Shown here piece by piece: positions 1-64,000 of a DNA stretch of 64,000 bases. The translations under genes and the position numbers were made by a program. Within the stretch, counting starts at the first letter, position 1. Every line of letters starts with the position of its first letter. The notes below the pieces were generated by a model that was given only the letters and a program-made list of their open reading frames with translations, made no database searches and was not told the DNA's origin. The DNA is from Pseudofrankia inefficax (GTDB lineage: Bacteria > Actinomycetota > Actinomycetes > Frankiales > Frankiaceae). The stretch is taken from NCBI RefSeq assembly GCF_000166135.1, contig NC_014666.1:7750001-7814000 (forward strand), written 5' to 3'.

Positions 1-455
1 ATGTTGCCCCACGGCACCCGGCCGGCGGCGAAACCACGGGTGACCACGGAGCTCAGGTGCAGCGCCCAGCCGAGCACGGTCAGCACGACCGCTATCCGGC
101 CGACGAGCAGGGCCCGGGCCGGCTGCTCGTCGTCGGCCCCGTCGAAGTCCGAGCCGCCGGAGGCCGGGCCCGCCACGCCGGCAGCGGGGGCGGCCGCCTT
201 GGCGGGGGCTGGGACGTCGCCGGCGGCACCGGCCGCCGTGGCACCGACGAGTGCCGGCTCACGGGCCGGCTTGGCCGTCGCGGTGGCGGGCGTCGCCGTG
301 GCGGACGTGGTGGCCGCCTCGGCCTCCGCTCCCGCGCGACCGAATCGGCTGAAGGCGAACTCGGCCGCGTAGCCGAGCATCCCGGCCGCGTACAAGGCCA
401 TCGCGCCGCCGTAGAGGTGGTCGGATAGCGAGGCGAGGCCCTCGTTGACGGCCAT
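1..455 (-). CDS. ccsB: cytochrome c biogenesis protein CcsB (CcsA-like), N-terminal part
   Basis: Only the first 151 residues lie in the window; the gene runs off the left edge. Translation from the ATG at 455 begins MAVNEGLASLSDHLYGGAMA and reaches RVPWGN, where CcsA/CcsB-family heme-handling membrane proteins continue with tryptophan-rich periplasmic heme-binding segments. One N-terminal membrane segment is followed by an Ala/Thr/Pro-rich linker of about 60 residues and a second hydrophobic stretch. The start overlaps the resB stop in a TGATG, so the two are translationally coupled. With ResB it should form the system II heme export and ligation complex in the cytoplasmic membrane. The linker is longer than in most homologues. 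Identification rests on the N-terminus and on the operon. Confidence 0.87.
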   Translation of the reverse strand, partial: MAVNEGLASLSDHLYGGAMALYAAGMLGYAAEFAFSRFGRAGAEAEAATTSATATPATATAKPAREPALVGATAAGAAGDVPAPAKAAAPAAGVAGPASGGSDFDGADDEQPARALLVGRIAVVLTVLGWALHLSSVVTRGFAAGRVPWGN

Positions 456-2356
456 CACGGCTCCCGTCTGTTGCTGGAGGGGGCGTTCTCATCGGTGGTC
501 GAGGGGGCGCCGTCGGGTCTCGCGGCGTCCGGACTGGCGGGGTTGGGTCTGGCGGAGTCCTGGGCGGCTGTGTCCTGGGTGACGGTGGTCGCGGCGCGTA
601 GCTGGGTGGTCAGCGAGGCGAGCTCCGCGGCGAAGCCCTCGGCGTCCGAGCGGGACAGGCCACCGATCTCGACCGTGCTACCGGCGCCGGCGGCACGAGC
701 CCGGACCCAGACCCGCCGGCGACGGACCCGCAGGCTGATGATCAGGCCCAGGATGATCGCGATCGCGGCGACGAGCACGAGGTCCTTCGTCGGGTCCGAC
801 TTGACCTGGAACTGGGCGTACTCGCGCACGCCGTCGACGGACAGCGACATCCCGCCGGGCAGGTTGGTCATCGTCCGCTCGTCGGCGTGGCCGATCCACA
901 GTGCCTGCGAGATCACGCCGTTGCCGGTCGGCCCGTCGGAGGTGAACTGCTTCATGTCCCGCGTGTCGAGGGAGTAGATGTTCTGCGGGATTCCCTCGTT
1001 GACGTGCAGGTTGCCGACGTAGCCCGTCAGCGTGATGGCCGGGTTGGCGGCCGCCGGGTAGATCGAGACGAGGCCCTGGGCCGGGTCGTCGATCGTCGTC
1101 GGGGTGAAGAAGCCCATGAAGGCCAGCTGCTGAGGTGTCTGGAGCTTGCCCACCGGCGCGAGCCCGGCATCGGGAATCTTGACGACGCACAGCGAGCGGA
1201 AGTTCGGGTCCTCCTGGGCGCAGGTGACGTACGACTCCCAGACGACCTTCCCGGCCTTGTCCCGCAGCACGAAGTGCGGCGCGTAGCCGTGACCGAGCAG
1301 GTAGACCTTGTCCTTGCCGATCACCAGCGGGTGGTTCGGCTTGATCACCGTCTTCTTGACCGGGGAGTCCAGACCGGTGCGGTACGACACCGCGGCGGCG
1401 AACTCCTTGGGCTCGCCGCTGAGCTGGTAGCTCGCGCTGAACTTGTCCAGCGTGACCGAGTACGGCCGCAGGTTGGCGGTGTCGACCATCGCGCCGGCGG
1501 TGAACTGGTCGTAGGACAGCAGCGTGTTCGAGAACCCGTCACCCTGCACGACCAGCATCGAGCCCTGGTAGCCGTACCAGGAGCCGAGCCCGACGCCCAG
1601 CAGCAGGACCATCAGCGCGATGTGGAAGACCAGGTTGCCGGTCTCCCGCAGGTAGCCCTTCTCGGCGGCGACCGAGTGGTCGGGGCTGCCGTCCGGTCGG
1701 GTGGCCCCGTCGGCCGCGATCGCGACCCGGAACCGGCGCGAGCGCAGCATCGCGGCCGCGGCGGCGGTCGCCTCGCCCGGCGCGAGCGGGCTCGCGAAGG
1801 CGGAGCCGCCCGCGAGGCGCCCCGGCCGGGCCGGCGCCGCCGGCGGGCGGCCAAGCAGCGCCTGCGCGTGCCAGCGCACCCGCGACCACAGGCAGCCGAT
1901 CAGCGAGATGAAGAGCAGCACGTAGATCGCGGCGAACCACGGCGCGCTGAAGACGTGGAACAGCGAGAGGCGCTCGAAGATCGGCCCAAGCGTCGGATGG
2001 TTGGCCCGGTAACGCTGCACCAGGATCGGGTTGATGTTGTTCTGCGGGAGCAGGGAGCCCGGGATCGCGGCCACCGCCAGCAGGAACAGCAGGATCAGCG
2101 CGGTGCGCATGCTGGTCAGCACCCGCCAGCCGCGCCGGACCGGGTCGACCAGCCTGGCCAGGCTGGTCCGCCCACCGTCCGCCGCACCCTCGGGGGACGT
2201 CGCCGCGACGGCGGGCAGGCCCGTCTGCCGGGCCGCCGGGACGCCGAACGCGTCCGGCTGGGCGACGATCTCGTCGGCGTCGACCTCTGTCGGCGAAGCG
2301 GCTGCCGCGCCGGTCTTGCCGGCCGTGGCGGTGGAGCTCGTCGAGGGTGGCGTCAC
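455..2356 (-). CDS. resB: cytochrome c biogenesis protein ResB (Ccs1)
   Basis: A 633-residue ResB-family membrane protein that partners CcsA/CcsB in transferring heme to apocytochrome c outside the membrane. The GTG at 2356 is chosen because it overlaps the ccdA stop in GTGA; the open frame further upstream is out-of-frame ccdA. After a disordered N-terminus of about 80 residues come hydrophobic segments including ALILLFLLAVAAIPGSLLPQ, typical of ResB, then IYVLLFISLIGCLWSR, a third around FHIALMVLLLGVGLG, a long extracytoplasmic domain (about residues 260-530) and a last segment LVLVAAIAIILGLIISLRVR. The roughly 80-residue Ser/Pro/Ala/Asp tail is low complexity. It sits third in the resA-ccdA-resB-ccsB operon. 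Confidence 0.93.
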   Translation of the reverse strand: MTPPSTSSTATAGKTGAAAASPTEVDADEIVAQPDAFGVPAARQTGLPAVAATSPEGAADGGRTSLARLVDPVRRGWRVLTSMRTALILLFLLAVAAIPGSLLPQNNINPILVQRYRANHPTLGPIFERLSLFHVFSAPWFAAIYVLLFISLIGCLWSRVRWHAQALLGRPPAAPARPGRLAGGSAFASPLAPGEATAAAAAMLRSRRFRVAIAADGATRPDGSPDHSVAAEKGYLRETGNLVFHIALMVLLLGVGLGSWYGYQGSMLVVQGDGFSNTLLSYDQFTAGAMVDTANLRPYSVTLDKFSASYQLSGEPKEFAAAVSYRTGLDSPVKKTVIKPNHPLVIGKDKVYLLGHGYAPHFVLRDKAGKVVWESYVTCAQEDPNFRSLCVVKIPDAGLAPVGKLQTPQQLAFMGFFTPTTIDDPAQGLVSIYPAAANPAITLTGYVGNLHVNEGIPQNIYSLDTRDMKQFTSDGPTGNGVISQALWIGHADERTMTNLPGGMSLSVDGVREYAQFQVKSDPTKDLVLVAAIAIILGLIISLRVRRRRVWVRARAAGAGSTVEIGGLSRSDAEGFAAELASLTTQLRAATTVTQDTAAQDSARPNPASPDAARPDGAPSTTDENAPSSNRREP

Positions 2357-3297
2357 AGCGGTGTCTCCGCGAATCCGGGGGCGAACGAGCGCAGCGTCGA
2401 GACCAGGTCGGCCCACTGACCGGTCACCTGCAGGACGCCGACGACGACCAGGAGCGTGCCGCCGGCGAGGGTGAGCAGCCGGGCGTGCGACCGGACCACC
2501 GCCAGCGCGCCGGCGGCCCGGCGGAATCCGAGGCCGACGACGACGAACGGTACGCCCAGGCCCAGGCAGTACACGGCGGACAGGAACGCGCCGCGCCCCG
2601 CGGTCGCGCTCTGCACCGCCAGGCCCAGGACGGCCGTGAGCGTGGGGCCGAGGCACGGCGTCCAGCCGAGACCGAACAGCACGCCGAGCAGCGGGGCGCC
2701 GAGCAGCCCCGGCGACGGCAGCCGGTGCAGGCGCAGCTCCCGGTTGGCCCACATGAACCGGGAGAAGGCCCCCGCGAACAGCAGGCCCATCAGGATCGTG
2801 ACGACGCCGAGCACCCGGGTCACCCCGACCTGGTGAATCCGGATCCAGCTCCCGACCCCGCCGAACGCCACGCCGTAGGAGACGAACACGGCCGAGAACC
2901 CGAGCACGAACAGCCCGGTCCCCACCGTCACCCGCCCGACCCGGCGCGCCCGGCCAAGCCCGGCGCCCAGCAGCCGGGCCGGCGTTCTGGGCATGGTGGC
3001 CTCAGCCGCCGATCCGGTGCCCACCGGCGCCGACGCGTCGGACGGCCGGGCGGCGGCCACACCTGGCGCCGCCGCCACCAGCACGGCCTCGGCGGGAGCG
3101 GTCTCCCGCGTCACCGCCTCCTCGGCCTCGCGGGGCTGACCCTCCAGGTCGGCGCCGGACAGGCCCGTGACGTACGAGAGGTAGCCCGGGACCAGCGGCA
3201 GCACGCAGGGCGAGAAGAAGGACAGCAGTCCGGCGACGGCGGCGACCGGCGTCGCCAGCAGCAGCGGCCCGTCCGTGACCAGCCCGGCGACGCTCAC
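2353..3297 (-). CDS. ccdA: CcdA/DsbD-type transmembrane thiol-disulfide transporter
   Basis: A 314-residue polytopic membrane protein. The first helix carries FFSPCVLPLVPGYLSYVTG, and GWTPCLGPTLTAVLGLA appears later. These two Pro-Cys motifs hold the redox cysteines that CcdA uses to carry electrons from cytoplasmic thioredoxin to extracytoplasmic thiol proteins. A poorly conserved loop of about 70 Ala/Pro-rich residues (about 50-115) separates the first helix from the rest, longer than in Bacillus CcdA. The start is GTG (3295-3297), 31 bp after the resA-like gene, and the stop overlaps the resB start. It likely keeps the TlpA/ResA-like neighbour reduced so that apocytochrome c cysteines are available for heme attachment. 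Confidence 0.93.
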   Translation of the reverse strand: MSVAGLVTDGPLLLATPVAAVAGLLSFFSPCVLPLVPGYLSYVTGLSGADLEGQPREAEEAVTRETAPAEAVLVAAAPGVAAARPSDASAPVGTGSAAEATMPRTPARLLGAGLGRARRVGRVTVGTGLFVLGFSAVFVSYGVAFGGVGSWIRIHQVGVTRVLGVVTILMGLLFAGAFSRFMWANRELRLHRLPSPGLLGAPLLGVLFGLGWTPCLGPTLTAVLGLAVQSATAGRGAFLSAVYCLGLGVPFVVVGLGFRRAAGALAVVRSHARLLTLAGGTLLVVVGVLQVTGQWADLVSTLRSFAPGFAETPL

Positions 3298-3328
3298 CGC
3301 GAGTCCCCGCCGCCCGTCGTCACCGAGG

Positions 3329-3976
3329 TCACGTCTCGGCCGCGAGCTTGTCGAGGACCGGGCCGAGGCTCTGCGCGGTCACGCCGCCGGCGAAGCGAGC
3401 CGCGATGTCACCGTTGCGGTCGAGCACGAACGTAGTCGGGAGGGCTACCGCGACCGGCCAGTGCGCGGCGAGCGTGCCGAGCTTGTCGACGATGCTCGGG
3501 TAGGTGACCTTGTAGGACCGGACGAAGGCCTGCGCGGGTGACACGTCCTCGCGCTCGTCCACGCCGAGGAACGCGACGTCCGGCTTCTGCGCGGACACCT
3601 GGAGCAGGTTCGGCGTCTCGGCCCGGCAGGGCGAGCACCACGAGGCCCAGAAGTTGACGACGACGATCTTGCCGCGGAACGACGCCAGGTCCAGCTTGGT
3701 GCCGGTCAGCGTCGTGCCGGCGAGGTTGGGCGCCGCCTTGCGGTGACCCAGCTCCGCGAAGTCCTGGCCCGGCGCCTGCGGCACGAACTTGAACGTGCCG
3801 GTGGAGGCGTCGACCTTGTTCGCCGAGCTGGAGCAGCCGGACAGGCCGAGACTGCCGATCCCGACAGCCAGGGCCAACGACGGCAGGACGGCCCGGCGCC
3901 AGCCGCGCGGGCCCCGCCCCGCGGGGATGCGTACGCCCCGCCCCGACTTCAGCACGTCACTCAGTATGTGCGCCAC
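3329..3976 (-). CDS. resA: TlpA/ResA-like thioredoxin lipoprotein
   Basis: A 215-residue protein with a basic N-terminus, a hydrophobic segment and a lipobox ending LGLSGC at about residue 48, so it should be lipid-anchored outside the membrane. The thioredoxin fold follows: VVVNFWASWCSPCRAE has the active-site WCSPC, and GVDERED and VALPTTFVLDRNGDI match TlpA/ResA strands, including the cis-Pro. Expected role: reducing the CXXCH cysteines of apocytochrome c, with electrons from CcdA. It is the first gene of resA-ccdA-resB-ccsB. The 158 bp upstream, shared with the 3' end of the histidine phosphatase gene, must hold the promoter. Confidence 0.9.
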   Translation of the reverse strand: MAHILSDVLKSGRGVRIPAGRGPRGWRRAVLPSLALAVGIGSLGLSGCSSSANKVDASTGTFKFVPQAPGQDFAELGHRKAAPNLAGTTLTGTKLDLASFRGKIVVVNFWASWCSPCRAETPNLLQVSAQKPDVAFLGVDEREDVSPAQAFVRSYKVTYPSIVDKLGTLAAHWPVAVALPTTFVLDRNGDIAARFAGGVTAQSLGPVLDKLAAET

Positions 3977-4134
3977 GTTCCGCGCTCCCAGTGCGCCTCG
4001 GGTCTACTCCGTCGCCGCACTCGCTCCACGTCTACGACCGTCCGTAGAACTTCACTCACCACAGTAAGCCGCGCCCGTCCCAGGCGACGGCCGGGGCCCG
4101 GCGAACCGTTGTGACAAGCCTCGCGGCGGCGGCC

Positions 4135-4824
4135 TCAGGCGCCGACCGAGCCCGAGCCCGCGGCGGTGGGGCCGTTGGGTTCGGCGTAGTCGACGCGCAG
4201 CAGGGTCCCGTCGCGGTACACGGCGGAGGTGACGCTCGCCAGCGCGCACTGGCGCCGGTCGGGCCGGTGGAACAGGCGACGGCCCTCCAGCGCGCGCCGG
4301 GCCGTCCAGACCGGGAGCTGGTGGCTGACCAGCACGACCTGGCGGCCGGGGTGGCTGTCGCGCCAGTCCTCGGCGGCGCGCAGCATGCGCTCGGCGATCT
4401 CGGTGTACGGCTCGCCCCACGACGGCTTGAGCGGGTTGCGCAGGACCGACCACATCTTCGGGTCGCGCAGCAGCCGGGGGCTGGCCTCGAACTTGCGGCC
4501 CTCGAAGAAGTTGCGGCTCTCGATCAGCCGGTGGTCGGTGAGCACCGGCAGGCCGTGGGCGGCGGCGATCGGGGCCGCGGTCTGCTGGGCGCGCAGCAGC
4601 GGGCTCGCGACCACGGCGGCCACGTCCAGGTCGGCCAGGTACTCGCCCACCACCTTGGCCTGGCGTTCACCGGTCTCGGACAGCCGGTAGTTCGGCAGCC
4701 GGCCGTAGAGGATCTTCTCCGGGTTGAACACCTCGCCGTGGCGGACCAGGTGCACGGTGGTGGTCCCCGCCTCGTCCGGCGGCCGTGGCGCGGGCGGCGG
4801 CTGCGTCACCGGCGGCTGGGTCAC
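4135..4824 (-). CDS. histidine phosphatase family protein (phosphoglycerate mutase-like)
   Basis: A 229-residue branch-1 histidine phosphatase. [12 protein letters not shown] carries the catalytic [16 protein letters not shown] and [13 protein letters not shown] follow, and [10 protein letters not shown] carries the second catalytic histidine. The GTG at 4824 overlaps the hemL stop in GTGA, which fixes the start; the first 20 residues are Pro-rich. The same hemL-phosphatase-ResA-CcdA-ResB-Ccs order occurs in mycobacteria, where this gene is annotated only as a possible phosphoglycerate mutase. The substrate is unknown. Residues typical of cofactor-dependent glycolytic mutase are absent; the true gpmA is at 35.4-36.1 kb. 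Confidence 0.88.
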
Positions 4825-6206
4825 GAGGAGACCGCCTCGGCCCGGCCGGCGGCGACGGGCGGGTCGGCGACCGCGGCGGCGGCGCGGGCCGCGGCCGGTG
4901 CCGCGGCGGCGATCCGCTCGACGGCCTCGTCGTCGTGCGCGGCGGAGACGAACCAGGCCTCGAACGCCGACGGAGGCAGGTAGACGCCGGCGTCGAGCAT
5001 GCTGTGGAAGAACGCCGCGTACCGGACCGACTCCTGGGCCACGGCACCCGCGTAGTCGACGACGGCGGCGGCGTCGGTGAAGAAGAAGCTGAACAGGCTG
5101 CCGGCGCTCGCCGGCAGGTGGGCGACGCCGGCCTCGGTGAGCGCGGTGGAGACGATCCCGGCGACGTCGCCGGCCCGGGCGTCGACGGCCGCGTACACCT
5201 CGTCCGTGCAGGCGTTCAGGGTCGCGAGGCCGGCGGCGACGGCCAGCGGGTTCCCCGACAGGGTGCCGGCCTGGTAGACCGGCCCGGCCGGGGCGAGCCG
5301 CGCCATGACGTCGGCCCGGCCGCCGAAGGCCGCCGCGGGCAGACCGCCGCCCATCACCTTGCCGAACGTGAACAGGTCGGGCGCCCAGCCCTCGGCGACG
5401 CCCTCGATCCCCCACCAACCGGCCCGGGAGACCCGGAACCCAGTCATCACCTCGTCGAGGATGAACAGCGCGCCATGCTGGTCGCACAACCGCCGCAGAC
5501 CGGCGTTGAAGCCCGGCAGCGGCGGGACGACGCCCATGTTCGCCGCGGCTGCCTCGGTGATGACGGCGGCGATCTCGCCGCCCTGCTCGGCGAAGACCGA
5601 CTCGACGAGGGCCAGGTCGTTGTACGGCAGCACGATCGTGTCGGCGGTGGCCGCGCCGGTGACGCCGGGGGTGTCCGGCAGGCCGAGCGTCACGATGCCC
5701 GAGCCGGCCGCGGCGAGCAGCGCGTCGACGTGGCCGTGATAGCACCCGGCGAACTTGACGACCTTCGTGCGGCCGGTGAAGCCGCGGGCCAGCCGCACGG
5801 CGCTCATCGTCGCCTCGGTGCCCGAGTTCACCAGCCGGACCTGCTCCAGCGGGGCCACCCGGTTGACCAGCGCCTCGGCCAGCTCCACCTCACCGGGCGT
5901 CGGCGTGCCGAAGCTGGTGCCGCTGGCGGCCGCCCGCTGGAGCGCGGCCACGACGTCCGGGTGCGCGTGGCCGAGGATCATCGGGCCCCACGAGCCGACC
6001 AGGTCGACGTAGGTACGCCCGTCGGCGTCGGTGAGGTAGGCGCCCTTCCCGGACACCATGAACCGGGGCACACCCCCGACCGCCCGGAAGGCCCGGACCG
6101 GCGAGTTGACCCCGCCGGGGGTGACCCGCTCGGCGCGGGCGAACAGGTGCTCGGAGGCCGGGGCAGCAGACGGGACGACGCCGCCTGGGGCTGCGGGAAC
6201 AGGCAT
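4821..6206 (-). CDS. hemL: glutamate-1-semialdehyde 2,1-aminomutase
   Basis: A 461-residue PLP enzyme that converts glutamate-1-semialdehyde to 5-aminolevulinate, the step after HemA in C5 heme synthesis. [19 protein letters not shown] opens the conserved N-terminus, [18 protein letters not shown] binds PLP phosphate, [12 protein letters not shown] carries the Asp of the PLP pocket, and [19 protein letters not shown] carries the Schiff-base lysine. ATG at 6206 is preferred because homology begins about 20 residues later; the frame stays open upstream to 6329 without recognisable sequence. The gene is separated from rex-hemACDB by about 8 kb and is probably co-transcribed with the phosphatase that overlaps its stop. 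Confidence 0.96.
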
Positions 6207-6444
6207 GCCCCGATCCTCGCAGGTCCACCGGAGGTCGCTACCCGCCCACCGGCCTCGCCCGGCCGGTGAGGCGTGACCCACCTCATAGCGAGCAAGGCCG
6301 GGTGGGCCGAACGCGACACAGCGCCCCATCTCGGAGCCGAGCGGGGCGCAGTGGCCCGGGCCTCGTGGCCAGTGGCGTGTGCGGGCTCGCGGTGACGAAG
6401 ATTACGGCAGTCCTCGCACCAAGAGCCGAACGATCGGAGTCGTC

Positions 6445-7368
6445 ATGCGCATCGGGACCCTCCTGCCAGACCCCGGCGGAACGGACGCGCTCGCCCGGCT
6501 GCGGGACACGCTGGCGCAGGCCGCCGAGGACGGGCTCACATCCGCGTGGATGACGCACATCTTCGGCCTGGACGCGCTGACGGCGCTCGCGGTCGCCGGC
6601 AGCCAGGTCCCGGGGATCGAGGTCGGCACCGCGGTCGTGGCGACGTACCCGCGCCACCCGGTCGCGCTCGCCCAGCAGGCGCTGACGACGGCGCTGGCCA
6701 CCGGCGGCCGGCTGACCCTGGGCATCGGCCTGTCGCACCGGCTGGTGGTCGAGGACATGTTCGGCTACAGCTTCGACCGGCCGGCGCGGCACATGTCCGA
6801 GTACCTGTCCGCGCTGGTGCCGCTGCTCGACGGGCAGCCGGTGGACGTCAAGGGCGAGACCCTGCGGGCCGCGGCGGGCCTCTCGACGCCGCGGCTCGGG
6901 CGGGTGCCGGTCCTGGTCGCGGCGCTGGGGCCGGCGATGCTGCGGCTGGCCGGCGCGCGCACCGACGGGACGGTGCTGTGGATGACCGGGCCGGCGACGA
7001 TCCGCGACCACACGGTCCCGACGATCCGGGCCGCCGCCGCCGAGGCGGGGCGCCCGGAGCCCCGGGTGGTGGCCTCGCTGCCGGTCCGCGTCACCGACGA
7101 TGTCGAGGGCGCGCGCGTCGCGGCCAACAAGACGTTCGCGATCTACGGCAAGCTGCCGTCCTACCGGGCCATGCTCGACCGGGAGGGCGCCGCCGGGCCG
7201 GCCGACGTCGCGATCATCGGTGACGAGGAGTCCGTCGCGGCTCGGGTCGCCGACGTGGCCGCGGCGGGCGCGACCGATTTCGTCGCCGTGCCGTTCGCCC
7301 CCGAGGGCAGCGCCGACGAGCAGCGCACCCGCGCGCTCCTGCGCACGCTCGCCCGGTCCCCCAGCTAG
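6445..7368 (+). CDS. LLM-class F420-dependent oxidoreductase
   Basis: A 307-residue luciferase-like TIM barrel. MRIGTLLPDPGG starts the first strand, LTLGIGLSHRLVVEDMFGYS is characteristic of the F420-dependent subgroup, and PVLVAALGPAMLRLAG is the late LLM motif. ATG at 6445 has GGAG seven bases upstream; an in-frame start at 6379 lacks a ribosome site. The gene is divergent from hemL across 238 bp and convergent with the glycosyltransferase. Substrate unknown. F420 rather than FMN as cofactor is inferred from family resemblance. Confidence 0.88.
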   Translation: MRIGTLLPDPGGTDALARLRDTLAQAAEDGLTSAWMTHIFGLDALTALAVAGSQVPGIEVGTAVVATYPRHPVALAQQALTTALATGGRLTLGIGLSHRLVVEDMFGYSFDRPARHMSEYLSALVPLLDGQPVDVKGETLRAAAGLSTPRLGRVPVLVAALGPAMLRLAGARTDGTVLWMTGPATIRDHTVPTIRAAAAEAGRPEPRVVASLPVRVTDDVEGARVAANKTFAIYGKLPSYRAMLDREGAAGPADVAIIGDEESVAARVADVAAAGATDFVAVPFAPEGSADEQRTRALLRTLARSPS

Positions 7369-7377
7369 CCGACGACC

Positions 7378-7409
7378 GCGCGCGGGTCCGCGTGAACGGA
7401 CCCGCGCGC
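7378..7409. terminator. bidirectional hairpin between convergent genes
   Basis: Perfect 13-bp arms (GCGCGCGGGTCCG and its complement) around the 6-base loop CGTGAA lie 10 bp past the oxidoreductase stop and 24 bp before the glycosyltransferase stop. There is no long T tract, as is usual in high-GC actinobacteria. It can serve both strands. Confidence 0.75.
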
Positions 7410-7432
7410 CGGCCGGATCGGCTCCCCGGGAG

Positions 7433-8779
7433 TCAGCGGGGGTCGCCGAAGATGCCGTCCGGGACGGCCGGGCGGGCCGGGCCCGCGTCCGCCGCCGGAG
7501 CGGGCGCCTGGTCCGGGACCAGGCCGGGCACGAGCTGGCCCGGGTCGACGACCGGCTCCCGGCCTCGGGCCGCCGAGTCGCCGTAGATCCGGCCCTTCCA
7601 GGTGACGCCGCGCCCGGCCCGGCGCCGACGGGCCGAGTCGAACGTCATCCCGAGGTAGAGCAGCGCCGTCACCGGGAGCAGCAGGGCCACCGGCAGTGGC
7701 TGGCGGTAGTAGCGGACCATCGGCAGGTACGTGCCGGCGAGCAGCAGCCAGCCGGCGCCGCCGACCGCGGCGAGCGGCCACGCGCCGACGGCGAGTCCCG
7801 TCACCGCCGCCGCGACGGGCACCACGAACAGCAGCAGCATGCCGAGGGCCGTCCCGGCAAGCAGCGCCCCCGAGTGCCGCAGTTGGGTGAAGGCGCTGCG
7901 GGTGACCATGTTCCACAGGTCGGCGAGCGCCGGGTATGGCCGGACGCTGTCGGCCCGGTCGGCGAGGCCGAGCCAGGTCCGCCCGCCCGCGTTCTTGACC
8001 AGCCGGGCGATCGCCACGTCGTCGACGACCGCGCCGCGGACCGCCGCGAGCCCGCCAGCGTCGCGCAGCACCTCGCGGCGCACGAGCGAGCAGCCGCCGC
8101 CCGCCGCCACCCCGGACCGGGGCCGGTTCGACCAGCGGAACGGGTAGAGCATCGCGAAGAAATAGCCGAACGCCGGGACGACCAACCGCTCCCACCACGA
8201 GGTGATGTTCAGCCGCGGCAGCTGGGAGACCATGTCGAGCCGGTGCGTCGTCGCCGCCTCGACCAGCGCGCGCAGCGAGCCGGGCCGGTGGGCGATGTCG
8301 GCATCCGTGAGCAGCACGAACTCGGCCTCGCCGGCGAACTCGACCCCGTGCTGCAGCGCCCAGAGCTGGCCGGTCCAGCCGGCCGGCGGCGGCGTGGACG
8401 ACAGCACGGTGAGCCCGACGCCGCCGAGCGCGGCGGTGTCGCCGGCGTCCCGGGCGGCGGCCCGCCGGGCGAGTTCCTGGGCCGCCAGGTCACGGGCGAC
8501 CTCCGCCGTGCCGTCGGTGCTCGCGTCGTCGACGAGCACCAGCGTGACCGGGCCGGGATAGTCCTGGGCCAGCAGGCTGGGCAGGGTCACCGGCAGCACG
8601 GCGGCCTCGTCCCGGGCCGGGACGACGATCGCGACCGGCGGCCACTTCGCCGGTGCCCGCCGCGCCGGCAGCCGCTGGTCGGTCCGCCAGTAACCACCCC
8701 AGCAGACCGCCAGCCACAACCAGGCGGCCAGCGCGACCGTCGCCGCCGCTGTCAGCACCAGAACCATCTGATCCGTCAC
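7433..8779 (-). CDS. HpnB-like family 2 glycosyltransferase, membrane-anchored
   Basis: About 448 residues. An N-terminal membrane helix is followed by a GT2 domain: VAIVVPARDEAAVLPVTLPS, LVLVDDASTDGTAEVA, and FVLLTDADIAHRPGSL with the DXD-type metal site. AAGGGCSLVRREVLRDAGG and VVDDVAIARLVK follow, then four C-terminal membrane helices. LYPFRWSNRPRSG and the tail MTFDSARRRRAGRGVTWKGR resemble hopanoid-associated HpnB. Frankia makes hopanoids, so a role in hopanoid or other envelope lipid glycosylation is plausible but unproven. GTG at 8779 follows GGAG closely; ATG at 8767 is an alternative. It lies 75 bp after the ABC permease on the same strand, so co-transcription is likely. Confidence 0.82.
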   Translation of the reverse strand: MTDQMVLVLTAAATVALAAWLWLAVCWGGYWRTDQRLPARRAPAKWPPVAIVVPARDEAAVLPVTLPSLLAQDYPGPVTLVLVDDASTDGTAEVARDLAAQELARRAAARDAGDTAALGGVGLTVLSSTPPPAGWTGQLWALQHGVEFAGEAEFVLLTDADIAHRPGSLRALVEAATTHRLDMVSQLPRLNITSWWERLVVPAFGYFFAMLYPFRWSNRPRSGVAAGGGCSLVRREVLRDAGGLAAVRGAVVDDVAIARLVKNAGGRTWLGLADRADSVRPYPALADLWNMVTRSAFTQLRHSGALLAGTALGMLLLFVVPVAAAVTGLAVGAWPLAAVGGAGWLLLAGTYLPMVRYYRQPLPVALLLPVTALLYLGMTFDSARRRRAGRGVTWKGRIYGDSAARGREPVVDPGQLVPGLVPDQAPAPAADAGPARPAVPDGIFGDPR

Positions 8780-8854
8780 TCTCCGTAGCCTGCCACGGCG
8801 CCGGCCAGACGGCAGCCGGACGCCAGGCCGGCTCCGCGGCCGCACGCCAGGCGG

Positions 8855-9721
8855 CTACAGCGAGCGCTGGTAGCCCCGGAAGGCCCGGACCGCCACCGCC
8901 CAGGCGAGCGCGGCGAGCGCCACGAGGCCCAGGAGGTTCCACAGAACGGACAGCCAGTCGGGGTTCGCGGCGATGGCCCCCCGCGACGCCGTCACCGCCC
9001 AGTTGGCCGGGTTGTAGTGGGCGACGGCCCGAATCCAGCCGGGCAGCAGCCCAGCCGGCATCATCGCCGTCGACAGGAAGGTCAACGGCAGCACCAGGAA
9101 GTTCGCCGCCGCGATCAGTGCCTCCCGGCGGCGCACCACCAGCGCGAGGGCGTCGGACAGCGCCGCGACCGCGGCGCTCAGCGTCACCGCTACGACGATC
9201 AGCACCAGCACCCCGGGCACCCCGGAGCGCAGGTGCGCGCCGAGCGACCAGCCGAGCAGGACGATGAGCGCCACCTGCACGGCGACCAGCAGGGCCTGGT
9301 TGGCGAGGGTGCCGCCGACGATGGCCCAGCGGCGCGTCGGCGAGGCGAGCAGCCGCTCCATCACGCCGGTCTCCATGTCGTCGATGAACCGGATCCCGGT
9401 CCAGCCGGCGGAGAACAGCACGCTCATCGTGGCGACGCCAGGGGTCAGGTAGTCGATGTAGTCGTTGTCGGCGAACCCCGGCACCGTCGAGATGCTGTGG
9501 AACAGCGAACCGAACAGCGGCAGCCACACCACCGCCTGGACGAGTGTGATCGCGAGATACGCCGGCCGGCGCATCAGCGAGCGCAGCAGCCGCGCCGTCA
9601 GCGCCCCGAACTGGCGGTACCCCGCCGGCCGCGCGTTGGTCCGGCTGGTGGTCGGCGCGACGGTCGGGACAGCCGCGGGGAGGGATCCCGTGACGGGCGC
9701 CGGCTCGGTGATCGTCGTCAT
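8855..9721 (-). CDS. ABC-2 type exporter permease (DrrB-like)
   Basis: A 288-residue membrane protein with six hydrophobic segments after a 35-residue Thr/Ala/Pro-rich start. FSAGWTGIRFIDDMETGVME and RLLASPTRRW are the typical ABC-2 permease signature between helices 2 and 3, and LPLTFLSTAMMPAG is the conserved late segment. Its ATG overlaps the stop of the ATPase gene in TGATG, so the pair is coupled. It resembles daunorubicin-resistance DrrB and related lipid or drug exporters. With the adjacent glycosyltransferase the substrate may be a lipid or glycolipid, but the sequence does not show it. Confidence 0.9.
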   Translation of the reverse strand: MTTITEPAPVTGSLPAAVPTVAPTTSRTNARPAGYRQFGALTARLLRSLMRRPAYLAITLVQAVVWLPLFGSLFHSISTVPGFADNDYIDYLTPGVATMSVLFSAGWTGIRFIDDMETGVMERLLASPTRRWAIVGGTLANQALLVAVQVALIVLLGWSLGAHLRSGVPGVLVLIVVAVTLSAAVAALSDALALVVRRREALIAAANFLVLPLTFLSTAMMPAGLLPGWIRAVAHYNPANWAVTASRGAIAANPDWLSVLWNLLGLVALAALAWAVAVRAFRGYQRSL

Positions 9722-11223
9722 CAGGCCACCTCCTCCTGCCGGCCGAACCGATGTCCGACGTGGCGCAGGTAGACGTCGTCGAGGGACGGCCGGGCGACGG
9801 TGGCCGCGGCGGTCGCGAGGCCGGCGCCGTCCACCGCGGCGAACAGCGCCGGCAGGATGGCGGCGCCGCCGTCGACCCTGGCCCGCACCGCGCGGCCGGT
9901 GAAGGTCACCTCGCCGACGCCGGGCAGCGCCGCGAGCCGGATCCGCAGCGCCTCGACCTGGCGGGCGTCGGGCGTCGCGGTCAGCTCCAGCTCGACCGCG
10001 TCACCGTGCAGTTCGCTCTTGAGCTCGTCGGGCGTCCCCTCGACGACCACCTGGCCGTTCTCGATGATCGCGACGCGGGAGGCCAGCCGGTCGGCCTCCT
10101 CCAGGTAGTGGGTCGTGAGCAGGATCGACAGGCCGTCGGCGGTCAGGGCCTCGATCTCGGCCCACATCACCGCCCGGGCCTCCGGGTCCAGGCCGGTCGT
10201 CGGCTCGTCGAGGAACAGCACGGCCGGGCGGGAGACCAGGCCGATCGCCACGTCCAGGCGGCGCAGCATGCCACCCGAGTAGGTGCGGGCCAGCCGGCCG
10301 GCCGCGTCGGCCAGGCCGAACCGGTCGAGCAGCTCGTCGGCCCGGCGGGCGAGCTCGGCCCCGCCGAGGCCGTAGAGCCGTCCCTGCAGCAACAGGTTCT
10401 CGCGGCCGGTGGCGTCCGGGTCGGCCCCGGAACGCTGCGGGACGATCCCGATCGAGCGGCGGACCTCCCAGGGATGGCGCAGCAGGTCGTGCCCGGCGAC
10501 TGTCGCCGAACCGGCGTCCGGGCGGGTCAACGTCGCCAGCATCCGCACCGTCGTCGACTTCCCGGCACCGTTCGGGCCGAGCAGTCCGAAGATCGTTCCA
10601 GCCCGTACTCGCAGGGTGATCCCGCGGACCGCCTGCACCGGCGGGTCCGCGCGCCGCCGGCCGCGATACGTCTTCACCAGGTCGACGGCATCGATCGCCC
10701 ACACCGGTTCGACCGCCGCGAAGACCACCGGGGCCTCGCCAGTCGGGTCCGGGTCCGCCGCGGTCTCGGCCACCGGCTCGGCGCCGTCGACAGGGCCATC
10801 CTCGACCAGTTCTGGCACGGCCTCCGCTACCGCCTCGACGCCCTCGACGGGGTCCGGCACGGCTTCCGCCACGGGCTCGGCACGATCCACCAGTTCCGGC
10901 TCGGCCTCCGCTACCGGATCGACGCCGTCGACGGGGTCCGCTACGGCTTCCGCTGCCGGCTTGGCCTCGTCGGGTGGGTCCGCCTCGGCCGACGGCTCGG
11001 CGTCGTCGGTCGGGTCCGGCTCGGGGTCGGCCGCCGGGTTGAGGGCTTCAGGCTGGTCCGGCTCGGCCTCGGCCGCCGGCTGGCTACCGCCGGCCGGAGT
11101 CACGTCCTCGGCCGCCGGTGCTGGACTGTCGCCCTCGTCCGGGGCCGTGGGCCCCGGCTCGATGGTTGGAGTGGCGGAGACCGCCGTTGGCGCGGGCTTC
11201 CGCGCCGGTCGGGTGGTCGTCAT
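9721..11223 (-). CDS. ABC exporter ATPase (DrrA-like) with long acidic repeat N-terminus
   Basis: 500 residues. The C-terminal 315 form a DrrA-like ATPase: FGLLGPNGAGKSTTVRML is Walker A, TYSGGMLRRLDVA the signature, VLFLDEPTTGLDPEA Walker B, and LLTTHYLEEADRL the switch histidine. The DrrA-type C-terminal domain follows. The first roughly 180 residues are unusual: Pro/Glu/Asp/Ala-rich with degenerate units such as EPVAEAVPDPVEGVE repeated about eight times, strongly acidic, with no predicted structure. ATG at 11223 is the first start in frame with reasonable spacing to AGGG. The repeat is absent from ordinary DrrA proteins. Confidence 0.9.
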   Translation of the reverse strand: MTTTRPARKPAPTAVSATPTIEPGPTAPDEGDSPAPAAEDVTPAGGSQPAAEAEPDQPEALNPAADPEPDPTDDAEPSAEADPPDEAKPAAEAVADPVDGVDPVAEAEPELVDRAEPVAEAVPDPVEGVEAVAEAVPELVEDGPVDGAEPVAETAADPDPTGEAPVVFAAVEPVWAIDAVDLVKTYRGRRRADPPVQAVRGITLRVRAGTIFGLLGPNGAGKSTTVRMLATLTRPDAGSATVAGHDLLRHPWEVRRSIGIVPQRSGADPDATGRENLLLQGRLYGLGGAELARRADELLDRFGLADAAGRLARTYSGGMLRRLDVAIGLVSRPAVLFLDEPTTGLDPEARAVMWAEIEALTADGLSILLTTHYLEEADRLASRVAIIENGQVVVEGTPDELKSELHGDAVELELTATPDARQVEALRIRLAALPGVGEVTFTGRAVRARVDGGAAILPALFAAVDGAGLATAAATVARPSLDDVYLRHVGHRFGRQEEVA

Positions 11224-11298
11224 GACCGTTTCTTGGTGACCCTTCGCTCGGGCAGGCCGGTCCAAGGACCGGCTCGGCTGGTTCCTGCGTCGCCGCGC

Positions 11299-11493
11299 TC
11301 ATCGCTCCCCCAAGGCGATTGCTTCGCGAGCGGCCTGGAACGTGGTCGCCTGTTTCGACGCGGCGCCGTCGTCGTACGCCGTGTTGTGCCGATATTGGCT
11401 GACCAGTCCTGCCGTGTCCGAGAGACCACATAGCGCGCCAGATAGGTCACACCGTGGCACACGCAGAACTTCCAGGTCGGCGAACTGGCCCAC
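11299..11493 (-). CDS. possible small ORF upstream of the ABC exporter
   Basis: A 64-residue frame in the 354 bp between the ABC ATPase start and copA. It begins MGQFADLEVLRVPRCDLSG and ends FQAAREAIALGER. The C-terminal half has GC-rich third codon positions but the N-terminal half does not, and no homologue is recognised. It could be a small regulator, a decayed gene or chance. I see nothing else in 11224-11550 apart from whatever promoter serves the ABC operon. Confidence 0.2.
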   Translation of the reverse strand: MGQFADLEVLRVPRCDLSGALCGLSDTAGLVSQYRHNTAYDDGAASKQATTFQAAREAIALGER

Positions 11494-11550
11494 CAGTCAT
11501 GAACGGTTACCGAAACTTTTCCAGACGCACATCAAGCCGGGCTCACCGCC

Positions 11551-11571
11551 GCGTCGAGCGCCGCTCGACGC
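11551..11571. terminator. perfect inverted repeat downstream of copA
   Basis: GCGTCGAGCG, one base, then its exact complement CGCTCGACGC, seven bases beyond the copA stop on the copA-transcribed side. There is no T run. It most simply terminates copZ-copA transcription; an operator for the neighbouring exporter promoter cannot be excluded. Confidence 0.55.
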
Positions 11572-11577
11572 CTGCGA

Positions 11578-14031
11578 TCAGCGACGGGCGAAGCGGCGTA
11601 GGCGCAGGCTGTTGGAGACGACGAACAGGGAACTGGCGGCCATCGCGGCGCCGGCGATCATCGGATTGAGCAGCCCGGCGGCGGCGATCGGCAACGCGGC
11701 GACGTTGTAGGCGAACGCCCAGAACAGGTTGCCGCGGATGGTCCGCAGCGTGGCCCGCGAGAGCCGGATCGCGTCGACGGCCCCCCGTGGGTCGCCGCCG
11801 ACCAGCACCAGGTCACCGGCCTCGATGGCGACGTCGCTGCCGGTCCCCATCGCCAGCCCCAGGTCGGCCTGGGCGAGCGCCGGCGCGTCGTTCACCCCGT
11901 CGCCAACCATCGCCACGACGAGCCCCTCGGCCTGGAGCGCCCGGACCGCGTCGACCTTGCCCGCCGGCAGCACCCCGGCGACGACATCGGCTGGGGCGAT
12001 CCCCACCTGGGCCGCGATCGCCCGCGCGACCGGCTCCGCGTCCCCGGTGACCAGCATCGGCCGCAGGCCGAGGCCACGCAGGCCGGCGACGGCCTCCCGC
12101 GCGGTCGGCCGGACCGTGTCGGCGACGGCGATCGCTCCCCGCACCCGCGCCGCGGGGTCCCCATCGGCCGGGCCGACGGCGTCGGCCCAGGCGACCAGCA
12201 CGACCGTGGCGCCGGCGGACTCGGTCGCCTCCTGCCAGCCGGCGACGTCGTCGTCGACCGGCACGCCCCGCTCGGCCAGCAGCCGCGCGCGGCCGACGAG
12301 CACCGAGCGCCCCTCGACGGTGCCGCCCGCCCCGAGACCGGGCAACGCGACGAAACCCGCGACCGGCGGCAGCTCAGCCGATCCGACAGCCCCGGACGGG
12401 ACAGCGGAGCCAGGCGGGACCGGAGGCCGGGAGGCCAGAGCGGCGCCGGCGATCGCCCGCGCGATCGGGTGCTCACTCGCGGCCTCGACGGCCCCGGCCA
12501 GCCGCAGCACGTCGGCCGGGTCGGTGCCCGCCGCCGGGTGCACCTCGGTGACGGCCATCCGGCCGACGGTCATCGTGCCGGTCTTGTCGAGGACGACGAC
12601 CTGGGCCCGGCGGGTCGACTCCAGCACCTCGGGCCCGCGGATCAGGATGCCCAGCTGGGCGCCGCGCCCGGTGCCGACCAGCAGCGCCATCGGGGTCGCG
12701 AGCCCGAGCGCGCAGGGGCACGCGACGATCAGCACGGCGACGGCGGCGGTGAAGGCGGGCGTCGCCCCGGCCCCGGCCAGCAGCCACCCGGCCAGCGTGC
12801 CGGCGGCGAGCACGAGGACGACCGGGACGAACACGGCGGACACGCGGTCGGCCAGCCGGGCGATCTCGGCCTTGCCGGACTGCGCGGCCGCGAGCAGCCG
12901 GGCCATCTGGGCCAGCTGGGTGTCCGCGCCGACCCGGGTGGCCCGGACCACCAGCCGGCCGCCGGCGGCCACGGTCCCGCCGGTGACCGACGCGCCCGGC
13001 GCCACGTCGACCGGCACCGACTCGCCGGTGACCAGGCTGGTGTCGACAGCGGCGGCCCCCTCGACGACCACCCCGTCGGTGGCGACCCGCTCGCCGGGCC
13101 GCACGACGAACAGGTCCCCGACGGCGAGCGACTCGGCCGGCGCCCGTCGCTCGACGCCGTCCGGGCCGAGCACGGCGACGTCCTTCGCGCCGTGCTCCAG
13201 GAGGGCCCGCAGCGCGGCCCCGGCCCGGCGCCGCGAGCGCAGCTCCAGGTAGCGCCCGATCAGCAGGAAGACGGTGACGCCCGCCGCGACCTCGAAGTAC
13301 ACCGTGTCCGCCCCGCCCGACCGGGAGGCCAGCAGGTCGAAGCCGTGCCGCATCCCGATCCGGCCGGCGTCACCGAACACCAGGGCGTAGAGCGACCAGA
13401 TGAACGCGGCCAGCGTGCCCAGCGTGATCAGGGTGTCCATCGTGGCCGCGCCGTGCCGCAGGTTGCGCCAGGTCGCCCGGTGGAACGGTAGCCCGCCCCA
13501 GCCGACGACCGGAGCGGCCAGCGCCAGCGACACCCACTGCCAGCCGGGGAACTGGGCGGGCGGCACCATCGCGAGCACGATCACCGGCACCGCGAGTGCC
13601 GCGCTCACCCAGACCCGGGTCCAGGACCGCCGGGTCTCGGCGGCCTCCGCCGCCTCGGCCTGCTCGATCGCGTCGACGGTCGGCGCGTCCGGGTCGTCGA
13701 CAAGGGTCCGGCCCCCCTGCCCGGCGCGCGGCGCGACCAGCGGCGCGGCGCTGTAGCCGGCGGCCTCGACCTCCCGGACCAGAGCGGCGAGGTCGAGGGC
13801 ACCTGGCGCCAGGGGCGCCGCGTCGACGAGGCTGACCGTGGCGCGTTCCGTCGCGTAGTTCACCGACGCGTCGACGCCGGGCAGCTTGTTGAGCCGGCGT
13901 TGCACCCTGGCCGCGCAGGAGGCACAGGTCATCCCGCCGACGAGCAGTTCCACGGTGTCGCCGGGGCCCAGGGGCTCGCCGGCGTCGCCCGGTCGAAGCC
14001 CGGCCGTCCGAGCGTTGCGAACTGCGGCCAT
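11578..14031 (-). CDS. copA: copper-exporting P1B-type ATPase
   Basis: 817 residues. One N-terminal heavy-metal domain (GMTCASCAARVQRRLNKLPG, about residues 30-95) is followed by a variable linker and eight membrane helices. VACPCALGLATPMAL holds the CPC metal site of helix 6, VVVLDKTGTMTVGRM the phosphorylated Asp, EHPIARAI the HP motif, and VGDGVNDAPALAQADLGLAM the hinge. CPC plus the GxTCxxC domain indicates Cu(I) export. ATG at 14031 has GGAGG eight bases upstream and is preferred over earlier in-frame starts. It lies 34 bp downstream of copZ in the same operon. Confidence 0.95.
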   Translation of the reverse strand: MAAVRNARTAGLRPGDAGEPLGPGDTVELLVGGMTCASCAARVQRRLNKLPGVDASVNYATERATVSLVDAAPLAPGALDLAALVREVEAAGYSAAPLVAPRAGQGGRTLVDDPDAPTVDAIEQAEAAEAAETRRSWTRVWVSAALAVPVIVLAMVPPAQFPGWQWVSLALAAPVVGWGGLPFHRATWRNLRHGAATMDTLITLGTLAAFIWSLYALVFGDAGRIGMRHGFDLLASRSGGADTVYFEVAAGVTVFLLIGRYLELRSRRRAGAALRALLEHGAKDVAVLGPDGVERRAPAESLAVGDLFVVRPGERVATDGVVVEGAAAVDTSLVTGESVPVDVAPGASVTGGTVAAGGRLVVRATRVGADTQLAQMARLLAAAQSGKAEIARLADRVSAVFVPVVLVLAAGTLAGWLLAGAGATPAFTAAVAVLIVACPCALGLATPMALLVGTGRGAQLGILIRGPEVLESTRRAQVVVLDKTGTMTVGRMAVTEVHPAAGTDPADVLRLAGAVEAASEHPIARAIAGAALASRPPVPPGSAVPSGAVGSAELPPVAGFVALPGLGAGGTVEGRSVLVGRARLLAERGVPVDDDVAGWQEATESAGATVVLVAWADAVGPADGDPAARVRGAIAVADTVRPTAREAVAGLRGLGLRPMLVTGDAEPVARAIAAQVGIAPADVVAGVLPAGKVDAVRALQAEGLVVAMVGDGVNDAPALAQADLGLAMGTGSDVAIEAGDLVLVGGDPRGAVDAIRLSRATLRTIRGNLFWAFAYNVAALPIAAAGLLNPMIAGAAMAASSLFVVSNSLRLRRFARR

Positions 14032-14065
14032 CGTCGTCGCCTCCGTCCCCGGATCTGAGCCGATT

Positions 14066-14269
14066 TCAGGCGAGCTGGTAGCCGGCCTCTTCGACGGCGG
14101 CGCGGACAGCGGCACTGTCGAGCGGCGCCTCGCTGCCCACCTCGGCCTGCCCGGAGGCGAGGTCGACCTTCACCGCCGTGACGCCGGGCAGCTGGGAGAG
14201 CTCCTCGGTCACGGCCTGGACACAGTGCCCGCAGGTCATACCGGTCACGGTGTAGGTGCTGACAGTCAT
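14066..14269 (-). CDS. copZ: copper chaperone CopZ (heavy-metal-associated domain)
   Basis: 67 residues forming a single HMA fold. TVTGMTCGHCVQAVTEELSQ carries the Cu(I)-binding GMTCGHC near residue 10, and AVRAAVEEAGYQLA is the usual C-terminal strand. The cytoplasmic chaperone hands Cu(I) to CopA, encoded next. ATG at 14269 has GGGAGG upstream. The promoter region carries a CsoR-type palindrome, so copper induction of copZ-copA is expected. Confidence 0.95.
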   Translation of the reverse strand: MTVSTYTVTGMTCGHCVQAVTEELSQLPGVTAVKVDLASGQAEVGSEAPLDSAAVRAAVEEAGYQLA

Positions 14270-14326
14270 CAGAATCCCTCCCGGCCCGCGGCGCCACCCC
14301 GACGCCGCCGTACTACGGTCTCACGA

Positions 14327-14341
14327 TACCCCCCGGGGGTA
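14327..14341. promoter_or_regulatory. CsoR-type copper operator
   Basis: TACCCCC-C-GGGGGTA is an exact palindrome about one central base, 58 bp upstream of copZ. CsoR operators in actinobacteria have TACCCC/GGGGTA half-sites, so this fits Cu(I)-relieved repression of copZ-copA. No csoR gene is in the window, so the repressor must be encoded elsewhere. Confidence 0.75.
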
Positions 14342-14453
14342 CCAGAAATCGCCGAGCGGCCGAATCCCGGAAACGCCGAGCGGCCAGCGGCGACTTTCGC
14401 CACTGGCCGCGGAACTCGGTGAAGGGGTCGTCAGTACCTGGGGGGAAGGCGCC

Positions 14454-15476
14454 TCAGGCGCGGCGCAGCTTCTGCGCGACCTCGGTGGCCCAGTAGGTGA
14501 GGATCAGGTCGGCGCCGGCCCGGTGAATCGCGGTCAGCGTCTCGTTGATGATCCGGTCCCGGTCGACCCAGCCGTTGGCCGCGGCGGCCTCGACCATCGC
14601 GTACTCACCGGAGACCTGGTAGGCCGCGACCGGCACGTCCACGGCGTCGGCGACGGCCCGCAGGACGTCCAGGTACGCGAGCGCCGGCTTGACCATCACG
14701 GCGTCCGCGCCCTCGGCCAGGTCGAGGGCGACCTCGCGCAATGCCTCGGCGGCCGAGCGGGCCGGGTCCTGCTGGTAGCCGGCCCGGTCGCCGAACTGCG
14801 GCGCGCACTCGGCGGCCTCCCGGAACGGGCCGTAGAAGGCGGACGCGTACTTGGCCGAGTAGGCCAGGATCGGCAGGTCCGGGTACCCGGCGCCGTCCAG
14901 CGCCGCCCGGATCGCGCCGACCTGGCCGTCCATCATCCCGCTCGGCGCGACCACCTCGACGCCGGCACGCGCCTGCGCCACCGCGATCGAGGCGTACCGC
15001 TCCAGCGTCGCGTCGTTGTCGACGTCGCCGGTCTCGGTGAGCAGGCCGCAGTGGCCGTGGTCGGTGTACTCGTCCAGGCAGAGGTCGGCCATCACGACCA
15101 TCGACCCGCCGACCTCGGACACGAGGTCCGCGATCGCCAGCTGCACGATCCCGTCCGGGTCGTCGGCTGCCGAGCCACGAGCGTCCTTCTCCGCCGGCAC
15201 GCCGAACAGGATGATCCCGCCGACGCCCGCCTCGGCGGCCTCGGCGGCCGCCTTGCGCAGCGAGTCCCTGGTGTGCTGGACGACGCCGGGCATCGAACTG
15301 ACGGGGACCGGCTCGCTGACGCCCTCCTTGACGAAGGCCGGGAGGATCAGGTCCGCCGGATGCAGCCGCACGTCGGAGACCAGCCGGCGCAGCGCCGGCG
15401 TGCGGCGCAGCCGGCGCGGCCGGGCCAGCGGGAAGCCCGCGGCCGGACCGCCCGCCGGCCGGCCCCCGGTGGTCAC
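14454..15476 (-). CDS. hemB: delta-aminolevulinic acid dehydratase (porphobilinogen synthase)
   Basis: A 340-residue enzyme condensing two 5-aminolevulinate to porphobilinogen. VMADLCLDEYTDHGHCG has metal-site residues, PILAYSAKYASAFYGPFREA holds the first active-site Lys, and AVMVKPALAYLDVL holds the Schiff-base Lys. The start GTG at 15476 overlaps the hemD stop (GTGA). It is last in rex-hemA-hemC-hemD-hemB. The frame is open far upstream, but that sequence is out-of-frame hemD. Confidence 0.96.
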   Translation of the reverse strand: MTTGGRPAGGPAAGFPLARPRRLRRTPALRRLVSDVRLHPADLILPAFVKEGVSEPVPVSSMPGVVQHTRDSLRKAAAEAAEAGVGGIILFGVPAEKDARGSAADDPDGIVQLAIADLVSEVGGSMVVMADLCLDEYTDHGHCGLLTETGDVDNDATLERYASIAVAQARAGVEVVAPSGMMDGQVGAIRAALDGAGYPDLPILAYSAKYASAFYGPFREAAECAPQFGDRAGYQQDPARSAAEALREVALDLAEGADAVMVKPALAYLDVLRAVADAVDVPVAAYQVSGEYAMVEAAAANGWVDRDRIINETLTAIHRAGADLILTYWATEVAQKLRRA

Positions 15477-17326
15477 CGTCGGCCCCGGCGCGGCTTGGGC
15501 AGCCGGGCGGCGAGCGGACCGACCTTGCCGAGCTCCTCGCGGTGCTCGGCGGCGAAGTCGGCGAGCGCGGTGACCAGCGAGGCGATCGTCGCCTCGGGCG
15601 CCTCGACGTCGACCCGCAGGCCCAGCTCCTGGGCGGTCTCGGCGGTCTTCGGGCCGATGCACGCGATGACGGTCGTCTCGTGCGGCTTGCCGGCGATCCC
15701 GACCAGGTTGCGCACGGTGGAGGACGAGGTGAACACGACCGCGTCCACCCTGCCCCCCTTGAGGGCCTCCCGGATCGGGGCGGGCGGCGGCGCGGCCCGC
15801 ACGGTCCGGTAGGCGGTGACGTCGTCGACCTGCCAGCCGCGCTCCTTCAGGCCCGCCTCGAGGATCTCGGTGGCGATGTCGGCCCGGGGCAGCAGCACCC
15901 GGTCGAGCAGGTCGAGCGAGCTGTCGTACTCGGGCCAGTCGGCGAGCAGGCCCTCCGACGACTGCTGGCCCGCGGGCACGAGGTCGGGCCGGATGCCGAA
16001 GGACCGCAGCGCCTCCGCCGTCGCCTCGCCGATCGCGGCGACCTTCACGCCGGCGAACGAGCGGGCGTCCAGGCTGCGCTCCTCGACCTTCTCCTGCACG
16101 GCCTTGACCGCGTTGACCGACGTGAAGGCAACCCACTGGTAGCGACCGGAGACCAGGCCGGTGATGGCCCGCTCCATCGGGGCGGCGGTCCGCGGCGGCT
16201 CGACGGCGATCGTCGGGACCTCCAGCGGGCTCGCGCCGTGCGAGCGCAGCAGGTCGGACAGGATCGCGGCCTGCTCCTTGGTCCGCGGCACCAGCACGGT
16301 CCAGCCGAACAGCGCCCGGGTCTCCCACCAGGAGAGCTTCGACCGGGTGGCGACCACCGGGCCGATCGAGAGCACGATCTGGGTCGGCGGCTGGCTGGAG
16401 TTCGCCAGCAGCGGCGCGGCGTCGTTCTCGATCCGGTCGAGGGTGGAGCTGACGGTGCGCTGGTCGGTGGTGGTGCCGTCGACGGTGACCGCGGTCGGGG
16501 TGTCGCCCGGCCGGCCGTGCTCGACGAGGGCCGTCGCGACCTTGCCGATCTCGTTCGGCGCCGCGGTGATCACCAGGGTGCCCGGGGTCTGCGCGAGGCC
16601 GGCCCAGTCGACGTCCGAGACGCCCGCGACGGTGCCTCCCAGGCCGCCGAACCCGGCACCGAGGCCGAGCCCGCCGCCGAGGCCACCGCCCAGCCCGCCA
16701 CCGCCGAGACCGCCACCGAGACCACTGGAGCCCAGCCCGCCGCCAAGGCCACCGCCCAGCGAACCGCCGAGCGGCCGGCCGATCAGGCCGCGCGACGTGC
16801 CGAACGGCGAGGAGCCCAGGCCGACGGCGTCGGGGCCGAACGGCGACGCCGCCGGCAGCTCGCCGCTGGACGAGAAGACGCCGGTCGTGCTCGCGTAGGT
16901 CACCGGAAGGCCGGGGGCGACGCCCGCGTAGGTCGAGACGGCGGCGCCGGTGGCGACACCGGGGATGACCTTGTAGGGGATCTTGGCCTTGGCCAGCGAC
17001 TGCGCGTCGTTCGCGCCGATCCGGGTGAGCCAGGGGTCGGACGAGTAGAGCCGGACGACCTTGTCACCGGCGCGGGCCCGGCTGACGACGGCGGCCGTCG
17101 CGGCCTCCGCGTCCCGGATCGGCTTCGGGGCGTCCAGGTCGCCGATCTTGAGGATCTCGGCGGCCAGCGGTTCGAGCACCGCGGGCGCGACATCCGGGTC
17201 CGCGACGACGACGTCGGCGGCTTGCAGGGTCTCGACGGCCAGCACGGTCAGCAGGCCGGGGTCACGGGGCCCGGCGCCCACCAGGGCGACCGGGGATACT
17301 GGCTTCTTCGTTCGTCGAGTGGCCAT
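15473..17326 (-). CDS. hemD: uroporphyrinogen-III synthase fused to a divergent SUMT-like domain
   Basis: 617 residues. The C-terminal half (about 340-600) is HemD: FGWTVLVPRTKEQAAIL opens it, and VAFTSVNAVKAV, AAIGEATAEALRSFGI and VVFTSSSTVRNLVGI are the conserved loops. The N-terminal half resembles uroporphyrinogen-III methyltransferase (VALVGAGPRDPGLLTVLAVE), but the usual GAGPGDP reads GAGPRDP and the RLKGGDP motif reads VRLYSSDP. At about residues 185-240 an almost pure Gly/Leu/Ser stretch interrupts it. The N-domain may therefore be catalytically impaired or structural. ATG at 17326, 4 bp after the hemC stop. Fusion of these domains is usual in actinobacteria; the glycine insert is not. 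Confidence 0.92.
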   Translation of the reverse strand: MATRRTKKPVSPVALVGAGPRDPGLLTVLAVETLQAADVVVADPDVAPAVLEPLAAEILKIGDLDAPKPIRDAEAATAAVVSRARAGDKVVRLYSSDPWLTRIGANDAQSLAKAKIPYKVIPGVATGAAVSTYAGVAPGLPVTYASTTGVFSSSGELPAASPFGPDAVGLGSSPFGTSRGLIGRPLGGSLGGGLGGGLGSSGLGGGLGGGGLGGGLGGGLGLGAGFGGLGGTVAGVSDVDWAGLAQTPGTLVITAAPNEIGKVATALVEHGRPGDTPTAVTVDGTTTDQRTVSSTLDRIENDAAPLLANSSQPPTQIVLSIGPVVATRSKLSWWETRALFGWTVLVPRTKEQAAILSDLLRSHGASPLEVPTIAVEPPRTAAPMERAITGLVSGRYQWVAFTSVNAVKAVQEKVEERSLDARSFAGVKVAAIGEATAEALRSFGIRPDLVPAGQQSSEGLLADWPEYDSSLDLLDRVLLPRADIATEILEAGLKERGWQVDDVTAYRTVRAAPPPAPIREALKGGRVDAVVFTSSSTVRNLVGIAGKPHETTVIACIGPKTAETAQELGLRVDVEAPEATIASLVTALADFAAEHREELGKVGPLAARLPKPRRGRR

Positions 17327-17330
17327 GACG

Positions 17331-18473
17331 TCAGCGGATTCCCATCAGCGTGTGTGCTCCTGCGGACAGCAGGTCGTCCGCGAGGCGCCTGCCCAGCGCT
17401 TCGGGGTCGGCGGTCGAGCCTCCCAGCTCACGCCGAAGGACGGTCGTTCCGTCCAGCGACGCGACCACCGCGCGCAGGCGAACCTCACCCTCGCTGGCAG
17501 GCGCCTGCCCACGAGCCGGAAGAACCTGCGCCAGCGCGCCGACCGGAGCGGTGCAACCCGCCTCGATCGCCGCCAGGAAGGCGCGTTCCGCTCTGACCGC
17601 CACGGACGACGGTGCATCGTCGAGCACAAACCGTAGCAGCCGCTCAAGCGGAATCTCAACTCCGCTTCCGGGCGCGACCGGGCAGCTCATCCCCGTGACC
17701 GCCCCCTGGTCCTCCGGGGTGCCGACCGTCAGCAGGGTCAGCGGAGCGAGCGTCGTGGCCACGCACTCGATCGCGAGCGCGCCCTGGCCCGGCGCCGGAA
17801 GCATCACTTCCGGCTCCAGCAGCTCCGTGATCGCGTCCAGCCGGTCCAGGCGGGCGAGCCCGGCCCGGGCCAGCACGACGGCGTCGACCTCGCCGTCGAT
17901 CGCCTTCTTGATCCGGGTGTCCACGTTGCCGCGGATCGGCACCACGTCCAGGCCGAGTCCGAGCGCCCGCAGCTGGGCCGCCCGGCGAGGCGCGCCGGTA
18001 CCGATCCGCGCGCCGGGACCGAGCTGCGCGAGCGTGCGGCCGGTCGGCGAGACGAGCACGTCGCGGACGTCCTCACGCGGCGGGATCGCGGCGAGCGTGA
18101 TGCCCTCGGGGGGCGCCGTCGGCAGGTCCTTGAGCGAATGCACGGCCAGGTCGACCTCGCCGGACAGCAGCGCCTCACGCAGGGCGCTGACCCACACGCC
18201 GGTGCTACCGAGCTGGCTGATCTCGGCCCGGTTGCGGTCGCCCTCGGTGACGACGTGCACCAGGTCGACCTCGATGCCGAGCCGGGTACGCAGCTCGTCG
18301 GCCACCATTCCGGACTGCGCGAGCGCGAGCGCGGAGCGCCTGGTGCCCAGCCGCAGCCGGCTCGGGAGCCCGCCGGCCTCACCCGCCGAGGCCGGCGCCT
18401 GCCGGGCCGCGGCGGCGGGCCGGCGGCCGGCCGGGCCGAGCGGGTACAGCGAGGTCGAGGACGAGGAGGTCAC
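17331..18473 (-). CDS. hemC: hydroxymethylbilane synthase (porphobilinogen deaminase)
   Basis: A 380-residue enzyme polymerising four porphobilinogen. [51 protein letters not shown] and [13 protein letters not shown] are family motifs. [10 protein letters not shown] carries the cysteine that binds the dipyrromethane cofactor. Between IEC and AERAFLA there are about 57 residues where roughly 27 are usual, so an insert of about 30 residues precedes the cofactor domain. A disordered extension of about 38 residues precedes homology. GTG at 18473 overlaps the hemA stop (GTGA); an internal start is possible. Confidence 0.95.
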
Positions 18474-19861
18474 GGCTGCTCCAGCAGGTCGGGGGCCGAC
18501 ACGACGGCCGGCACCTCCCTGGGTAGGTCGAAGAGTTCACGCAGCGCCTCGGCGTAGGAGTCGCCACCAGGCCCGCCGGCGAGTTGCTGGACCCGCACCG
18601 TCGGCGCGTGCAGCAGCTTGTCGACGACGCGCCGGACGGTCCCGGTGACCATCTCCCACTCCCGGGCGTCCAGGTCGGGCAGCCGGCCACGCAGCCGGTC
18701 CAGCTCGTCCTGCACGATCGCCGCGGCCTGGGCCCGCAGCGCGACAACCGTCGGCGCGACTCGGACGGCCCCGCGCTTGTTGAGGAATCCGGCGACCTCG
18801 GAGGCCACCAGCGCGCGCACCGCCTCCAGGTCGTGCGAGACCTGCGCGCCGTCGAGCGCGACCCGCAGCGACTCCAGGTCCACGAGGGTCACTCCGGGCA
18901 GCGCGCGCACCGCCGGGTCGATGTCGTGCGGCAGGGCGAGGTCGAGGAAGACCAGTGGCCGGCCGGACCGGCCCACCGAGGCCGCCTCGACCATCTCGTA
19001 GGTCACCACCAGGCCGGTGGCCCCGGTCGAGGAGACCACCAGGTCGGCCTGGCCGACCTCGTGCGGCAGGTCGGCCAGGCCCACGACGCGGGCACCATGG
19101 TTCTCGGCGATCGCCGCGGCCCGGGCCGGAGTGCGGTTCGCGACCACCAGGTCGACGGCACCCGCCCGCCGGACGGTCGCCGCCGTCAGGCCACCGACCG
19201 AGCCGGCGCCGATGATGAGTACCCGGCAGCCCACGAGGGGTTGGCTGGCCGAGTCGGTGAGCTCGGCTTCCGACGTGGCGCCGTCGAGCCCGGTCACGTC
19301 CGTGGACAGCCGCTCCGGGCGTTGGACGTCGAGGCTGCCGGCGGCGATCTGCAGGCCGACCGAGACGATCGACGCTCCGGCGGCGTCGATGGAGGTCTCG
19401 CTGTGAGCGCGCTTCCCGACCCGCATCGCCGTCTGGAACAGGGCGGCGAGAGCACCGCCGGCCGTGCCGGCCTCCTGGGCGCCGCGGAAGGCGCCGCGGA
19501 CCTGGCCGAGGATCTGGCTCTCGCCGACGAGCATCGAGTCCAGGCCGCAGACCACCGAGAACAGGTGCCCTACCGCGCGCGCCTCGTGATGGACGTACAG
19601 GTGCGGCGACAGCTCGGACAGCTCGACCCCGCAGACGCGGGACAGCGTGTCGGAGATGTCGGCGAGGCCACCGTGGAACGTGTCGACCTCGGCGTAGATC
19701 TCGGTGCGGTTGCAGGTGGACAGCACTACGGCCTCGACCACGTGGTCGGCCTGGACCAGTTCGCCGAGGACCTTCGGGGCGTCGTCGCCCGAGACCGCGG
19801 CGAGCTCCAGTAAGGCGTTGGGCGCGGTCCGGTGGTTCAGCCCGACGGCGAGGAGGCTCAC
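18470..19861 (-). CDS. hemA: glutamyl-tRNA reductase
   Basis: 463 residues; the first committed step of C5 heme synthesis (glutamyl-tRNA to glutamate-1-semialdehyde, NADPH). [18 protein letters not shown] opens the catalytic domain, [16 protein letters not shown] has the nucleophilic cysteine, and [20 protein letters not shown] is the NADPH site, followed by the C-terminal dimerisation helices. A short Ser/Asp/Glu-rich insert lies between catalytic and NADPH domains. GTG at 19861 overlaps the rex stop (GTGA). Placing it behind rex links heme supply to the NADH/NAD+ ratio, as described for Streptomyces. Confidence 0.96.
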
Positions 19862-20763
19862 GAGCCCTCACTTCCTGTGGCCAGCCGCATCACGGCCTCC
19901 GTTCCGGCCGCCGTTGTAGGCGCCGGCTCCGCGTCCCCGCGCTCCGCCGGGGCGATTCCCAGGGTGCGCCCTTCCGTCGCCAGGGTGCGCAACTCGGGCC
20001 GCGAGCCTGTCGCCCCGTCCGGGGAGAGCGCGCCGACTGCCCCCTCAAGAGGGAGCGTGCCCGGGGCAGCCGGCCGGATGCGCGGCTCGGCGGACCGGTC
20101 CGGGCGCTTGCGGGCCTCATGGAACGACAGGATCTGCAGCTCGACCGCCAGATCGACCTTACGCACATCGACCCCGTCAGGCACGGACAGCACAACCGGG
20201 GCGAAATTGAGGATGCTGGTGACCCCCGCGGCGACCAGTCGGTCGCAGACCTGCTGCGCCGCCGCGGCCGGGGTACAGATCACACCGATCGTCACCTGAT
20301 AGTCCTCGATCAGTCTTTCCAGCTCGACGACCGGCCGGATCTCCACCCCGCCGACGAGCTCACCGGCACGAGCGGGATCGGCGTCGACGAGCGCGACAAT
20401 CCGGAACCCACGCGCCGGGAAACCGCCATAGCGCGCGAGCGCGTGCCCGAGATTACCTACTCCGACGAGCATCACGCCCCGGTCCTCGGTCAGCCCGAGA
20501 CGCGCCGAGATCCGGTCCAGCAACACGTCGACGTCGTAGCCAACGCCTCGGGTGCCGTAGGAACCAAGGTGCGAGAGGTCCTTTCGAACCTTCGCCGAAG
20601 TGACCCCGGCGGCGGCGGCCAGCGTGTCCGACGACACGGTCTCGACGCCGTCATCGGCCAGACCCGTGAGCACCCGCAGATAGAGCGGCAGCCGGGCGAC
20701 TGTCGCCTCGGGGACCGCTGGGCGGGGTCGTTTCTCCCTCGACGGGCGCCGGGACGGGCTCAT
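19858..20763 (-). CDS. rex: redox-sensing transcriptional repressor Rex
   Basis: 301 residues. The N-terminal winged helix contains [20 protein letters not shown] and [20 protein letters not shown], the DNA-recognition region. The Rossmann domain begins [20 protein letters not shown] (NADH site) and continues [17 protein letters not shown]. The last roughly 80 residues are an Ala/Pro/Arg-rich tail not seen in shorter Rex proteins. ATG at 20763 has GGAGGAG nine bases upstream. Rex represses when NAD+ is high and leaves DNA when NADH rises. The operon promoter carries a Rex-type operator, suggesting autoregulation. Confidence 0.96.
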
Positions 20764-21019
20764 GACGCGCGGCTCCTCCAGCGGTCTGGCCGCGGCCGGG
20801 CGTGGTCCGCGGCAGCAGTGAGCCCTTGCCGTCTCACCGAGGCCTCAGGTCGTCGAGCCCTGGTCGGAGGCCACGAAGGAAAGGCTCAGTCTGTCGAGGC
20901 GGGGAGCTGTGTCCCGGTCGCCGGCTGTCCAGCTGGGGCGACCGGCAGACGCACCCGGCCGGCACGCCCGGCCAGCGACCACGCCGACCGCGCGCGGCAC
21001 CTGCCCGAGCATGGGGGTG
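20764..21019 (-). other. long untranslated leader of rex-hemACDB
   Basis: If transcription starts just after the predicted -10 box at 21020-21025, the leader is about 250 nt. It contains an ATG at 21012, almost at the predicted start point, opening a 55-codon frame (MLGQVPRAVG...) that ends before rex. Whether this is translated or the leader is structured cannot be told from sequence alone. No known riboswitch was recognised. Confidence 0.35.
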
Positions 21020-21048
21020 AGTCTACGACTTCGTGAAAGAGTTCACAA
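21020..21048 (-). promoter_or_regulatory. promoter of rex-hemACDB overlapped by a Rex operator
   Basis: On the minus strand TTGTGA (21043-21048) and TAGACT (21020-21025) are separated by exactly 17 bp. Positions 21032-21047 read CGTGAAAGAGTTCACA on the plus strand, one base from the Streptomyces Rex operator pattern TGTGAA-N4-TTCACA. The operator covers the -35 box and spacer, ideal for repression. It lies between rex and the glutaredoxin gene. Confidence 0.8.
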
Positions 21049-21093
21049 AGTTTCGGATGGTGGTATCGCCGTCGACCAGACGGTCGGGACGGG

Positions 21094-21354
21094 TCAGCGC
21101 AGCGACCAGCGGCGACCGGCGAGGGCGTCGCGCAGGCGTGCCTCCTCGACCCGCCAGTAGCCGTGTTCGCGACCGTCGACCAGGACGACGGGCACGCGGT
21201 CGCCGTACTCGTCCGCCCGCGCCGGGTCGGCATCCACATCCAGCTCTCGCCAGCCGACGCCGGTCTCGTCCGCGACCCGGGCGACCGCCGCGCGGGCGTC
21301 CTCACACAGATGACAGCCGACCCTGCTGATCAGAGTGATCCGAGCCTCGCTCAC
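21094..21354 (-). CDS. glutaredoxin-like protein
   Basis: 86 residues, thioredoxin fold. ITLISRVGCHLCEDARAAV carries a CxxC (CHLC) after the first strand, and DRVPVVLVDGRE contains the cis-Pro strand. GTG at 21354 is chosen for GGGAG six bases upstream; ATG at 21372 would add six residues without a good ribosome site. The same gene lies upstream of hemA in mycobacteria. The partner is unknown; since the organism encodes mshA, mycothiol-linked chemistry is possible. Its 3' end abuts the rex promoter. Confidence 0.85.
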   Translation of the reverse strand: MSEARITLISRVGCHLCEDARAAVARVADETGVGWRELDVDADPARADEYGDRVPVVLVDGREHGYWRVEEARLRDALAGRRWSLR

Positions 21355-21500
21355 GGCTGCTCCCGTCGACATCGTCAACCGTCACCACGTCCTGTCGAGT
21401 CTGCCCCCGGCTGAACGGGTACCGGCGTGGGCCCGGTCCGGCCCGGCTCTGCGTGGGGCCCGGCTCGGCCGGCTGCCGTGGGCGCGCGACCGGCCACCGG

Positions 21501-21538
21501 TCCGATCGGTCACCCATCATGTCCGATCGATCACCATC
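21501..21538. promoter_or_regulatory. direct repeat in the 592-bp gap before the HAD phosphatase gene
   Basis: TCCGATCGGTCACC at 21501 and TCCGATCGATCACC at 21522 differ at one base and start 21 bp apart, two helical turns, so one protein dimer could contact both from one face. The gap (21355-21946) separates divergent glutaredoxin and HAD genes. The rest shows no convincing gene: the plus-strand frame from 21677 runs in frame into the HAD protein but has poor codon character. Confidence 0.4.
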
Positions 21539-21946
21539 GGCCAGCAAACCTGTTCGTCACCTGGACGTCCGGCCGCTGTCACCACGTGTCCGCCGCCCGT
21601 ACCCATGAGCGGGGAACGAGCCGCGTGTGGTGCGCAGTTCCTGCGACGCGCACCGGCTGGTGGGCCGTAGGCTCGGGTGCGCACGCCTAAGGAGTACGGG
21701 ATATGGTCCTTCTTCTCGCCTCCGGAGGCACCAGTGGCAGAGCCACGGGACACGCCAGGGCTTCCCGGCGCGCCGGTCGCGCGCGCGGCGGGCGGGCCGG
21801 CTCCCGGACCGCCGTCCGGATGGCAGGATGGCGGCCGGACCTGGTCACGCACAGTGGTGACGCAGGCCCGCCGCGCGCCACTCAGCGACGCCCGCGACGC
21901 GCCGCGGAAGCCGAGCGCCACAAGCCGTGGACAGCCGGGAGATGAG

Positions 21947-22837
21947 ATGTGGTTGCGACCGCACAAGGATGACACGACCGCCGCGGACGCCGCGGCCGCC
22001 GACGCCGCGGCGACCGCCGCGCTGAAGGTGGCGGCCGAGGCCACGCCGAAGCCACCGCCGGACCCCACGGCGGCCGCGTTCTTCGACGTGGACAACACGA
22101 TGATGGCCGGCGCGTCGATCTTCTATTTCGCCCGGGGGCTCGCGGCCCGCGACTTCTTCGACTCGCGCGACCTGCTGAAGTTCGGCTGGCAGCACGTCAG
22201 CTACCGGCTGCGCGGCATGGAGGACCCGAACGGCATGCACAACGCCAAGGAGGCGGCGCTCGCCTTCGTGGCCGGCCGGGAGGTCAGCGAGATCGTCCGC
22301 TACGGCGAGGAGATCTACGACGAGCGGATGGCCGAACAGATCTACTCGGGCACCCTCGCGCTCGCGCAGCAGCACCTCGACGCCGGCCACCGGGTCTGGC
22401 TGGTCACTGCCACACCGGTCGAGCTGGCCTCGATCATCGCCCGCAGGCTTGGCCTGACCGGCGCTCTCGGCACCGTCTCCGAGGTCGTCGACGGCCGGTA
22501 CACCGGCCACCTGGTCGGAGACCCCCTGCACGGGCCCGGCAAGGCCGCGGCCGTCCGCGCGCTCGCCGACAGGGAGCACCTCGATCTGACCCGCTGCTGG
22601 GCATACTCGGACTCGATCAACGACCTGCCGATGCTGTCCATGGTCGGCAATCCCGTCGCGGTCAACCCCGACCCGGATCTGAAGTCCGCCGCCAAGGACC
22701 GCGACTGGACCATCAAGGACTTCCGCACCGCCCGCAAGGCGGCCAAGGTCGGCATCCCCACCGCGGCCGGGCTCGGCGCCCTCGCCGGCGGCGTCGCCGC
22801 CGGCATGGCCCTCAAGCGCCGCTACGGCGAGGCCTAG
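21947..22837 (+). CDS. HAD-IB family phosphatase (SerB1-like)
   Basis: 296 residues. TAAAFFDVDNTMMAGASIFY carries the HAD nucleophile, though the usual DxDxT reads DVDNT. VWLVTATPVELASIIARRLG is motif II, and CWAYSDSINDLPMLSMVGNP is motif III with the metal-binding aspartates. A C-terminal membrane helix (GIPTAAGLGALAGGVAAGMA) and a basic tail suggest membrane attachment. ATG at 21947 has GGGAG five bases upstream. It corresponds to mycobacterial SerB1 by position. Phosphoserine as substrate is uncertain; members next to acyltransferases may act on phospholipids. Confidence 0.87.
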   Translation: MWLRPHKDDTTAADAAAADAAATAALKVAAEATPKPPPDPTAAAFFDVDNTMMAGASIFYFARGLAARDFFDSRDLLKFGWQHVSYRLRGMEDPNGMHNAKEAALAFVAGREVSEIVRYGEEIYDERMAEQIYSGTLALAQQHLDAGHRVWLVTATPVELASIIARRLGLTGALGTVSEVVDGRYTGHLVGDPLHGPGKAAAVRALADREHLDLTRCWAYSDSINDLPMLSMVGNPVAVNPDPDLKSAAKDRDWTIKDFRTARKAAKVGIPTAAGLGALAGGVAAGMALKRRYGEA

Positions 22838-22856
22838 GCGGTCGGCCCGGCGTAGT

Positions 22857-22929
22857 GATCGCCGTTTTCGCCCTCGGGTGGTCGTGAATCGAGCCTGGTC
22901 ACAGCCGCTTGAGGGCCAAACTCGCGATC
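22857..22929. repeat. 73-bp palindromic dispersed repeat, copy A
   Basis: Starts GATCGCCGTTTTCGCCCTCG and ends in the imperfect complement ...ACTCGCGATC. It is the same length and, by hand count, about 71% identical to copy B (41771-41843). It lies between the convergent HAD phosphatase and acyltransferase genes, 19 bp past the first stop. Confidence 0.85.
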
Positions 22930-22980
22930 ATGATCAAGGCGCGGAGCGGGCGGACGTTGTCGGAGGCGGCCCTAGCGGCC

Positions 22981-24915
22981 CTAGAAGAAGACTGAGCGGC
23001 GTTGCATGAGGAGGCCGTACAGGGTGTGCTGGATGGACTCCCGGATGCGGTCGGTGAGTTCGAAGACGAGCATCGGGTCCTCGGCGGCGGCCGGGGTGAG
23101 GGACGAGGTGTCCACCGGCTCGCCGAACTCGATGAGCCACTTGGACGGCAGCGGAACCATGCCGAGCAGGCCGAGCCAGGGGAACGTCGGCGTCAGCGGG
23201 AAGTACGGCAGGCCGAGCAGCCGGGCGACCGTCTTGGCGTTGCCCAGCATCGGGTAGATCTCCTCGGCGCCGACGATCGTGCACGGGATGATCGGCACCC
23301 CGGTGCGCAGCGCCGCCGAGACGAAGCCACCGCGGCCGAACCGTTGCAGCTTGTACCGCTCCGAGAACGGCTTGCCGACCCCCTTGAAGCCCTCCGGCCA
23401 GACCCCGACCAGCTCGCCCTTGCCCAGCAACCGCTCCGCGTCGGCCTGGCAGGCCAGGGTGTTGCCGGTCTTGCGGGCCATCGGCGCCAGGAACGGCAGC
23501 GAGAACACCAGGTCGGCGGCGAGCATCCGCAGGTAGCGATGGGCCGGGTGGTGGTCCAGCAGCGCCATGGCGGTCATCAGCGCGTCGATCGGCAGCGTGC
23601 CGGAGTGGTTGGCGACGACCAGGGCGCCGCCCGTGTCGGGAACGTTCTCCAGACCCCGGGTCTCCACCCGGAAGTAGTTCCGGTAGACCGGACGCAGCAG
23701 CGGGGCGACGACGTGCTCGGTCAGGTCGGCGTCGAAGCCGAGCTCGTCGACCTCGTAGTCGCCGGTGATCCGCCGCCGAAGGAAGGCGAGCATGCCGGCG
23801 AGCGCGCGTTCGAGGCCTGCGGGATCGGCGATGGGCTCCTCCCCGGCGCTCGGCGGGGTGATGAGCGGGGTGGCCATCGGGTCTGCCGTCGAGGCGGCGG
23901 CCGTACGCGTTCGGGTGGCCCGGCCCGCGGGTCGTTCCGACACGCGCTCGTCGTCGCGCCGTGTCGGGCGCGGCGCCCGGAGGTCGGTCGGTGGTTCGGG
24001 TGCGCCGTCGGCCTGTTCGGCGACGACCCGGGCGGCCTTGGACCGCCCGGATCCTCCCGCGCCAGACCGAGCGGAACCGCTGGTGGCGCCGGCCGTCGGC
24101 GGGCCGGCTTTCGCCCGCGGCGCGCGGCGACGCGCGGCGGCAGCGCCAGTCGCGGTGTCGTCCTTGGCCGCCGGGTCACCAATGCTCGCCGCCGCCTCGG
24201 CCGGACCTGGCGTGCCGGCGGAGCCGCCTCGGGCGGAGCCGGTGGCGCGGCTGGAGGACCCGGCTCGGGTGGACGCGGCGGACCGCTTCGAAGCGGTAGC
24301 CCGGCTGGCCCCGCCAGCCCGATCGGCCCCGGCAGCCCGATCGTCCCCGGCAGTTCGGTTGGACGCGGCAGTACGGCCGGAGGCGGCCGCCGGCGCGGCC
24401 GTTCCGTCATCGAACGCCGGGGTAGGCGCGTCGGCCTCCGGCGCCGCCGGACGGTCGGCGCCGATGCGGGAGGTGGCCGTCCTCGCTGGGCGCGTGGACG
24501 CCGGTCGGCGCGACGAGCCGGGCCGGCTCGACGAGGCCTGATGATCCGTGGCGGCCGCTCGATCCGCTGCCGCGGCGTCGTCCGACGGCCCGGGATTCGC
24601 CGCCGGCCCGGATCCGGGTCGCAGCCGCGAGCTCGGCCGCGCCCCCGCGCCCACCGCTCCGGCGCTCGGCGACGGCGTACCGGCCGTCGCGGCACCGGCA
24701 TCAGGGGTGGGACGGGAACTCGGCACCGGCGGCATCCGGCTGGTCGAGGACGACCGGCCCATCGGCGAGATCGTCGCACCCGGCGACTCGGAGTCGCCGC
24801 CGCGCGGTTCGGCGATCGGAGGCTTGTTGGCCGCCTTCGCGCCAGCCCGGCGGGCCGGGCGCGCCAGCGGGATGATCTGGGCCTCGCCGGGCGGCGGCTG
24901 ACCGGCCGCGGTCAC
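22981..24915 (-). CDS. lysophospholipid acyltransferase family protein with a 350-residue disordered N-terminus
   Basis: 644 residues. Residues about 370-644 form a PlsC-like acyltransferase: GGALVVANHSGTLPIDALM (a variant of the NHx4D motif), GELVGVWPEGFKGVGKPF (EGxxG motif) and VPIIPCTIVGAEEIYPML. The first roughly 350 residues are Ala/Ser/Pro/Arg/Gly-rich low complexity without recognisable domains; the mycobacterial homologue (Rv0502-type) has only a short extension. GTG at 24915 overlaps the epimerase stop (GTGA), supporting the long form, though internal starts exist. Likely role: phospholipid or lysolipid acylation at the membrane. Confidence 0.85.
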   Translation of the reverse strand: MTAAGQPPPGEAQIIPLARPARRAGAKAANKPPIAEPRGGDSESPGATISPMGRSSSTSRMPPVPSSRPTPDAGAATAGTPSPSAGAVGAGARPSSRLRPGSGPAANPGPSDDAAAADRAAATDHQASSSRPGSSRRPASTRPARTATSRIGADRPAAPEADAPTPAFDDGTAAPAAASGRTAASNRTAGDDRAAGADRAGGASRATASKRSAASTRAGSSSRATGSARGGSAGTPGPAEAAASIGDPAAKDDTATGAAAARRRAPRAKAGPPTAGATSGSARSGAGGSGRSKAARVVAEQADGAPEPPTDLRAPRPTRRDDERVSERPAGRATRTRTAAASTADPMATPLITPPSAGEEPIADPAGLERALAGMLAFLRRRITGDYEVDELGFDADLTEHVVAPLLRPVYRNYFRVETRGLENVPDTGGALVVANHSGTLPIDALMTAMALLDHHPAHRYLRMLAADLVFSLPFLAPMARKTGNTLACQADAERLLGKGELVGVWPEGFKGVGKPFSERYKLQRFGRGGFVSAALRTGVPIIPCTIVGAEEIYPMLGNAKTVARLLGLPYFPLTPTFPWLGLLGMVPLPSKWLIEFGEPVDTSSLTPAAAEDPMLVFELTDRIRESIQHTLYGLLMQRRSVFF

Positions 24916-25952
24916 GGCGCACCCACCAGCCGGCGGCGGGCCATCAGGCCGAGCAGGGCCTGCTCGGCCTGGACGACCTGCTCAGGGTCGATCGTCGGGC
25001 GCAGCCCGCGTTCCCGCACGAAGCTGTCGAACGCCGCCGCCGTCGTGTAACGCGGCGTGTAGCCGAAGACCTCGCGCAGCCGGGTCGTGTCGACCGCGCG
25101 GCCGTGGGCGAGGAAGCCGACCTGCTCGGGCGGGAAGTCCACCACTCGCAGCCGGCTGGCGAGCCTCGACAGCGAGCTGACCGCCGGGAACGGTATCGGG
25201 ATCGGTGGCCGGCCGGATCGGCGAACCGCCTGCGAGAGCAGCAGGATGCCGTCACCGGCGACGTTGAACGTGCCGGCGTGCCCACCGCCGGCGGCCCGTA
25301 GCAGCACCGCGAGCGCGTCAGACGAGTGGAGCAGCTGGATGCGCGGGTCGAAACCCAGCACGGTTGGTACGACCGGGAACTCGAAGTAACGCGCCAGCGG
25401 GCTGTCGACGCCGGGGCCGAGGATGTTCGCGAACCGCAACACGGTCACGGCGATATCCGGCCTGCGGCGGCTGAAACCCCTTACGTAGCCTTCGACCTCG
25501 ACGGCGTCCTTGCCGTAGCCACCGCGCGGCAGCTGGCGCGGCTCCATGTCCTCGGTGAACAGCGCCGGGTCGCGCGACGACGAGCCGTAGATCGTCGTCG
25601 TGGACCGGACGACGAGCCGGCTGACCGTCTCCGACTTCTGGCAGGCGGCGAGCAGCTGCATCGTGCCGATGACGTTGATTTCCTTCATCGCCGTCCGGCC
25701 ACCGGCGACGACCGGGTTGGCGATGAGGTTCAGGTGCAGGACCGTGTCGATGCCGGCCGTGCCGATCACCTTGGCGATCAGCGGGTTGCGGATGTCGGCG
25801 CGCACGAATCTCGTCCGGCCGAGGTCGTCACCCGGTGCGACCGTGTCGACCCCGATCACGGTCTCGATCTGTGGACTGGCCGCGAGGGCTCGGGCGACGT
25901 CCGCGCCGAGTGGACGGGACACACCGGTGACAAGCACGCGGCGTGGTCTCAT
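24912..25952 (-). CDS. NAD-dependent epimerase/dehydratase (GalE2-like SDR)
   Basis: 346 residues, extended SDR fold. RRVLVTGVSRPLGADVARAL is the nucleotide site, with Pro in place of the second Gly of TGxxGxxG. FVRADIRNP, VVRSTTTIYGSSSRDPALF and the catalytic YGKD (in RGGYGKDAVEVE) follow. Substrate specificity is unclear; in mycobacteria the positional homologue is called galE2 and is also adjacent to an acyltransferase. ATG at 25952. Coupled to the acyltransferase by GTGA. Confidence 0.87.
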   Translation of the reverse strand: MRPRRVLVTGVSRPLGADVARALAASPQIETVIGVDTVAPGDDLGRTRFVRADIRNPLIAKVIGTAGIDTVLHLNLIANPVVAGGRTAMKEINVIGTMQLLAACQKSETVSRLVVRSTTTIYGSSSRDPALFTEDMEPRQLPRGGYGKDAVEVEGYVRGFSRRRPDIAVTVLRFANILGPGVDSPLARYFEFPVVPTVLGFDPRIQLLHSSDALAVLLRAAGGGHAGTFNVAGDGILLLSQAVRRSGRPPIPIPFPAVSSLSRLASRLRVVDFPPEQVGFLAHGRAVDTTRLREVFGYTPRYTTAAAFDSFVRERGLRPTIDPEQVVQAEQALLGLMARRRLVGAP

Positions 25953-26102
25953 GTGGGCTCCCAGGGCGCCGTCAGATCCGGTCCGTGCCTTGGCGTCCCG
26001 GTCATCGTACGCCTGCCCTGGCGCGAAACCACTGCGTAGCGTTACCGGTCCGACGGCCGTCGCCCGCTCGCAACCCGGAGGTCACCCGCGGCCGGCGGCG
26101 GC

Positions 26103-27119
26103 TCAGGTGAGCGCGGGCAGGCTGACGACGGACGCCGGCCGCCCCGCGGCCCCGGCCCCCACCGCCGACCCGGAGGCGGTGGCGGAGCCCGGCTCACGCG
26201 GCGGCTGGCCGATGACGACGGCGTCGCCGCGTCGCAGCCGCAGCAGGTCGCCGGCGCGGCCGCAGTTGACGGCGAGCATCACTCGGCGCAGCGCGTCCTC
26301 GCACAGCGCCGCCTGCCCGACCGGCACGTCACCGTAGGTGTGGGTGAACGGGAGCAGGTGCTGACGCCCCGCGGCGCGGATCTCGACGTCGTCACCGAGC
26401 AGTACGCCGGCGGCCTCAAGATCCTGTCTGGTCACGTTGAGTGAGAGGTTGCCGAAATGGTCGACGGCCAGCACCTGGGCGTGCAGATGGTCCTCGTCGA
26501 CCACGCAGCCCGGCCGGGTGAGCCGGACCAGCGACTCGGCGTCGATGCGCGGCCCGACCTCGGCGAGCGCCAGCCCGGCGGCGAGCCGCGCGGCGACCGG
26601 GGCGTAGACGTCCCGGCCGCGGAAGACCACGCTCGGCAGCGGTAGCCACAGCGCCGGGTTGGAGATCTCGTGGGCCGCCGTCACCCCGCCGAGGATGTCC
26701 CAGGCGAGCGAGGTGAGGCCGTTGTCCGGGGCGACGAAGGTCGATCCGTCGGCCGCGCGAATCGCGACGCCACGCGTGGCCGTGGCCGCGGGGCGCCCCT
26801 CGGGCCGCCCCTCGGGCCGCGCCTGGGCGCCGCCCACGGCGACGTCGAGCCGTTCGACGACGGCCAGGTGCACGCCGACCGGCAGGTAGCAGACGCTGTC
26901 GGCCAGGAGGCCGGCGCCATGTTCGATGTCCTGGGGGGCGACCGCGTGGCAGACGTCGACGACCCTGGCCCCCGGCGCGTGCCGGGCGATGACCCCGTGG
27001 ACCACGCCGACGCAGGTGTCGTCGAGCCCGTAGTCAGAAAGAAAGTTGATCCACCCCGCCGGGCGGGCGCCGTCGCCCGCCCCGGCCGCGATGCCCGTGC
27101 TCGCCTCGCTCGACGTCAT
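26103..27119 (-). CDS. SAM hydroxide adenosyltransferase / SAM hydrolase (DUF62)
   Basis: 338 residues. INFLSDYGLDDTCVGVVHGV opens with the conserved Asp-Tyr-Gly, VVDVCHAVAPQDIEHGAGLL and FVAPDNGLTSLAWD follow, and AVDHFGNLSLNV belongs to the C-terminal domain. The family relates to the fluorinase/chlorinase fold, and its ordinary members convert SAM to adenosine and methionine. An Arg/Pro/Glu insert near residue 110 repeats PEGR twice. ATG at 27119 is used; a start three codons upstream is possible. The gene is not part of the mycobacterial version of this neighbourhood as I recall it. Confidence 0.87.
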   Translation of the reverse strand: MTSSEASTGIAAGAGDGARPAGWINFLSDYGLDDTCVGVVHGVIARHAPGARVVDVCHAVAPQDIEHGAGLLADSVCYLPVGVHLAVVERLDVAVGGAQARPEGRPEGRPAATATRGVAIRAADGSTFVAPDNGLTSLAWDILGGVTAAHEISNPALWLPLPSVVFRGRDVYAPVAARLAAGLALAEVGPRIDAESLVRLTRPGCVVDEDHLHAQVLAVDHFGNLSLNVTRQDLEAAGVLLGDDVEIRAAGRQHLLPFTHTYGDVPVGQAALCEDALRRVMLAVNCGRAGDLLRLRRGDAVVIGQPPREPGSATASGSAVGAGAAGRPASVVSLPALT

Positions 27120-27454
27120 CAGTCGCACCCCGCAGACGCACGGGTGGCCCCGTTGCCACCCGGCGAGCAGCGTCCCACAGGACCAAGGTCCCAGCCGGAC
27201 GGAACCGCGCCGAGGAAACCTCCGGGATACATGCCTCGCAGCCGGGCCGAGACGCTCGCGGTCTGCGGCCGGGGCGCGAAGGTGCTGCCCGAACGAGTAG
27301 CCGCACGGCGTTCATGGGTCCTGCCGCGTGCCGGATCGGCCTACGCCTGGCCGGATGCGCGTCGCCACCAGCGATCGCGCACCCGAGGCCGCACACCAGT
27401 CGACCCCCGGCCGCGCGGCGCGCGACGTCGGGGGTCTCGGGGCGTTCTTACCGA
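27120..27454. other. 335-bp gap before bS22
   Basis: No convincing gene, hairpin or RNA was seen between the SAM hydrolase start and the bS22 stop. In mycobacteria a small HTH gene (Rv0500A-type) occupies the comparable place; I could not find it on either strand here. The gap presumably holds the SAM hydrolase promoter and bS22 terminator. Confidence 0.4.
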
Positions 27455-27553
27455 CTACTTCTTGTTGCGGCGCTGGACGCGGGTTCGCTTGAGAAGTTTG
27501 CGGTGCTTCTTCTTCGCCATCCGCTTGCGACGCTTCTTGATAACAGAACCCAC
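27455..27553 (-). CDS. small ribosomal subunit protein bS22 (AURKAIP1/COX24 domain)
   Basis: 32 residues, [20 protein letters not shown] then [12 protein letters not shown]. More than half are Lys/Arg. This is the actinobacterial bS22, a 30S subunit protein found in mycobacterial ribosome structures, and the match is nearly complete. GTG at 27553 matches the known N-terminus MGSVIKK. No Shine-Dalgarno is apparent upstream, so initiation may be weak or leaderless. It sits between proC and the SAM hydrolase, as in mycobacteria beside proC. Confidence 0.93.
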
Positions 27554-27730
27554 GAATACAACCGATCTGTGTGGAGGAGAGCTACCGGGTGAGCCTACCG
27601 CCCAGCACCGGCCTGGATGGGTGGCCGCCCTGACACGGCCAGTCAGCGCGCAGCCCCGCCCGGCGCGCCGGCCGCGGCCAGGGCAGCGGTTGCCGGACAG
27701 TACCACCTGGCTCGGCGCGGACCACCGAAC

Positions 27731-28531
27731 TCAGCTGGGGCGACCGAGCTCGACGGAACGGTCACGGGCCGCCACCAGCGCGTCGAGGATCGCTCCCCGC
27801 ACCGCCTGGCGGTCGAACTCGCGCAGCGCGGCCGCGGTCGTCCCGGCCGGTGACGTGACGGCCTCCCGCAGCAGCGCCGGGTGCTCGCTGGTCTCGCGCA
27901 GCATCTGGGCCGAGCCGAGCGCCGTCTGCACCATCAGCTCGGTGGCCAGCGGGCGGGGCAGGCCGAGCAGCACCCCCGCCTCGATCATCGCGTCGACCAG
28001 GTAGAAGAAGTACGCCGGGCCACTGCCCGACAACGCCGTGACGGCGTCGAGCTGCGACTCCGGGACCCGGACGACCCGGCCGACGGCCGCGAGCAGCTCC
28101 TCGGTGCGGGCCAGCTCGTCGTCCCCCGCGTGCCGGCCGGCACAGATCGCCGACATCGCCGCGCCGACCAGCAGCGGCGTGTTGGTCATCACCCGTACCA
28201 CCGGCGTGCCGGCGGGCAGCGCGTCCTGGAGGAACGTCAGCGTGATCCCCGCCGCGAGCGACACCACGAAGGCGCCCGGGGCCAGCGCCGCGCCGATGTC
28301 GGCCAGCAGCCCGGCCATGTCGTGCGGCTTGACGGCCACGATCACCACGTCGGCGCCGGCCACCGCCTCGTCCGGGGTGGCCGCCGTGACCCCGTGCTGG
28401 GCGCAGATCCGCGCCACCCGCGCCGGGTCCTTCTCCGCGACCACGATCTCCTTGGGCTCGACGCCGGAGCGCAGCAGCCCGGCCAGCAACGCCTCGCCCA
28501 GCCGGCCGACGCCCACGATCGTCACACTCAT
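27731..28531 (-). CDS. proC: pyrroline-5-carboxylate reductase
   Basis: 266 residues; final step of proline synthesis. VTIVGVGRLGEALLAGLLRS binds NAD(P)H, VVIVAVKPHDMAGLLADI and VVRVMTNTPLLVGAAM are family motifs, and LDAVTALSGSGPAYFFYLVD with SPAGTTAAALREFDRQAVRG forms the catalytic C-terminal signature. ATG at 28531. Same-strand neighbours are bS22 downstream and a methyltransferase upstream. Confidence 0.95.
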   Translation of the reverse strand: MSVTIVGVGRLGEALLAGLLRSGVEPKEIVVAEKDPARVARICAQHGVTAATPDEAVAGADVVIVAVKPHDMAGLLADIGAALAPGAFVVSLAAGITLTFLQDALPAGTPVVRVMTNTPLLVGAAMSAICAGRHAGDDELARTEELLAAVGRVVRVPESQLDAVTALSGSGPAYFFYLVDAMIEAGVLLGLPRPLATELMVQTALGSAQMLRETSEHPALLREAVTSPAGTTAAALREFDRQAVRGAILDALVAARDRSVELGRPS

Positions 28532-28592
28532 GCCCGCTCCTCAGCCCACCCGCGCCTGTACCGCTCGCAAGGCTACGGCCCCGCTCCTGGTC

Positions 28593-29342
28593 TCAGGGCC
28601 TGCGGGCGACTACGAGGAGGGTGCGGAACGGCTCCTCGATGACTCCGTCGGGGAAGGCCCGCAGCATCGAGCGACGCTCCGCGTCGAGGAAGTCCTGCTC
28701 CTGGTCGCCGATCGCGGCCACATAGGACTTCGACCGAAGCCAGGTCAGGTAGGTGTCGACATCGAGGCGCCGGACCCAGCGGCCGGCGAGGGTGACGACC
28801 TCGGCGAACTGCCCGGTCCAGCGCAGCTCGTCGGCATAGGGCCTGGTCCGGTAGCCGCGGGTGTACCCCGGGCTCATCGCCTCCAGCCGGTCCTGCTGGC
28901 GCTGCCACCAGCGTTCGTCCTCGGCGTCCACGTCGTTCCACCAGACGGCGAGCGCGCCGCCGGGACGCAGCACCCGGGTCGCCTCGGCCGCTGCGACCGG
29001 CACCCGCATCCAGTGCCACGCCTGCGCGTAGCAGATCAGGTCGGCGACCCCGGCCCGCAGCGGCAACGCCTCGCCGTCACCGAGCGCCGCCGGAATTCCC
29101 GGGGTACGGGCCCGCAGCCGGCCGAGCATTCCCGCGCCGATGTCGAACGGGACGACCCGAGCGCCACGGCCGAGCAGCTCACGGGTCGCGATGCCGGTGC
29201 CCGCGCCCACCTCGACGACGTCGGCGCCGGCGATCGGCCGACCGGTGAGCCGTTCCAGATCGTCGAACAGCGCGTCGGGGTAGCTGGGCCGTGCCGCGTC
29301 ATAGGCGTCGACCAGCGGGTCGAACAGCGAACGTGAACCCAT
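28593..29342 (-). CDS. class I SAM-dependent methyltransferase
   Basis: About 249 residues. FDPLVDAYDAARPSYPDALF, then VVEVGAGTGIATRELL (motif I), VVPFDIGAGMLGRLRAR, and ADLICYAQAWHWM with the aromatic pair common in small-molecule methyltransferases of this group. VLRPGGALAVWWNDVD is the post-III region. ATG at 29342 is favoured because homology begins within ten residues; ATG at 29384 is possible and neither has a strong ribosome site. Substrate unknown. It is 51 bp from the isomerase gene and probably in its operon. Confidence 0.83.
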   Translation of the reverse strand: MGSRSLFDPLVDAYDAARPSYPDALFDDLERLTGRPIAGADVVEVGAGTGIATRELLGRGARVVPFDIGAGMLGRLRARTPGIPAALGDGEALPLRAGVADLICYAQAWHWMRVPVAAAEATRVLRPGGALAVWWNDVDAEDERWWQRQQDRLEAMSPGYTRGYRTRPYADELRWTGQFAEVVTLAGRWVRRLDVDTYLTWLRSKSYVAAIGDQEQDFLDAERRSMLRAFPDGVIEEPFRTLLVVARRP

Positions 29343-29393
29343 GCCCGCAATCGTGGCACCGATCCGCGCCGGCGCCGACGGCATCCGCCCAGA

Positions 29394-30227
29394 TCAGGGC
29401 AGCACGAGGCCGCCGGGACTGGCCGCCGCGGCGGGCGCGGCGAGGTTGAGCCGCGTGAAGGCGAGCGCCTCGGCGAGGTCGGCCTCCCGCTGCGCGCGGG
29501 TCTCGGCGCGACGGGTGTTGATCTCGACGACGACGGTGCCGTCGAAGCCCCGGGCGGCCAGCCGCTCGAGCAGCTGGGCGCAGGGCTGGGTGCCGCGGCC
29601 GGGGACCAGGTGCTCGTCCTTGGCCGAGCCCACGCCGTCGGCCAGGTGCACGTGGGCCAGCCGGTCACCCAGCACGTCGGCCATCGCCAGCGCGTCCGAG
29701 CGGGAGACGCTGGTGTGCGACAGGTCGAGGGTGACGTGCCGGTAGCCGTCCTCGATCGGCGACCAGTCCGGCGCGTAGGCCGACACCTCCCGGCCACGGG
29801 CTCGCAGCGGGAACATGTTCTCGACGGCGAAGCGGATGTCGGTCTCCTGCGCCATCCGCTCGATGCCCGCGATGAAGTCCCGCCCGTAGTCACGCTGCCA
29901 GCGGAACGGCGGGTGCACGACGACGGTCTTCGCGTCGAGCGTCTCGGCCGCCGAGCGGGCCCGCACCAGCTTGCCCCAGGGGTCGGTGCCCCAGACACGC
30001 TGGGTGAGCAGCAGGCAGGGTGAGTGGATCGCGACCACCGGGATGCCGTGGTAGTCCACCAGCCGCTTCAGCGCCCGCGGGTCCTGACTGACCGGGTCCG
30101 TCCAGACCATGATCTCGACGCCGTCGTAGCCCAGCCGGGCCGCCATCTCGAAGGCGGCCGGCGTCGACTCGGGGTAGGTCGACGCCGTCGACAGTGCGAC
30201 CTTGGCCGCCGGGACACCCACCCGCAC
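29394..30227 (-). CDS. sugar phosphate isomerase/epimerase family TIM barrel
   Basis: 277 residues, xylose-isomerase-like TIM barrel. [63 protein letters not shown] and [12 protein letters not shown] place metal and substrate residues at strand ends, and [20 protein letters not shown] is the last conserved segment. It matches mycobacterial Rv0498-type proteins, whose substrate is unknown. GTG at 30227 has AAGG eight bases upstream. Neighbouring ppx and proC keep the mycobacterial order. Confidence 0.86.
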
Positions 30228-30358
30228 GCGAACACCTTCTTCCGCGATCCAGGGCCAGCCCCCGCACGGCCCGCTCCCAGGCTAGGCCATCACGGCGGGG
30301 GTGCCCCGTCCGGCGGCGACCCAGGCGATCTCACTCTCCGTGGCGGCCCGGCGAGGGC

Positions 30359-31588
30359 TCAGCCAAGCTTCAGGGTGTCCAGCCGGCGCAGGATGATGCC
30401 CTCACGCAGCGCCCACGGGCAGATCTCGACCTCGTCGACGGACAGCAGGTCCATCGTCTCGACGGCGACCACCGCCCCCGCGGCGAGCTGCGCGGCCCGG
30501 GACGCGGACACCCCGGGCAGCGAGGTCCGTTCGGTGGAGGACATCCGGCAGACCACCTTCGCCGCCGCCTCCAGGTCGGTCCTGCGCAGCACCCGCCGGA
30601 CGTAGGGGCCTCGGCTGTACGGCTCGGCGCCCGCGATCCGGGCCAGCGAGCGGAAGGTCTTCGACGTCGCGACCGCCCGGGTGGGCTCGCCGACGTGGTA
30701 GAGGTTGCCGACCACCGGCGCGACCTGCGCCCGGACGTAGCGGCGCAGCGCGGACAGCTCACGCTGGCTCGGCGGGTCCGTCGTCAGCCAGTCCCGGGTG
30801 AGGCGGCTCGCGCCCAGCGGCAGCGAGGCGACGACGTCGGGCTCCTCGTCCAGGCCGGCGCCGATCTCCAGCGAGCCGCCGCCGATGTCCAGCGCGAGCA
30901 GCCGGCCGGCGCTCCAGCCGAGCCAGCGGCGCACCGCGAGGAACGTCAGCCGGGCCTCGTCGTCACCCGGCAGCACCTCGACGCCGACGCCCGTCACCGA
31001 CCGCAGCCGGGCGAGGACGTCGTCACTGTTGGTGGCGTCCCGCAACGCGGATGTGGCGAACGCCACGAGGTCGAAGACGGCCAGCTCGTCGGCCTGCCGG
31101 CGCAGGTCGAGGATGCAGTCGACCAGGGCGTGCTCGCCGCTGACCGACAGCGCGCCCGAGTCGTCCAGCAGCTCCACCAGCCGCAGTGGCACCCGCACGC
31201 TCGCGGCCGGCCTCGGCGCCGCGCCGTGGTGGGCGTCGACGACCAGCAGATGCACGGTGTTCGAGCCGATGTCGATGACGCCGAGCCGCATCGGCTGGGC
31301 GGGCGGCGCTGGCAGGGCGACGGCCGTCGCCCGCGGCTGGCTCACCACCGCCGAGGCCGCGGTGCCGTCGGGGCCTGCGAGCGGGCCGGCGGCCCCCGGG
31401 CTGGCTGCCCCAGCGGTCGCGGATGCCCCTGGCGAGGCAGCCGCCCCCGCGGGAACGAGCGTCGTCGACGCGACCGCGGAGCGCCGTGGCACCACCACAC
31501 CGGGCAGCACCCGGCCACCACCGGCGTCCGCGACCGGTTCGGGCCCGTCCTTCTCCGCCCGCGCCGTCGGTGAGAACCTCAGCCGCAT
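30359..31588 (-). CDS. ppx: exopolyphosphatase / guanosine pentaphosphate phosphatase (Ppx/GppA)
   Basis: About 409 residues. LGVIDIGSNTVHLLVVDAHH is the ATP-grasp-like phosphate-binding start of the fold, AVFDLVAFATSALRDATN follows, and RLLALDIGGGSLEIGAGLDE is the second phosphate loop. The first 100 residues are Ala/Pro/Gly low complexity. ATG at 31588 has GGGGGA eight bases upstream, while ATG at 31291 sits exactly where homology begins, so either could be used. It follows regX3 on the same strand 252 bp downstream, linking polyphosphate turnover to phosphate sensing. Confidence 0.9.
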   Translation of the reverse strand: MRLRFSPTARAEKDGPEPVADAGGGRVLPGVVVPRRSAVASTTLVPAGAAASPGASATAGAASPGAAGPLAGPDGTAASAVVSQPRATAVALPAPPAQPMRLGVIDIGSNTVHLLVVDAHHGAAPRPAASVRVPLRLVELLDDSGALSVSGEHALVDCILDLRRQADELAVFDLVAFATSALRDATNSDDVLARLRSVTGVGVEVLPGDDEARLTFLAVRRWLGWSAGRLLALDIGGGSLEIGAGLDEEPDVVASLPLGASRLTRDWLTTDPPSQRELSALRRYVRAQVAPVVGNLYHVGEPTRAVATSKTFRSLARIAGAEPYSRGPYVRRVLRRTDLEAAAKVVCRMSSTERTSLPGVSASRAAQLAAGAVVAVETMDLLSVDEVEICPWALREGIILRRLDTLKLG

Positions 31589-31839
31589 TGCCCGTCCCCC
31601 TGTGTCGTGCACCGTCCGCACCGCCCCGGCCACAACGCAGCCGAGCCGGGCCGACCTCCCTCGACACCCGCTGACGCGTGGTCGAGCGACGTACGACGGT
31701 ACGCGCCCATGCTGGTCTCCTGCCCCACGGCTGCTCGCCGGCCACCCGTCGGGGCCCGCGGGATCGCGCAGAGACACGAACGCAGGCCGCCGTCGGCCGG
31801 CCGGGCGGAGCGCCCGGCCGGCCGCACTGGCCGGGCGTC

Positions 31840-32523
31840 CTACGGCTCGAACTTGTAGCCAAGACCTCGGACGGTTACGAGGTGCCGCGGGTTGCCCGGT
31901 TCGGACTCGATCTTTGCCCGGAGCCGCTTGACGTGGACGTCGAGCGTCTTCGTGTCGCCCACGTAGTCCGACCCCCAGACCCGGTCGATCAGCTGCCCTC
32001 GGGTCAGTACCCGGCCGGTATTGCGCAGGAACATCTCCAGCAGCTCGAACTCCTTGAGCGGCAGCGCGACCGCGGCGCCGTGCACGGTCACGACGTGGCG
32101 CTCGACGTCCATCCGGACGCCGCCGGCCTCCAGCGTCACCGGCGCGGCCTCGTCCGGCTCGCTGCCCCGGCGGCGCAGCACGGCCCGGATCCGGGCGACG
32201 AGCTCACGCGCCGAGAACGGCTTGGTGACGTAGTCGTCGGCGCCGAGCTCCAGGCCCAGCACCTTGTCGATCTCGCTGTCCCGAGCGGTGAGCATGATCA
32301 CCGGCACGGACGACTTCTGCCGCAGGGCCCGGCACACCTCGGTGCCAGACAGGCCGGGCAGCATGACGTCGAGCAGCACCAGATCCGCCCCGTGCCGTTC
32401 GAAATCCGACAGCGCGGCGTGCCCGTCAGCGGCCACCGCGACGTCGAATCCCTCGCGCTCCAACATGAAGGACAGCGCCTCCGAGAACGACTCCTCGTCC
32501 TCCACCACGAGCAGGCGGGTCAC
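31840..32523 (-). CDS. regX3: two-component response regulator RegX3
   Basis: 227 residues, OmpR family. The receiver has RLLVVEDEESFSEALSFML (acidic pair), LVLLDVMLPGLSGTEVCR (phospho-Asp) and DDYVTKPFSARELVARIR (switch Lys). The winged helix ends LDVHVKRLRAKIESEPGNPR and LVTVRGLGYKFEP. GTG at 32523 begins exactly at homology with AGGAAGAG upstream. It is paired with senX3 (133 bp upstream) and phoU (divergent), as in mycobacteria where SenX3-RegX3 controls the phosphate-starvation response. Confidence 0.94.
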   Translation of the reverse strand: MTRLLVVEDEESFSEALSFMLEREGFDVAVAADGHAALSDFERHGADLVLLDVMLPGLSGTEVCRALRQKSSVPVIMLTARDSEIDKVLGLELGADDYVTKPFSARELVARIRAVLRRRGSEPDEAAPVTLEAGGVRMDVERHVVTVHGAAVALPLKEFELLEMFLRNTGRVLTRGQLIDRVWGSDYVGDTKTLDVHVKRLRAKIESEPGNPRHLVTVRGLGYKFEP

Positions 32524-32656
32524 CCGGTCACTCTTCCTTTCGCGGGCCGGCCGGTCCCGCGGATCTCGCGGTCGCCGGTGGCGGCTCGTTGTTCTCGTCG
32601 GCTTCCTGATCGTGCCTGAGCGGTCGTTCATCGACCGGTCAGTCGTTCACCTGTGG

Positions 32657-34111
32657 TCAGGTGCCGGCGGTCCTGTTCCCGGCCGTCCGTCCCTTGCTCG
32701 ACCTGGTGGTCCTGGTCTTCGGTCCCGGCTGCTGTGTCCGGGCCGACGTAGTGTCCGGCGCCTCCGCCCCGTCAGGGAGGCCCCGCTCGTCCGGGACGCC
32801 CGCCTCGTGAGGGGCGTCCAGGTCGTCGTCTCGATCGTCCGCGCCCGCGGGACCGCCGTCAGCCCGTTCGCCGACCTCGCCGCCCTTCCGGGCCGTTGAT
32901 CCGCTCTCCGGTGCCTCGGCGGCGCCGTCGGCGGTCACCGGAATGATCAGCTGCGGCGCGGTCTCCGGCGCGTCGTCGCCGTCCGCGAGGTCGTCGTGGT
33001 ACGACGGCAGCCGCAGCGTGAACGTGGACCCCGCGCCCTCGGAGCTCCAGACGCCGACCGTGCCGCCGTGGTTGGTCACGATGTGCTTGACGATCGCCAG
33101 GCCCAGCCCGGTGCCGCCGGTCTCCCGGGACCGGGCCGGATCCGCCCGGTAGAAGCGCTCGAAGACGCGTTCCAGGTCCTTCTCGGCAATCCCTATGCCC
33201 TCGTCCGCGACCGAGATCTCCACCATGTCGCCGGCCGAGCGCACCCCGAGGCCCACCCGCGTGCCACGCGGCGAGTAGTTCACCGCGTTCTCCAGCAGGT
33301 TCGCCACCGCTGTCACCAACTGCGCCTCGTCGCCGAGCACGCCGGCATCGGTCTGTCCGATCACAGCCACCGAGATGCCGCGGGTCTGCGCGGCCAGCCG
33401 GTTGCGGTCCACCGCCTCGGCGGTGACGTTGTCGACCGCGACCGGCCGCAGCTCCGGCAGTGGGTCCGCGCCCTGCAGCCGGGACAGGTGGATGATCTCC
33501 TGGACGAGCCGGGCGAGCCGGGCGGACTCGTGCGTCATCCGGTCGGCGAACCGGCGGACCGCGACCGGGTCGTCGCTCGCGGCGTACACCGCCTCGGCGA
33601 GCACGTGCAGCGCGCCGACCGGGGTCTTGAGCTCATGGCTGATGTTCGCGACGAAGTCACGCCGGACGGCGTCCACCCGGCGGGACTCGGTGACGTCGTC
33701 GAGGATCACCGCGATGTGGCCGACGCCGCCGAGCGGCCTGGTCCGGACCCGGACGGCGAGCGGCTCCTGGTCCGGGCGCGGCCGGGTGAGCGGCGGTGGC
33801 GGCACCGGCGGCAGGTCCAGCTGGCCGTCCAGGCCGGCGCCGGCCCGGCGGGTGCGCCGGACGATGTCAGCGACGGACGGGACGCCGATCCGGTTGTCGA
33901 TCACCACACCCATCGCGCGGGCGGCCGGGTTCGCCATCACCACCTCGTCATGGGTGGTCAGCACGACCACCCCGGACGGCAACGCCGAGACCAGCCGGCG
34001 CAGCTGGTCGGCGGGCAGGGAGTCGGCGGACTCGTCGCCGGCGACCGCCGGCGGGCCCGGCCGGTCGTTCTCACGCAGGGATCCGGAGGGCGCGGGGCTC
34101 GGCGTGCTCAT
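32657..34111 (-). CDS. senX3: sensor histidine kinase SenX3, lacking the N-terminal membrane segments
   Basis: 484 residues. A PAS-like domain (about 45-150; LPSGVVVLTTHDEVVMANPA) precedes RRDFVANISHELKTPVGALH with the phospho-accepting His. LVTAVANLLENAVNYSPRG (N box), VADEGIGIAEKDLERVFERF and ETGGTGLGLAIVKHIVTNHG complete the ATPase. Mycobacterial SenX3 has two membrane helices before PAS; here the protein opens MSTPSPAPSGSLREND, all hydrophilic. ATG at 34111 has GGGAG eight bases upstream, so truncation by wrong start is unlikely. A disordered tail of about 100 Asp/Glu/Pro/Thr-rich residues ends in a basic patch. It must be cytosolic or recruited by another protein. Confidence 0.9.
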   Translation of the reverse strand: MSTPSPAPSGSLRENDRPGPPAVAGDESADSLPADQLRRLVSALPSGVVVLTTHDEVVMANPAARAMGVVIDNRIGVPSVADIVRRTRRAGAGLDGQLDLPPVPPPPLTRPRPDQEPLAVRVRTRPLGGVGHIAVILDDVTESRRVDAVRRDFVANISHELKTPVGALHVLAEAVYAASDDPVAVRRFADRMTHESARLARLVQEIIHLSRLQGADPLPELRPVAVDNVTAEAVDRNRLAAQTRGISVAVIGQTDAGVLGDEAQLVTAVANLLENAVNYSPRGTRVGLGVRSAGDMVEISVADEGIGIAEKDLERVFERFYRADPARSRETGGTGLGLAIVKHIVTNHGGTVGVWSSEGAGSTFTLRLPSYHDDLADGDDAPETAPQLIIPVTADGAAEAPESGSTARKGGEVGERADGGPAGADDRDDDLDAPHEAGVPDERGLPDGAEAPDTTSARTQQPGPKTRTTRSSKGRTAGNRTAGT

Positions 34112-34341
34112 CGGCGGTCTCCCGGGGAACACGACGGGGCCAGAACGGACACCGGACGCACGGACACCAGGCGCACAGCGGTCGATCTCGACACGGCGAC
34201 GCAGGCCGGTACGGACGGGATCGCGTACCGTAGCATGCTTGTCACGTCATTCACCGACCTGTCGCCCACGCGCCGAATGCTAGGTGTCGTGCGGCCCTCC
34301 GGGATCCGCCGAACGGTTCTCCACGGCGGTTCGTCGTCAGG

Positions 34342-34374
34342 TGTTCATCCCCGCTAACGTCTCCGTTCACCGGT
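34342..34374. promoter_or_regulatory. PHO-box-like direct repeat between senX3 and phoU
   Basis: Three 11-mers in register: GTTCATCCCCG, CTAACGTCTCC, GTTCACCGGTC. The first and third match the GTTCAYC core of Streptomyces PhoP boxes, which are 11-bp direct repeats, and RegX3 sites share GTTCACC. The site is in the 441-bp divergent region (34112-34552) that otherwise shows no gene; phoU has TTGACC at 34521 as a possible -35. Binding by RegX3 is inference. Confidence 0.5.
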
Positions 34375-34552
34375 CCGCGACTGGGTCGCCGCATCGTCAA
34401 CCCATCCGAAGACCAGCGATCTCGGGTCGACGAGTCCCGGGGCTATGACCAGGTGTGGCCGTACACGCGAAGCCGCGGTCGGTTGTGACTCGCCGGGCGG
34501 ATGCCAGGACCCGAACGGCCTTGACCGGTTTGATCAGAACAGGAGTCCGCCC

Positions 34553-35197
34553 GTGCGGGACGTCTTCCACGAGGAGCTCGAGGGCATCACGGTGTCCCTC
34601 GTCGAGATGAGCAGCATGGTCGCCTCGGCCATGGCCCGCGCGACCACCGCGCTGCTGGACGCCGATCTGCAGCTCGCCGAGCAGGTCATCACGGCCGACG
34701 AGACCGTCGACCTGCTCCGCAACGAGATCGAGGAGCGCGCGTTCGACATCCTCGCTCGCCAGGCGCCGGTCGCGACCGACGCCCGGGTGATCGTCACCAC
34801 CCTGCGCATCGTCGCCGACCTGGAGCGCATGGGCGACCTGGCGCTGCACGTCGCCAAGGTCGCACGCCGCCGTTACCCAGGCAAGGCCGTGCCGCCGGAG
34901 CTGACCGGCACCATCACCGAGATGGGCCAGGTCGCGCAGCGGATCGTCGCCAAGGCCGGCTCGGTCATCGCCAGCCGGGACACCGAGCTGGCCGCCGAGC
35001 TCGAGGCCGACGACGACGCGATGGACCACCTGCACCGGCAGCTGTTCCACATCCTGCTGGAGCGGGAGTGGACGCACGGCATGGAGGCGGCGATCGACAT
35101 CACGCTGTGCGGCCGCTTCTACGAGCGTTACGCCGACCACGCGGTCTCCGTCGCCCGCCGCGTCGTCTACCTCGTCACCGGCGAGAAGTCCGCCTGA
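34553..35197 (+). CDS. phoU: phosphate transport regulator PhoU
   Basis: 214 residues, all-helical with two PhoU repeats. VRDVFHEELEGITVSLVEMS opens repeat one; ITADETVDLLRNEIEERAFD and TTLRIVADLERMGDLALHVA carry the ExxxD metal-binding pattern; LCGRFYERYADHAVSVARR is the equivalent in repeat two. GTG at 34553 has AGGAG seven bases upstream. PhoU restrains phosphate-starvation signalling by the sensor kinase. It is divergent from senX3 and followed by a strong terminator. No pst genes are in the window. Confidence 0.95.
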   Translation: MRDVFHEELEGITVSLVEMSSMVASAMARATTALLDADLQLAEQVITADETVDLLRNEIEERAFDILARQAPVATDARVIVTTLRIVADLERMGDLALHVAKVARRRYPGKAVPPELTGTITEMGQVAQRIVAKAGSVIASRDTELAAELEADDDAMDHLHRQLFHILLEREWTHGMEAAIDITLCGRFYERYADHAVSVARRVVYLVTGEKSA

Positions 35198-35210
35198 CCA
35201 CGAGTCAAGA

Positions 35211-35245
35211 TCGGGGGTCCGGTTCCACCGGACCCCCGACTGGTT
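35211..35245 (+). terminator. rho-independent terminator of phoU
   Basis: A 13-bp perfect stem, TCGGGGGTCCGGT and its complement around the triloop TCC, is followed by CTGGTTTTT. This is one of the few classical T-tailed terminators in the window. The remaining 130 bp to the gpmA stop show nothing else. Confidence 0.85.
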
Positions 35246-35378
35246 TTTCAGGCACCGTCCGGCGTGACCCAGCCACGGCCTGAACCCTGGATGTGATCGG
35301 CCGAGTCGCGTACCTACTCGTCGATACAGCGCTGGCCGGGCGCGGAGCGTTCGGCCGGAAGGGCCGCGAGCGGCGCGC

Positions 35379-36128
35379 TCAGCGCGCCTTCGAGCGGCTC
35401 TTCCCTTGGGCGGCTACGGCGGCGGCGGCCAGCTCGGCGGCGTCCGGGTCGAGGTAGGCGGACGAGATGACCTTCAGGTCGTCGTCCAGCTCGTAGCGCA
35501 GCGGGATCCCGGTGGGGATGTTCAGCGCGGCGATGTCGGCGTCACCGATGCTGTCCAGGTGCTTGACCAGCGCGCGTAGCGAGTTGCCGTGGGCCGTGAC
35601 GAGCACCGTGCTCCCGGCCCGCAGGTCAGGCACGATCGCGTCGTACCAGTACGGAAGCATCCGGACGACGACGTCCTTGAGGCACTCGGTCGCCGGGATG
35701 AGATCGGGCGCGAGCTCGGCGTACCGGTCGTCGACGCCACTTTCCTGGCCCGGTGTGATGTCCGGCGGCGGGGTGTCGTACGAGCGGCGCCAGAGCATGA
35801 ACTGCTCCTCGCCGAACTTCTCCAGCGTCTCGGCCTTGTCCCGGCCCTGCAGGTCACCGTAGTGGCGTTCGTTGAGCCGCCAGCTGCGCCGCACCGGGAT
35901 CCACAGCCGGCCGGCGGCGTCGAGGGCCAGCCAGGCCGTGCGCATCGCGCGGGTCAGCACGGACGTGTGCACGACGTCAGGCAGCACGCCGGCCTCGCGC
36001 AGCAGCTCACCGCCGCGGGTGGCCTCCTTGACGCCCTTCTCGGACAGGTCGACGTCCACCCAGCCGGTGAACAGATTCTTCTGGTTCCAGGTGCTTTCGC
36101 CATGGCGGAGCAGGACGAGGGTCGGCAT
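35379..36128 (-). CDS. gpmA: 2,3-bisphosphoglycerate-dependent phosphoglycerate mutase
   Basis: 249 residues; interconverts 3- and 2-phosphoglycerate in glycolysis. [20 protein letters not shown] holds the catalytic His, [20 protein letters not shown] the substrate loop, and [20 protein letters not shown] the second His. Length and motifs match the dPGM family throughout. ATG at 36128. Convergent with phoU. Upstream, the 435 bp to pabC contain the candidate structured RNA, whose terminator ends about 130 nt before this start. Confidence 0.96.
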
Positions 36129-36254
36129 AGGGCGATCCTGCCCGCTCGGGCCGGCGTAGGGCCAGATCTCGTTTCGCCGTTTCCCGCACAGTCCCGCGGT
36201 CCGACGGCCTGACGGACCTCATCGGGGCAGGTCCCGGGGCGTGGCCGGCCCGGA

Positions 36255-36420
36255 ACGTGAAAACCCCCGGGTTGCTCCGCGCCCGCAGAAGCGGTGCGCG
36301 GGCCGTCGGGACTGAACGACGGCACCCGGGGGCCCGGTGACTGCCTGGTACTCGCCGGCCGGTGCCCTCAGGGACACCAAGGAGGTGAGCACAAGGAGAC
36401 CGGCCTAGCTGACAGTCACC
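36255..36420 (-). ncRNA. candidate structured small RNA or leader between pabC and gpmA
   Basis: Read on the minus strand. Domain 1 is closed by GGTGACTG/CAGTCACC (36413-36420 with 36336-36343) and contains GGCCGGT/ACCGGCC and a GGTG(T)CCC hairpin. Between them the single-stranded stretch carries CUCCUU twice, including UCACCUCCUU, identical to the 16S anti-Shine-Dalgarno. Domain 2 is a Y-shaped terminator: 9-bp stem (36324-36332 with 36264-36272) enclosing a 6-bp hairpin with 8-nt loop and a 10-bp hairpin with a TTCT loop, followed by TTTT. Just upstream AGGAGGTG (about 36452-36461) could pair with the anti-SD loop. No Rfam family was recognised. Confidence 0.55.
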
Positions 36421-36563
36421 TCACGAGTCCAACTACTACACAAGTCTGGACCACCTCCTCTCCCGTGTACCGACGACGCTACGCGCGACCCGGGTGGGTG
36501 GGCAACGCATTTTTCGCGGGTCACCTGGCCGGGGCTCGCGGACGCCTGGCCACCGGGCCTTCG

Positions 36564-37496
36564 TCAGTCCAGCGCGCCACGCCGGACGGCCAGCTCCAGG
36601 GCGTCACGCAACGTGACACCGACCGGGCCGACGGCACCGGTGCCGACCGGCCGACCGTCCAGCCGGACCAGCGGGGCGACGCCACGGATGCTGGAGACGA
36701 GCATCGCCTCCTCTGCCGCCCGCAGCTCGTCGAGGGCCAGTCGCCGCTCGGTGACCCCGCCGGTGAGGCCGGCCCGCTCGGCCAGCCTGGCCACCGCCGC
36801 CACCGTCGTGCCGGCGAGCAGGCCGAGCTCGGCCGGCGGCGGGGTGTAGGCCCGGCCGCCGACGACGGCGATGACCGAGGAGGTCGTGCCCTCCAGGACC
36901 TCACCGTCCACCGAGACCCAGACCGCCTCGGTGGCGCCGGCGGCCTCGGCGAACCGCTGCGCGGCCATCGGGACCGCGTAGGACAGGTGCTTGGCGCCGG
37001 GCAGCAGCCAGGGCGTGTCCCGCCGGCCGGTCGCCGTGACGCCGAGCGAGAGCGTCACCGCGTCGACACCGGTCACCCTGGCCGCCGCGACCGCGGGCGG
37101 GACGGGCTCAAGCAGCGCGTAGACGACCGGGGCGCCACCGGCCGGCCCACGGGTCGCCGCCAGCCGCAGCCGTCCGTCCTGGCCGGCGTTCCCCGCCAGG
37201 GCGGTCGCGCCTGGATCACCCGGCCCGCCGCCCGCGTGGAAGAGCTCCGTCGCCGCCAGCGCCAGCGTGCGCCACGCGGCGGCCGGCGGGACGGCGAGCC
37301 GGAGCGAGGCGGCCGAGGACGCCAGCCGGGTCAGATGCTCGTCGAGAAGGAAGATCCGCCCGTCGTGGGTCCGCAGGGTCTCGAACAGCCCGTCGCCGCG
37401 CAGCACCGCGCCGTCGTCGGCCCGCAGCAACGGGGTCGCCAGGTCATGCGGTACCGCCCGCTCGCCATCCCAGACGACCGCCACCGAGTCCGCCAC
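36564..37496 (-). CDS. pabC: aminodeoxychorismate lyase (class IV aminotransferase)
   Basis: 310 residues, fold-type IV PLP enzyme. GAVLRGDGLFETLRTHDGRI is the N-terminal signature, LLPGAKHLSYAVPMAAQRFA carries the PLP lysine, and VLEGTTSSVIAVVGG with MLVSSIRGVAPLVRLDGRPV are late motifs. It would release pyruvate from aminodeoxychorismate to give p-aminobenzoate for folate; a branched-chain aminotransferase role is less likely. GTG at 37496 has GAGGAGG upstream and begins at homology. Nearby ygfZ encodes a folate-binding protein, the same pairing as in mycobacteria. Confidence 0.88.
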   Translation of the reverse strand: MADSVAVVWDGERAVPHDLATPLLRADDGAVLRGDGLFETLRTHDGRIFLLDEHLTRLASSAASLRLAVPPAAAWRTLALAATELFHAGGGPGDPGATALAGNAGQDGRLRLAATRGPAGGAPVVYALLEPVPPAVAAARVTGVDAVTLSLGVTATGRRDTPWLLPGAKHLSYAVPMAAQRFAEAAGATEAVWVSVDGEVLEGTTSSVIAVVGGRAYTPPPAELGLLAGTTVAAVARLAERAGLTGGVTERRLALDELRAAEEAMLVSSIRGVAPLVRLDGRPVGTGAVGPVGVTLRDALELAVRRGALD

Positions 37497-37672
37497 GGGC
37501 CACCCTCCTCGTTCGTTTCTCGCTCGCCACGACCTCGCCACGACCCGCCGCCAGCGCGGTCCGCCCGCATGGGCCACCTGGCGGTGGCCGCCCGGCGCCG
37601 GTCTGGTCGGCCCCAGGCGACCGTCAGTCCGGCGCGCGCTGTGACCAACCGCGCCCGCCTAGACTTGACGCT

Positions 37673-38224
37673 ATGCCGCCCGACGTCTATGGGCCGCACA
37701 GCCATGGATCATCCGGCCACGGTCTGCGCGGCGTGTCGACCGATACCGCCGTGCCGGCCGACTCCGCGTCGCCCGGCCCCGCGGCGCCGGGCGACGAGTC
37801 GCGCGAGGACTGGCAGGTCCGGCTGCGCGGCCGGGGCTACCGGCTCACGCCGCAGCGCCAGCTGGTGCTGGAGGCCGTCGCGAAGCTGGGCCACGCGACG
37901 CCCGAGGCGATCGTCACCGAGGTCCGCCGGACCGCGACCGCCGTGAACATCTCGACCGTCTACCGCACACTCGACCTGCTCGAGGATCTCGGGCTGGTGT
38001 CGCACGCGCACCTCACCCACGGAGCCCCGACCTATCACGTCACCGGCCATGACCGGCATATCCACCTGGTCTGCGGCGCGTGCGGCGCGATCAGCGAGCT
38101 GTCCCCCGACCGGCTGGCCGGGCTGGTCGACGACCTGCGCCGGGAGCTCGGCTTCACCGTGAACGTCGACCACGTCGCGCTGGCGGGCCGGTGCGCGGAC
38201 TGTTCTGCCCATGGCGAGGGTTGA
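37673..38224 (+). CDS. Fur-family metalloregulator
   Basis: 183 residues. The winged helix is YRLTPQRQLVLEAVAKLGHA through NISTVYRTLDLLEDLGLVSH. HDRHIHLVCGACGAISEL gives the His-rich metal site and first CxxC, and CADC near the end completes the structural zinc pair. The first 45 residues are a disordered extension absent from most Fur proteins; GTG at 37733 would remove 20 of them. ATG at 37673 lies seven bases after TAGACT, a good -10, so the mRNA may be leaderless. Which metal it senses is not clear; FurB/Zur and Fur-type readings are both possible. Confidence 0.88.
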   Translation: MPPDVYGPHSHGSSGHGLRGVSTDTAVPADSASPGPAAPGDESREDWQVRLRGRGYRLTPQRQLVLEAVAKLGHATPEAIVTEVRRTATAVNISTVYRTLDLLEDLGLVSHAHLTHGAPTYHVTGHDRHIHLVCGACGAISELSPDRLAGLVDDLRRELGFTVNVDHVALAGRCADCSAHGEG

Positions 38225-38232
38225 CTAGAGGT

Positions 38233-39414
38233 ATGAGCGACGCCGCCACTGCCTCCGACCTGACCGCCACCGCCGGCTACCGGTCGCCGTTGCTCGGCCT
38301 GCCCGGCGCGGTCGCCGCGGACGGCGTCGACGCGGGGGTGGCCGCCCACTACGGCGACCCCCTGCGGGAGCAGCGCCTGGCCTCGACCGGCGCGGTGCTG
38401 GTGGACCGCTCGCACCGCGGCGTGGTCCGCGTCACCGGGCCGGACCGGCTGACCTGGTTGCACAGCCTGACCTCGCAGCATCTGAGCGCGCTGCGTCCGC
38501 TGCGCGGCACCGAGGCGCTGCTGCTGTCCCCGCATGGCCACGTCGAGCATCACCTGGTGCTCGCCGACGACGGCCAGGCGACCTTGATCGACGTCGAGCC
38601 GGCCGGCGACGCCTCCAGCGGCGCGGTCGCGCTGACCCGCTTCCTGGAGTCGATGCGCTTCCTGCTGCGGGTCGAGCCGGCGGACGTGACGGCGGCGACG
38701 GCCGTGCTGTCGCTGGTGGGCCCGCAGGCCGCCGCGACGGTCGCCCAGGCACTGGGCGCAGACGCGGCGGACGTGCCGGCCGACTGGGCGGCGCCCACGG
38801 GTGACGGGGCCGCGGGACTGCCGGCGGAGGCCGGTCGCTACCCGGTCGCGCGGTTCGGGCCGGACGTGCTGGCCCGCCGGATGCCGTACGGCGTCGATCT
38901 GCTGATCGAGCGGTCCGGGCTGGCGTCGGTCGCGGAGCGGCTGCGCGCCGCCGGCGCGACGGTGGCCGGGCTCGACGCGTTCGAGGCGATCCGGATAGCG
39001 GCCCAGCGCCCCCGGCTCGGGGCCGACACCGACCACCGCACGATCCCGCACGAGGTCGGCTGGCTCACCGGTGCCGTGCACCTGGACAAGGGCTGCTACC
39101 GAGGCCAGGAGACGGTCGCCCGGGTGCACAACCTCGGCCGGCCGCCGCGCCGGCTGGTCCTGCTGCACCTCGACGGCGCGGTCGCCGCGCCGGGCTCGCC
39201 GGTGACGACCGCCGGCCGGCAGGTCGGCTTCGTCGGCTCGTCCCGCATGCACGCGGAGCTGGGCCCGGTGGCACTGGCCATGGTGAAGAGGTCCATTCCG
39301 GACGACGCGCCACTGGTCGTCAACGACCCGGACGGCCACGAGGTCGCGGCCCAGATCGATCCCGACTCCGGCCCCGTCCGGCCGGATCGCCCCGCCGGCC
39401 ACCTGTTGCGCTAA
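38233..39414 (+). CDS. ygfZ: YgfZ/GcvT-like folate-binding protein
   Basis: 393 residues. GVVRVTGPDRLTWLHSLTSQ begins the GcvT-like fold, LSPHGHVEHHLVLADDGQ follows, and HLDKGCYRGQETVARVHNLG carries the YgfZ signature KGCYxGQE with its reactive cysteine. YgfZ binds tetrahydrofolate and helps maintain iron-sulfur enzymes. ATG at 38233, nine bases after the fur stop, with AGAGG upstream: fur and ygfZ are likely one transcript. Pairing with divergent pabC supports a folate/Fe-S theme. Confidence 0.93.
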   Translation: MSDAATASDLTATAGYRSPLLGLPGAVAADGVDAGVAAHYGDPLREQRLASTGAVLVDRSHRGVVRVTGPDRLTWLHSLTSQHLSALRPLRGTEALLLSPHGHVEHHLVLADDGQATLIDVEPAGDASSGAVALTRFLESMRFLLRVEPADVTAATAVLSLVGPQAAATVAQALGADAADVPADWAAPTGDGAAGLPAEAGRYPVARFGPDVLARRMPYGVDLLIERSGLASVAERLRAAGATVAGLDAFEAIRIAAQRPRLGADTDHRTIPHEVGWLTGAVHLDKGCYRGQETVARVHNLGRPPRRLVLLHLDGAVAAPGSPVTTAGRQVGFVGSSRMHAELGPVALAMVKRSIPDDAPLVVNDPDGHEVAAQIDPDSGPVRPDRPAGHLLR

Positions 39415-40154
39415 CGGCCTCCCGACGGTCGGCCCGACCCGCCCGGACCCATCGGGCGACCGGGCCGCGCCAGCCTGATTCGGCTACCACAACCAGTTAC
39501 AATCCGTGGCCGATCTCGGTTACACAGAGGCACGGCGGCCGGCACGCCGACCGTGCCAACCGAGGCGCCGATCTCCGCCCAGACACGCGAATCCGGCCTC
39601 GGCGGGGGCCGCGCGCGGCCCTTGTGGCTCACGAGTGCTACTTGGGTCGGCGCCACGGTCAAGCTGGTCTTTGGGCCCGGCGCAGTCGTCACGGCCGACT
39701 GCACGACCATCTCGACGAGATCCGGATCCGCCCGCGACGTCACCCCTGCCGCCATCTTGGCTGATCAGGGCGTAGATGGCCGGCCCAGCCGGGCCTGGCC
39801 CGACGGCGGCGATTGTCCGGGGGTGTGCACTCGGGGCCCACGAGTGGGCCACTTGTGGCCTCAATGCACGCAACGCACTGCGGTCAACACTATCGATGGC
39901 AGATGTCGCGACATAGCGTTGCCGTGCGCCTACGAAACGTTCGTCGGGCGACACGCAGTGACCGCCACCGGATGTGGAGCGCTCGCGGACCCGAGAAAGG
40001 CAGGGCCGCGGGGGGCGGTCTCGCAGGGAGCGGTGGGCCAAGGATGTCCCGCCGATACCCCGGCCGATCCCACCAACGGGACCGGCAGGGACCCCTGCCC
40101 CTGACCCAGCTGTCGCCACGGATATTTGTGCACGCAATCCGGAGGAGATCGTCG
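39415..40154. other. 740-bp intergenic region with clustered palindromes
   Basis: Between ygfZ and the TPR regulator. A minus-strand frame (39411-39755, MAAGVTSRADPDLVEMVVQS...) has good codon character for its first half only and no recognised family. Palindromes: GGCCCACGAGTGGGCC at 39835-39850 overlapping GGCCACTTGTGGCC at 39847-39860, and ATGTCGCGACAT at 39903-39914. They fall 240-320 bp before the regulator start and could be operators for it. No RNA gene was recognised. Confidence 0.45.
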
Positions 40155-41504
40155 ATGCTGACGGAGAACGCCCAGGCCTGCGCACACCCATTGGCCTTCG
40201 TCCGCGCCCAACGGGGTTGGTCGTATCAGAAGCTCGCCCGAGTCGTCGCCAAGCGGGCGCGGGACCTGGGCGTAGCCAACATGGCCGCGGAGCGGCAGAA
40301 GGTGTGGCGCTGGGAGCACCGCGGCGTCATCCCGGACCGGGTGTCGCAGCTCGCCCTGGCCACCGAGCTGGGGGTGCCGACCGAGCGGCTGGAGTCCCAC
40401 CCCTGGCCGTCCTGGCTACCGACGGGCGACAACGTCCGCACCGACTACCCCTGGACACAGGCCGGCGGCCTCAGCGCCCTCACCGACGTCGTACAGGACG
40501 CTCTCACCGACCGCCGGGGCTTCCTGACGATCACCGGGTCGGGCGTCGCCGTGCTCGCCAACGAGTGGCTCGGGCTGGAGCCCGCGCACCTGGCCGGCGC
40601 GCTCGACGGCGGCCTCGTCGACGAGCAGATCGTGCACCGGATCGCGCACAACATCCCTGGCCTGCGGGTGATGGACGACCGGCTCGGGGGCGAGAGCGTC
40701 CGCCGCCTGGTCGACGCGGAGCTGGGCGTCGTCACCCAGCTGCTCTCCCGCGGCCGCTACTCGGAGCGGATCGGCCGCCAGCTGCACGTCGTCGCCGCGG
40801 AGCTGGCCCGGTTCGCCGGCTGGGTCTCGTTCGACGCCGGCTACCAGACGGCGGCCCAGCGGTACTGGGTGACCGCGCTGCACGCAGCGCACGTGGGCGG
40901 CGACCGGCTGCTCGGCGCCAACGTGCTGAAGAACATGTCGTTGCAGTGCGTCGACTTCTCCCGCCCGGCCGAGGCGATCGAGCTGGCCGACGCCGCCGTG
41001 CGCACGGCGGCCGGGGTCAGCGGCCGCGTCGGCGCGATGCTGCACATGCGGATGGCCCGCGCGCACGCGGCGCTCGGCGACCAGGTCTCCTGCATGCGTG
41101 AGCTGGGCATCGCGGAGGCCGCGTTCAGCCACGCGAAGGCGCAGGACCCGCCGTGGGCCGTCTACTTCGACGAGGCCGAGTTCCAGGCGCAGGTCGGCTG
41201 CTGCTACATCGACCTCGGGCATCTGCCGTCCGCCGACCGCTGGCTCGGTCAGGCGCTGCTCGCCCACCCGGCCCAGAAGGTCCGTGACCACGCCACCTAC
41301 CTGCTGCGCCGCGCCGGCGTGCAGATAGACCTTGGCAACCTGGACAACGGCTGCGCCCTGGCCACCGAGTCGATCCCGCTGCTGACCGCGACCCGGTCCC
41401 GGCGCAACGCCCGGCGCGCCGACGAGGTCCGCCGCAGGCTGCGCCGCCACACCGCGGTCCCCGCCGCCCGTGACCTCGACCAGCAGCTCGCCGAGCTGGT
41501 CTGA
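40155..41504 (+). CDS. XRE-like / TPR transcriptional regulator
   Basis: 449 residues. LAFVRAQRGWSYQKLARVVA, then ERQKVWRWEHRGVIPDRVSQ, form an N-terminal helix-turn-helix seen in Streptomyces TPR regulators. The rest is helical: LGANVLKNMSLQCVDFSRPA, MRMARAHAALGDQVSCMREL and CYIDLGHLPSADRWLGQALL look like degenerate TPR hairpins. Such proteins sense a peptide or small partner with the TPR region. ATG at 40155 has GGAGGAG upstream. Target and ligand are unknown; the palindromes upstream are candidate sites. No obvious partner gene lies next to it. Confidence 0.8.
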   Translation: MLTENAQACAHPLAFVRAQRGWSYQKLARVVAKRARDLGVANMAAERQKVWRWEHRGVIPDRVSQLALATELGVPTERLESHPWPSWLPTGDNVRTDYPWTQAGGLSALTDVVQDALTDRRGFLTITGSGVAVLANEWLGLEPAHLAGALDGGLVDEQIVHRIAHNIPGLRVMDDRLGGESVRRLVDAELGVVTQLLSRGRYSERIGRQLHVVAAELARFAGWVSFDAGYQTAAQRYWVTALHAAHVGGDRLLGANVLKNMSLQCVDFSRPAEAIELADAAVRTAAGVSGRVGAMLHMRMARAHAALGDQVSCMRELGIAEAAFSHAKAQDPPWAVYFDEAEFQAQVGCCYIDLGHLPSADRWLGQALLAHPAQKVRDHATYLLRRAGVQIDLGNLDNGCALATESIPLLTATRSRRNARRADEVRRRLRRHTAVPAARDLDQQLAELV

Positions 41505-41770
41505 CCCGCGCCGTTTCTCCCGCAGGCCTTCCCGCCTGCCCGCACGTCCCCACCGGCTCGCGGACCGACACCTCCGATGCCCACCACCCGGTGCGAGCGC
41601 GACCGGTGGGGACCTCTTCCCCGGGCCGAGCCCGGCCTCCTCGACTTCCGGGGCCGAGCCCTGCTTCCTCGGCGGTCTCGGCCCTCCCTGGGCAAGCCCG
41701 GAGGCCGGGCCAGCACCTTCCCCTGATCGCCAACCAGCCCGCGCGCCGACACTGGCCCATTGGTGCTGGT

Positions 41771-41843
41771 GATCGCGGTTTTGGCCCTTGGGTGGTTACA
41801 GAAAAGGCCTGGTCACGACCAGGGCAGGGCCCAACCCGCGATC
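41771..41843. repeat. 73-bp palindromic dispersed repeat, copy B
   Basis: Starts GATCGCGGTTTTGGCCCTTG and ends ...CAACCCGCGATC. Arms are imperfect complements. By hand count it differs from copies A and C at about 21 of 73 positions each, mostly in the centre and with no length change. It lies between the convergent TPR regulator and ABC importer ATPase genes. Confidence 0.85.
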
Positions 41844-41868
41844 AAGGACCGGCCGCAGCGCCCGGGGG

Positions 41869-41933
41869 CTGCGCAGCTAGTGATCAAGGTGTCCCGATGG
41901 GCCGCGAGGACTTCTTGATCACCAGCTGCGCAG
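41869..41933. repeat. 26-bp near-perfect inverted repeat (hairpin)
   Basis: The left arm 41869-41894 begins CTGCGCAGCTAGTGATCAAG; the right arm 41908-41933 is its complement with three mismatches, around a 13-base loop. It sits 25 bp after repeat copy B in the same convergent gap (41505-42024), which contains no gene. It could terminate either neighbour or be a decayed miniature element. Confidence 0.8.
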
Positions 41934-42024
41934 GGGACTTGGTCGGCCGAGCCGGACGAGCTCAGATCACGACCGAGTAGATCTTCACCTGGCCACCCTG
42001 TTGGGACCGGCCGTAGCGGTGATC

Positions 42025-43254
42025 TCAGTGTTGAGCCGGGAGCAGGACCCCATCCGGGCCGAAGAACGCGCAGGTGGCGGCTGAGGCCGTCAGGATGACC
42101 GACCTGCCCGGCTGGGCCGGGCTATCCGTGGGGACGCGGACGGCCACCGGGCCCGAAGGCGTCTGGACATAGATGACGCGTTCGGCGCCCAGACGTTCGG
42201 AGACCACAACCGTGCCGTCCAGCCGAAGGATGCCATCGGCCGGTGCAGTGCCGTCGCCACCCAGTGCCGCGCCGCCACCGAGGCCCGAGCCAGACCCGAG
42301 GCCCGGGCCAGACCCGAGGTCAGTGTCACCGGCGGGCACCGCGGACGCCGACGCCCTTGAGGAGACGATGAGCCCCTCCGGACGGACGCCGACGGAGGTC
42401 GCCCCGGCCGGCGCCGCTACGGCGAAGCCGGGGCCGGACAGGACGCCGCCGGACAGGGTCCCGTCCAGGACGTTCATGGGCGGGCTGCCGACGAAGGTGG
42501 CCACGAACCGGGTCGCCGGACGGTCGTAGACCTCGTCGGGGGTGCCGAGCTGTTCGAGGCGCCCGGCGTTGAGGACCGCGACCCGGTCGCCGACGGCCAT
42601 CGCCTCGGCCTGGTCGTGGGTGACGAACAGGGCGGTGGAGCCGAGCCGGCGCAGCAGGGCGACGATCTCGACCCGCAGCTCGACCCGCAGCTTGGCGTCC
42701 AGGCCCGACATCGGCTCGTCCAGCAGCACGACCCGGGACTGCCGGGCCAGCGCCCGCCCGATCGCGACCCGCTGGCGCTGGCCGCCGGACATCTGGGCCG
42801 GGCGCCGGTCGGCCAGCGCGCCGATGCCGAGCATGTCCAGCGTCTCCCTGGCCCGCGCCACGGCCGCCTTCTTGGGCTGCCTGCGGCCGTAGCGCAGCGC
42901 CAGCGTCAGGTTGTCCAGCGCCGACAGGTGCGGGTAGAGCGCGTAGTGCTGGAAGACCAGCGAGACGTCCCGCTGGTGCGGAGCGATGCCGGCCTGGTCG
43001 ACACCGGCGAACAGCAGCCGGCCGGAGGAGGCCGACTCCAGGCCGGCACAGATCCGCAGCAGGGTCGACTTTCCCGAGCCGGACGGGCCGAGCAGCGCGA
43101 CGATCTCACCGGGCCGCACCGACATGTTCACGTCGGCGAGGGCCTGGACCGAGCCGAAGTCCCGGCCCAGCCCCACCATCTCGATCGGCACCCCGGCGGT
43201 GCCGCCGGGCGTGGCCAGATCGTCGGGCCGCGCGGCCACGTCCGTGCCCGTCAT
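42025..43254 (-). CDS. sugar ABC importer ATPase (MsmK/UgpC-like)
   Basis: 409 residues. IVALLGPSGSGKSTLLRICA is Walker A, QMSGGQRQRVAIGRALARQ the signature, VVLLDEPMSGLD Walker B, and LFVTHDQAEAMAV the switch His. The C-terminal regulatory domain contains VGSPPMNVLDGTLSGG and VGVRPEGLIVS, typical of carbohydrate importers, interrupted by a Gly/Ser-rich GLGSGSGLGGGAALGG insert. ATG at 43254 overlaps the binding-protein stop (ATGA). It is the last gene of a complete importer operon. Substrate not evident. Confidence 0.92.
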   Translation of the reverse strand: MTGTDVAARPDDLATPGGTAGVPIEMVGLGRDFGSVQALADVNMSVRPGEIVALLGPSGSGKSTLLRICAGLESASSGRLLFAGVDQAGIAPHQRDVSLVFQHYALYPHLSALDNLTLALRYGRRQPKKAAVARARETLDMLGIGALADRRPAQMSGGQRQRVAIGRALARQSRVVLLDEPMSGLDAKLRVELRVEIVALLRRLGSTALFVTHDQAEAMAVGDRVAVLNAGRLEQLGTPDEVYDRPATRFVATFVGSPPMNVLDGTLSGGVLSGPGFAVAAPAGATSVGVRPEGLIVSSRASASAVPAGDTDLGSGPGLGSGSGLGGGAALGGDGTAPADGILRLDGTVVVSERLGAERVIYVQTPSGPVAVRVPTDSPAQPGRSVILTASAATCAFFGPDGVLLPAQH

Positions 43255-44672
43255 GACGCGGTGAGCTGCGTGGCCGTCGCCTGGGCGTCCCGCATGGCCG
43301 TCGCCGGGTCGGTGCCCTTCATCACGTGGATCACCTGGTCGGTGAGCGCCTGCGGCACCTCGCCACCGCGCGCACCCGGCCAGGCCGGCGCCGCCACCAG
43401 GGAGCCGCCCAGGTCCTTGAACTGCACCAGCTCGGGGAACTGCTGGTAGAAGCCGGCCAGCTGGGTGGCTGCGGCGGTGTCGACGGGAAGGTAGCTGACC
43501 GCCTCGACGCTGGCCGCGACGACGTCCGGGGACAGCATGGCGACGACCATCTCGGTGGCCATCTCCTTCTGGCACTTGTCGGTCGCGAGCACGGTCAGCG
43601 CGTTGCCGCCGGCGATCGGGGCCTGCTTGCCGCCGGGCAGCGTCGGGAAGGGCATGACGCCGAACTTGAAGCCCTTGGCGCCCTGGCTCTGGATGTACTT
43701 GATGCCGGCGCCGATCGAGGCGATGGTCGCCCCGACCATCGCGGTCTGCTTCTGGATGCCGAACCGCAGCAGGCCGTTCTGGGTCGGGTCGTCGGACTGC
43801 GGGCCGTAGGAGCCGACCTTCGCGAGGAACTGGGCGGCCGCGATCACGTTCGGGTTGTTCAGGTTCGGGGTGCCGTTCGCGTTCTGGACCAACGTGCCCT
43901 TGGAGCTGGCGAGCGTGCTGAGGTACCACTGGCCGAACTGCTGGCCGGTCGGCAGGTCGATCGGCTGGATGCTCGGGTCGGCTGCCTTGATCTTGGCGGC
44001 CGCGGCGAGCACCCCGTCGGTCGTCGCCAGCGTCTTCGGGTCGACGCCGGCCTTCGCGAGGACGTCGGCGTTGTAGGCGAGCACCGGCATCGAGACCTGG
44101 TCCGGAATGCCGATCTGCTTGCCGTCCACCTGGCCCAGCTTGAGGAACCGCTGGTCGTAGGTGGAGCGCAGCAGGCTCGGGGACAGCTCCTGGGCGCCGA
44201 GCTGCTTGGCGAACACCGGCAGCAGGTCGAAGCCCGCGACCGCGACGTCGGTCTGCTTGCCGGCGGCCTTGTCGGCCGAGATCTGCTGGACGAGCTGGAC
44301 GTAGTTGCCGGCCGTGGAGTTGAGCTGGACGGTCAGGCCCGGGTGGGCCTTCTCCATGTACGCCTTCGCGGACTTGGCGACGTCGGACAGCTGCGCGACG
44401 CCGTAGAAGCTGAGCGTCTTGACCTTGCTGGCGCATTCGGGTGACGCCGTCGCGCCGTTGACGCCGTTCACACCGGCACTCGCGGCGCGGGCCGTCGGCC
44501 GCAGGTCGGGAACGCCGGAGCTGCCGCCACCGCCGCAGGCCGCGGCCGTGAGGGACAGGGCGACCGCGGCGCACAGTGCCGGCAGCGTCACGGCCGGCAG
44601 CGTCACGCGCGCGCCCACCACCCGGCCGCGCAGGCGCGGGCCGCGCCCACCAGAGGAGTCGATGCGGATCAC
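43251..44672 (-). CDS. extracellular sugar-binding lipoprotein of the ABC importer
   Basis: 473 residues. After a basic start, LCAAVALSLTAAACGGGG is a lipoprotein signal with lipobox. The mature protein has family 1 binding-protein features: YMEKAHPGLTVQLNSTAGNY, VAVAGFDLLPVFAKQLG, QIGIPDQVSMPVLAYNADVL and FGVMPFPTLPGGKQAPIAGG. GTG at 44672 has GGAAGGA seven bases upstream, better than ATG at 44687. It captures the substrate outside the membrane for the two permeases encoded upstream; which sugar cannot be read from sequence. Confidence 0.9.
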   Translation of the reverse strand: MIRIDSSGGRGPRLRGRVVGARVTLPAVTLPALCAAVALSLTAAACGGGGSSGVPDLRPTARAASAGVNGVNGATASPECASKVKTLSFYGVAQLSDVAKSAKAYMEKAHPGLTVQLNSTAGNYVQLVQQISADKAAGKQTDVAVAGFDLLPVFAKQLGAQELSPSLLRSTYDQRFLKLGQVDGKQIGIPDQVSMPVLAYNADVLAKAGVDPKTLATTDGVLAAAAKIKAADPSIQPIDLPTGQQFGQWYLSTLASSKGTLVQNANGTPNLNNPNVIAAAQFLAKVGSYGPQSDDPTQNGLLRFGIQKQTAMVGATIASIGAGIKYIQSQGAKGFKFGVMPFPTLPGGKQAPIAGGNALTVLATDKCQKEMATEMVVAMLSPDVVAASVEAVSYLPVDTAAATQLAGFYQQFPELVQFKDLGGSLVAAPAWPGARGGEVPQALTDQVIHVMKGTDPATAMRDAQATATQLTAS

Positions 44673-44768
44673 GGCTGTTCCTTCCATGGCCCAGGGGGCG
44701 CGACGGGTCGTGGCTGGTCGGGTGCGGCGGGCCGGCTGGCGCTGCGGGGTCATCGGGCGCGCTGTGCC

Positions 44769-45638
44769 TCAGCCGCCCACGCCGGTGCCGGTGAGGCCCG
44801 ACGTGAGGCGGCGCTGGGCGATGAAGAAGACGACGAGGGTGGGCAGGCTGATCACCAGTGCGCCGGCGGCGAGCTCGGCGAAGTCCGGGAGGCCGTACTT
44901 GGGCGAGGCGAACATGGTGGCCAGGGCCAGCGGCGGCGTGGCGATGTCGGGCGAGCGGGCCTCCAGTAGCGGCCACAGGTACTCGTTGAACGACAGCAGG
45001 AAGCTGAACACCGAGACGGTGGCGATCGCCGGCATGGAAAGCGGCACCACGATGGTCCACAGCGTCCGCAGCACGCCGAGGCCGTCCATCCGAGCGGCTT
45101 CCAGGACCGAGACCGGAATTGTCGACATGTACTGGCGCAACAGGAAGATTGCCGCCGCGCTGGTCATAAACGGCAGAACCAGCCCGACCCTCGTGTTCGA
45201 CAGGCCCAGGGCCGAGATCGTCACGTAGTTCGGGATAGCCGTCACCTGGCTCGGTACCAGCAGCGTGGCGAGCACGACGGCGAACACCACGGACCGGCCC
45301 CGGAACGGCAGCCAGGCGAACACATAGGCCGCGGGAATGGCCGTCACCAGCTGCAGCACCAGGATCCCCAGGCTGACCCCGATCCCGGTCAGCAGCGCCC
45401 GGCCGAGGTGGCCGTCGGCCCAGGCGCGCTGGAACGCGTCGAAGCTGACCGACTGGGGAATCGGGTTCGACGTCAGCTGGAAGGCCGACTGGGAGGGACC
45501 GAAGGCGGTGCGCACCATCCAGACGAACGGCAGCAGTGCGAAGAAGACCCCCAACGCGAGAATCACCGACCGGCCGGCGATCCCCGCGACTCGGCCACCG
45601 CCGCCGGTCGCCGCCGGCCGGGCTGCTGGGTGACTCAT
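44769..45638 (-). CDS. ABC sugar importer permease (MalG-like)
   Basis: 289 residues with six membrane helices. VLEAARMDGLGVLRTLWTIV is the EAA loop that docks the ATPase, LATLLVPSQVTAIPNYVTIS and FLLSFNEYLWPLL are typical MalG segments. The ATG at 45638 overlaps the stop of the first permease gene (ATGA). 96 bp separate it from the binding-protein gene. Confidence 0.92.
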   Translation of the reverse strand: MSHPAARPAATGGGGRVAGIAGRSVILALGVFFALLPFVWMVRTAFGPSQSAFQLTSNPIPQSVSFDAFQRAWADGHLGRALLTGIGVSLGILVLQLVTAIPAAYVFAWLPFRGRSVVFAVVLATLLVPSQVTAIPNYVTISALGLSNTRVGLVLPFMTSAAAIFLLRQYMSTIPVSVLEAARMDGLGVLRTLWTIVVPLSMPAIATVSVFSFLLSFNEYLWPLLEARSPDIATPPLALATMFASPKYGLPDFAELAAGALVISLPTLVVFFIAQRRLTSGLTGTGVGG

Positions 45639-46672
45639 CCGAACTCCCCCGTGCCGCCGAACTCCCCAGTGCCGCCAGACAAAGCGGCCCTACCGGGACC
45701 GGCGCCGAGGCTCACCAACGCGGCCCCGGCCGCCCCGTCGACGGCCAGGTCCGCGCCCTCGCTCTCCGCCCGGGCGGCGCGCGCTCTGGCCCGCCGGCCG
45801 AGGACCGACCCCAGCACGCCGATCAGCACGATGGCCAGAATCAGCAGCAGCGCGATCGCGGAGGCGTAGCCGATCCGGAACGAGCCGGTGAAGCCGACCT
45901 CGAAGATGTAGTAGACGATCGTCGAGCTTGACCGGAACGGCCCGCCCTTCGTCAGGACCGCCACCGTCTCGAAGGTCTGCAGCGTCAGGATCGTCGTGAA
46001 GACGCCGAGGAAGATCGTGGTGGGTGCCAGCAGCGGCAGAGTGATGTGCCGCAGCCGGGCGAACCCCCGGATGCCGTCGACGTCGGCCGCCTCGTACACC
46101 GAGGCGGGGATGGCCGTCAGCCCGGCCAGGTACACGACGAACACGAAGCTGGTCAGGCGCCAGCCGCCGACGAGCGCCACCACCGGCAGCGCGGTCGACG
46201 TGTCGCCCAGCCAGTTCTGCGGGTGGACGCCGAACCAGCCGACGGCCGTGTTCGCCAGACCCTGCGGGCTCGGGTCGAACATGTAGGCGAAGATCAGTGC
46301 GATCGCGATCAGATTCGCGCTGACCGGCAGGAACAGGGCGAGCCGCAGCGCACCACGGCCCCGGGCGACCTTCTGGGTGGCCAGGGCCAGCGCCAGGCCG
46401 ACGATGACCGCCGGGATCACCGTCAACCCGCAGTATTCGAGCGTGTTGACGACCGTCTTGCCGAGGTCAGGATCGTGGAACGCCTCGCGCAGGTTCGCGG
46501 TGCCCACCCAGTGGAAGCTCGGGCCGGTCAGTCTCTTGTCGGTCCCGGCCGCGAACGCGGAGACCACCGCCGGGCTGAGCACGAACACTCCCAGCCCGAG
46601 CAGCGCGGGGAACAGCAACGCTCCGGCCCGCCAGCCGGCGATACCGTTGCCCGTCCCCGCCCCTCTTGCCAT
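45635..46672 (-). CDS. ABC sugar importer permease (MalF-like)
   Basis: 345 residues with six membrane helices. YEAADVDGIRGFARLRHITL is the EAA loop, LLFPALLGLGVFVLSPAVVS the first helix. The C-terminus after the last helix is low complexity and ends GGTGEFGGTGEFG, produced by an 18-bp tandem duplication (45641-45676). ATG at 46672 is the likely start although its ribosome site is weak. First gene of the importer operon, divergent from the DUF349 gene. Confidence 0.9.
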   Translation of the reverse strand: MARGAGTGNGIAGWRAGALLFPALLGLGVFVLSPAVVSAFAAGTDKRLTGPSFHWVGTANLREAFHDPDLGKTVVNTLEYCGLTVIPAVIVGLALALATQKVARGRGALRLALFLPVSANLIAIALIFAYMFDPSPQGLANTAVGWFGVHPQNWLGDTSTALPVVALVGGWRLTSFVFVVYLAGLTAIPASVYEAADVDGIRGFARLRHITLPLLAPTTIFLGVFTTILTLQTFETVAVLTKGGPFRSSSTIVYYIFEVGFTGSFRIGYASAIALLLILAIVLIGVLGSVLGRRARARAARAESEGADLAVDGAAGAALVSLGAGPGRAALSGGTGEFGGTGEFG

Positions 46673-46748
46673 GGTTACGCATCTTGGCCCTGCGACGCGC
46701 CACCTGCCTAGAAGCATGGCTGACGAGGAAGTGAACTCAACCAAACTG

Positions 46749-46778
46749 TCCGGTGACGGCAACCCGGTTGTCACCGGA
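46749..46778. promoter_or_regulatory. inverted repeat between divergent importer and DUF349 genes
   Basis: TCCGGTGAC at 46749-46757 and its complement GTCACCGGA at 46770-46778, with AACC-C-GGTT nested in the centre. It is about 77 bp upstream of the importer permease start and 75 bp before DUF349, so it is a candidate operator for the importer or a leader hairpin of DUF349. No LacI- or GntR-type regulator gene is nearby. Confidence 0.45.
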
Positions 46779-46853
46779 TCTGCGTCAGGGATCCCACTGG
46801 GGCCCGATGCCTGCAAGAATGGCAGGCAACCTGATGTCGATCTTGGGATTGCG

Positions 46854-48056
46854 ATGAGTGACGGGACCGGCTCCGAGTGGGGACGAGTCGCCGACGACGG
46901 CACCGTCTATGTACGGACGTCCGAGGGCGAGCGCGCTGTCGGCTCGTGGCGGGCCGGCAGCCCAGATGAGGGCCTTGCGCACTTCGTGCGCCGCTACGAC
47001 GACCTTTCCGCCGAGGTGGAGCTGCTCGAGAAGCGCGTGACGATCGCCGGGGTCGACCCGGTCGGCATCGCCACGAGCGCGCAGCGGCTGCTGGACGGGC
47101 TGCCGGGCGCGGCCGTCGTCGGCGACCTGGACGCGCTGCGCGGCCGGCTGAACGCGCTGCTGGGCGTGACCGAGAGCCGCAAGACGCAGGTGCAGGCCGA
47201 ACGCGCGGCCAAGGCCGCGCAGGCGGTCGCCGCCAAGGAGGAGCTGGTCGCCGAGGCCGAACGGCTGGCGAAGAGCTCCGACTGGAAGGCGGTCAGCGAG
47301 CGGTTCCGGGTGATCGGCGAGGAGTTCCGCGCCATCACCGGCGTCGACAAGCGGACCGACTCCGGCCTGTGGCGCCGGATCGCCGCCGCGCGGGAGGAGT
47401 TCGCCCGCCGGCGTACCGCGCACTTCGCGGCGCTCGACACCCAGCGGGCCAAGTCGAAGGAGCGCAAGGAGGCGCTGATCGCCGAGGCCGAGTCGCTCGC
47501 CGACTCGACCGACTGGGGCGCCACCAGCACCCGCTTCCGCGCACTGATGGCCGACTGGAAGACCGCCGGCCGGGCGGCCAAGGACGTCGACGACGAGCTG
47601 TGGGCCCGGTTCCGCGCCGCGCAGGACACGTTCTTCAGCCGGCGCAACGCGGTGAACGCCGAGCGCGACGCGGAGGCGCGGGCCAACCAGACCGCCAAGG
47701 AGGCGCTGCTGGCCGAGGCGGCCGAGCTCGACCCGGCCGAGGCCGAGCGGTCGCTGCGCAAGCTGCGCGACATCCAGGAGCGCTGGGACGCGATCGGGCG
47801 GGTGCCCCGCGAGGCGGTCGGCCAGCTGGAGCGTCAGCTGAGCACGATCAGCGACCGGATCCGCGAGGCCAACGACGCCCGCTTCTCCCGCAACGACACG
47901 GAGACCTCGCCGTTCGTCGCCAAGCTCCGTCAGTCGGTCAGCCGGCTGGAGGAGAAGCTGGAGAAGGCCAAGGCATCCGGCCGGACCAAGGACATCGCCA
48001 AGGTCGAGGCGGACCTCGCGACCCAACGCGCCTGGCTCGCCCAGGCCGAGCGGTAG
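46854..48056 (+). CDS. DUF349 domain protein
   Basis: 400 residues, almost wholly helical and charged. EWGRVADDGTVYVRTSEGER is the conserved N-terminal motif of actinobacterial members. Three DUF349 repeats follow, e.g. LAKSSDWKAVSERFRVIGEE, LADSTDWGATSTRFRALMAD and KLRDIQERWDAIGRVP, then a coiled coil. The function is not established; the family is sometimes linked to ribosome or stress physiology. ATG at 46854 has GGGA; an in-frame ATG at 46716 would add 46 residues without homology. A terminator hairpin follows. Confidence 0.85.
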   Translation: MSDGTGSEWGRVADDGTVYVRTSEGERAVGSWRAGSPDEGLAHFVRRYDDLSAEVELLEKRVTIAGVDPVGIATSAQRLLDGLPGAAVVGDLDALRGRLNALLGVTESRKTQVQAERAAKAAQAVAAKEELVAEAERLAKSSDWKAVSERFRVIGEEFRAITGVDKRTDSGLWRRIAAAREEFARRRTAHFAALDTQRAKSKERKEALIAEAESLADSTDWGATSTRFRALMADWKTAGRAAKDVDDELWARFRAAQDTFFSRRNAVNAERDAEARANQTAKEALLAEAAELDPAEAERSLRKLRDIQERWDAIGRVPREAVGQLERQLSTISDRIREANDARFSRNDTETSPFVAKLRQSVSRLEEKLEKAKASGRTKDIAKVEADLATQRAWLAQAER

Positions 48057-48069
48057 CCGCCGGCGGTGT

Positions 48070-48098
48070 GCCCGCGGTCCCTGAGCAGGGACGCGGGC
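48070..48098 (+). terminator. hairpin after DUF349
   Basis: GCCCGCGGTCCCT and AGGGACGCGGGC pair (one bulged G) around GAGC, 14 bp past the stop. No T tract. It is the only terminator-like structure before the next promoter. Confidence 0.65.
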
Positions 48099-48130
48099 CC
48101 ATCGCGGGCAGGTACCGACACGGGCCCCTT

Positions 48131-48161
48131 GTGCTAACTGCGCGCTTGCCAGAGTTAGCAC
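48131..48161. promoter_or_regulatory. 9-bp inverted repeat at the XRE regulator promoter
   Basis: GTGCTAACT and its exact complement AGTTAGCAC are separated by 13 bp and followed immediately by TTGACG, a possible -35. A site here would suit autoregulation by the downstream XRE protein or control by another repressor. The half-sites recall CIRCE (TTAGCAC) but in everted order. Confidence 0.5.
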
Positions 48162-48300
48162 CTTGACGTAGCGTCGCCCTAGTCCAGCCGGTGTGACATC
48201 GTCACCTCACGTCACCAGCTGACTCTGGCGCGAGCGACGTCAGAGTCGCCGAAGGTGCAGGTGGCGAGGCGGAGCGTGGACGAAGGGAGGTATGAGCCCC

Positions 48301-49122
48301 GTGGCGGCCCTGCATGTCCGAGAGCTCGGCGACTACATCCGGGACCAGCGCCGTGCCGCGCACATCTCGCTGCGCCAGCTCGCCCAGCAGGCCGGCGTGA
48401 GCAACCCGTACCTGAGCCAGATCGAGCGCGGCCTGCGCAAGCCGTCGGCCGAGATCCTGCAGCAGATCGCGAAGGCGCTGCGTATCTCGGCCGAGGTCCT
48501 CTACGTGCAGGCCGGGATCCTTGAGGAGCGGGAGGGCGGCGAGGACGTCCACGCGGCCGTGCTCGCCGACGAGGTACTCACCGCTCGTCAGAAGCAGGTC
48601 ATCCTCGATATCTATGACGCGTTCCGCCGGGAGAACGCGGCGGCGGCGGATCTGGCCGCGAGCGCGATGACCGCGGCCGACGAGACAAGTGCCGAGGCAC
48701 CGCGGCCGGCTGCCGAGCCGTCGCCGGCGAAGGCGGAGCCGGCCGAGGCGGTCCCACCGGTGCCCCGTCGCCGTGCCTCCACGGCCCCGGCCGAGACCGG
48801 CACGACCAGGAGCGGCACCCCCAGGAGCGGCACCACCAAGGCTCGCGCCGGCGACGGCTCCGCCAGCGCCGAGCCAGCAGGGACGCCGCGGCCCGCGGCC
48901 CGCCGGTCACGCGCGGCGGCCTCCGCCGAGCCGGGCGAGACCGCGGGCAAAGCGCCGCGGCGGGCCGCCACGACCCGGCGGGCGACGCCACGCCGGGCCA
49001 CGGCCACGACCGCCAAGCCGGCTTCGGCGAAGCCCGACGCAGGGGCGTCCCCGGACGCGCCCGCCGGGGTCCCGGCCGAAGCGGCGGCGCAACCGAACCA
49101 GGCGTCGACGTCCGAACCCTAG
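48301..49122 (+). CDS. XRE-family regulator with long Ala/Pro/Arg tail
   Basis: 273 residues. Residues about 1-70 form the helix-turn-helix: LGDYIRDQRRAAHISLRQLA, QQAGVSNPYLSQIERGLRKP and AEILQQIAKALRISAEVLYV. A short helical region (LTARQKQVILDIYDAFRREN) follows, then about 150 disordered residues rich in Ala, Pro, Arg and Thr. ATG at 48292 lies one base after GGGAGG, too close to use; GTG at 48301 has proper spacing. It matches Rv0474-type regulators upstream of hbhA in mycobacteria, an arrangement kept here. The basic tail could bind nucleic acid. Confidence 0.85.
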   Translation: MAALHVRELGDYIRDQRRAAHISLRQLAQQAGVSNPYLSQIERGLRKPSAEILQQIAKALRISAEVLYVQAGILEEREGGEDVHAAVLADEVLTARQKQVILDIYDAFRRENAAAADLAASAMTAADETSAEAPRPAAEPSPAKAEPAEAVPPVPRRRASTAPAETGTTRSGTPRSGTTKARAGDGSASAEPAGTPRPAARRSRAAASAEPGETAGKAPRRAATTRRATPRRATATTAKPASAKPDAGASPDAPAGVPAEAAAQPNQASTSEP

Positions 49123-49315
49123 ACGTCCGAGCCCTGGCACCAGCGGGCCGCGGTTGACGTCCGCGCACTACCGACGCGGACGGCGAACTCTGACCGCGAC
49201 CCAACACATCACGGTGTGTCCCAACTGACCCTGAAGGCGGTGCACCGCGCCCAGGACGACCACCGACAGACACGCACGCGGCGGGGCCGCCGGCCCCAGC
49301 CGCGGAGGAGGCCAG

Positions 49316-49990
49316 ATGGCTACCGACCGACCCGCCACGCCGAGGACCCGGCGCGCCAGCACCACGGCGACCGACAAGACGACCACGACGCGCGCTCCCC
49401 GCACTCCGCGCGCCACCTCGAACGGCTCCGCGGCCCGAACCACCGCGACCCGGTCCACCGCGACCCGGGCCGGCGCCACGCGCACCGCGACGGCGTCGTC
49501 CGCCGCGCAGCCCGCGGGCACGTCCGCGCGGACCACGCCGTCCCAGCGGCGGGCGCCGATGACCGAGATGACCAAGCCGCTGTTCGCCTACGTCGGCGCG
49601 GCCGACCTCGCGGTGGAGAAGCTGCGGACGCTGCCCGCCACCGCCGGCACCGAGGTGCGGCGGCTGTCGGACCGGGTCGGCGAGCTGACCGTCGAGGCCG
49701 TGAAGGTGCCGACCCAGGTCAGCACCACGGTCCGCGGCCTGCCGGAGACCGTCGGCGCGCAGCTGTCCGGCCTGCAGGGCCGGGCCACCGAGCTCTACAA
49801 CTCCTGGGCGCACCGGGGCGCGAAGCGGGTCACCGAGATCCGCCGCAACCCCGCGACCGAGGAGGCCTTCACCCGGACGAAGACCGCGGTCAGCCGGACC
49901 AAGGCGGCCAGCACCTCGGCGCGCCGGGCCGCCGACGCCGTCGGCAAGGCGGCCGTCAGCCAGGCGCCGATAGGCCGCCGCGGCCGATAG
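49316..49990 (+). CDS. heparin-binding hemagglutinin (HbhA)-like protein
   Basis: 224 residues. The core KPLFAYVGAADLAVEKLRTL through LPETVGAQLSGLQGRATELY is helical and matches the HbhA N-terminal coiled coil. In mycobacterial HbhA a Lys/Pro/Ala-rich tail binds heparan sulfate; here the C-terminus is shorter and Arg/Lys-rich (RTKTAVSRTKAASTSARRAA). An extra Thr/Ala/Arg-rich segment of about 85 residues lies at the N-terminus. No signal peptide is seen. ATG at 49316 has GGAGGAGG upstream. The role in a non-pathogen is unknown; lipid- or surface-associated functions are reported for the family. Confidence 0.8.
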   Translation: MATDRPATPRTRRASTTATDKTTTTRAPRTPRATSNGSAARTTATRSTATRAGATRTATASSAAQPAGTSARTTPSQRRAPMTEMTKPLFAYVGAADLAVEKLRTLPATAGTEVRRLSDRVGELTVEAVKVPTQVSTTVRGLPETVGAQLSGLQGRATELYNSWAHRGAKRVTEIRRNPATEEAFTRTKTAVSRTKAASTSARRAADAVGKAAVSQAPIGRRGR

Positions 49991-50015
49991 TCCGCCCGTC
50001 GGGAGCGGACAAACG

Positions 50016-50057
50016 ACCCGGACCACGGACCCGCGTTCCCGGGTCCGTGGTCCGGGT
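50016..50057. terminator. 18-bp perfect hairpin before the aldo/keto reductase
   Basis: ACCCGGACCACGGACCCG pairs perfectly with 50040-50057 around CGTTCC. It lies 26 bp past the HbhA-like stop and ends five bases before the reductase ATG, occupying the position where a ribosome site would be. Confidence 0.85.
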
Positions 50058-50062
50058 GTTGT

Positions 50063-51025
50063 ATGGCGGATATGCGCTACCGTCCCCTCGGCAACTCGGG
50101 CCTGCTCGTCTCCGTCGTCGGCCTCGGCTGCAACAACTTCGGGTCGAGGGTCGACCTCAACGGCACCCGGGCCGTGGTCGACGCCGCGATCGAGTCCGGG
50201 ATCAACTTCTTCGACACCGCCGACACGTACGGCAACAAGGGCGGCTCGGAGACGCTGCTCGGGCACGTGCTGCGGTCCCGCCGGGACGAGATCGTGCTCG
50301 CCACCAAGTTCGGCAACGACATGGGCGGCGTCTACGGCGCCGACTACGGCGCCCGCGCCTCGCGCCGCTACATCCGCAAGGCGGTCGAAGGATCGCTGTC
50401 CCGGCTGCAGACCGACTACATCGACCTCTACCAGCTCCACAAGCTCGACGGCGTCACCCCGATCGAGGAGACGCTCGAAGCGCTCGACGAGCTGGTGAAG
50501 GAAGGCAAGGTCCGCTACGTCGGCTCCTGCAACCTCGACGGCTGGCAGGTCGCGGACGCCGAGTGGACGGCCCGAGCGGCGAACCGCACCCGGTTCATCT
50601 CGGCGCAGAACCACTACAACCTGCTGGAGCGCTCGATCGAGGCCGAACTGGTCCCGGCGGCGCTCCGGTACGGGATCGGCATTCTGCCGTACTTCCCGCT
50701 GGCGAACGGCATCCTGACCGGCAAGTACACCCGGGACGAGCCGCCGGCGCCCGGTACCCGGCTGGCCGGCCGCCAGGACGAGCTGACCGACGACGTCTTC
50801 GACGCGGTCGAGGCGCTGGAGACGTTCGCCCGGGAGCGGGACCGGTCACTGCTGGACGTCGCGATCGGTGGCCTGGCCGCGCAGCCCGGTGTCACCTCGG
50901 TGATCGCCGGTGCGACCAGCGCGGCCCAGGTCCGCGCGAACGTCGGCGCGGGCGCCTGGCTGCCCCGCGCGGACGACCTCACCGTCCTCGACAAGATCGC
51001 CCCTGCCTACCACCCCAGGGGCTGA
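50063..51025 (+). CDS. aldo/keto reductase
   Basis: 320 residues, (beta/alpha)8 barrel. NFFDTADTYGNKGGSETLLG carries catalytic Asp and Tyr, VLATKFGNDMGGVYGADYG the Lys, and IDLYQLHKLDGVTPIEETLE the His. GIGILPYFPLANGILTGKYT and VTSVIAGATSAAQVRANVG bind NADPH. ATG at 50063 or 50072 can serve; neither has a clear ribosome site because a strong hairpin ends just upstream. Physiological substrate unknown. Confidence 0.92.
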   Translation: MADMRYRPLGNSGLLVSVVGLGCNNFGSRVDLNGTRAVVDAAIESGINFFDTADTYGNKGGSETLLGHVLRSRRDEIVLATKFGNDMGGVYGADYGARASRRYIRKAVEGSLSRLQTDYIDLYQLHKLDGVTPIEETLEALDELVKEGKVRYVGSCNLDGWQVADAEWTARAANRTRFISAQNHYNLLERSIEAELVPAALRYGIGILPYFPLANGILTGKYTRDEPPAPGTRLAGRQDELTDDVFDAVEALETFARERDRSLLDVAIGGLAAQPGVTSVIAGATSAAQVRANVGAGAWLPRADDLTVLDKIAPAYHPRG

Positions 51026-51157
51026 CCCGGCCGAAAATCACTGCGCGCGCCCGCGGCTTGTTCGGCGGAAAGGGCAATGCCGTGGGCGCGGCGCGGTACT
51101 AGCGTGCCCACCTGACGGGAATGGATGCCACCCGACCAGGGTGAGGGGACGCCACGG

Positions 51158-51694
51158 ATGCCGACCACGATCACGCTGGTCCGCGCGGATATCACCACGC
51201 AGCAGGTCGACGCCGTCGTCAACGCGGCCAACTCGTCGCTGCTGGGCGGCGGCGGGGTGGACGGGGCCATCCACCGGGCCGGTGGCCCGGCGATCCTCGA
51301 AGCCTGCCGGCGGCTGCGGGACACCGCGTATCCGGGGGGCCTGCCCACGGGGGGCGCCGTCGCGACGGCCGCCGGGCTGCTACCGGCGAGACACGTGATC
51401 CACGTGGTCGGGCCGGTCTACCGGCGCGACGAGGACAGGTCGGCCCTGCTGCGCTCCTGCTACGTCGAGGCACTGCGCGTCGCGGACGAGCTGGAGGCCA
51501 GGACGGTGGCGTTCCCGGCCGTCAGCGCGGGCGCGTACGGCTGGCCGCTCGCCGACGCGGCCCGCATCGCGGTCACCACCGTCCACGAGACGGCGTCCTC
51601 GCTGACCGAGGCGCGTTTCGTGCTCTTCGACGACCGCGCCCTGCGCGCGTTCGAATCCGCTCACGCGCGCCTACGGCCCGCCAATCCCACCTGA
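51158..51694 (+). CDS. macro domain protein (O-acetyl-ADP-ribose deacetylase type)
   Basis: 178 residues. ITLVRADITTQQVDAVVNAA, NSSLLGGGGVDGAIHRAGG and VGPVYRRDED form the MacroD-type active site (NAANxxLLGGGGVDGAIH). VAFPAVSAGAYGWPLADAAR is the second ligand loop. It should remove ADP-ribose from acetyl esters or from proteins. ATG at 51158 has GAGGGGA nine bases upstream. Its last 24 bp overlap the 3' end of the opposing methyltransferase gene. Confidence 0.95.
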   Translation: MPTTITLVRADITTQQVDAVVNAANSSLLGGGGVDGAIHRAGGPAILEACRRLRDTAYPGGLPTGGAVATAAGLLPARHVIHVVGPVYRRDEDRSALLRSCYVEALRVADELEARTVAFPAVSAGAYGWPLADAARIAVTTVHETASSLTEARFVLFDDRALRAFESAHARLRPANPT

Positions 51695-52579
51695 CGCTGT
51701 CACGGCCCGCTCCAGCGGCCAGGCGAGCGTGACCTCCCCGAGCCGCCAGCGGCGGGGCGTGCGCTGGACGGGCCAGCCGTCGGCCCTGAGGTTCGCGACG
51801 GCGATGGACCAGCGCATCCGGGGCCCGAACGGGGCGTAGCTGGCGGCGTGGTCCCAGGCCTCGTCACAGGCCGCCAGGAACGCGTGGATCGGCTCGCCTG
51901 GGACGTTGCGGGCTATCAGCGCCTTGGGAAGCCGTTCGGCCAGGTCCGACGGGCAGCCTAGGCTCGGCAGGTGGGTGGACAGGGTCAGCGTCATTCCGCC
52001 TGCCCACCCCTCGGCCGGGCCGCCCGCGTCACCATCGGCCGCTGGGCGGCGGGCGTCGAGGGCCGGCAGGGTGAACCAGCAGGCGCGGCGGCCGATCTCG
52101 TCACACGTGCCCTCGATCAGCAGGCCGCCGGGGGCGAGCCGCTGCCGCATCGTCCGCCAGGCGGCGGCCACCTCGGGCTCGGGGTACTGCCGCAGGACGT
52201 TCAGGGCGCGGATCACCGTCGGGCGGCGGCCGGCCAGCTCGAAGCCACCGCGGGCGAAGACGAGGCCGGGCGGCCGGGCGGCCGGCTGCGCCGCGGCGAC
52301 CCGCTCCGGGTCGAGCTCCAGGCCCAGCACCCGCACGTCCGGCCGGACGGTCCGCAGCCGCTCGTAGAGCTCGACGGTGGTCACCGGCGACGAGCCGTAG
52401 CCCAGGTCCACGACGAGTGGGTCGGGGGTCGCCCGCAGCCGGGCGGCCTGGGTGCCGACCAGCCAGCGATCGATGCGTCGCAGCCGGTTGGGCGCGGTCG
52501 TGCCACGGGTCGGCAGGCCGAGCGCGCGGGCCCGGCCCGCCGCCAGCCGCGGCGCGCGCCGCCCCGAGACCGCAGTCAC
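51671..52579 (-). CDS. class I SAM-dependent methyltransferase-like protein
   Basis: About 302 residues. NRLRRIDRWLVGTQAARLRA precedes PLVVDLGYGSSPVTTVELYE (motif I with GYGSSP), VLGLELDPERVAAAQ and VIRALNVLRQYPEPEVAAAW. RLAPGGLLIEGTCDEIGRRA is the post-II region. It resembles an actinobacterial family located near mshA; substrate unknown. GTG at 52579 lies directly after GAGAGG, a poor spacing, so the start is uncertain. It converges on and overlaps the macro domain gene. Confidence 0.78.
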   Translation of the reverse strand: MTAVSGRRAPRLAAGRARALGLPTRGTTAPNRLRRIDRWLVGTQAARLRATPDPLVVDLGYGSSPVTTVELYERLRTVRPDVRVLGLELDPERVAAAQPAARPPGLVFARGGFELAGRRPTVIRALNVLRQYPEPEVAAAWRTMRQRLAPGGLLIEGTCDEIGRRACWFTLPALDARRPAADGDAGGPAEGWAGGMTLTLSTHLPSLGCPSDLAERLPKALIARNVPGEPIHAFLAACDEAWDHAASYAPFGPRMRWSIAVANLRADGWPVQRTPRRWRLGEVTLAWPLERAVTASGGIGGP

Positions 52580-52859
52580 CCTCTCACCATGCCAGCCCGG
52601 TTCGCGAACCCGGCCAGGCCGCCCGGCCTTCGCGTGGGGTTCCGGCCCCGGATGACCACGGCCGGGGGCGGGGATACCCGCGCGGGAGCGGGACGTGAGG
52701 AGGATCGCCCCGGCCCAATACGCCAGCAAACGGACAGGACGACTCTAAGGTGAACAGTCGGCCTATCCCCGTTGCGCGGCCCCGGTCGACACAGTGGCGG
52801 GCATAGCCCGGCCGAGCAGCGATGTTGCAACGTTCGAGTAACAAATCCGGCCGGCGGTC

Positions 52860-52985
52860 GGGCCAGGTTTGCCAGCGGCGACCCGGGCCGGGTTCGCCCA
52901 GCAGCGACCCGGGCCGGGTTTGCCCAACAGGGACACGGGCCAGGTTGCCAGCGGTGGACACGGACCGGTCTGCCCACAGGAACAC
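52860..52985. repeat. five tandem imperfect 24-26-bp repeats before mshA
   Basis: Units at 52860, 52885, 52911, 52937 and 52962, lengths 25, 26, 26, 25, 24. The best unit begins GGGCCGGGTTTGCCCAACAG and ends GGGACAC. Lengths not divisible by three argue against coding. The array ends at the mshA ribosome site GGAGG (52986-52990). The preceding divergent region 52580-52859 shows no other feature. Confidence 0.85.
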
Positions 52986-52996
52986 GGAGGTGGTCG

Positions 52997-54367
52997 GTGC
53001 GGCTGGTAGCGGGCGGGGGCGCGACGTCCCCGGCTTCCTCGATCAGGGCGGAAAGCGGCACCGTGAGCCGGGCCGACCCGAGCAGGACCGGCGTCGGCCC
53101 ACCGGGCCGGCGTCCCGTCCCCCGTCGGGTGGCGATGCTGTCGATGCACACCTCGCCGCTGGAACAGCCGGGCACCGGGGACGCCGGCGGCCTCAACGTG
53201 TACGTCGTGGAGCTGTCCCGTCAGCTCGCCGAGCAGGGCACCGAGGTGGAGGTGTTCACCCGGGCGACGAGCAGCAGCCTGCCGCCGACCGCCGAGCTGT
53301 ACCCCGGGGTGACCGTCCGGCACGTGCCGGCCGGCCCGTTCGAGGAGATGCAGCGCGCGGAGCTGCCAGCGTGGATCTGTGCCTTCACCGCGGACGTGCT
53401 GCGGGCCGAGGCCGAGCGCGAGCCGGGCTGGTTCGACCTGGTGCATTCGCACTACTGGCTGTCCGGCCAGGTGGGTCTGGCCGCCGCGCGCCGCTGGGGC
53501 GCGCCGCTGGTCCACACCGCGCACACGCTGGCCAAGGTGAAGAACCGGTCGCTGGCGATCGGGGACCGTCCCGAGCCGGCCGAACGGGTCCGTGGCGAGC
53601 AGGAGGTGGTGGCCGGCTCGACCCGGCTGGTCGCCTCGACCGTCGAGGAGGCCCGTCACCTCGTCGACCTGTACGGCGCCGACCCACACACGGTCGACGT
53701 CGTGGCTCCAGGCGTCGACCTGGAGATGTTCCGCCCGGGTGAGCAGGCGGCGGCGCGGCGGCGGATCGGCGTCCCCGCCGACGGGCACCTGCTGCTGTTC
53801 GTCGGGCGCATCCAGCCGCTGAAGGCGCCCGACCTGCTGCTGTACGCGGCCGCCGAGCTGCTGCGACGCGACCCCTCCCTGCGCGAGTCGCTGACCGTCG
53901 CCGTGGTCGGCGGGCCGAGCGGCAACGGCCTGGACCGCCCGGACGCCATGGTCAAGCTGGCCGCCGACCTGGGCATCTCGGACGTCGTGCTGTTCCGGCC
54001 GCCGGTGCCACGGGCCGAGCTGGCCGACTGGTTCCGGGCGGCGACCGCCGTCATCGTGCCGAGCCACAGCGAGAGCTTCGGCCTGGTCGCGATCGAGGCG
54101 CAGGCCTGTGGGACCCCCGTGGTCGCCGCGGCCGTCGGCGGGCTGTGCACCGCCGTCGCGGATGGGAAGTCGGGCCTGCTGGTCGCCGACCGCGACCCCG
54201 CGGCCTACGCCGCGGTGCTGGCGAGGCTGCTCGCGGAACCGGGCTGGCGGCGCCGGCTGGCGACCGGTGCGCGGGCGCACGCGTCCGGCTTCGGGTGGAC
54301 GGCGACCGCGCACGGCGTGCTGCGGGCCTACGGGGCGGCGCTCTCCCCCGCCGCGGTCGCGGTCTAA
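52997..54367 (+). CDS. mshA: D-inositol-3-phosphate glycosyltransferase
   Basis: 456 residues, GT-B family 4. It transfers GlcNAc from UDP-GlcNAc to inositol-3-phosphate, the first step of mycothiol synthesis. [20 protein letters not shown] and [19 protein letters not shown] are the MshA N-terminus, [17 protein letters not shown] and [10 protein letters not shown] follow, and [20 protein letters not shown] and [20 protein letters not shown] are the donor-site motifs. GTG at 52997 with GGAGG six bases upstream leaves an N-terminal extension of about 40 residues. Three in-frame TAA codons follow each other at the end. Confidence 0.94.
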
Positions 54368-54402
54368 GGCAGCGCGGTCTAAGGCAGCGCGGTCTAAGCC
54401 GG
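54358..54402. repeat. 15-bp tandem triplication at the mshA stop
   Basis: CGCGGTCTAAGGCAG occurs at 54358 and 54373, with a third copy at 54388 whose last bases differ. Each unit contains TAA in the mshA frame, giving stops at 54365, 54380 and 54395. Confidence 0.9.
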
Positions 54403-54490
54403 CGGGCACCGGGGTAGGGGCTCGTTGCCGATCGCGGCGCACAGGCCTACGGTCACAGACAGCCGGGGCGAGGTAGGAGGCTTGTCGTTC

Positions 54491-55039
54491 ATGACCACGA
54501 CGACGACCGAAGCAGGCGCTGCCGTGCCCGACGCCCGGGCTGGCGTGACGGGGCGGATCAGCGAGGCCGAGCGTGACCGCCTCGACGCGGTCATCCACCG
54601 GGCGCTCGACGAGCTCGAGCTCTCCTACGAGCACCCGGCGCTCGGGACCTTCCTCGTCACCCTGGAGGGCGAGCACAAGCTGCGGACGATGACCTGGCTC
54701 GTCGTCCAGGACCACACCCTGCTGGTCGAGGCGTTCTTCATGCGCAAGCCGGCGGAGAACGCGGCCGGGACGTACGCCTTCCTGCTCAGCCGCAACGCCA
54801 AGACGTACGGGGTGCACTTCTCGATCGACCGGATCGGCGACATCTTCCTCACCGGCCAGGTCCCGCTGACCGCCGTCAACGCCGACGAGATCGACCGGCT
54901 GCTCGGCTGCGCGGGCACGTACGCCGACGAGAACTTCGACCCCGCGATCGCGCTCGGCTTCGCTCAGGCTGTCGCTCGGGAGAAGGCCTGGCGGGCGAAG
55001 GTCGCCGCCGAGGCCCGCGCCGCCCGCGCCCAGGAGTAG
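54491..55039 (+). CDS. YbjN domain-containing protein
   Basis: 182 residues. LDELELSYEHPALGTFLVTL, RTMTWLVVQDHTLLVEAFFM and YGVHFSIDRIGDIFLTGQVP fit the YbjN/type III chaperone-like fold, and LLGCAGTYADENFDPAIALG is the conserved C-terminal part. The mycobacterial homologue (Rv0487-type) also follows mshA. Function unknown. ATG at 54491 is ten bases after AGGAGG. Confidence 0.87.
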   Translation: MTTTTTEAGAAVPDARAGVTGRISEAERDRLDAVIHRALDELELSYEHPALGTFLVTLEGEHKLRTMTWLVVQDHTLLVEAFFMRKPAENAAGTYAFLLSRNAKTYGVHFSIDRIGDIFLTGQVPLTAVNADEIDRLLGCAGTYADENFDPAIALGFAQAVAREKAWRAKVAAEARAARAQE

Positions 55040-55104
55040 ACCCCGCGGTGGCCTCGACTTCGGCTTGCGACCTCGCGGTGAAGGAGTGCGCGGGGCCGCG
55101 CCGG

Positions 55105-55725
55105 TCAGCCGACCTTGCGAAGGCGGGCCGAGAGGTGCGGCTGCAGGGGCTTGCCGCCGGCCTCCATGTCGATCGCGTAGGCGAGGTCGCCGCCTTCGAC
55201 GATCCCGTAGAGCCGGACGGAGCGGGTCACGTCGCGGGCGGTGGCCGTCCGGATGACGACGTTGTGCTCCAGCTCGATCTTCGTGCCGTCCAGCGAACCG
55301 ACGTAGATCTCGGAGATGCCGAACGGGTGGGCGAGCATGACCTCGACGAGCCGGCGCCCGGGGCTGTCCGGGTCGTCCTGCAGCCGCCAGAAGCCGGTCT
55401 CGGTGGCCAGCGGGCTACCGGGCACGCGGCCGTCCCGCGGCTCGTCGGCCCACCAGGTGGTCGACGCGTAGCCGAGCGCCGGCCGGCCGGTGGTGACGAA
55501 GGTGATCTCCTGCTCGTAGCGGAAGTCAGCGAGCCCCTCGTACCCGCCGACGCCCTCACCGCGCCAGGTGCCGACCAGGAAGGCCAGCGGGGCAAGGCTC
55601 GGGTGCAGGTCGGGGAGGCCAGGGTTCTCGACGTCAGGGTTCTCGACGTCAGGGTTCTCGACGTCAGCGTGCTGTGCGCTCAGGTCGGGGCTCGACCCCG
55701 CCGCCGGGCCGGTCGTGCTCGCCAC
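55105..55725 (-). CDS. nitrobindin-type heme-binding beta-barrel protein (FABP-like)
   Basis: 206 residues. LAPLAFLVGTWRGEGVGGYE carries the GxWxGxG of bacterial nitrobindins, and LQPHLSARLRK near the C-terminus has the His that ligates heme. Related mycobacterial proteins bind ferric heme and isomerise peroxynitrite. The N-terminus has DVENP three times, encoded by a 15-bp tandem repeat (55624-55668). GTG at 55725 has GAGGAGG upstream. Together with thiX, sseC and cysA it keeps the Rv0813-Rv0816 grouping. Confidence 0.88.
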   Translation of the reverse strand: MASTTGPAAGSSPDLSAQHADVENPDVENPDVENPGLPDLHPSLAPLAFLVGTWRGEGVGGYEGLADFRYEQEITFVTTGRPALGYASTTWWADEPRDGRVPGSPLATETGFWRLQDDPDSPGRRLVEVMLAHPFGISEIYVGSLDGTKIELEHNVVIRTATARDVTRSVRLYGIVEGGDLAYAIDMEAGGKPLQPHLSARLRKVG

Positions 55726-55740
55726 CTGGTCCTCCTCGTG

Positions 55741-55956
55741 TCACGGCGCCGCCGGGGAGCTGGTGCCCGAGCCCGGGCGACGCGCGGGCGGCCGGTCTGG
55801 TCCGGCCGCGTCGGGCACCGATGATCGCACCTCGGCCGCCAGGGACCCGTGTCGGCCCTGGTAGAGCGCGTAGGCCACGCTGGCGCAGCCCCAGGCGATC
55901 AGCAGCGCGGCCAGGGCCAGCAACCCGGTGAAGACGTACTGCATGCTCCCCGCCAC
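55741..55956 (-). CDS. small single-helix membrane protein
   Basis: About 71 residues. YVFTGLLALAALLIAWGCAS is one N-terminal membrane helix, followed by a hydrophilic Pro/Gly/Arg-rich tail. GTG at 55956 or ATG at 55944 could start it; the latter sits two bases after GGGGAG, so the former is kept with doubt. It ends 15 bp before the nitrobindin gene and is probably co-transcribed. Homologues commonly sit here in actinobacteria but have no function. Confidence 0.65.
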   Translation of the reverse strand: MAGSMQYVFTGLLALAALLIAWGCASVAYALYQGRHGSLAAEVRSSVPDAAGPDRPPARRPGSGTSSPAAP

Positions 55957-56043
55957 AGGACGGCGTTGTGTGCGGACTCCCCGACCTTACGACGGCGAGG
56001 CCACTGGGAATATCCCGCGGCGCCAGCGACGCTTGTGCGTGCT

Positions 56044-56541
56044 GTGACCGGGCTATGGGTTCTGCTGGCCGCGATCGTGGCCGCCACCGCACTGGGGCTG
56101 ACGCTGCGCCGCCGCGACGGCCGGTTCCGGCCCGGCCGTCGCGGCGGCGCAGCGCCCGCGCCCGTCGCGCCGCCCGCGCCCGCCGCATCAGAGGCACCTG
56201 CCGCGGGATCCCTCGCCGCGGAGCTGTCCGCGCTGGGGCAGCCGGGCGGCGAGCAGGCGACGCTCCTGCAGTTCTCGACCGCCTTCTGCGCGCCGTGCCG
56301 GACCACGCGGGTCGTCCTCGCGGACGTGGCGCGGATCGTGCCCGGCGTGGCGCACATCGAGGTCGACGCGGAGGAGCACCTGGACCTCGTCCGCAGGCTG
56401 GGTATCCGCCGGACGCCGACCGTGCTGGTGCTGGACGCCGACGCCCGCGAGATCAGCAGGGCGAGCGGTGCTCCGCCCAGCCGGGCGGCCGTGATCGCCG
56501 CGCTCGGCCCGGCCGTGCCGCTGGACGAAGACCTCCGCTGA
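56044..56541 (+). CDS. thiX: membrane-anchored thioredoxin (ThiX-like)
   Basis: 165 residues. An N-terminal helix (WVLLAAIVAATALGLTLR) is followed by an Ala/Pro linker and a thioredoxin domain: LLQFSTAFCAPCRTTRVVLA has the redox CAPC, and LGIRRTPTVLVLDADAREI the cis-Pro. GTG at 56044 is used; another GTG lies three codons upstream. It is divergent from the small membrane protein across 87 bp. In mycobacteria thiX precedes cysA and sseC, as here. Confidence 0.87.
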   Translation: MTGLWVLLAAIVAATALGLTLRRRDGRFRPGRRGGAAPAPVAPPAPAASEAPAAGSLAAELSALGQPGGEQATLLQFSTAFCAPCRTTRVVLADVARIVPGVAHIEVDAEEHLDLVRRLGIRRTPTVLVLDADAREISRASGAPPSRAAVIAALGPAVPLDEDLR

Positions 56542-56613
56542 CCGGCCGACGAGACCCCCGGCGAACGCCGCCGGACGCCGTCTGGAAAAATCATCCGGTT
56601 CAGCAGCGAACCG

Positions 56614-56644
56614 TTAACACCTACGTGACGCCGGCTGCTAACGT
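56614..56644 (+). promoter_or_regulatory. possible promoter of the sulfur leader and operon
   Basis: TTAACA (56614-56619) and TAACGT (56639-56644) with a 19-bp spacer end ten bases before the leader ATG, implying a very short 5' end. The spacing is slightly long, so confidence is limited. The flanking heptamer ACCGTTA occurs twice. Confidence 0.4.
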
Positions 56645-56653
56645 GGCACCGTT

Positions 56654-56731
56654 ATGTTCACGACACATTTGATCAAGCGCCGCGCGGTGGATCTATGCCG
56701 CGTGGGCAGCTGCTTGTGTCGACTTTCCTGA
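56654..56731 (+). CDS. cysteine-rich leader peptide (attenuator)
   Basis: 25 codons encoding MFTTHLIKRRAVDLCRVGSC then LCRLS. Three Cys codons fall in the last ten positions. Actinobacterial sulfur-assimilation operons are commonly preceded by such short peptides (pattern ...VDLxRVxSxxCR), and in mycobacteria Cys-rich small ORFs modulate downstream sulfur genes in response to cysteine supply. It lies 139 bp before DUF4395-cysA-sseC. The space between (56732-56870) has no gene and could hold alternative structures. Translation is inferred. Confidence 0.85.
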   Translation: MFTTHLIKRRAVDLCRVGSCLCRLS

Positions 56732-56870
56732 TCGGGCGCTAAGCCCAGGCATGCTCACGGCCGGATGGCCGGGCACTCGCCACCGCGAAGGTAGATCTGG
56801 CGGATTCCGCCGGCCCGCCAAGGACCCACGGCCTCGCCGCCTCCGCCTCGCAGTCAGGAAGAAGATCCAC

Positions 56871-57293
56871 ATGGTTGACCCCCGAGGTCTGCGGTTCGCC
56901 GCGGCCATCACCACGGTCGTGCTAGCCGTCGCCCTCCTCACCGGCAGCCCCTGGGTGCTGCTGGCGCAGCTGGTCATCTTTCTCGTCGGAGCCGTGGGTG
57001 GGGTGCGCCGCGCTCCCTATGGGCTGCTCTTCCGGTACCTGATCCGGCCGCGGCTCGGCCCTCCGGCCACCACCGAGGACCCTGTCCCGCCTCAGTTCGC
57101 ACAGGCCGTCGGCGCCGTGTTCGCCGCCGTCGGTGTCATCGCCTTCCTCGCCGGTATCCCCGTGCTGGGATACGTGGCGGCGGCGTTCGCGTTCGTCGCG
57201 GCATTCCTGAACGCCGCGTTCGAGTTTTGTCTCGGTTGTCAGCTTTACCTTTTCATTCGAACCATCACCACCGCGAGAGGAGCCCGCGCATGA
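56871..57293 (+). CDS. DUF4395 membrane protein
   Basis: 140 residues with about four membrane helices in two hairpins (AAITTVVLAVALLTGSPWVL, VGAVFAAVGVIAFLAGIPVL). AAFEFCLGCQLYLF carries the family's conserved CxxC pair near the membrane face. Members cluster with rhodanese-type sulfurtransferases and thioredoxins and are proposed to move sulfur or thiol equivalents. ATG at 56871 has AGGAAGA. The stop overlaps the sulfurtransferase start (ATGA). Confidence 0.88.
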   Translation: MVDPRGLRFAAAITTVVLAVALLTGSPWVLLAQLVIFLVGAVGGVRRAPYGLLFRYLIRPRLGPPATTEDPVPPQFAQAVGAVFAAVGVIAFLAGIPVLGYVAAAFAFVAAFLNAAFEFCLGCQLYLFIRTITTARGARA

Positions 57294-58123
57294 GCCGCGA
57301 GCAGGCGCTGGTCGACGCGAGTTGGGCCGAGGCGCACCTGACCGATCCGTCGGTCGTGATCGTCGAGGTCGACGAGGACGTGTCCGCCTACGACAAGGGC
57401 CACATTCCGGGGGCCGTCCGGCTGGACTGGAAGTCCGAGCTGCAGGACCCGATCATCCGTGACTTCGTGAGCAAGGAGGCCTTCGAGGCCCTCCTGTCCG
57501 GCAAGGGCATCTCGAACGATGACACGGTCGTTCTTTACGGCGGCAACAACAACTGGTTCGCCGCCTACGCCTACTGGTACTTCAGCCTGTACGGCCACGC
57601 GGACGTCCGGCTGCTCAACGGTGGCCGCAAGAAGTGGGAGCTCGACAGCCGCGAGCTGACCCGGGAGGTCACCCCTCGCCCGGCCACCACGTACAAGGCC
57701 AAGGAGGCGCGCACGGACATCCGCGCCTTCCGCGACGAGGTCATCGCCGCGATCGGCGAGAAGGCCCTCGTCGACGTCCGGTCGCCAGACGAGTTCTCCG
57801 GCAAGCTGCTCGCCCCGGCCCACCTGCCGCAGGAGCAGTCGCAGAAGGCCGGGCACATCCCGACCGCGAAGAACATCCCGTGGGCGAAGACCGCCAACGA
57901 GGACGGCACCTTCAAGAGCAACGACGAGCTGACCGCGCTGTACGGCGAGGCCGAGGTCGACCTCTCGAAGGAGATCATCGCGTACTGCCGGATCGGCGAG
58001 CGCTCGGCGCACACCTGGTTCGCGCTGCACGAGCTGCTCGGCCTGCCGAACGTCAAGAACTACGACGGTTCGTGGACCGAGTACGGCGCGCTGGTCGGCG
58101 TCCCGGTCGAGAAGGGCGCCTGA
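57290..58123 (+). CDS. cysA: thiosulfate sulfurtransferase (rhodanese, CysA-type)
   Basis: 277 residues, two rhodanese domains. The inactive N-terminal domain has YDKGHIPGAVRLDWKSELQD and VVLYGGNNNWFAAYAYWYFS. The C-terminal domain has LVDVRSPDEFSGK and the active loop IIAYCRIGERSAHTWFAL with the persulfide Cys in CRIGERS. It transfers sulfane sulfur from thiosulfate. ATG at 57290 has GAGAGGAG upstream. Operon order DUF4395-cysA-sseC behind a Cys leader peptide. Confidence 0.94.
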   Translation: MSREQALVDASWAEAHLTDPSVVIVEVDEDVSAYDKGHIPGAVRLDWKSELQDPIIRDFVSKEAFEALLSGKGISNDDTVVLYGGNNNWFAAYAYWYFSLYGHADVRLLNGGRKKWELDSRELTREVTPRPATTYKAKEARTDIRAFRDEVIAAIGEKALVDVRSPDEFSGKLLAPAHLPQEQSQKAGHIPTAKNIPWAKTANEDGTFKSNDELTALYGEAEVDLSKEIIAYCRIGERSAHTWFALHELLGLPNVKNYDGSWTEYGALVGVPVEKGA

Positions 58124-58128
58124 GCAGC

Positions 58129-58428
58129 ATGTGCGGTGCAGTCGCTGGCGGGCCGTCCACTGAAGGGATTGACGTGGCCAAGGAAACCGTAATTCAGGGA
58201 ATCGTCGTCAAGGGCGGCGAGCCGGTCTCGTCCGGCTACGCTCGGCTGCTCGACGAGGGTGGTGACTTCACCGCCGAGGTGCCCCTGTCGGCGACGGGCC
58301 AGTTCCGTTTCTTCGCCCGTCCGGGCACCTGGACCGTCCGTGCGCTCGTGCCCGGCGCGTCCGGCGAGCAGAAGGTGTTCGCCCGCCAGGGCGAGCCGGT
58401 CGAGGCCCGCGTCGAGGTCTCGGCTTAG
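58129..58428 (+). CDS. sseC: SseC/DUF1416 protein
   Basis: 99 residues. MCGAVAGGPS opens with the conserved Met-Cys-Gly, IQGIVVKGGEPVSSGYARLL and TGQFRFFARPGTWTVRALVP form a beta-sandwich. The family always follows a CysA-type sulfurtransferase in actinobacteria; the N-terminal Cys may take part in sulfur transfer. ATG at 58129, five bases after the cysA stop. Two strong hairpins follow. Confidence 0.92.
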   Translation: MCGAVAGGPSTEGIDVAKETVIQGIVVKGGEPVSSGYARLLDEGGDFTAEVPLSATGQFRFFARPGTWTVRALVPGASGEQKVFARQGEPVEARVEVSA

Positions 58429-58452
58429 GCGGGCGTCTCGATACTCAGGATC

Positions 58453-58474
58453 CCGGGCGGTCGCGACCGCCCGG
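58453..58474. terminator. 22-bp perfect palindrome after sseC
   Basis: The arm CCGGGCGGTCG is followed directly by its complement with no loop. In RNA it can form a stem with a small loop, 24 bp after the sseC stop. It is a likely first terminator of the sulfur operon. Confidence 0.7.
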
Positions 58475-58527
58475 TGTCCCGGCCGCGGACCGACGGTCCG
58501 TGGCGGAATGGACGCCTGAGTTGACGT

Positions 58528-58563
58528 CGAAGGCGGTGGAGGATCTCTCCTCCACCGCCTTCG
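58528..58563. terminator. 16-bp perfect hairpin after sseC
   Basis: CGAAGGCGGTGGAGGA pairs perfectly around the loop TCTC. It is a second strong hairpin in the convergent gap 58429-58933, which otherwise contains only repeat copy C. The plus-strand frame 58702-58962 crosses the repeat and is not credible. Confidence 0.75.
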
Positions 58564-58811
58564 TCGCGTCCAGGACGCCTTTTCGTGGAGACGCTCCGGT
58601 GTCGGCACAAGCCGAGCCGAGCGGATACCGCCATCGCGGGGCCAAGTGCCGTCGAGTCTTACCGCGCGATCGTTCACCCGCGCCTCTGACGGCCACCAGG
58701 TATGACGGACAGCATCGCCGCGATCACCGTCGAGACTGATCCACAGCTAGCAGCTGAAGATCCACCAGACGCGGCGCAGCGGTGTCAGGTCCCGCAAGAT
58801 CTGCCCGTTCT

Positions 58812-58884
58812 GATCGGCGATATGGCCCTCTGGTGGTTACGAAACAGGCTCGCGTACGACCATCAGAGGGCCGAAACGGCGATC
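58812..58884. repeat. 73-bp palindromic dispersed repeat, copy C
   Basis: Starts GATCGGCGATATGGCCCTCT and ends ...GAAACGGCGATC, with the best-preserved central arms of the three (GGCCCTCTGGTGGT against ACCATCAGAGGGCC). It lies between convergent sseC and the hypothetical gene at 58934. Confidence 0.85.
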
Positions 58885-58933
58885 ATGCCGTCCGCCGCCT
58901 CGGTTCAGCCGGTCCGCCTTCCGTCAGTTCGGC

Positions 58934-59164
58934 TCAGGTCGGGCGTCGCGGGGCTGGGATGACCGGCGGGGCCGGTGGAGCGGCCAGCACCATGGGCCGG
59001 ACGGTGAAGTGCCGCATCTCGTTGTCGACGGCGAAGGTCGCGGCGGCGCCACGGTCGGGAAACGGGGCGACGACCTGACGGACGTCCTGGCGTCCGGCCC
59101 CGTCGTACTGGACGACGGCGTACAGAGCTTGCGCCTCGAACATCATATGATCATCTAACCGCAT
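58934..59164 (-). CDS. hypothetical small protein
   Basis: 76 residues or fewer. MMFEAQALYAVVQYDGAGRQ, then APFPDRGAAATFAVDNEMRH, reads like a small alpha/beta protein with good codon use. No family recognised. ATG at 59164 opens it; ATG at 59146 (MMFEA) is equally possible and no ribosome site is clear. It precedes repeat copy C and is on the strand of the DsrE gene. Confidence 0.5.
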   Translation of the reverse strand: MRLDDHMMFEAQALYAVVQYDGAGRQDVRQVVAPFPDRGAAATFAVDNEMRHFTVRPMVLAAPPAPPVIPAPRRPT

Positions 59165-59266
59165 CCACGCAAAGTCACGGAATCACTCCATGGTGTGCCT
59201 ACAGTGGTCCGTACCCGCGACCGCGCCGGACTGGGGATGCTCTGACCGTTTTTCCCGGGTAGTGCC

Positions 59267-59629
59267 TCAGTAGACGAGAGCCCGGGCACCGTCGGTCATG
59301 ACCTCGGCCACGAAGGTGGCGGCGCCGGCGATCCGGACGCCGTCGATGACGTCCCCGGGGCCGATCGAGCGGCGGGCGGCGCACTGGGTGCACAGGGTCA
59401 CCGTTCCGCCGGCCAGGACCGCGTCAAGGAGGTCGGGCAGGGGTGCCGCCTCCGGCAGGGAGAACTCCGCGGCCCGGCCCGGCAGCGCGAACCAGGCCGA
59501 CTCCCCGGTCAGCCACAGCGAGACGGCCACTCCGCTGCTGACGGCGACCGAGGCGACCGTGAAGGCCTGCGAGCAACGCTCCGGCGCGTCCGTACCCGCG
59601 GTCACCTTGATGACTAGCGATCGACTCAT
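59267..59629 (-). CDS. DsrE-family sulfur-relay protein
   Basis: 120 residues. SLVIKVTAGTDAPERCSQAF and VAVSSGVAVSLWLTGESAWF form the DsrE fold, and VTLCTQCAARRSIGPGDVID holds two cysteines, candidates for sulfur carriage. Small DsrE proteins accept persulfide sulfur in relay systems. Its place between sseC and MoaD fits a sulfur theme. ATG at 59629. The ribosome site is not obvious. Confidence 0.85.
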   Translation of the reverse strand: MSRSLVIKVTAGTDAPERCSQAFTVASVAVSSGVAVSLWLTGESAWFALPGRAAEFSLPEAAPLPDLLDAVLAGGTVTLCTQCAARRSIGPGDVIDGVRIAGAATFVAEVMTDGARALVY

Positions 59630-59721
59630 CCCGCCAGTCTCGTCCCCACCGAACGGCCGGGGCCACCGGCCTCGCGGCCGCGGGCCGGTGCCGGGAGCCG
59701 CCCGCGCCGGACGGCCCGGAG

Positions 59722-60489
59722 TCAGCCGGTCGGGGCCGGGGTCGGAGTGATCGCCGTCGTGTCGATGATGACGTTCGTACCGGCGGCGCTGAACCGCATC
59801 CGGTCGGGCAGGACCGTCGCGGCCGTCAGTTTCAGGTTGAACGGCAGGCCCTCCACCGGGACCGTCACGGTCAGCAGCTTCACCACCTCGTCATGCAGCT
59901 GGGGCGGCAGCAGGCCCGCGATGCCCTGGCTGAGCTCCCGCGGGGTGTAGGTGAAGGCTGCCGGCTTCACCCCGATGTCGGCGGTGCCGTCGAACGGGTA
60001 GCTCTGCCCGCCCCAGTTGATGGTCGAGGTGATCTTGACCGCCGACCCGGCCGCGCCGATCTGGATGTTCGTGACGAGCGCGCCGGGCTGGTTCTGGGTA
60101 GCCAGGTAGGCGTTGATGTCGGTGTAGGTGAGCTCGACGTCCGCGTCGAGGCTGTCGACCGGGATCCTGGTGACGTCACCGCCGATGATGCTGGAGAGCG
60201 GGACGTGGACGCCGTCGAGGTGCGAGCGCACCCGGTCGACGCGCAGGCCGTTCTCGGTGAGGCCGCGGACGTCGACGTTGACGTCCCGGTAGTCGCCCTT
60301 CACGACCTGCGGCAGGAACAGCGCGCCGCCGATCGAGACGGACGGCTTCGTCGGCAGGTTCTGGCTGCGTTGCGTCTGCGTGGCGATCTGGTCCGAGACC
60401 ACGTGAACCGCGAGGCGGTCCGCCACGAATCCCAGAACCAGCAGCACCACGACAACAACCAGCGTTATGCGAATCGCTCTACTGCCCAC
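59722..60489 (-). CDS. DUF2993 (LmeA-like) lipid-binding protein
   Basis: 255 residues. An N-terminal membrane anchor (IRITLVVVVVLLVLGFVADR) is followed by a tubular lipid-binding-like domain: VSIGGALFLPQVVKGDYRDV, SSIIGGDVTRIPVDSLDADV and YPFDGTADIGVKPAAFTYTP. DUF2993 includes mycobacterial LmeA, involved in lipomannan maturation at the cell envelope. GTG at 60489 has AGGATGA upstream and lies 4 bp after the membrane gene stop. The protein should face outside the membrane. Confidence 0.88.
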   Translation of the reverse strand: MGSRAIRITLVVVVVLLVLGFVADRLAVHVVSDQIATQTQRSQNLPTKPSVSIGGALFLPQVVKGDYRDVNVDVRGLTENGLRVDRVRSHLDGVHVPLSSIIGGDVTRIPVDSLDADVELTYTDINAYLATQNQPGALVTNIQIGAAGSAVKITSTINWGGQSYPFDGTADIGVKPAAFTYTPRELSQGIAGLLPPQLHDEVVKLLTVTVPVEGLPFNLKLTAATVLPDRMRFSAAGTNVIIDTTAITPTPAPTG

Positions 60490-60493
60490 CGGA

Positions 60494-61684
60494 TCATCCT
60501 GGCAAATGCCGCCCAACCAGGTAGACGAGAGGTGCCGCGACCGTCAGGGGCGCTACAGCGGCCAACAGGACAGCGGCGACGGATCTCGCCGGGAACGGTG
60601 GAACCCGCGCCCCGCCCGCCGCGACCAGCACCGCGGGCGATCCCAGGCCCGCCTCCCCGCGCTCGCGGACGCGTCGCGCCGGCCGGGCCGGCGTTCCGTC
60701 GGGGGACGGCTTCGGCTGCGGTCCGGACGCGGCCGGCACCGTCCCGCCGGCCGCCGAGGCGGCGAGCGCGGGTCCCGCGCGCGCGATCAGCACCCCCATC
60801 ACCGCGGCGGCGAGGGCGCCGGCGGCGGCCAGCAGCGCACCTGAGCCGGCCGACAGCTCGTCGACGAGCCCGCCGTAGCCGGCGCCCAGGCCAGTGCCGG
60901 CGGCGAGCCCCAGCCCGCCCGCCAGCAGCGAGCCGGCGCCGAGGAGCCCGGCGAGCCAGGCCACCAGGACCGCGCCGCCGATCCCGGCCAGCCCGACGGC
61001 GACGAGCAGGTCTCCCGGTGCCGGCGCGCCGGGCTGCGCCCGCAGCGCGAGCAGCCCGGCGAGGAAGGCGACCAGGGTGCCGCCGCCGAGCGCGGCCGCG
61101 AGCTCCGCCGTCACCCGCGCGCTGGCGGGCGCGGCCGCCGCGGACCCGTCGCCCGCGCTGGCCGGCGCGGGCGGGACGCCGACGCGGCGCCGGCGGAAGA
61201 GCTGGTAGACGATCACCACGGCGAGTCCGGCGCCGATGACACCGGCGATGCTGCCGAGGTCGTGCCTGGTCGCGCCGAGCACGGCGCCGTCGGCGGTCAG
61301 CGCGGCGGCGGCAAGCAGCAGCACCGTCGGCCGGGACGCCCGCAGCACGGCGACCCAGGCCCAGCCGAAGGCCAGCTGCTCGACGAGCAGCACGGCCGCC
61401 AGCTCCGGAGTGCCGGCCATGGCGGCGGCGGCCGGCAGGGCGGCGGCCAGGGCAGCGCAGAGCAGCGCGACGGTCATCCACCGCCCGGCGGCAGGCGTGG
61501 CCCGCCGCGGCGACGGCCCGGCTGGCGCGGATGGGTTCGAGGAGGAAGGGTCCGAGGAGGGGGGGTCACGGAACGCCGCGGGACCCGCCGATCCGGCGGG
61601 GGCGCAGGTCCGTGGCTCGCGGGCGCGCACACCCTCATGCTTGCACGACACCCCGCCGCTGCCCGGCCGACCAGGCATGTTCAT
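60494..61684 (-). CDS. polytopic membrane protein of unknown function
   Basis: Up to 396 residues with about nine hydrophobic segments rich in Ala, Leu and Gly (e.g. VALLCAALAAALPAAAAMAG, GTLVAFLAGLLALRAQP) and an Ala/Pro/Arg linker before the last helix (SVAAVLLAAVAPLTVAAPLV). No family recognised. The start is uncertain: ATG at 61684 and GTG at 61630 lack good ribosome sites. It is 4 bp upstream of DUF2993, so the two are likely one unit. Confidence 0.65.
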   Translation of the reverse strand: MNMPGRPGSGGVSCKHEGVRAREPRTCAPAGSAGPAAFRDPPSSDPSSSNPSAPAGPSPRRATPAAGRWMTVALLCAALAAALPAAAAMAGTPELAAVLLVEQLAFGWAWVAVLRASRPTVLLLAAAALTADGAVLGATRHDLGSIAGVIGAGLAVVIVYQLFRRRRVGVPPAPASAGDGSAAAAPASARVTAELAAALGGGTLVAFLAGLLALRAQPGAPAPGDLLVAVGLAGIGGAVLVAWLAGLLGAGSLLAGGLGLAAGTGLGAGYGGLVDELSAGSGALLAAAGALAAAVMGVLIARAGPALAASAAGGTVPAASGPQPKPSPDGTPARPARRVRERGEAGLGSPAVLVAAGGARVPPFPARSVAAVLLAAVAPLTVAAPLVYLVGRHLPG

Positions 61685-61717
61685 CCGATCGGCCGTGATA
61701 TGGCCCTGGCGGCACTG

Positions 61718-61798
61718 GCGCGGGTTTCAGCCACAGGTGAAGGGGCGCGGGTTTCAGCCACAGGTGAAGGGGCGCGGGCTTCAGCCACCGGCGAAGGG
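61718..61798. repeat. 27-bp tandem triplication at the moaD end
   Basis: Units at 61718, 61745 and 61772 begin GCGCGGGTTTCAGCCACAGG (the third with C for T and CCGGC for CAGGT). The third contains the real end of the MoaD-like gene (Pro-Phe-Ala-Gly-Gly-stop). The other two repeat that end downstream, in frame. Confidence 0.9.
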
Positions 61799-62044
61799 CG
61801 GCAGCGCCTCGACGACGCTGCCGGGGCGCAGCGGGATCGTGGCCGGGTCACGCCTGCCGGCGGGCTGCTCGTCGACGAGGAACGAGCAGCGGGCGAGCAC
61901 CTCGGCGAGCCGGTGGCCATGCCGCTCGGTCGCCACGGCGATCACCGCGGCCAGCGTGTCCGCCTGGAGCCGCTCCTCCGCGGCGCCGGCCGCGTCCCGC
62001 GCGGCCGCCCAGTACCGGACGGTCACCTCCGCCACTTCCGTCAC
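61781..62044 (-). CDS. MoaD/ThiS-family sulfur carrier
   Basis: 87 residues, beta-grasp. VTVRYWAAARDAAGAAEERL, RHGHRLAEVLARCSFLVDEQ and LRPGSVVEALPPFAGG fit the MoaD pattern, with the C-terminal Gly-Gly that becomes a thiocarboxylate. GTG at 62044. No MoaE or ThiG gene is adjacent, so molybdopterin, thiamine or another sulfur pathway cannot be chosen. It lies among sulfur-relay genes. Confidence 0.88.
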   Translation of the reverse strand: MTEVAEVTVRYWAAARDAAGAAEERLQADTLAAVIAVATERHGHRLAEVLARCSFLVDEQPAGRRDPATIPLRPGSVVEALPPFAGG

Positions 62045-62088
62045 CCCGGCTCCCTTCGTCGACTCAGATCATCCCGCTCCCCGGAAGG

Positions 62089-63036
62089 TCACGCCGTCCC
62101 GGGGCGATTGCCGGTATGTTTCACTCGCGTTTCCCAACTGTTATCCACGTCGAGCTCGGAGCCGTCCCGGTGCCCATCCAGGAGATCTGGGAGATACCTC
62201 CCGATCCTGTCGACGAGCCCCGGGATCGCTCCGGCCTCCGCGTGCCCGAAGCCGGGCACGAGCCACAGCCGGGCCGACGGGCCGGCCGCGGCGGCGAGTG
62301 CCCGCGGGTGCTCCAGCGAGAAATACCCATCCAGCTCACCATGGACGATCAGCGTCGGAGCGGGCGCGATCTGCCCGATCAGGTCGACCGGCGCGGCCGG
62401 CTGTTCGGCGGGCACGAGCGACCACGGCGGTGCCGGAATCCGCACACCGAATCCGAGTCGGGCGACCAGTCGTCCGGTCGACGTCTCGGCCATCCAGTGA
62501 ATGCGGCGCATCGGCGCGGTATCACGTACGAACCATCGACTGGTGGCGCTGACAGCGACGACGGCGTCCGGAGTGTGACGCAGCAGACGGCCGTGAACGG
62601 CTGTTCCGGAACGCGCCAGCGCGGCATGTCTCACTACGGCCGCACCGCCCATCGACCACCCGACAGTGACCACGCGGTCATATCCGAGTCGCCGCGCCTC
62701 GCCCACGGCAGCATCAACGTCGAACACCTCGCGGTCACCGAACGTGCAACGACCGGTGGAGCTACCGTGACCCCGCGTCTCGATCAGCAGCACGCTCGCG
62801 TGCCAGCGCAAGCCCTCGGCGACGGAGCGCACCGGTCGCCGGGCGATGGTTCCCGAGAATCCCGGGACGACCACAGCCGCTGGTGGCCGTGGTCCGGCCC
62901 CCACCAAAGGGCCGTAATCGAGCAACGCAGTGGCCAGAATCTCAGCGTCGGCGGTCGGGAGAACCCGGTAGACGGTGGGAGCGCAGTCGAGCACTCCGCT
63001 ATCCTCCTCACGTACCGATGTGCGTTTCATGCCCAT
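62089..63036 (-). CDS. alpha/beta hydrolase
   Basis: About 315 residues. AAVVVPGFSGTIARRPVRSV opens the fold with the oxyanion region, VLLIETRGHGSSTGRCTFGD follows, VVTVGWSMGGAAVVRHAALA carries the nucleophile Ser in GWSMGG, and LIVHGELDGYFSLEHPRALA and WLVPGFGHAEAG supply the Asp and His. Substrate unknown. ATG at 63036 or 63030 lacks a ribosome site. It is divergent from glnR with 116 bp between. Confidence 0.87.
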   Translation of the reverse strand: MGMKRTSVREEDSGVLDCAPTVYRVLPTADAEILATALLDYGPLVGAGPRPPAAVVVPGFSGTIARRPVRSVAEGLRWHASVLLIETRGHGSSTGRCTFGDREVFDVDAAVGEARRLGYDRVVTVGWSMGGAAVVRHAALARSGTAVHGRLLRHTPDAVVAVSATSRWFVRDTAPMRRIHWMAETSTGRLVARLGFGVRIPAPPWSLVPAEQPAAPVDLIGQIAPAPTLIVHGELDGYFSLEHPRALAAAAGPSARLWLVPGFGHAEAGAIPGLVDRIGRYLPDLLDGHRDGSELDVDNSWETRVKHTGNRPGTA

Positions 63037-63152
63037 GACGGTCGTGAGACGCCGCAGTCCGACTTGTGTCAACCAAGGCCAAGAACGGACCGCTCGGCAC
63101 CACTTGGGTCGACGCTGCCCCACCACCATCCGCCGCACCTGGAGGAGCCGTC

Positions 63153-63899
63153 TTGAGCGTCGTCCTTTTGCTCACCAACGCCCCCGGTCCGTCCGCCGAG
63201 TCCTTCCCATCACTCGGCCTGCTCACCCACACCGTGCGCGTCGCACCGCTGGAGGCCAGCGCGCTGCTCGACGCCCCGCCGGTCGACGTCATCGCCGTGG
63301 ACGGACGGCGTGAGCTCGTCATCGCCCGAGGCCTGTGCCGCCTGCTGCGCACGACGGGCCTCACCACCCCGCTGCTCGCCCTGGTCACCGAGGGCGGCCT
63401 CGCCGCGGTCTCCGCCGACTGGGGTGTCGACGACGTGGTGCTCGACACGGCGGGCCCGGCGGAGGTGGAAGCCCGGCTGCGCCTCGCGATCGGCCGGGTA
63501 GCCGCCGCTGGCGGGACCGCCGAGGCCGGCGTCATCCGTTCGGGCGACCTCTCCGTGGACGAGACCACCTACTCCGCCAAGCTGCGTGGCCGTCCGCTCG
63601 AGCTCACCTTCAAGGAGTTCGAGCTGCTCAAGTACCTCGCCCAGCACCCGGGCCGGGTGTTCACCCGTGCCCAGCTGCTGCAGGAGGTCTGGGGCTACGA
63701 CTACTACGGCGGCACCCGCACCGTGGACGTCCACGTCCGGCGGCTGCGCGCCAAGCTCGGCGCCGAGCACGAGTCGATGATCGGTACGGTTCGGCACGTC
63801 GGTTACAAGTTCGTTGCCCCGCCGATCACCCCGCTGCCGGACACGAACGCCGCCGGCCGGCTCGAGCGCGACGAGATCCGCACTCCCGAGCGCGTCTGA
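63153..63899 (+). CDS. glnR: nitrogen-metabolism regulator GlnR (OmpR family)
   Basis: 248 residues. [40 protein letters not shown] and [19 protein letters not shown] match Streptomyces GlnR closely. The winged helix is almost identical: [40 protein letters not shown] and [20 protein letters not shown]. GlnR is an orphan regulator with an atypical receiver; it activates ammonium assimilation genes under nitrogen limitation. The TTG at 63153 has GGAGGAG at ideal spacing and begins at homology. No cognate kinase is adjacent. Nothing is seen in 63900-64000. Confidence 0.93.
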
Positions 63900-64000
63900 C
63901 CTCCGGGCGGCGGACCCACCTCCCGAGGCCAGCTCGCGGCTCTCCCCGGGCCGGCGGTCCCCTTCCCCTGGGCCGACGGGTTCGCGCTCCCTGACATGCG

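Follow-up and report, generated by a model that had tools for sequence, protein, structure and literature searches.

The closest described relative of the RNA analyzed here is Ms_IGR-5 (Rfam RF02471), described as an actinobacterial family, of which Li et al. 2013 is reportedly the founding paper. Three further systems are comparable in part. The 6C RNA (RF01066) and B11 are also actinobacterial sRNAs whose business end is Shine-Dalgarno (SD)/anti-SD pairing. By analogy only, and with no homology implied, tmRNA is likewise a structured RNA that meets the ribosome and has a pseudoknot and a short ORF. Finally, leader-peptide attenuators have a terminator placed after a short ORF that overlaps an alternative RNA structure. 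As for Ms_IGR-5 itself, the accessible parts of the respective papers report its detection in Mycobacterium smegmatis (PMC10454040), RNA-seq support in Streptomyces lividans (PMC8079986), an sRNA transcript unit in S. avermitilis (PMC8780764), and ribosome-protected reads for the homologues of M. abscessus and M. smegmatis, a signal that bacterial non-coding RNAs commonly show (PMC4974804). As far as its accessible text goes, the open literature naming Ms_IGR-5 or RF02471 mentions neither an ORF nor pairing with 16S, and neither a pseudoknot nor a function.

Here, we analyzed a window of 64,000 nucleotides from Pseudofrankia inefficax, within which a candidate structured RNA had been proposed from the sequence. 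In an Rfam search with cmscan, exactly positions 36468-36255 of the minus strand (36255..36468) matched RF02471 over the complete model (1-184) with 77.8 bits, against a gathering threshold of 45. The 5' end, the inner domain and the terminator all correspond to the family, and both the terminator hairpin and the conserved 5' block GGAGGUGG...GUGAGGUG are found at the locus. Further, the fold was more stable than 200 of 200 shuffled sequences (z = -3.8). The structured RNA of this locus is real, and had been catalogued before as the actinobacterial sRNA Ms_IGR-5, while no Rfam match to 6C RNA was obtained within the window. Comparison of homologues shows complementarity to 16S rRNA, a mini-ORF, an outer stem (P1), a pseudoknot, a promoter and independence from neighbouring genes; the ORF, the 16S complementarity and the pseudoknot are additions to the Rfam alignment and structure as displayed. 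This suggests that the RNA is not simply non-coding and probably acts on ribosomes. The 16S-tail complement, the mini-ORF, and P1 with the pseudoknot are new with respect to the searchable and partly accessible literature, which does not prove their absence from the literature as a whole.

The RF02471 model matched 249 of 395 sampled Actinomycetes genomes (approximately 63%) and 57 of 297 sampled genomes of the phylum. The homologue set comprised 181 loci from whole genomes and at least about 110 from a pattern scan of named genomes, and 290 unique sequences were left once duplicates and chance matches, such as L261, L280 and L301 from the pattern scan, had been removed. Four IMG/VR pattern matches that might have indicated carriage by phages lay in open reading sequence and lacked the stop, and were likewise discarded as chance. 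BLAST searches of phages and plasmids gave no match to the RNA.

Positions 6-23 of the RNA, GGAGAGGAGGUGGUCCAG (36446..36463, minus strand), contain the SD and form 18 contiguous base pairs, three of them G-U, with the organism's own 16S 3' tail. The 16S of all three rRNA operons of the genome ends in CUGGAUCACCUCCUUUCU, the exact mature 3' end being presumably that known in general for actinobacterial 16S. All 18 nt of the tail are paired, at -33.6 kcal/mol, and the next independent site for the tail reaches only -23.4 kcal/mol, leaving this as the best site of the window. Exactly four copies of the core pattern GRRAGGAGGTGRTCC occur in the 8.8-Mb genome, three as the antisense of the 16S ends and one at the RNA locus; the antisense of 16S itself aside, the RNA carries the best match (as a complement) to the 16S rRNA 3' end in the genome. 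In the family, 16-20 contiguous pairs with the tail, G-U pairs counted, were found in 179 of 181 homologues.

A very strong SD could by itself serve ordinary high translation. The segment might also be a decoy for C-rich sRNAs such as 6C/B11, or an antisense regulator of mRNAs, with any ribosome contact incidental. C-rich sRNAs are established in Actinobacteria, and GGAGGUGG would pair with their loops; we nevertheless consider this unlikely, given that the whole 16S-tail complement is kept, GUCC included, along with a correctly spaced ORF, neither of which a decoy needs. The polarity is also opposite to that of 6C/B11, as the Ms_IGR-5 family keeps the SD side, directed at 16S.

The preliminary description had rightly singled out a sequence related to the 16S tail, but placed the emphasis on an anti-SD mimic. 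What the family conserves is the other strand of that pairing, the extended SD, which the description had treated only as a switch partner. The elements it named are all there: UCACCUCCUU (36379..36388, minus strand) is identical over ten bases to the organism's own 16S tail and is the only such 10-mer of the window (0.04 expected by chance), a second CUCCUU lies at 36393..36398 of the same strand, and AGGAGGUG is found upstream, within 36463-36446. The loop said to expose the mimic is not simply open, since in the minimum free energy (MFE) structure CACC and GGUG pair into a small hairpin whose loop contains UCCUU. Forcing the SD to pair with the mimic gave -110.1 compared to -115.4 for the MFE, a cost of about 5 kcal/mol, in keeping with the suggested on/off switch as far as this one sequence is concerned. 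Across relatives, however, the second CUCCUU is not conserved, only 2 of the 34 Micromonosporaceae retain UCACCUCCUU, and 5 of 181 homologues have CACCUCC. An anti-SD loop therefore cannot be the conserved function, and the single-stranded C-rich loop typical of mRNA-targeting sRNAs is not a conserved feature of the family. We thus regard it as very unlikely that such a loop blocks the ribosome sites of mRNAs under the control of the RNA's own AGGAGGUG; judged by conservation, the mimic is a local, idiosyncratic feature of the species group and not a family function.

Downstream of the SD lies a mini-ORF of 12 codons plus stop, UUG UGU AGU AGU UGG ACU CGU GAG GUG ACU GUC AGC UAG (36405..36443, minus strand), whose start is present in 290 and whose stop is present in 288 of the 290 homologues. 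The start codon is located 7-13 nt past GGAGG in every one of them. UUG is the commonest start family-wide (136 of 290), followed by AUG (102), GUG (27), CUG (16) and AUC/AUU/ACG (9), where CUG and AUC/AUU/ACG were taken as starts only when AUG, GUG and UUG were all missing. The 25 members on CUG, AUU, AUC or ACG combine starts that are unusual for bacteria with an extreme SD. In the 288 homologues with a stop, it stands at one fixed codon, as UAG (235), UGA (34) or UAA (19). The ORF has 12 codons in 229 homologues and mainly 13-15 in the remainder; its length varies by whole codons, with the spacing between SD and start free to vary. Between the SD and GAG, 4 of 2753 in-frame codons were stops, whereas the two alternative frames had 201 in 2897 and 450 in 2967. 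GAGGUG served to anchor the search, so that its invariance carries no weight. Because RNA structure constrains a large part of the ORF as well, coding is visible chiefly in the start and stop codons, in codons 2-4 and in the length. Start, frame and stop are all conserved, as in a dual-function RNA, and the mini-ORF would be translated in vivo.

A small mRNA with the 12-residue peptide as its functional product would likewise have a conserved ORF with alternating start and stop codons, and the peptides do share a recurrent residue pattern, M-xxx-x-T-x-E-V. This seems decidedly unlikely, though, because the third positions of codons 2-4 are no more variable than the first and second, and the third base of codon 12 is the most conserved; selection at the amino-acid level, expected for a dual-function RNA, is not visible in the variability of codon positions. 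The E-V of the pattern is accounted for by P1/GAGGUG and its T by the pseudoknot, and the amino-acid sequence is not conserved past the RNA constraints. As the peptide is not conserved, translation itself seems to be selected.

With regard to the fold, the 8-bp outer stem and the Y-shaped terminator with a TTTT tail that had been described earlier were both recovered. P1 pairs GGUGACUG (36413..36420, i.e., 36420-36413 as read on the minus strand), which covers ORF codons 8-11, with CAGUCACC (36336..36343, or 36343-36336), an arm supported by both the fold and covariation. Across the family, P1 (GGUGRCUG/CAGNCACC) shows compensatory changes, e.g., GGUGGCUA/UAGCCACC, and at two informative pairs 3 of 3 and 4 of 4 co-changes on the tree preserve pairing, the tree being a rough one drawn from the RNA region itself. 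In L253 and L287 (Tsukamurella), which represent a minimal natural version consisting of SD, ORF, P1 and terminator, the variable inner domain is missing and P1 is one long hairpin closed directly around the stop codon (GGUGGCCGCCGCC UGA CGGCGGUCGCCCACC).

The pseudoknot, missing from the Rfam model, is formed family-wide by GGACN of the ORF and NGUCC of the terminator loop. In the window, its 5' strand is GGACU in ORF codons 5-6 (nt +14 to +18; 36426..36430, minus strand), covarying with AGUCC in the loop of the first terminator hairpin (36309..36313, minus strand). Since neither strand pairs in the MFE structure of the window, the pseudoknot can be accommodated at no cost. A C-G/U-A pair showed nine branch co-changes, with pairing always kept (null mean 0.6, maximum 4 in 4000 trials), and in distant members the sequence is swapped altogether (CGACC/GGUCG, UCGAUC/GGUCGA, UGGACC/GGUCCA). 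A fifth pair (N-N) is enriched, at 165 of 229 vs. 92 by shuffling, but its eight co-changes on the tree are no excess over a null of seven. A 5' hairpin of GUCC/GGAC that would hide the SD is not claimed; its extra closing pair was mildly enriched (121 of 275 vs. 101 ± 5 shuffled, figures uncorrected for the tree).

The terminator (36260..36332, minus strand) is a three-way structure in which 36332-36324 pairs with 36272-36264 and encloses two hairpins, followed by UUUU at 36263-36260; the Rfam structure also contains a terminator hairpin. A motif resembling TTCCGG/GTCCGG is found 6-8 nt past the terminator stem in 94 of the 231 homologues with a located terminator, here at about 36240-36259 (minus strand), and might act in termination or offer GGAC a further sequence to pair with.

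Upstream of the RNA, a putative -35 element TTGCCC (36500..36505, minus strand) is separated by an 18-nt spacer from the -10 element TAGCGT (36476..36481, minus strand), which would place the transcript start at about 36468. TANNNT lies 20-27 nt ahead of GGAGG in 263 of 289 homologues vs. 3 of 287 at random offsets, and 214 of the 263 homologues having a -10 also carry TTG with a 16-19 nt spacer. In contrast to this conserved promoter, the neighbours differ, and the RNA therefore appears to be either trans-acting or a self-contained unit. The gene pabC is found upstream also in Mycobacterium. On the 3' side, gpmA starts at 36128, about 130 nt past the terminator end, and occupies this position only in Micromonosporaceae. 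Elsewhere an unrelated gene comes next, often in convergent orientation. This is the case for a gene of the PNPOx type in Streptomyces and for one encoding a heme-binding barrel in Mycobacterium and Nocardia; the neighbour is convergent in Deltaproteobacteria too, and HEAT-repeat genes are among the convergent neighbours.

Of the two options in the preliminary description, an independent RNA or an attenuator of gpmA, the comparison bears out the first, pointing to an independent transcription unit that has a promoter and a terminator of its own. A role in cis, as leader or attenuator for the gene that follows (here gpmA), is extremely improbable: mini-ORF, stem and terminator do resemble translational attenuators, and gpmA does follow in Micromonosporaceae, but no gpmA lies downstream outside this family and, unlike in leader-peptide attenuators, homologues share no regulated downstream gene and often face a convergent neighbour. 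In the wider surroundings, where names were given by inspection, two ORFs are found beyond gpmA, a sensor-kinase-like one on the minus strand (32657-34132) and a PhoU-like one on the plus strand (34445-35197); the region 32657-35197 agrees with the expected senX3/phoU neighbourhood. A Fur-like regulator ORF (37673-38224, plus strand) is closely followed by a GcvT/YgfZ-like ORF within 38080-39414 (plus strand), also named by inspection.

The distribution of the RNA appears to extend beyond the phylum to which RF02471 has been assigned. Metagenome-assembled genomes of Acidobacteria (L267, L289, L321), Deltaproteobacteria (L260, L319), Spirochaetia (L314), Nitrospinae (L278), Sumerlaeota (L249) and Zixibacteria (L281, with an Rfam match of 55.9 bits) contain RNAs with the same order of elements, namely promoter, 15-18-bp 16S complement, start, ORF, stop and terminator. 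The promoters of these copies carry TTGA or TTGCC and an AT-rich -10. In both Deltaproteobacteria a laccase-domain gene adjoins the RNA upstream (by inspection, with Pfam confirmation in L319 only), and this common neighbour disfavours mis-binning for the two, whereas for the other assemblies mis-binning is possible. Recurrence of this layout in other phyla points to an element that is old and general.

Taken together, we favour, with somewhat better than even confidence, an independent RNA that engages ribosomes, is translated, and has its fold reset when its own mini-ORF is translated; from the features above we infer 30S capture, the switch, the physiological output and a function in trans. 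The RNA of about 214 nt, made from its own transcription unit, would engage ribosomes by pairing its 5' end with the entire single-stranded 16S 3' tail, far past a normal SD, and this pairing would set the 30S subunit on the start codon of the 12-codon ORF, often a weak one (UUG; CUG/AUU/AUC/ACG). As long as no ribosome elongates, codons 5-6 would be held in the pseudoknot with the terminator loop and codons 8-11 in P1. The mRNA entry of the 30S subunit is at about nt +14 of an ORF, which is where the pseudoknot begins, and a bound 30S would face it there. Elongation to the fixed stop would have to open both pseudoknot and P1, and hence translation of the mini-ORF, and not the peptide, would be what switches the RNA from a compact form to an opened one and back. 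In contrast to tmRNA, there is no visible tRNA-like end, and the RNA has SD pairing and a start codon of its own.

The likeliest output would be capture or titration of 30S subunits via the anti-SD, tuning SD-dependent vs. leaderless initiation or reporting free 30S. Leaderless mRNAs are abundant in Actinobacteria. More tentatively, and with less than even confidence, what has been filed as an actinobacterial sRNA may be a widespread class of bacterial RNAs that captures 30S by the complete 16S 3' tail, is reset via its mini-ORF and pseudoknot, and controls SD-dependent vs. leaderless translation or reports free 30S. If so, a functionally unexplained sRNA present in about 63% of the sampled Actinomycetes, mycobacteria and streptomycetes included, would target the ribosome, and occupation of the anti-SD by such an RNA would offer a concrete means of shifting translation between classes of mRNA.
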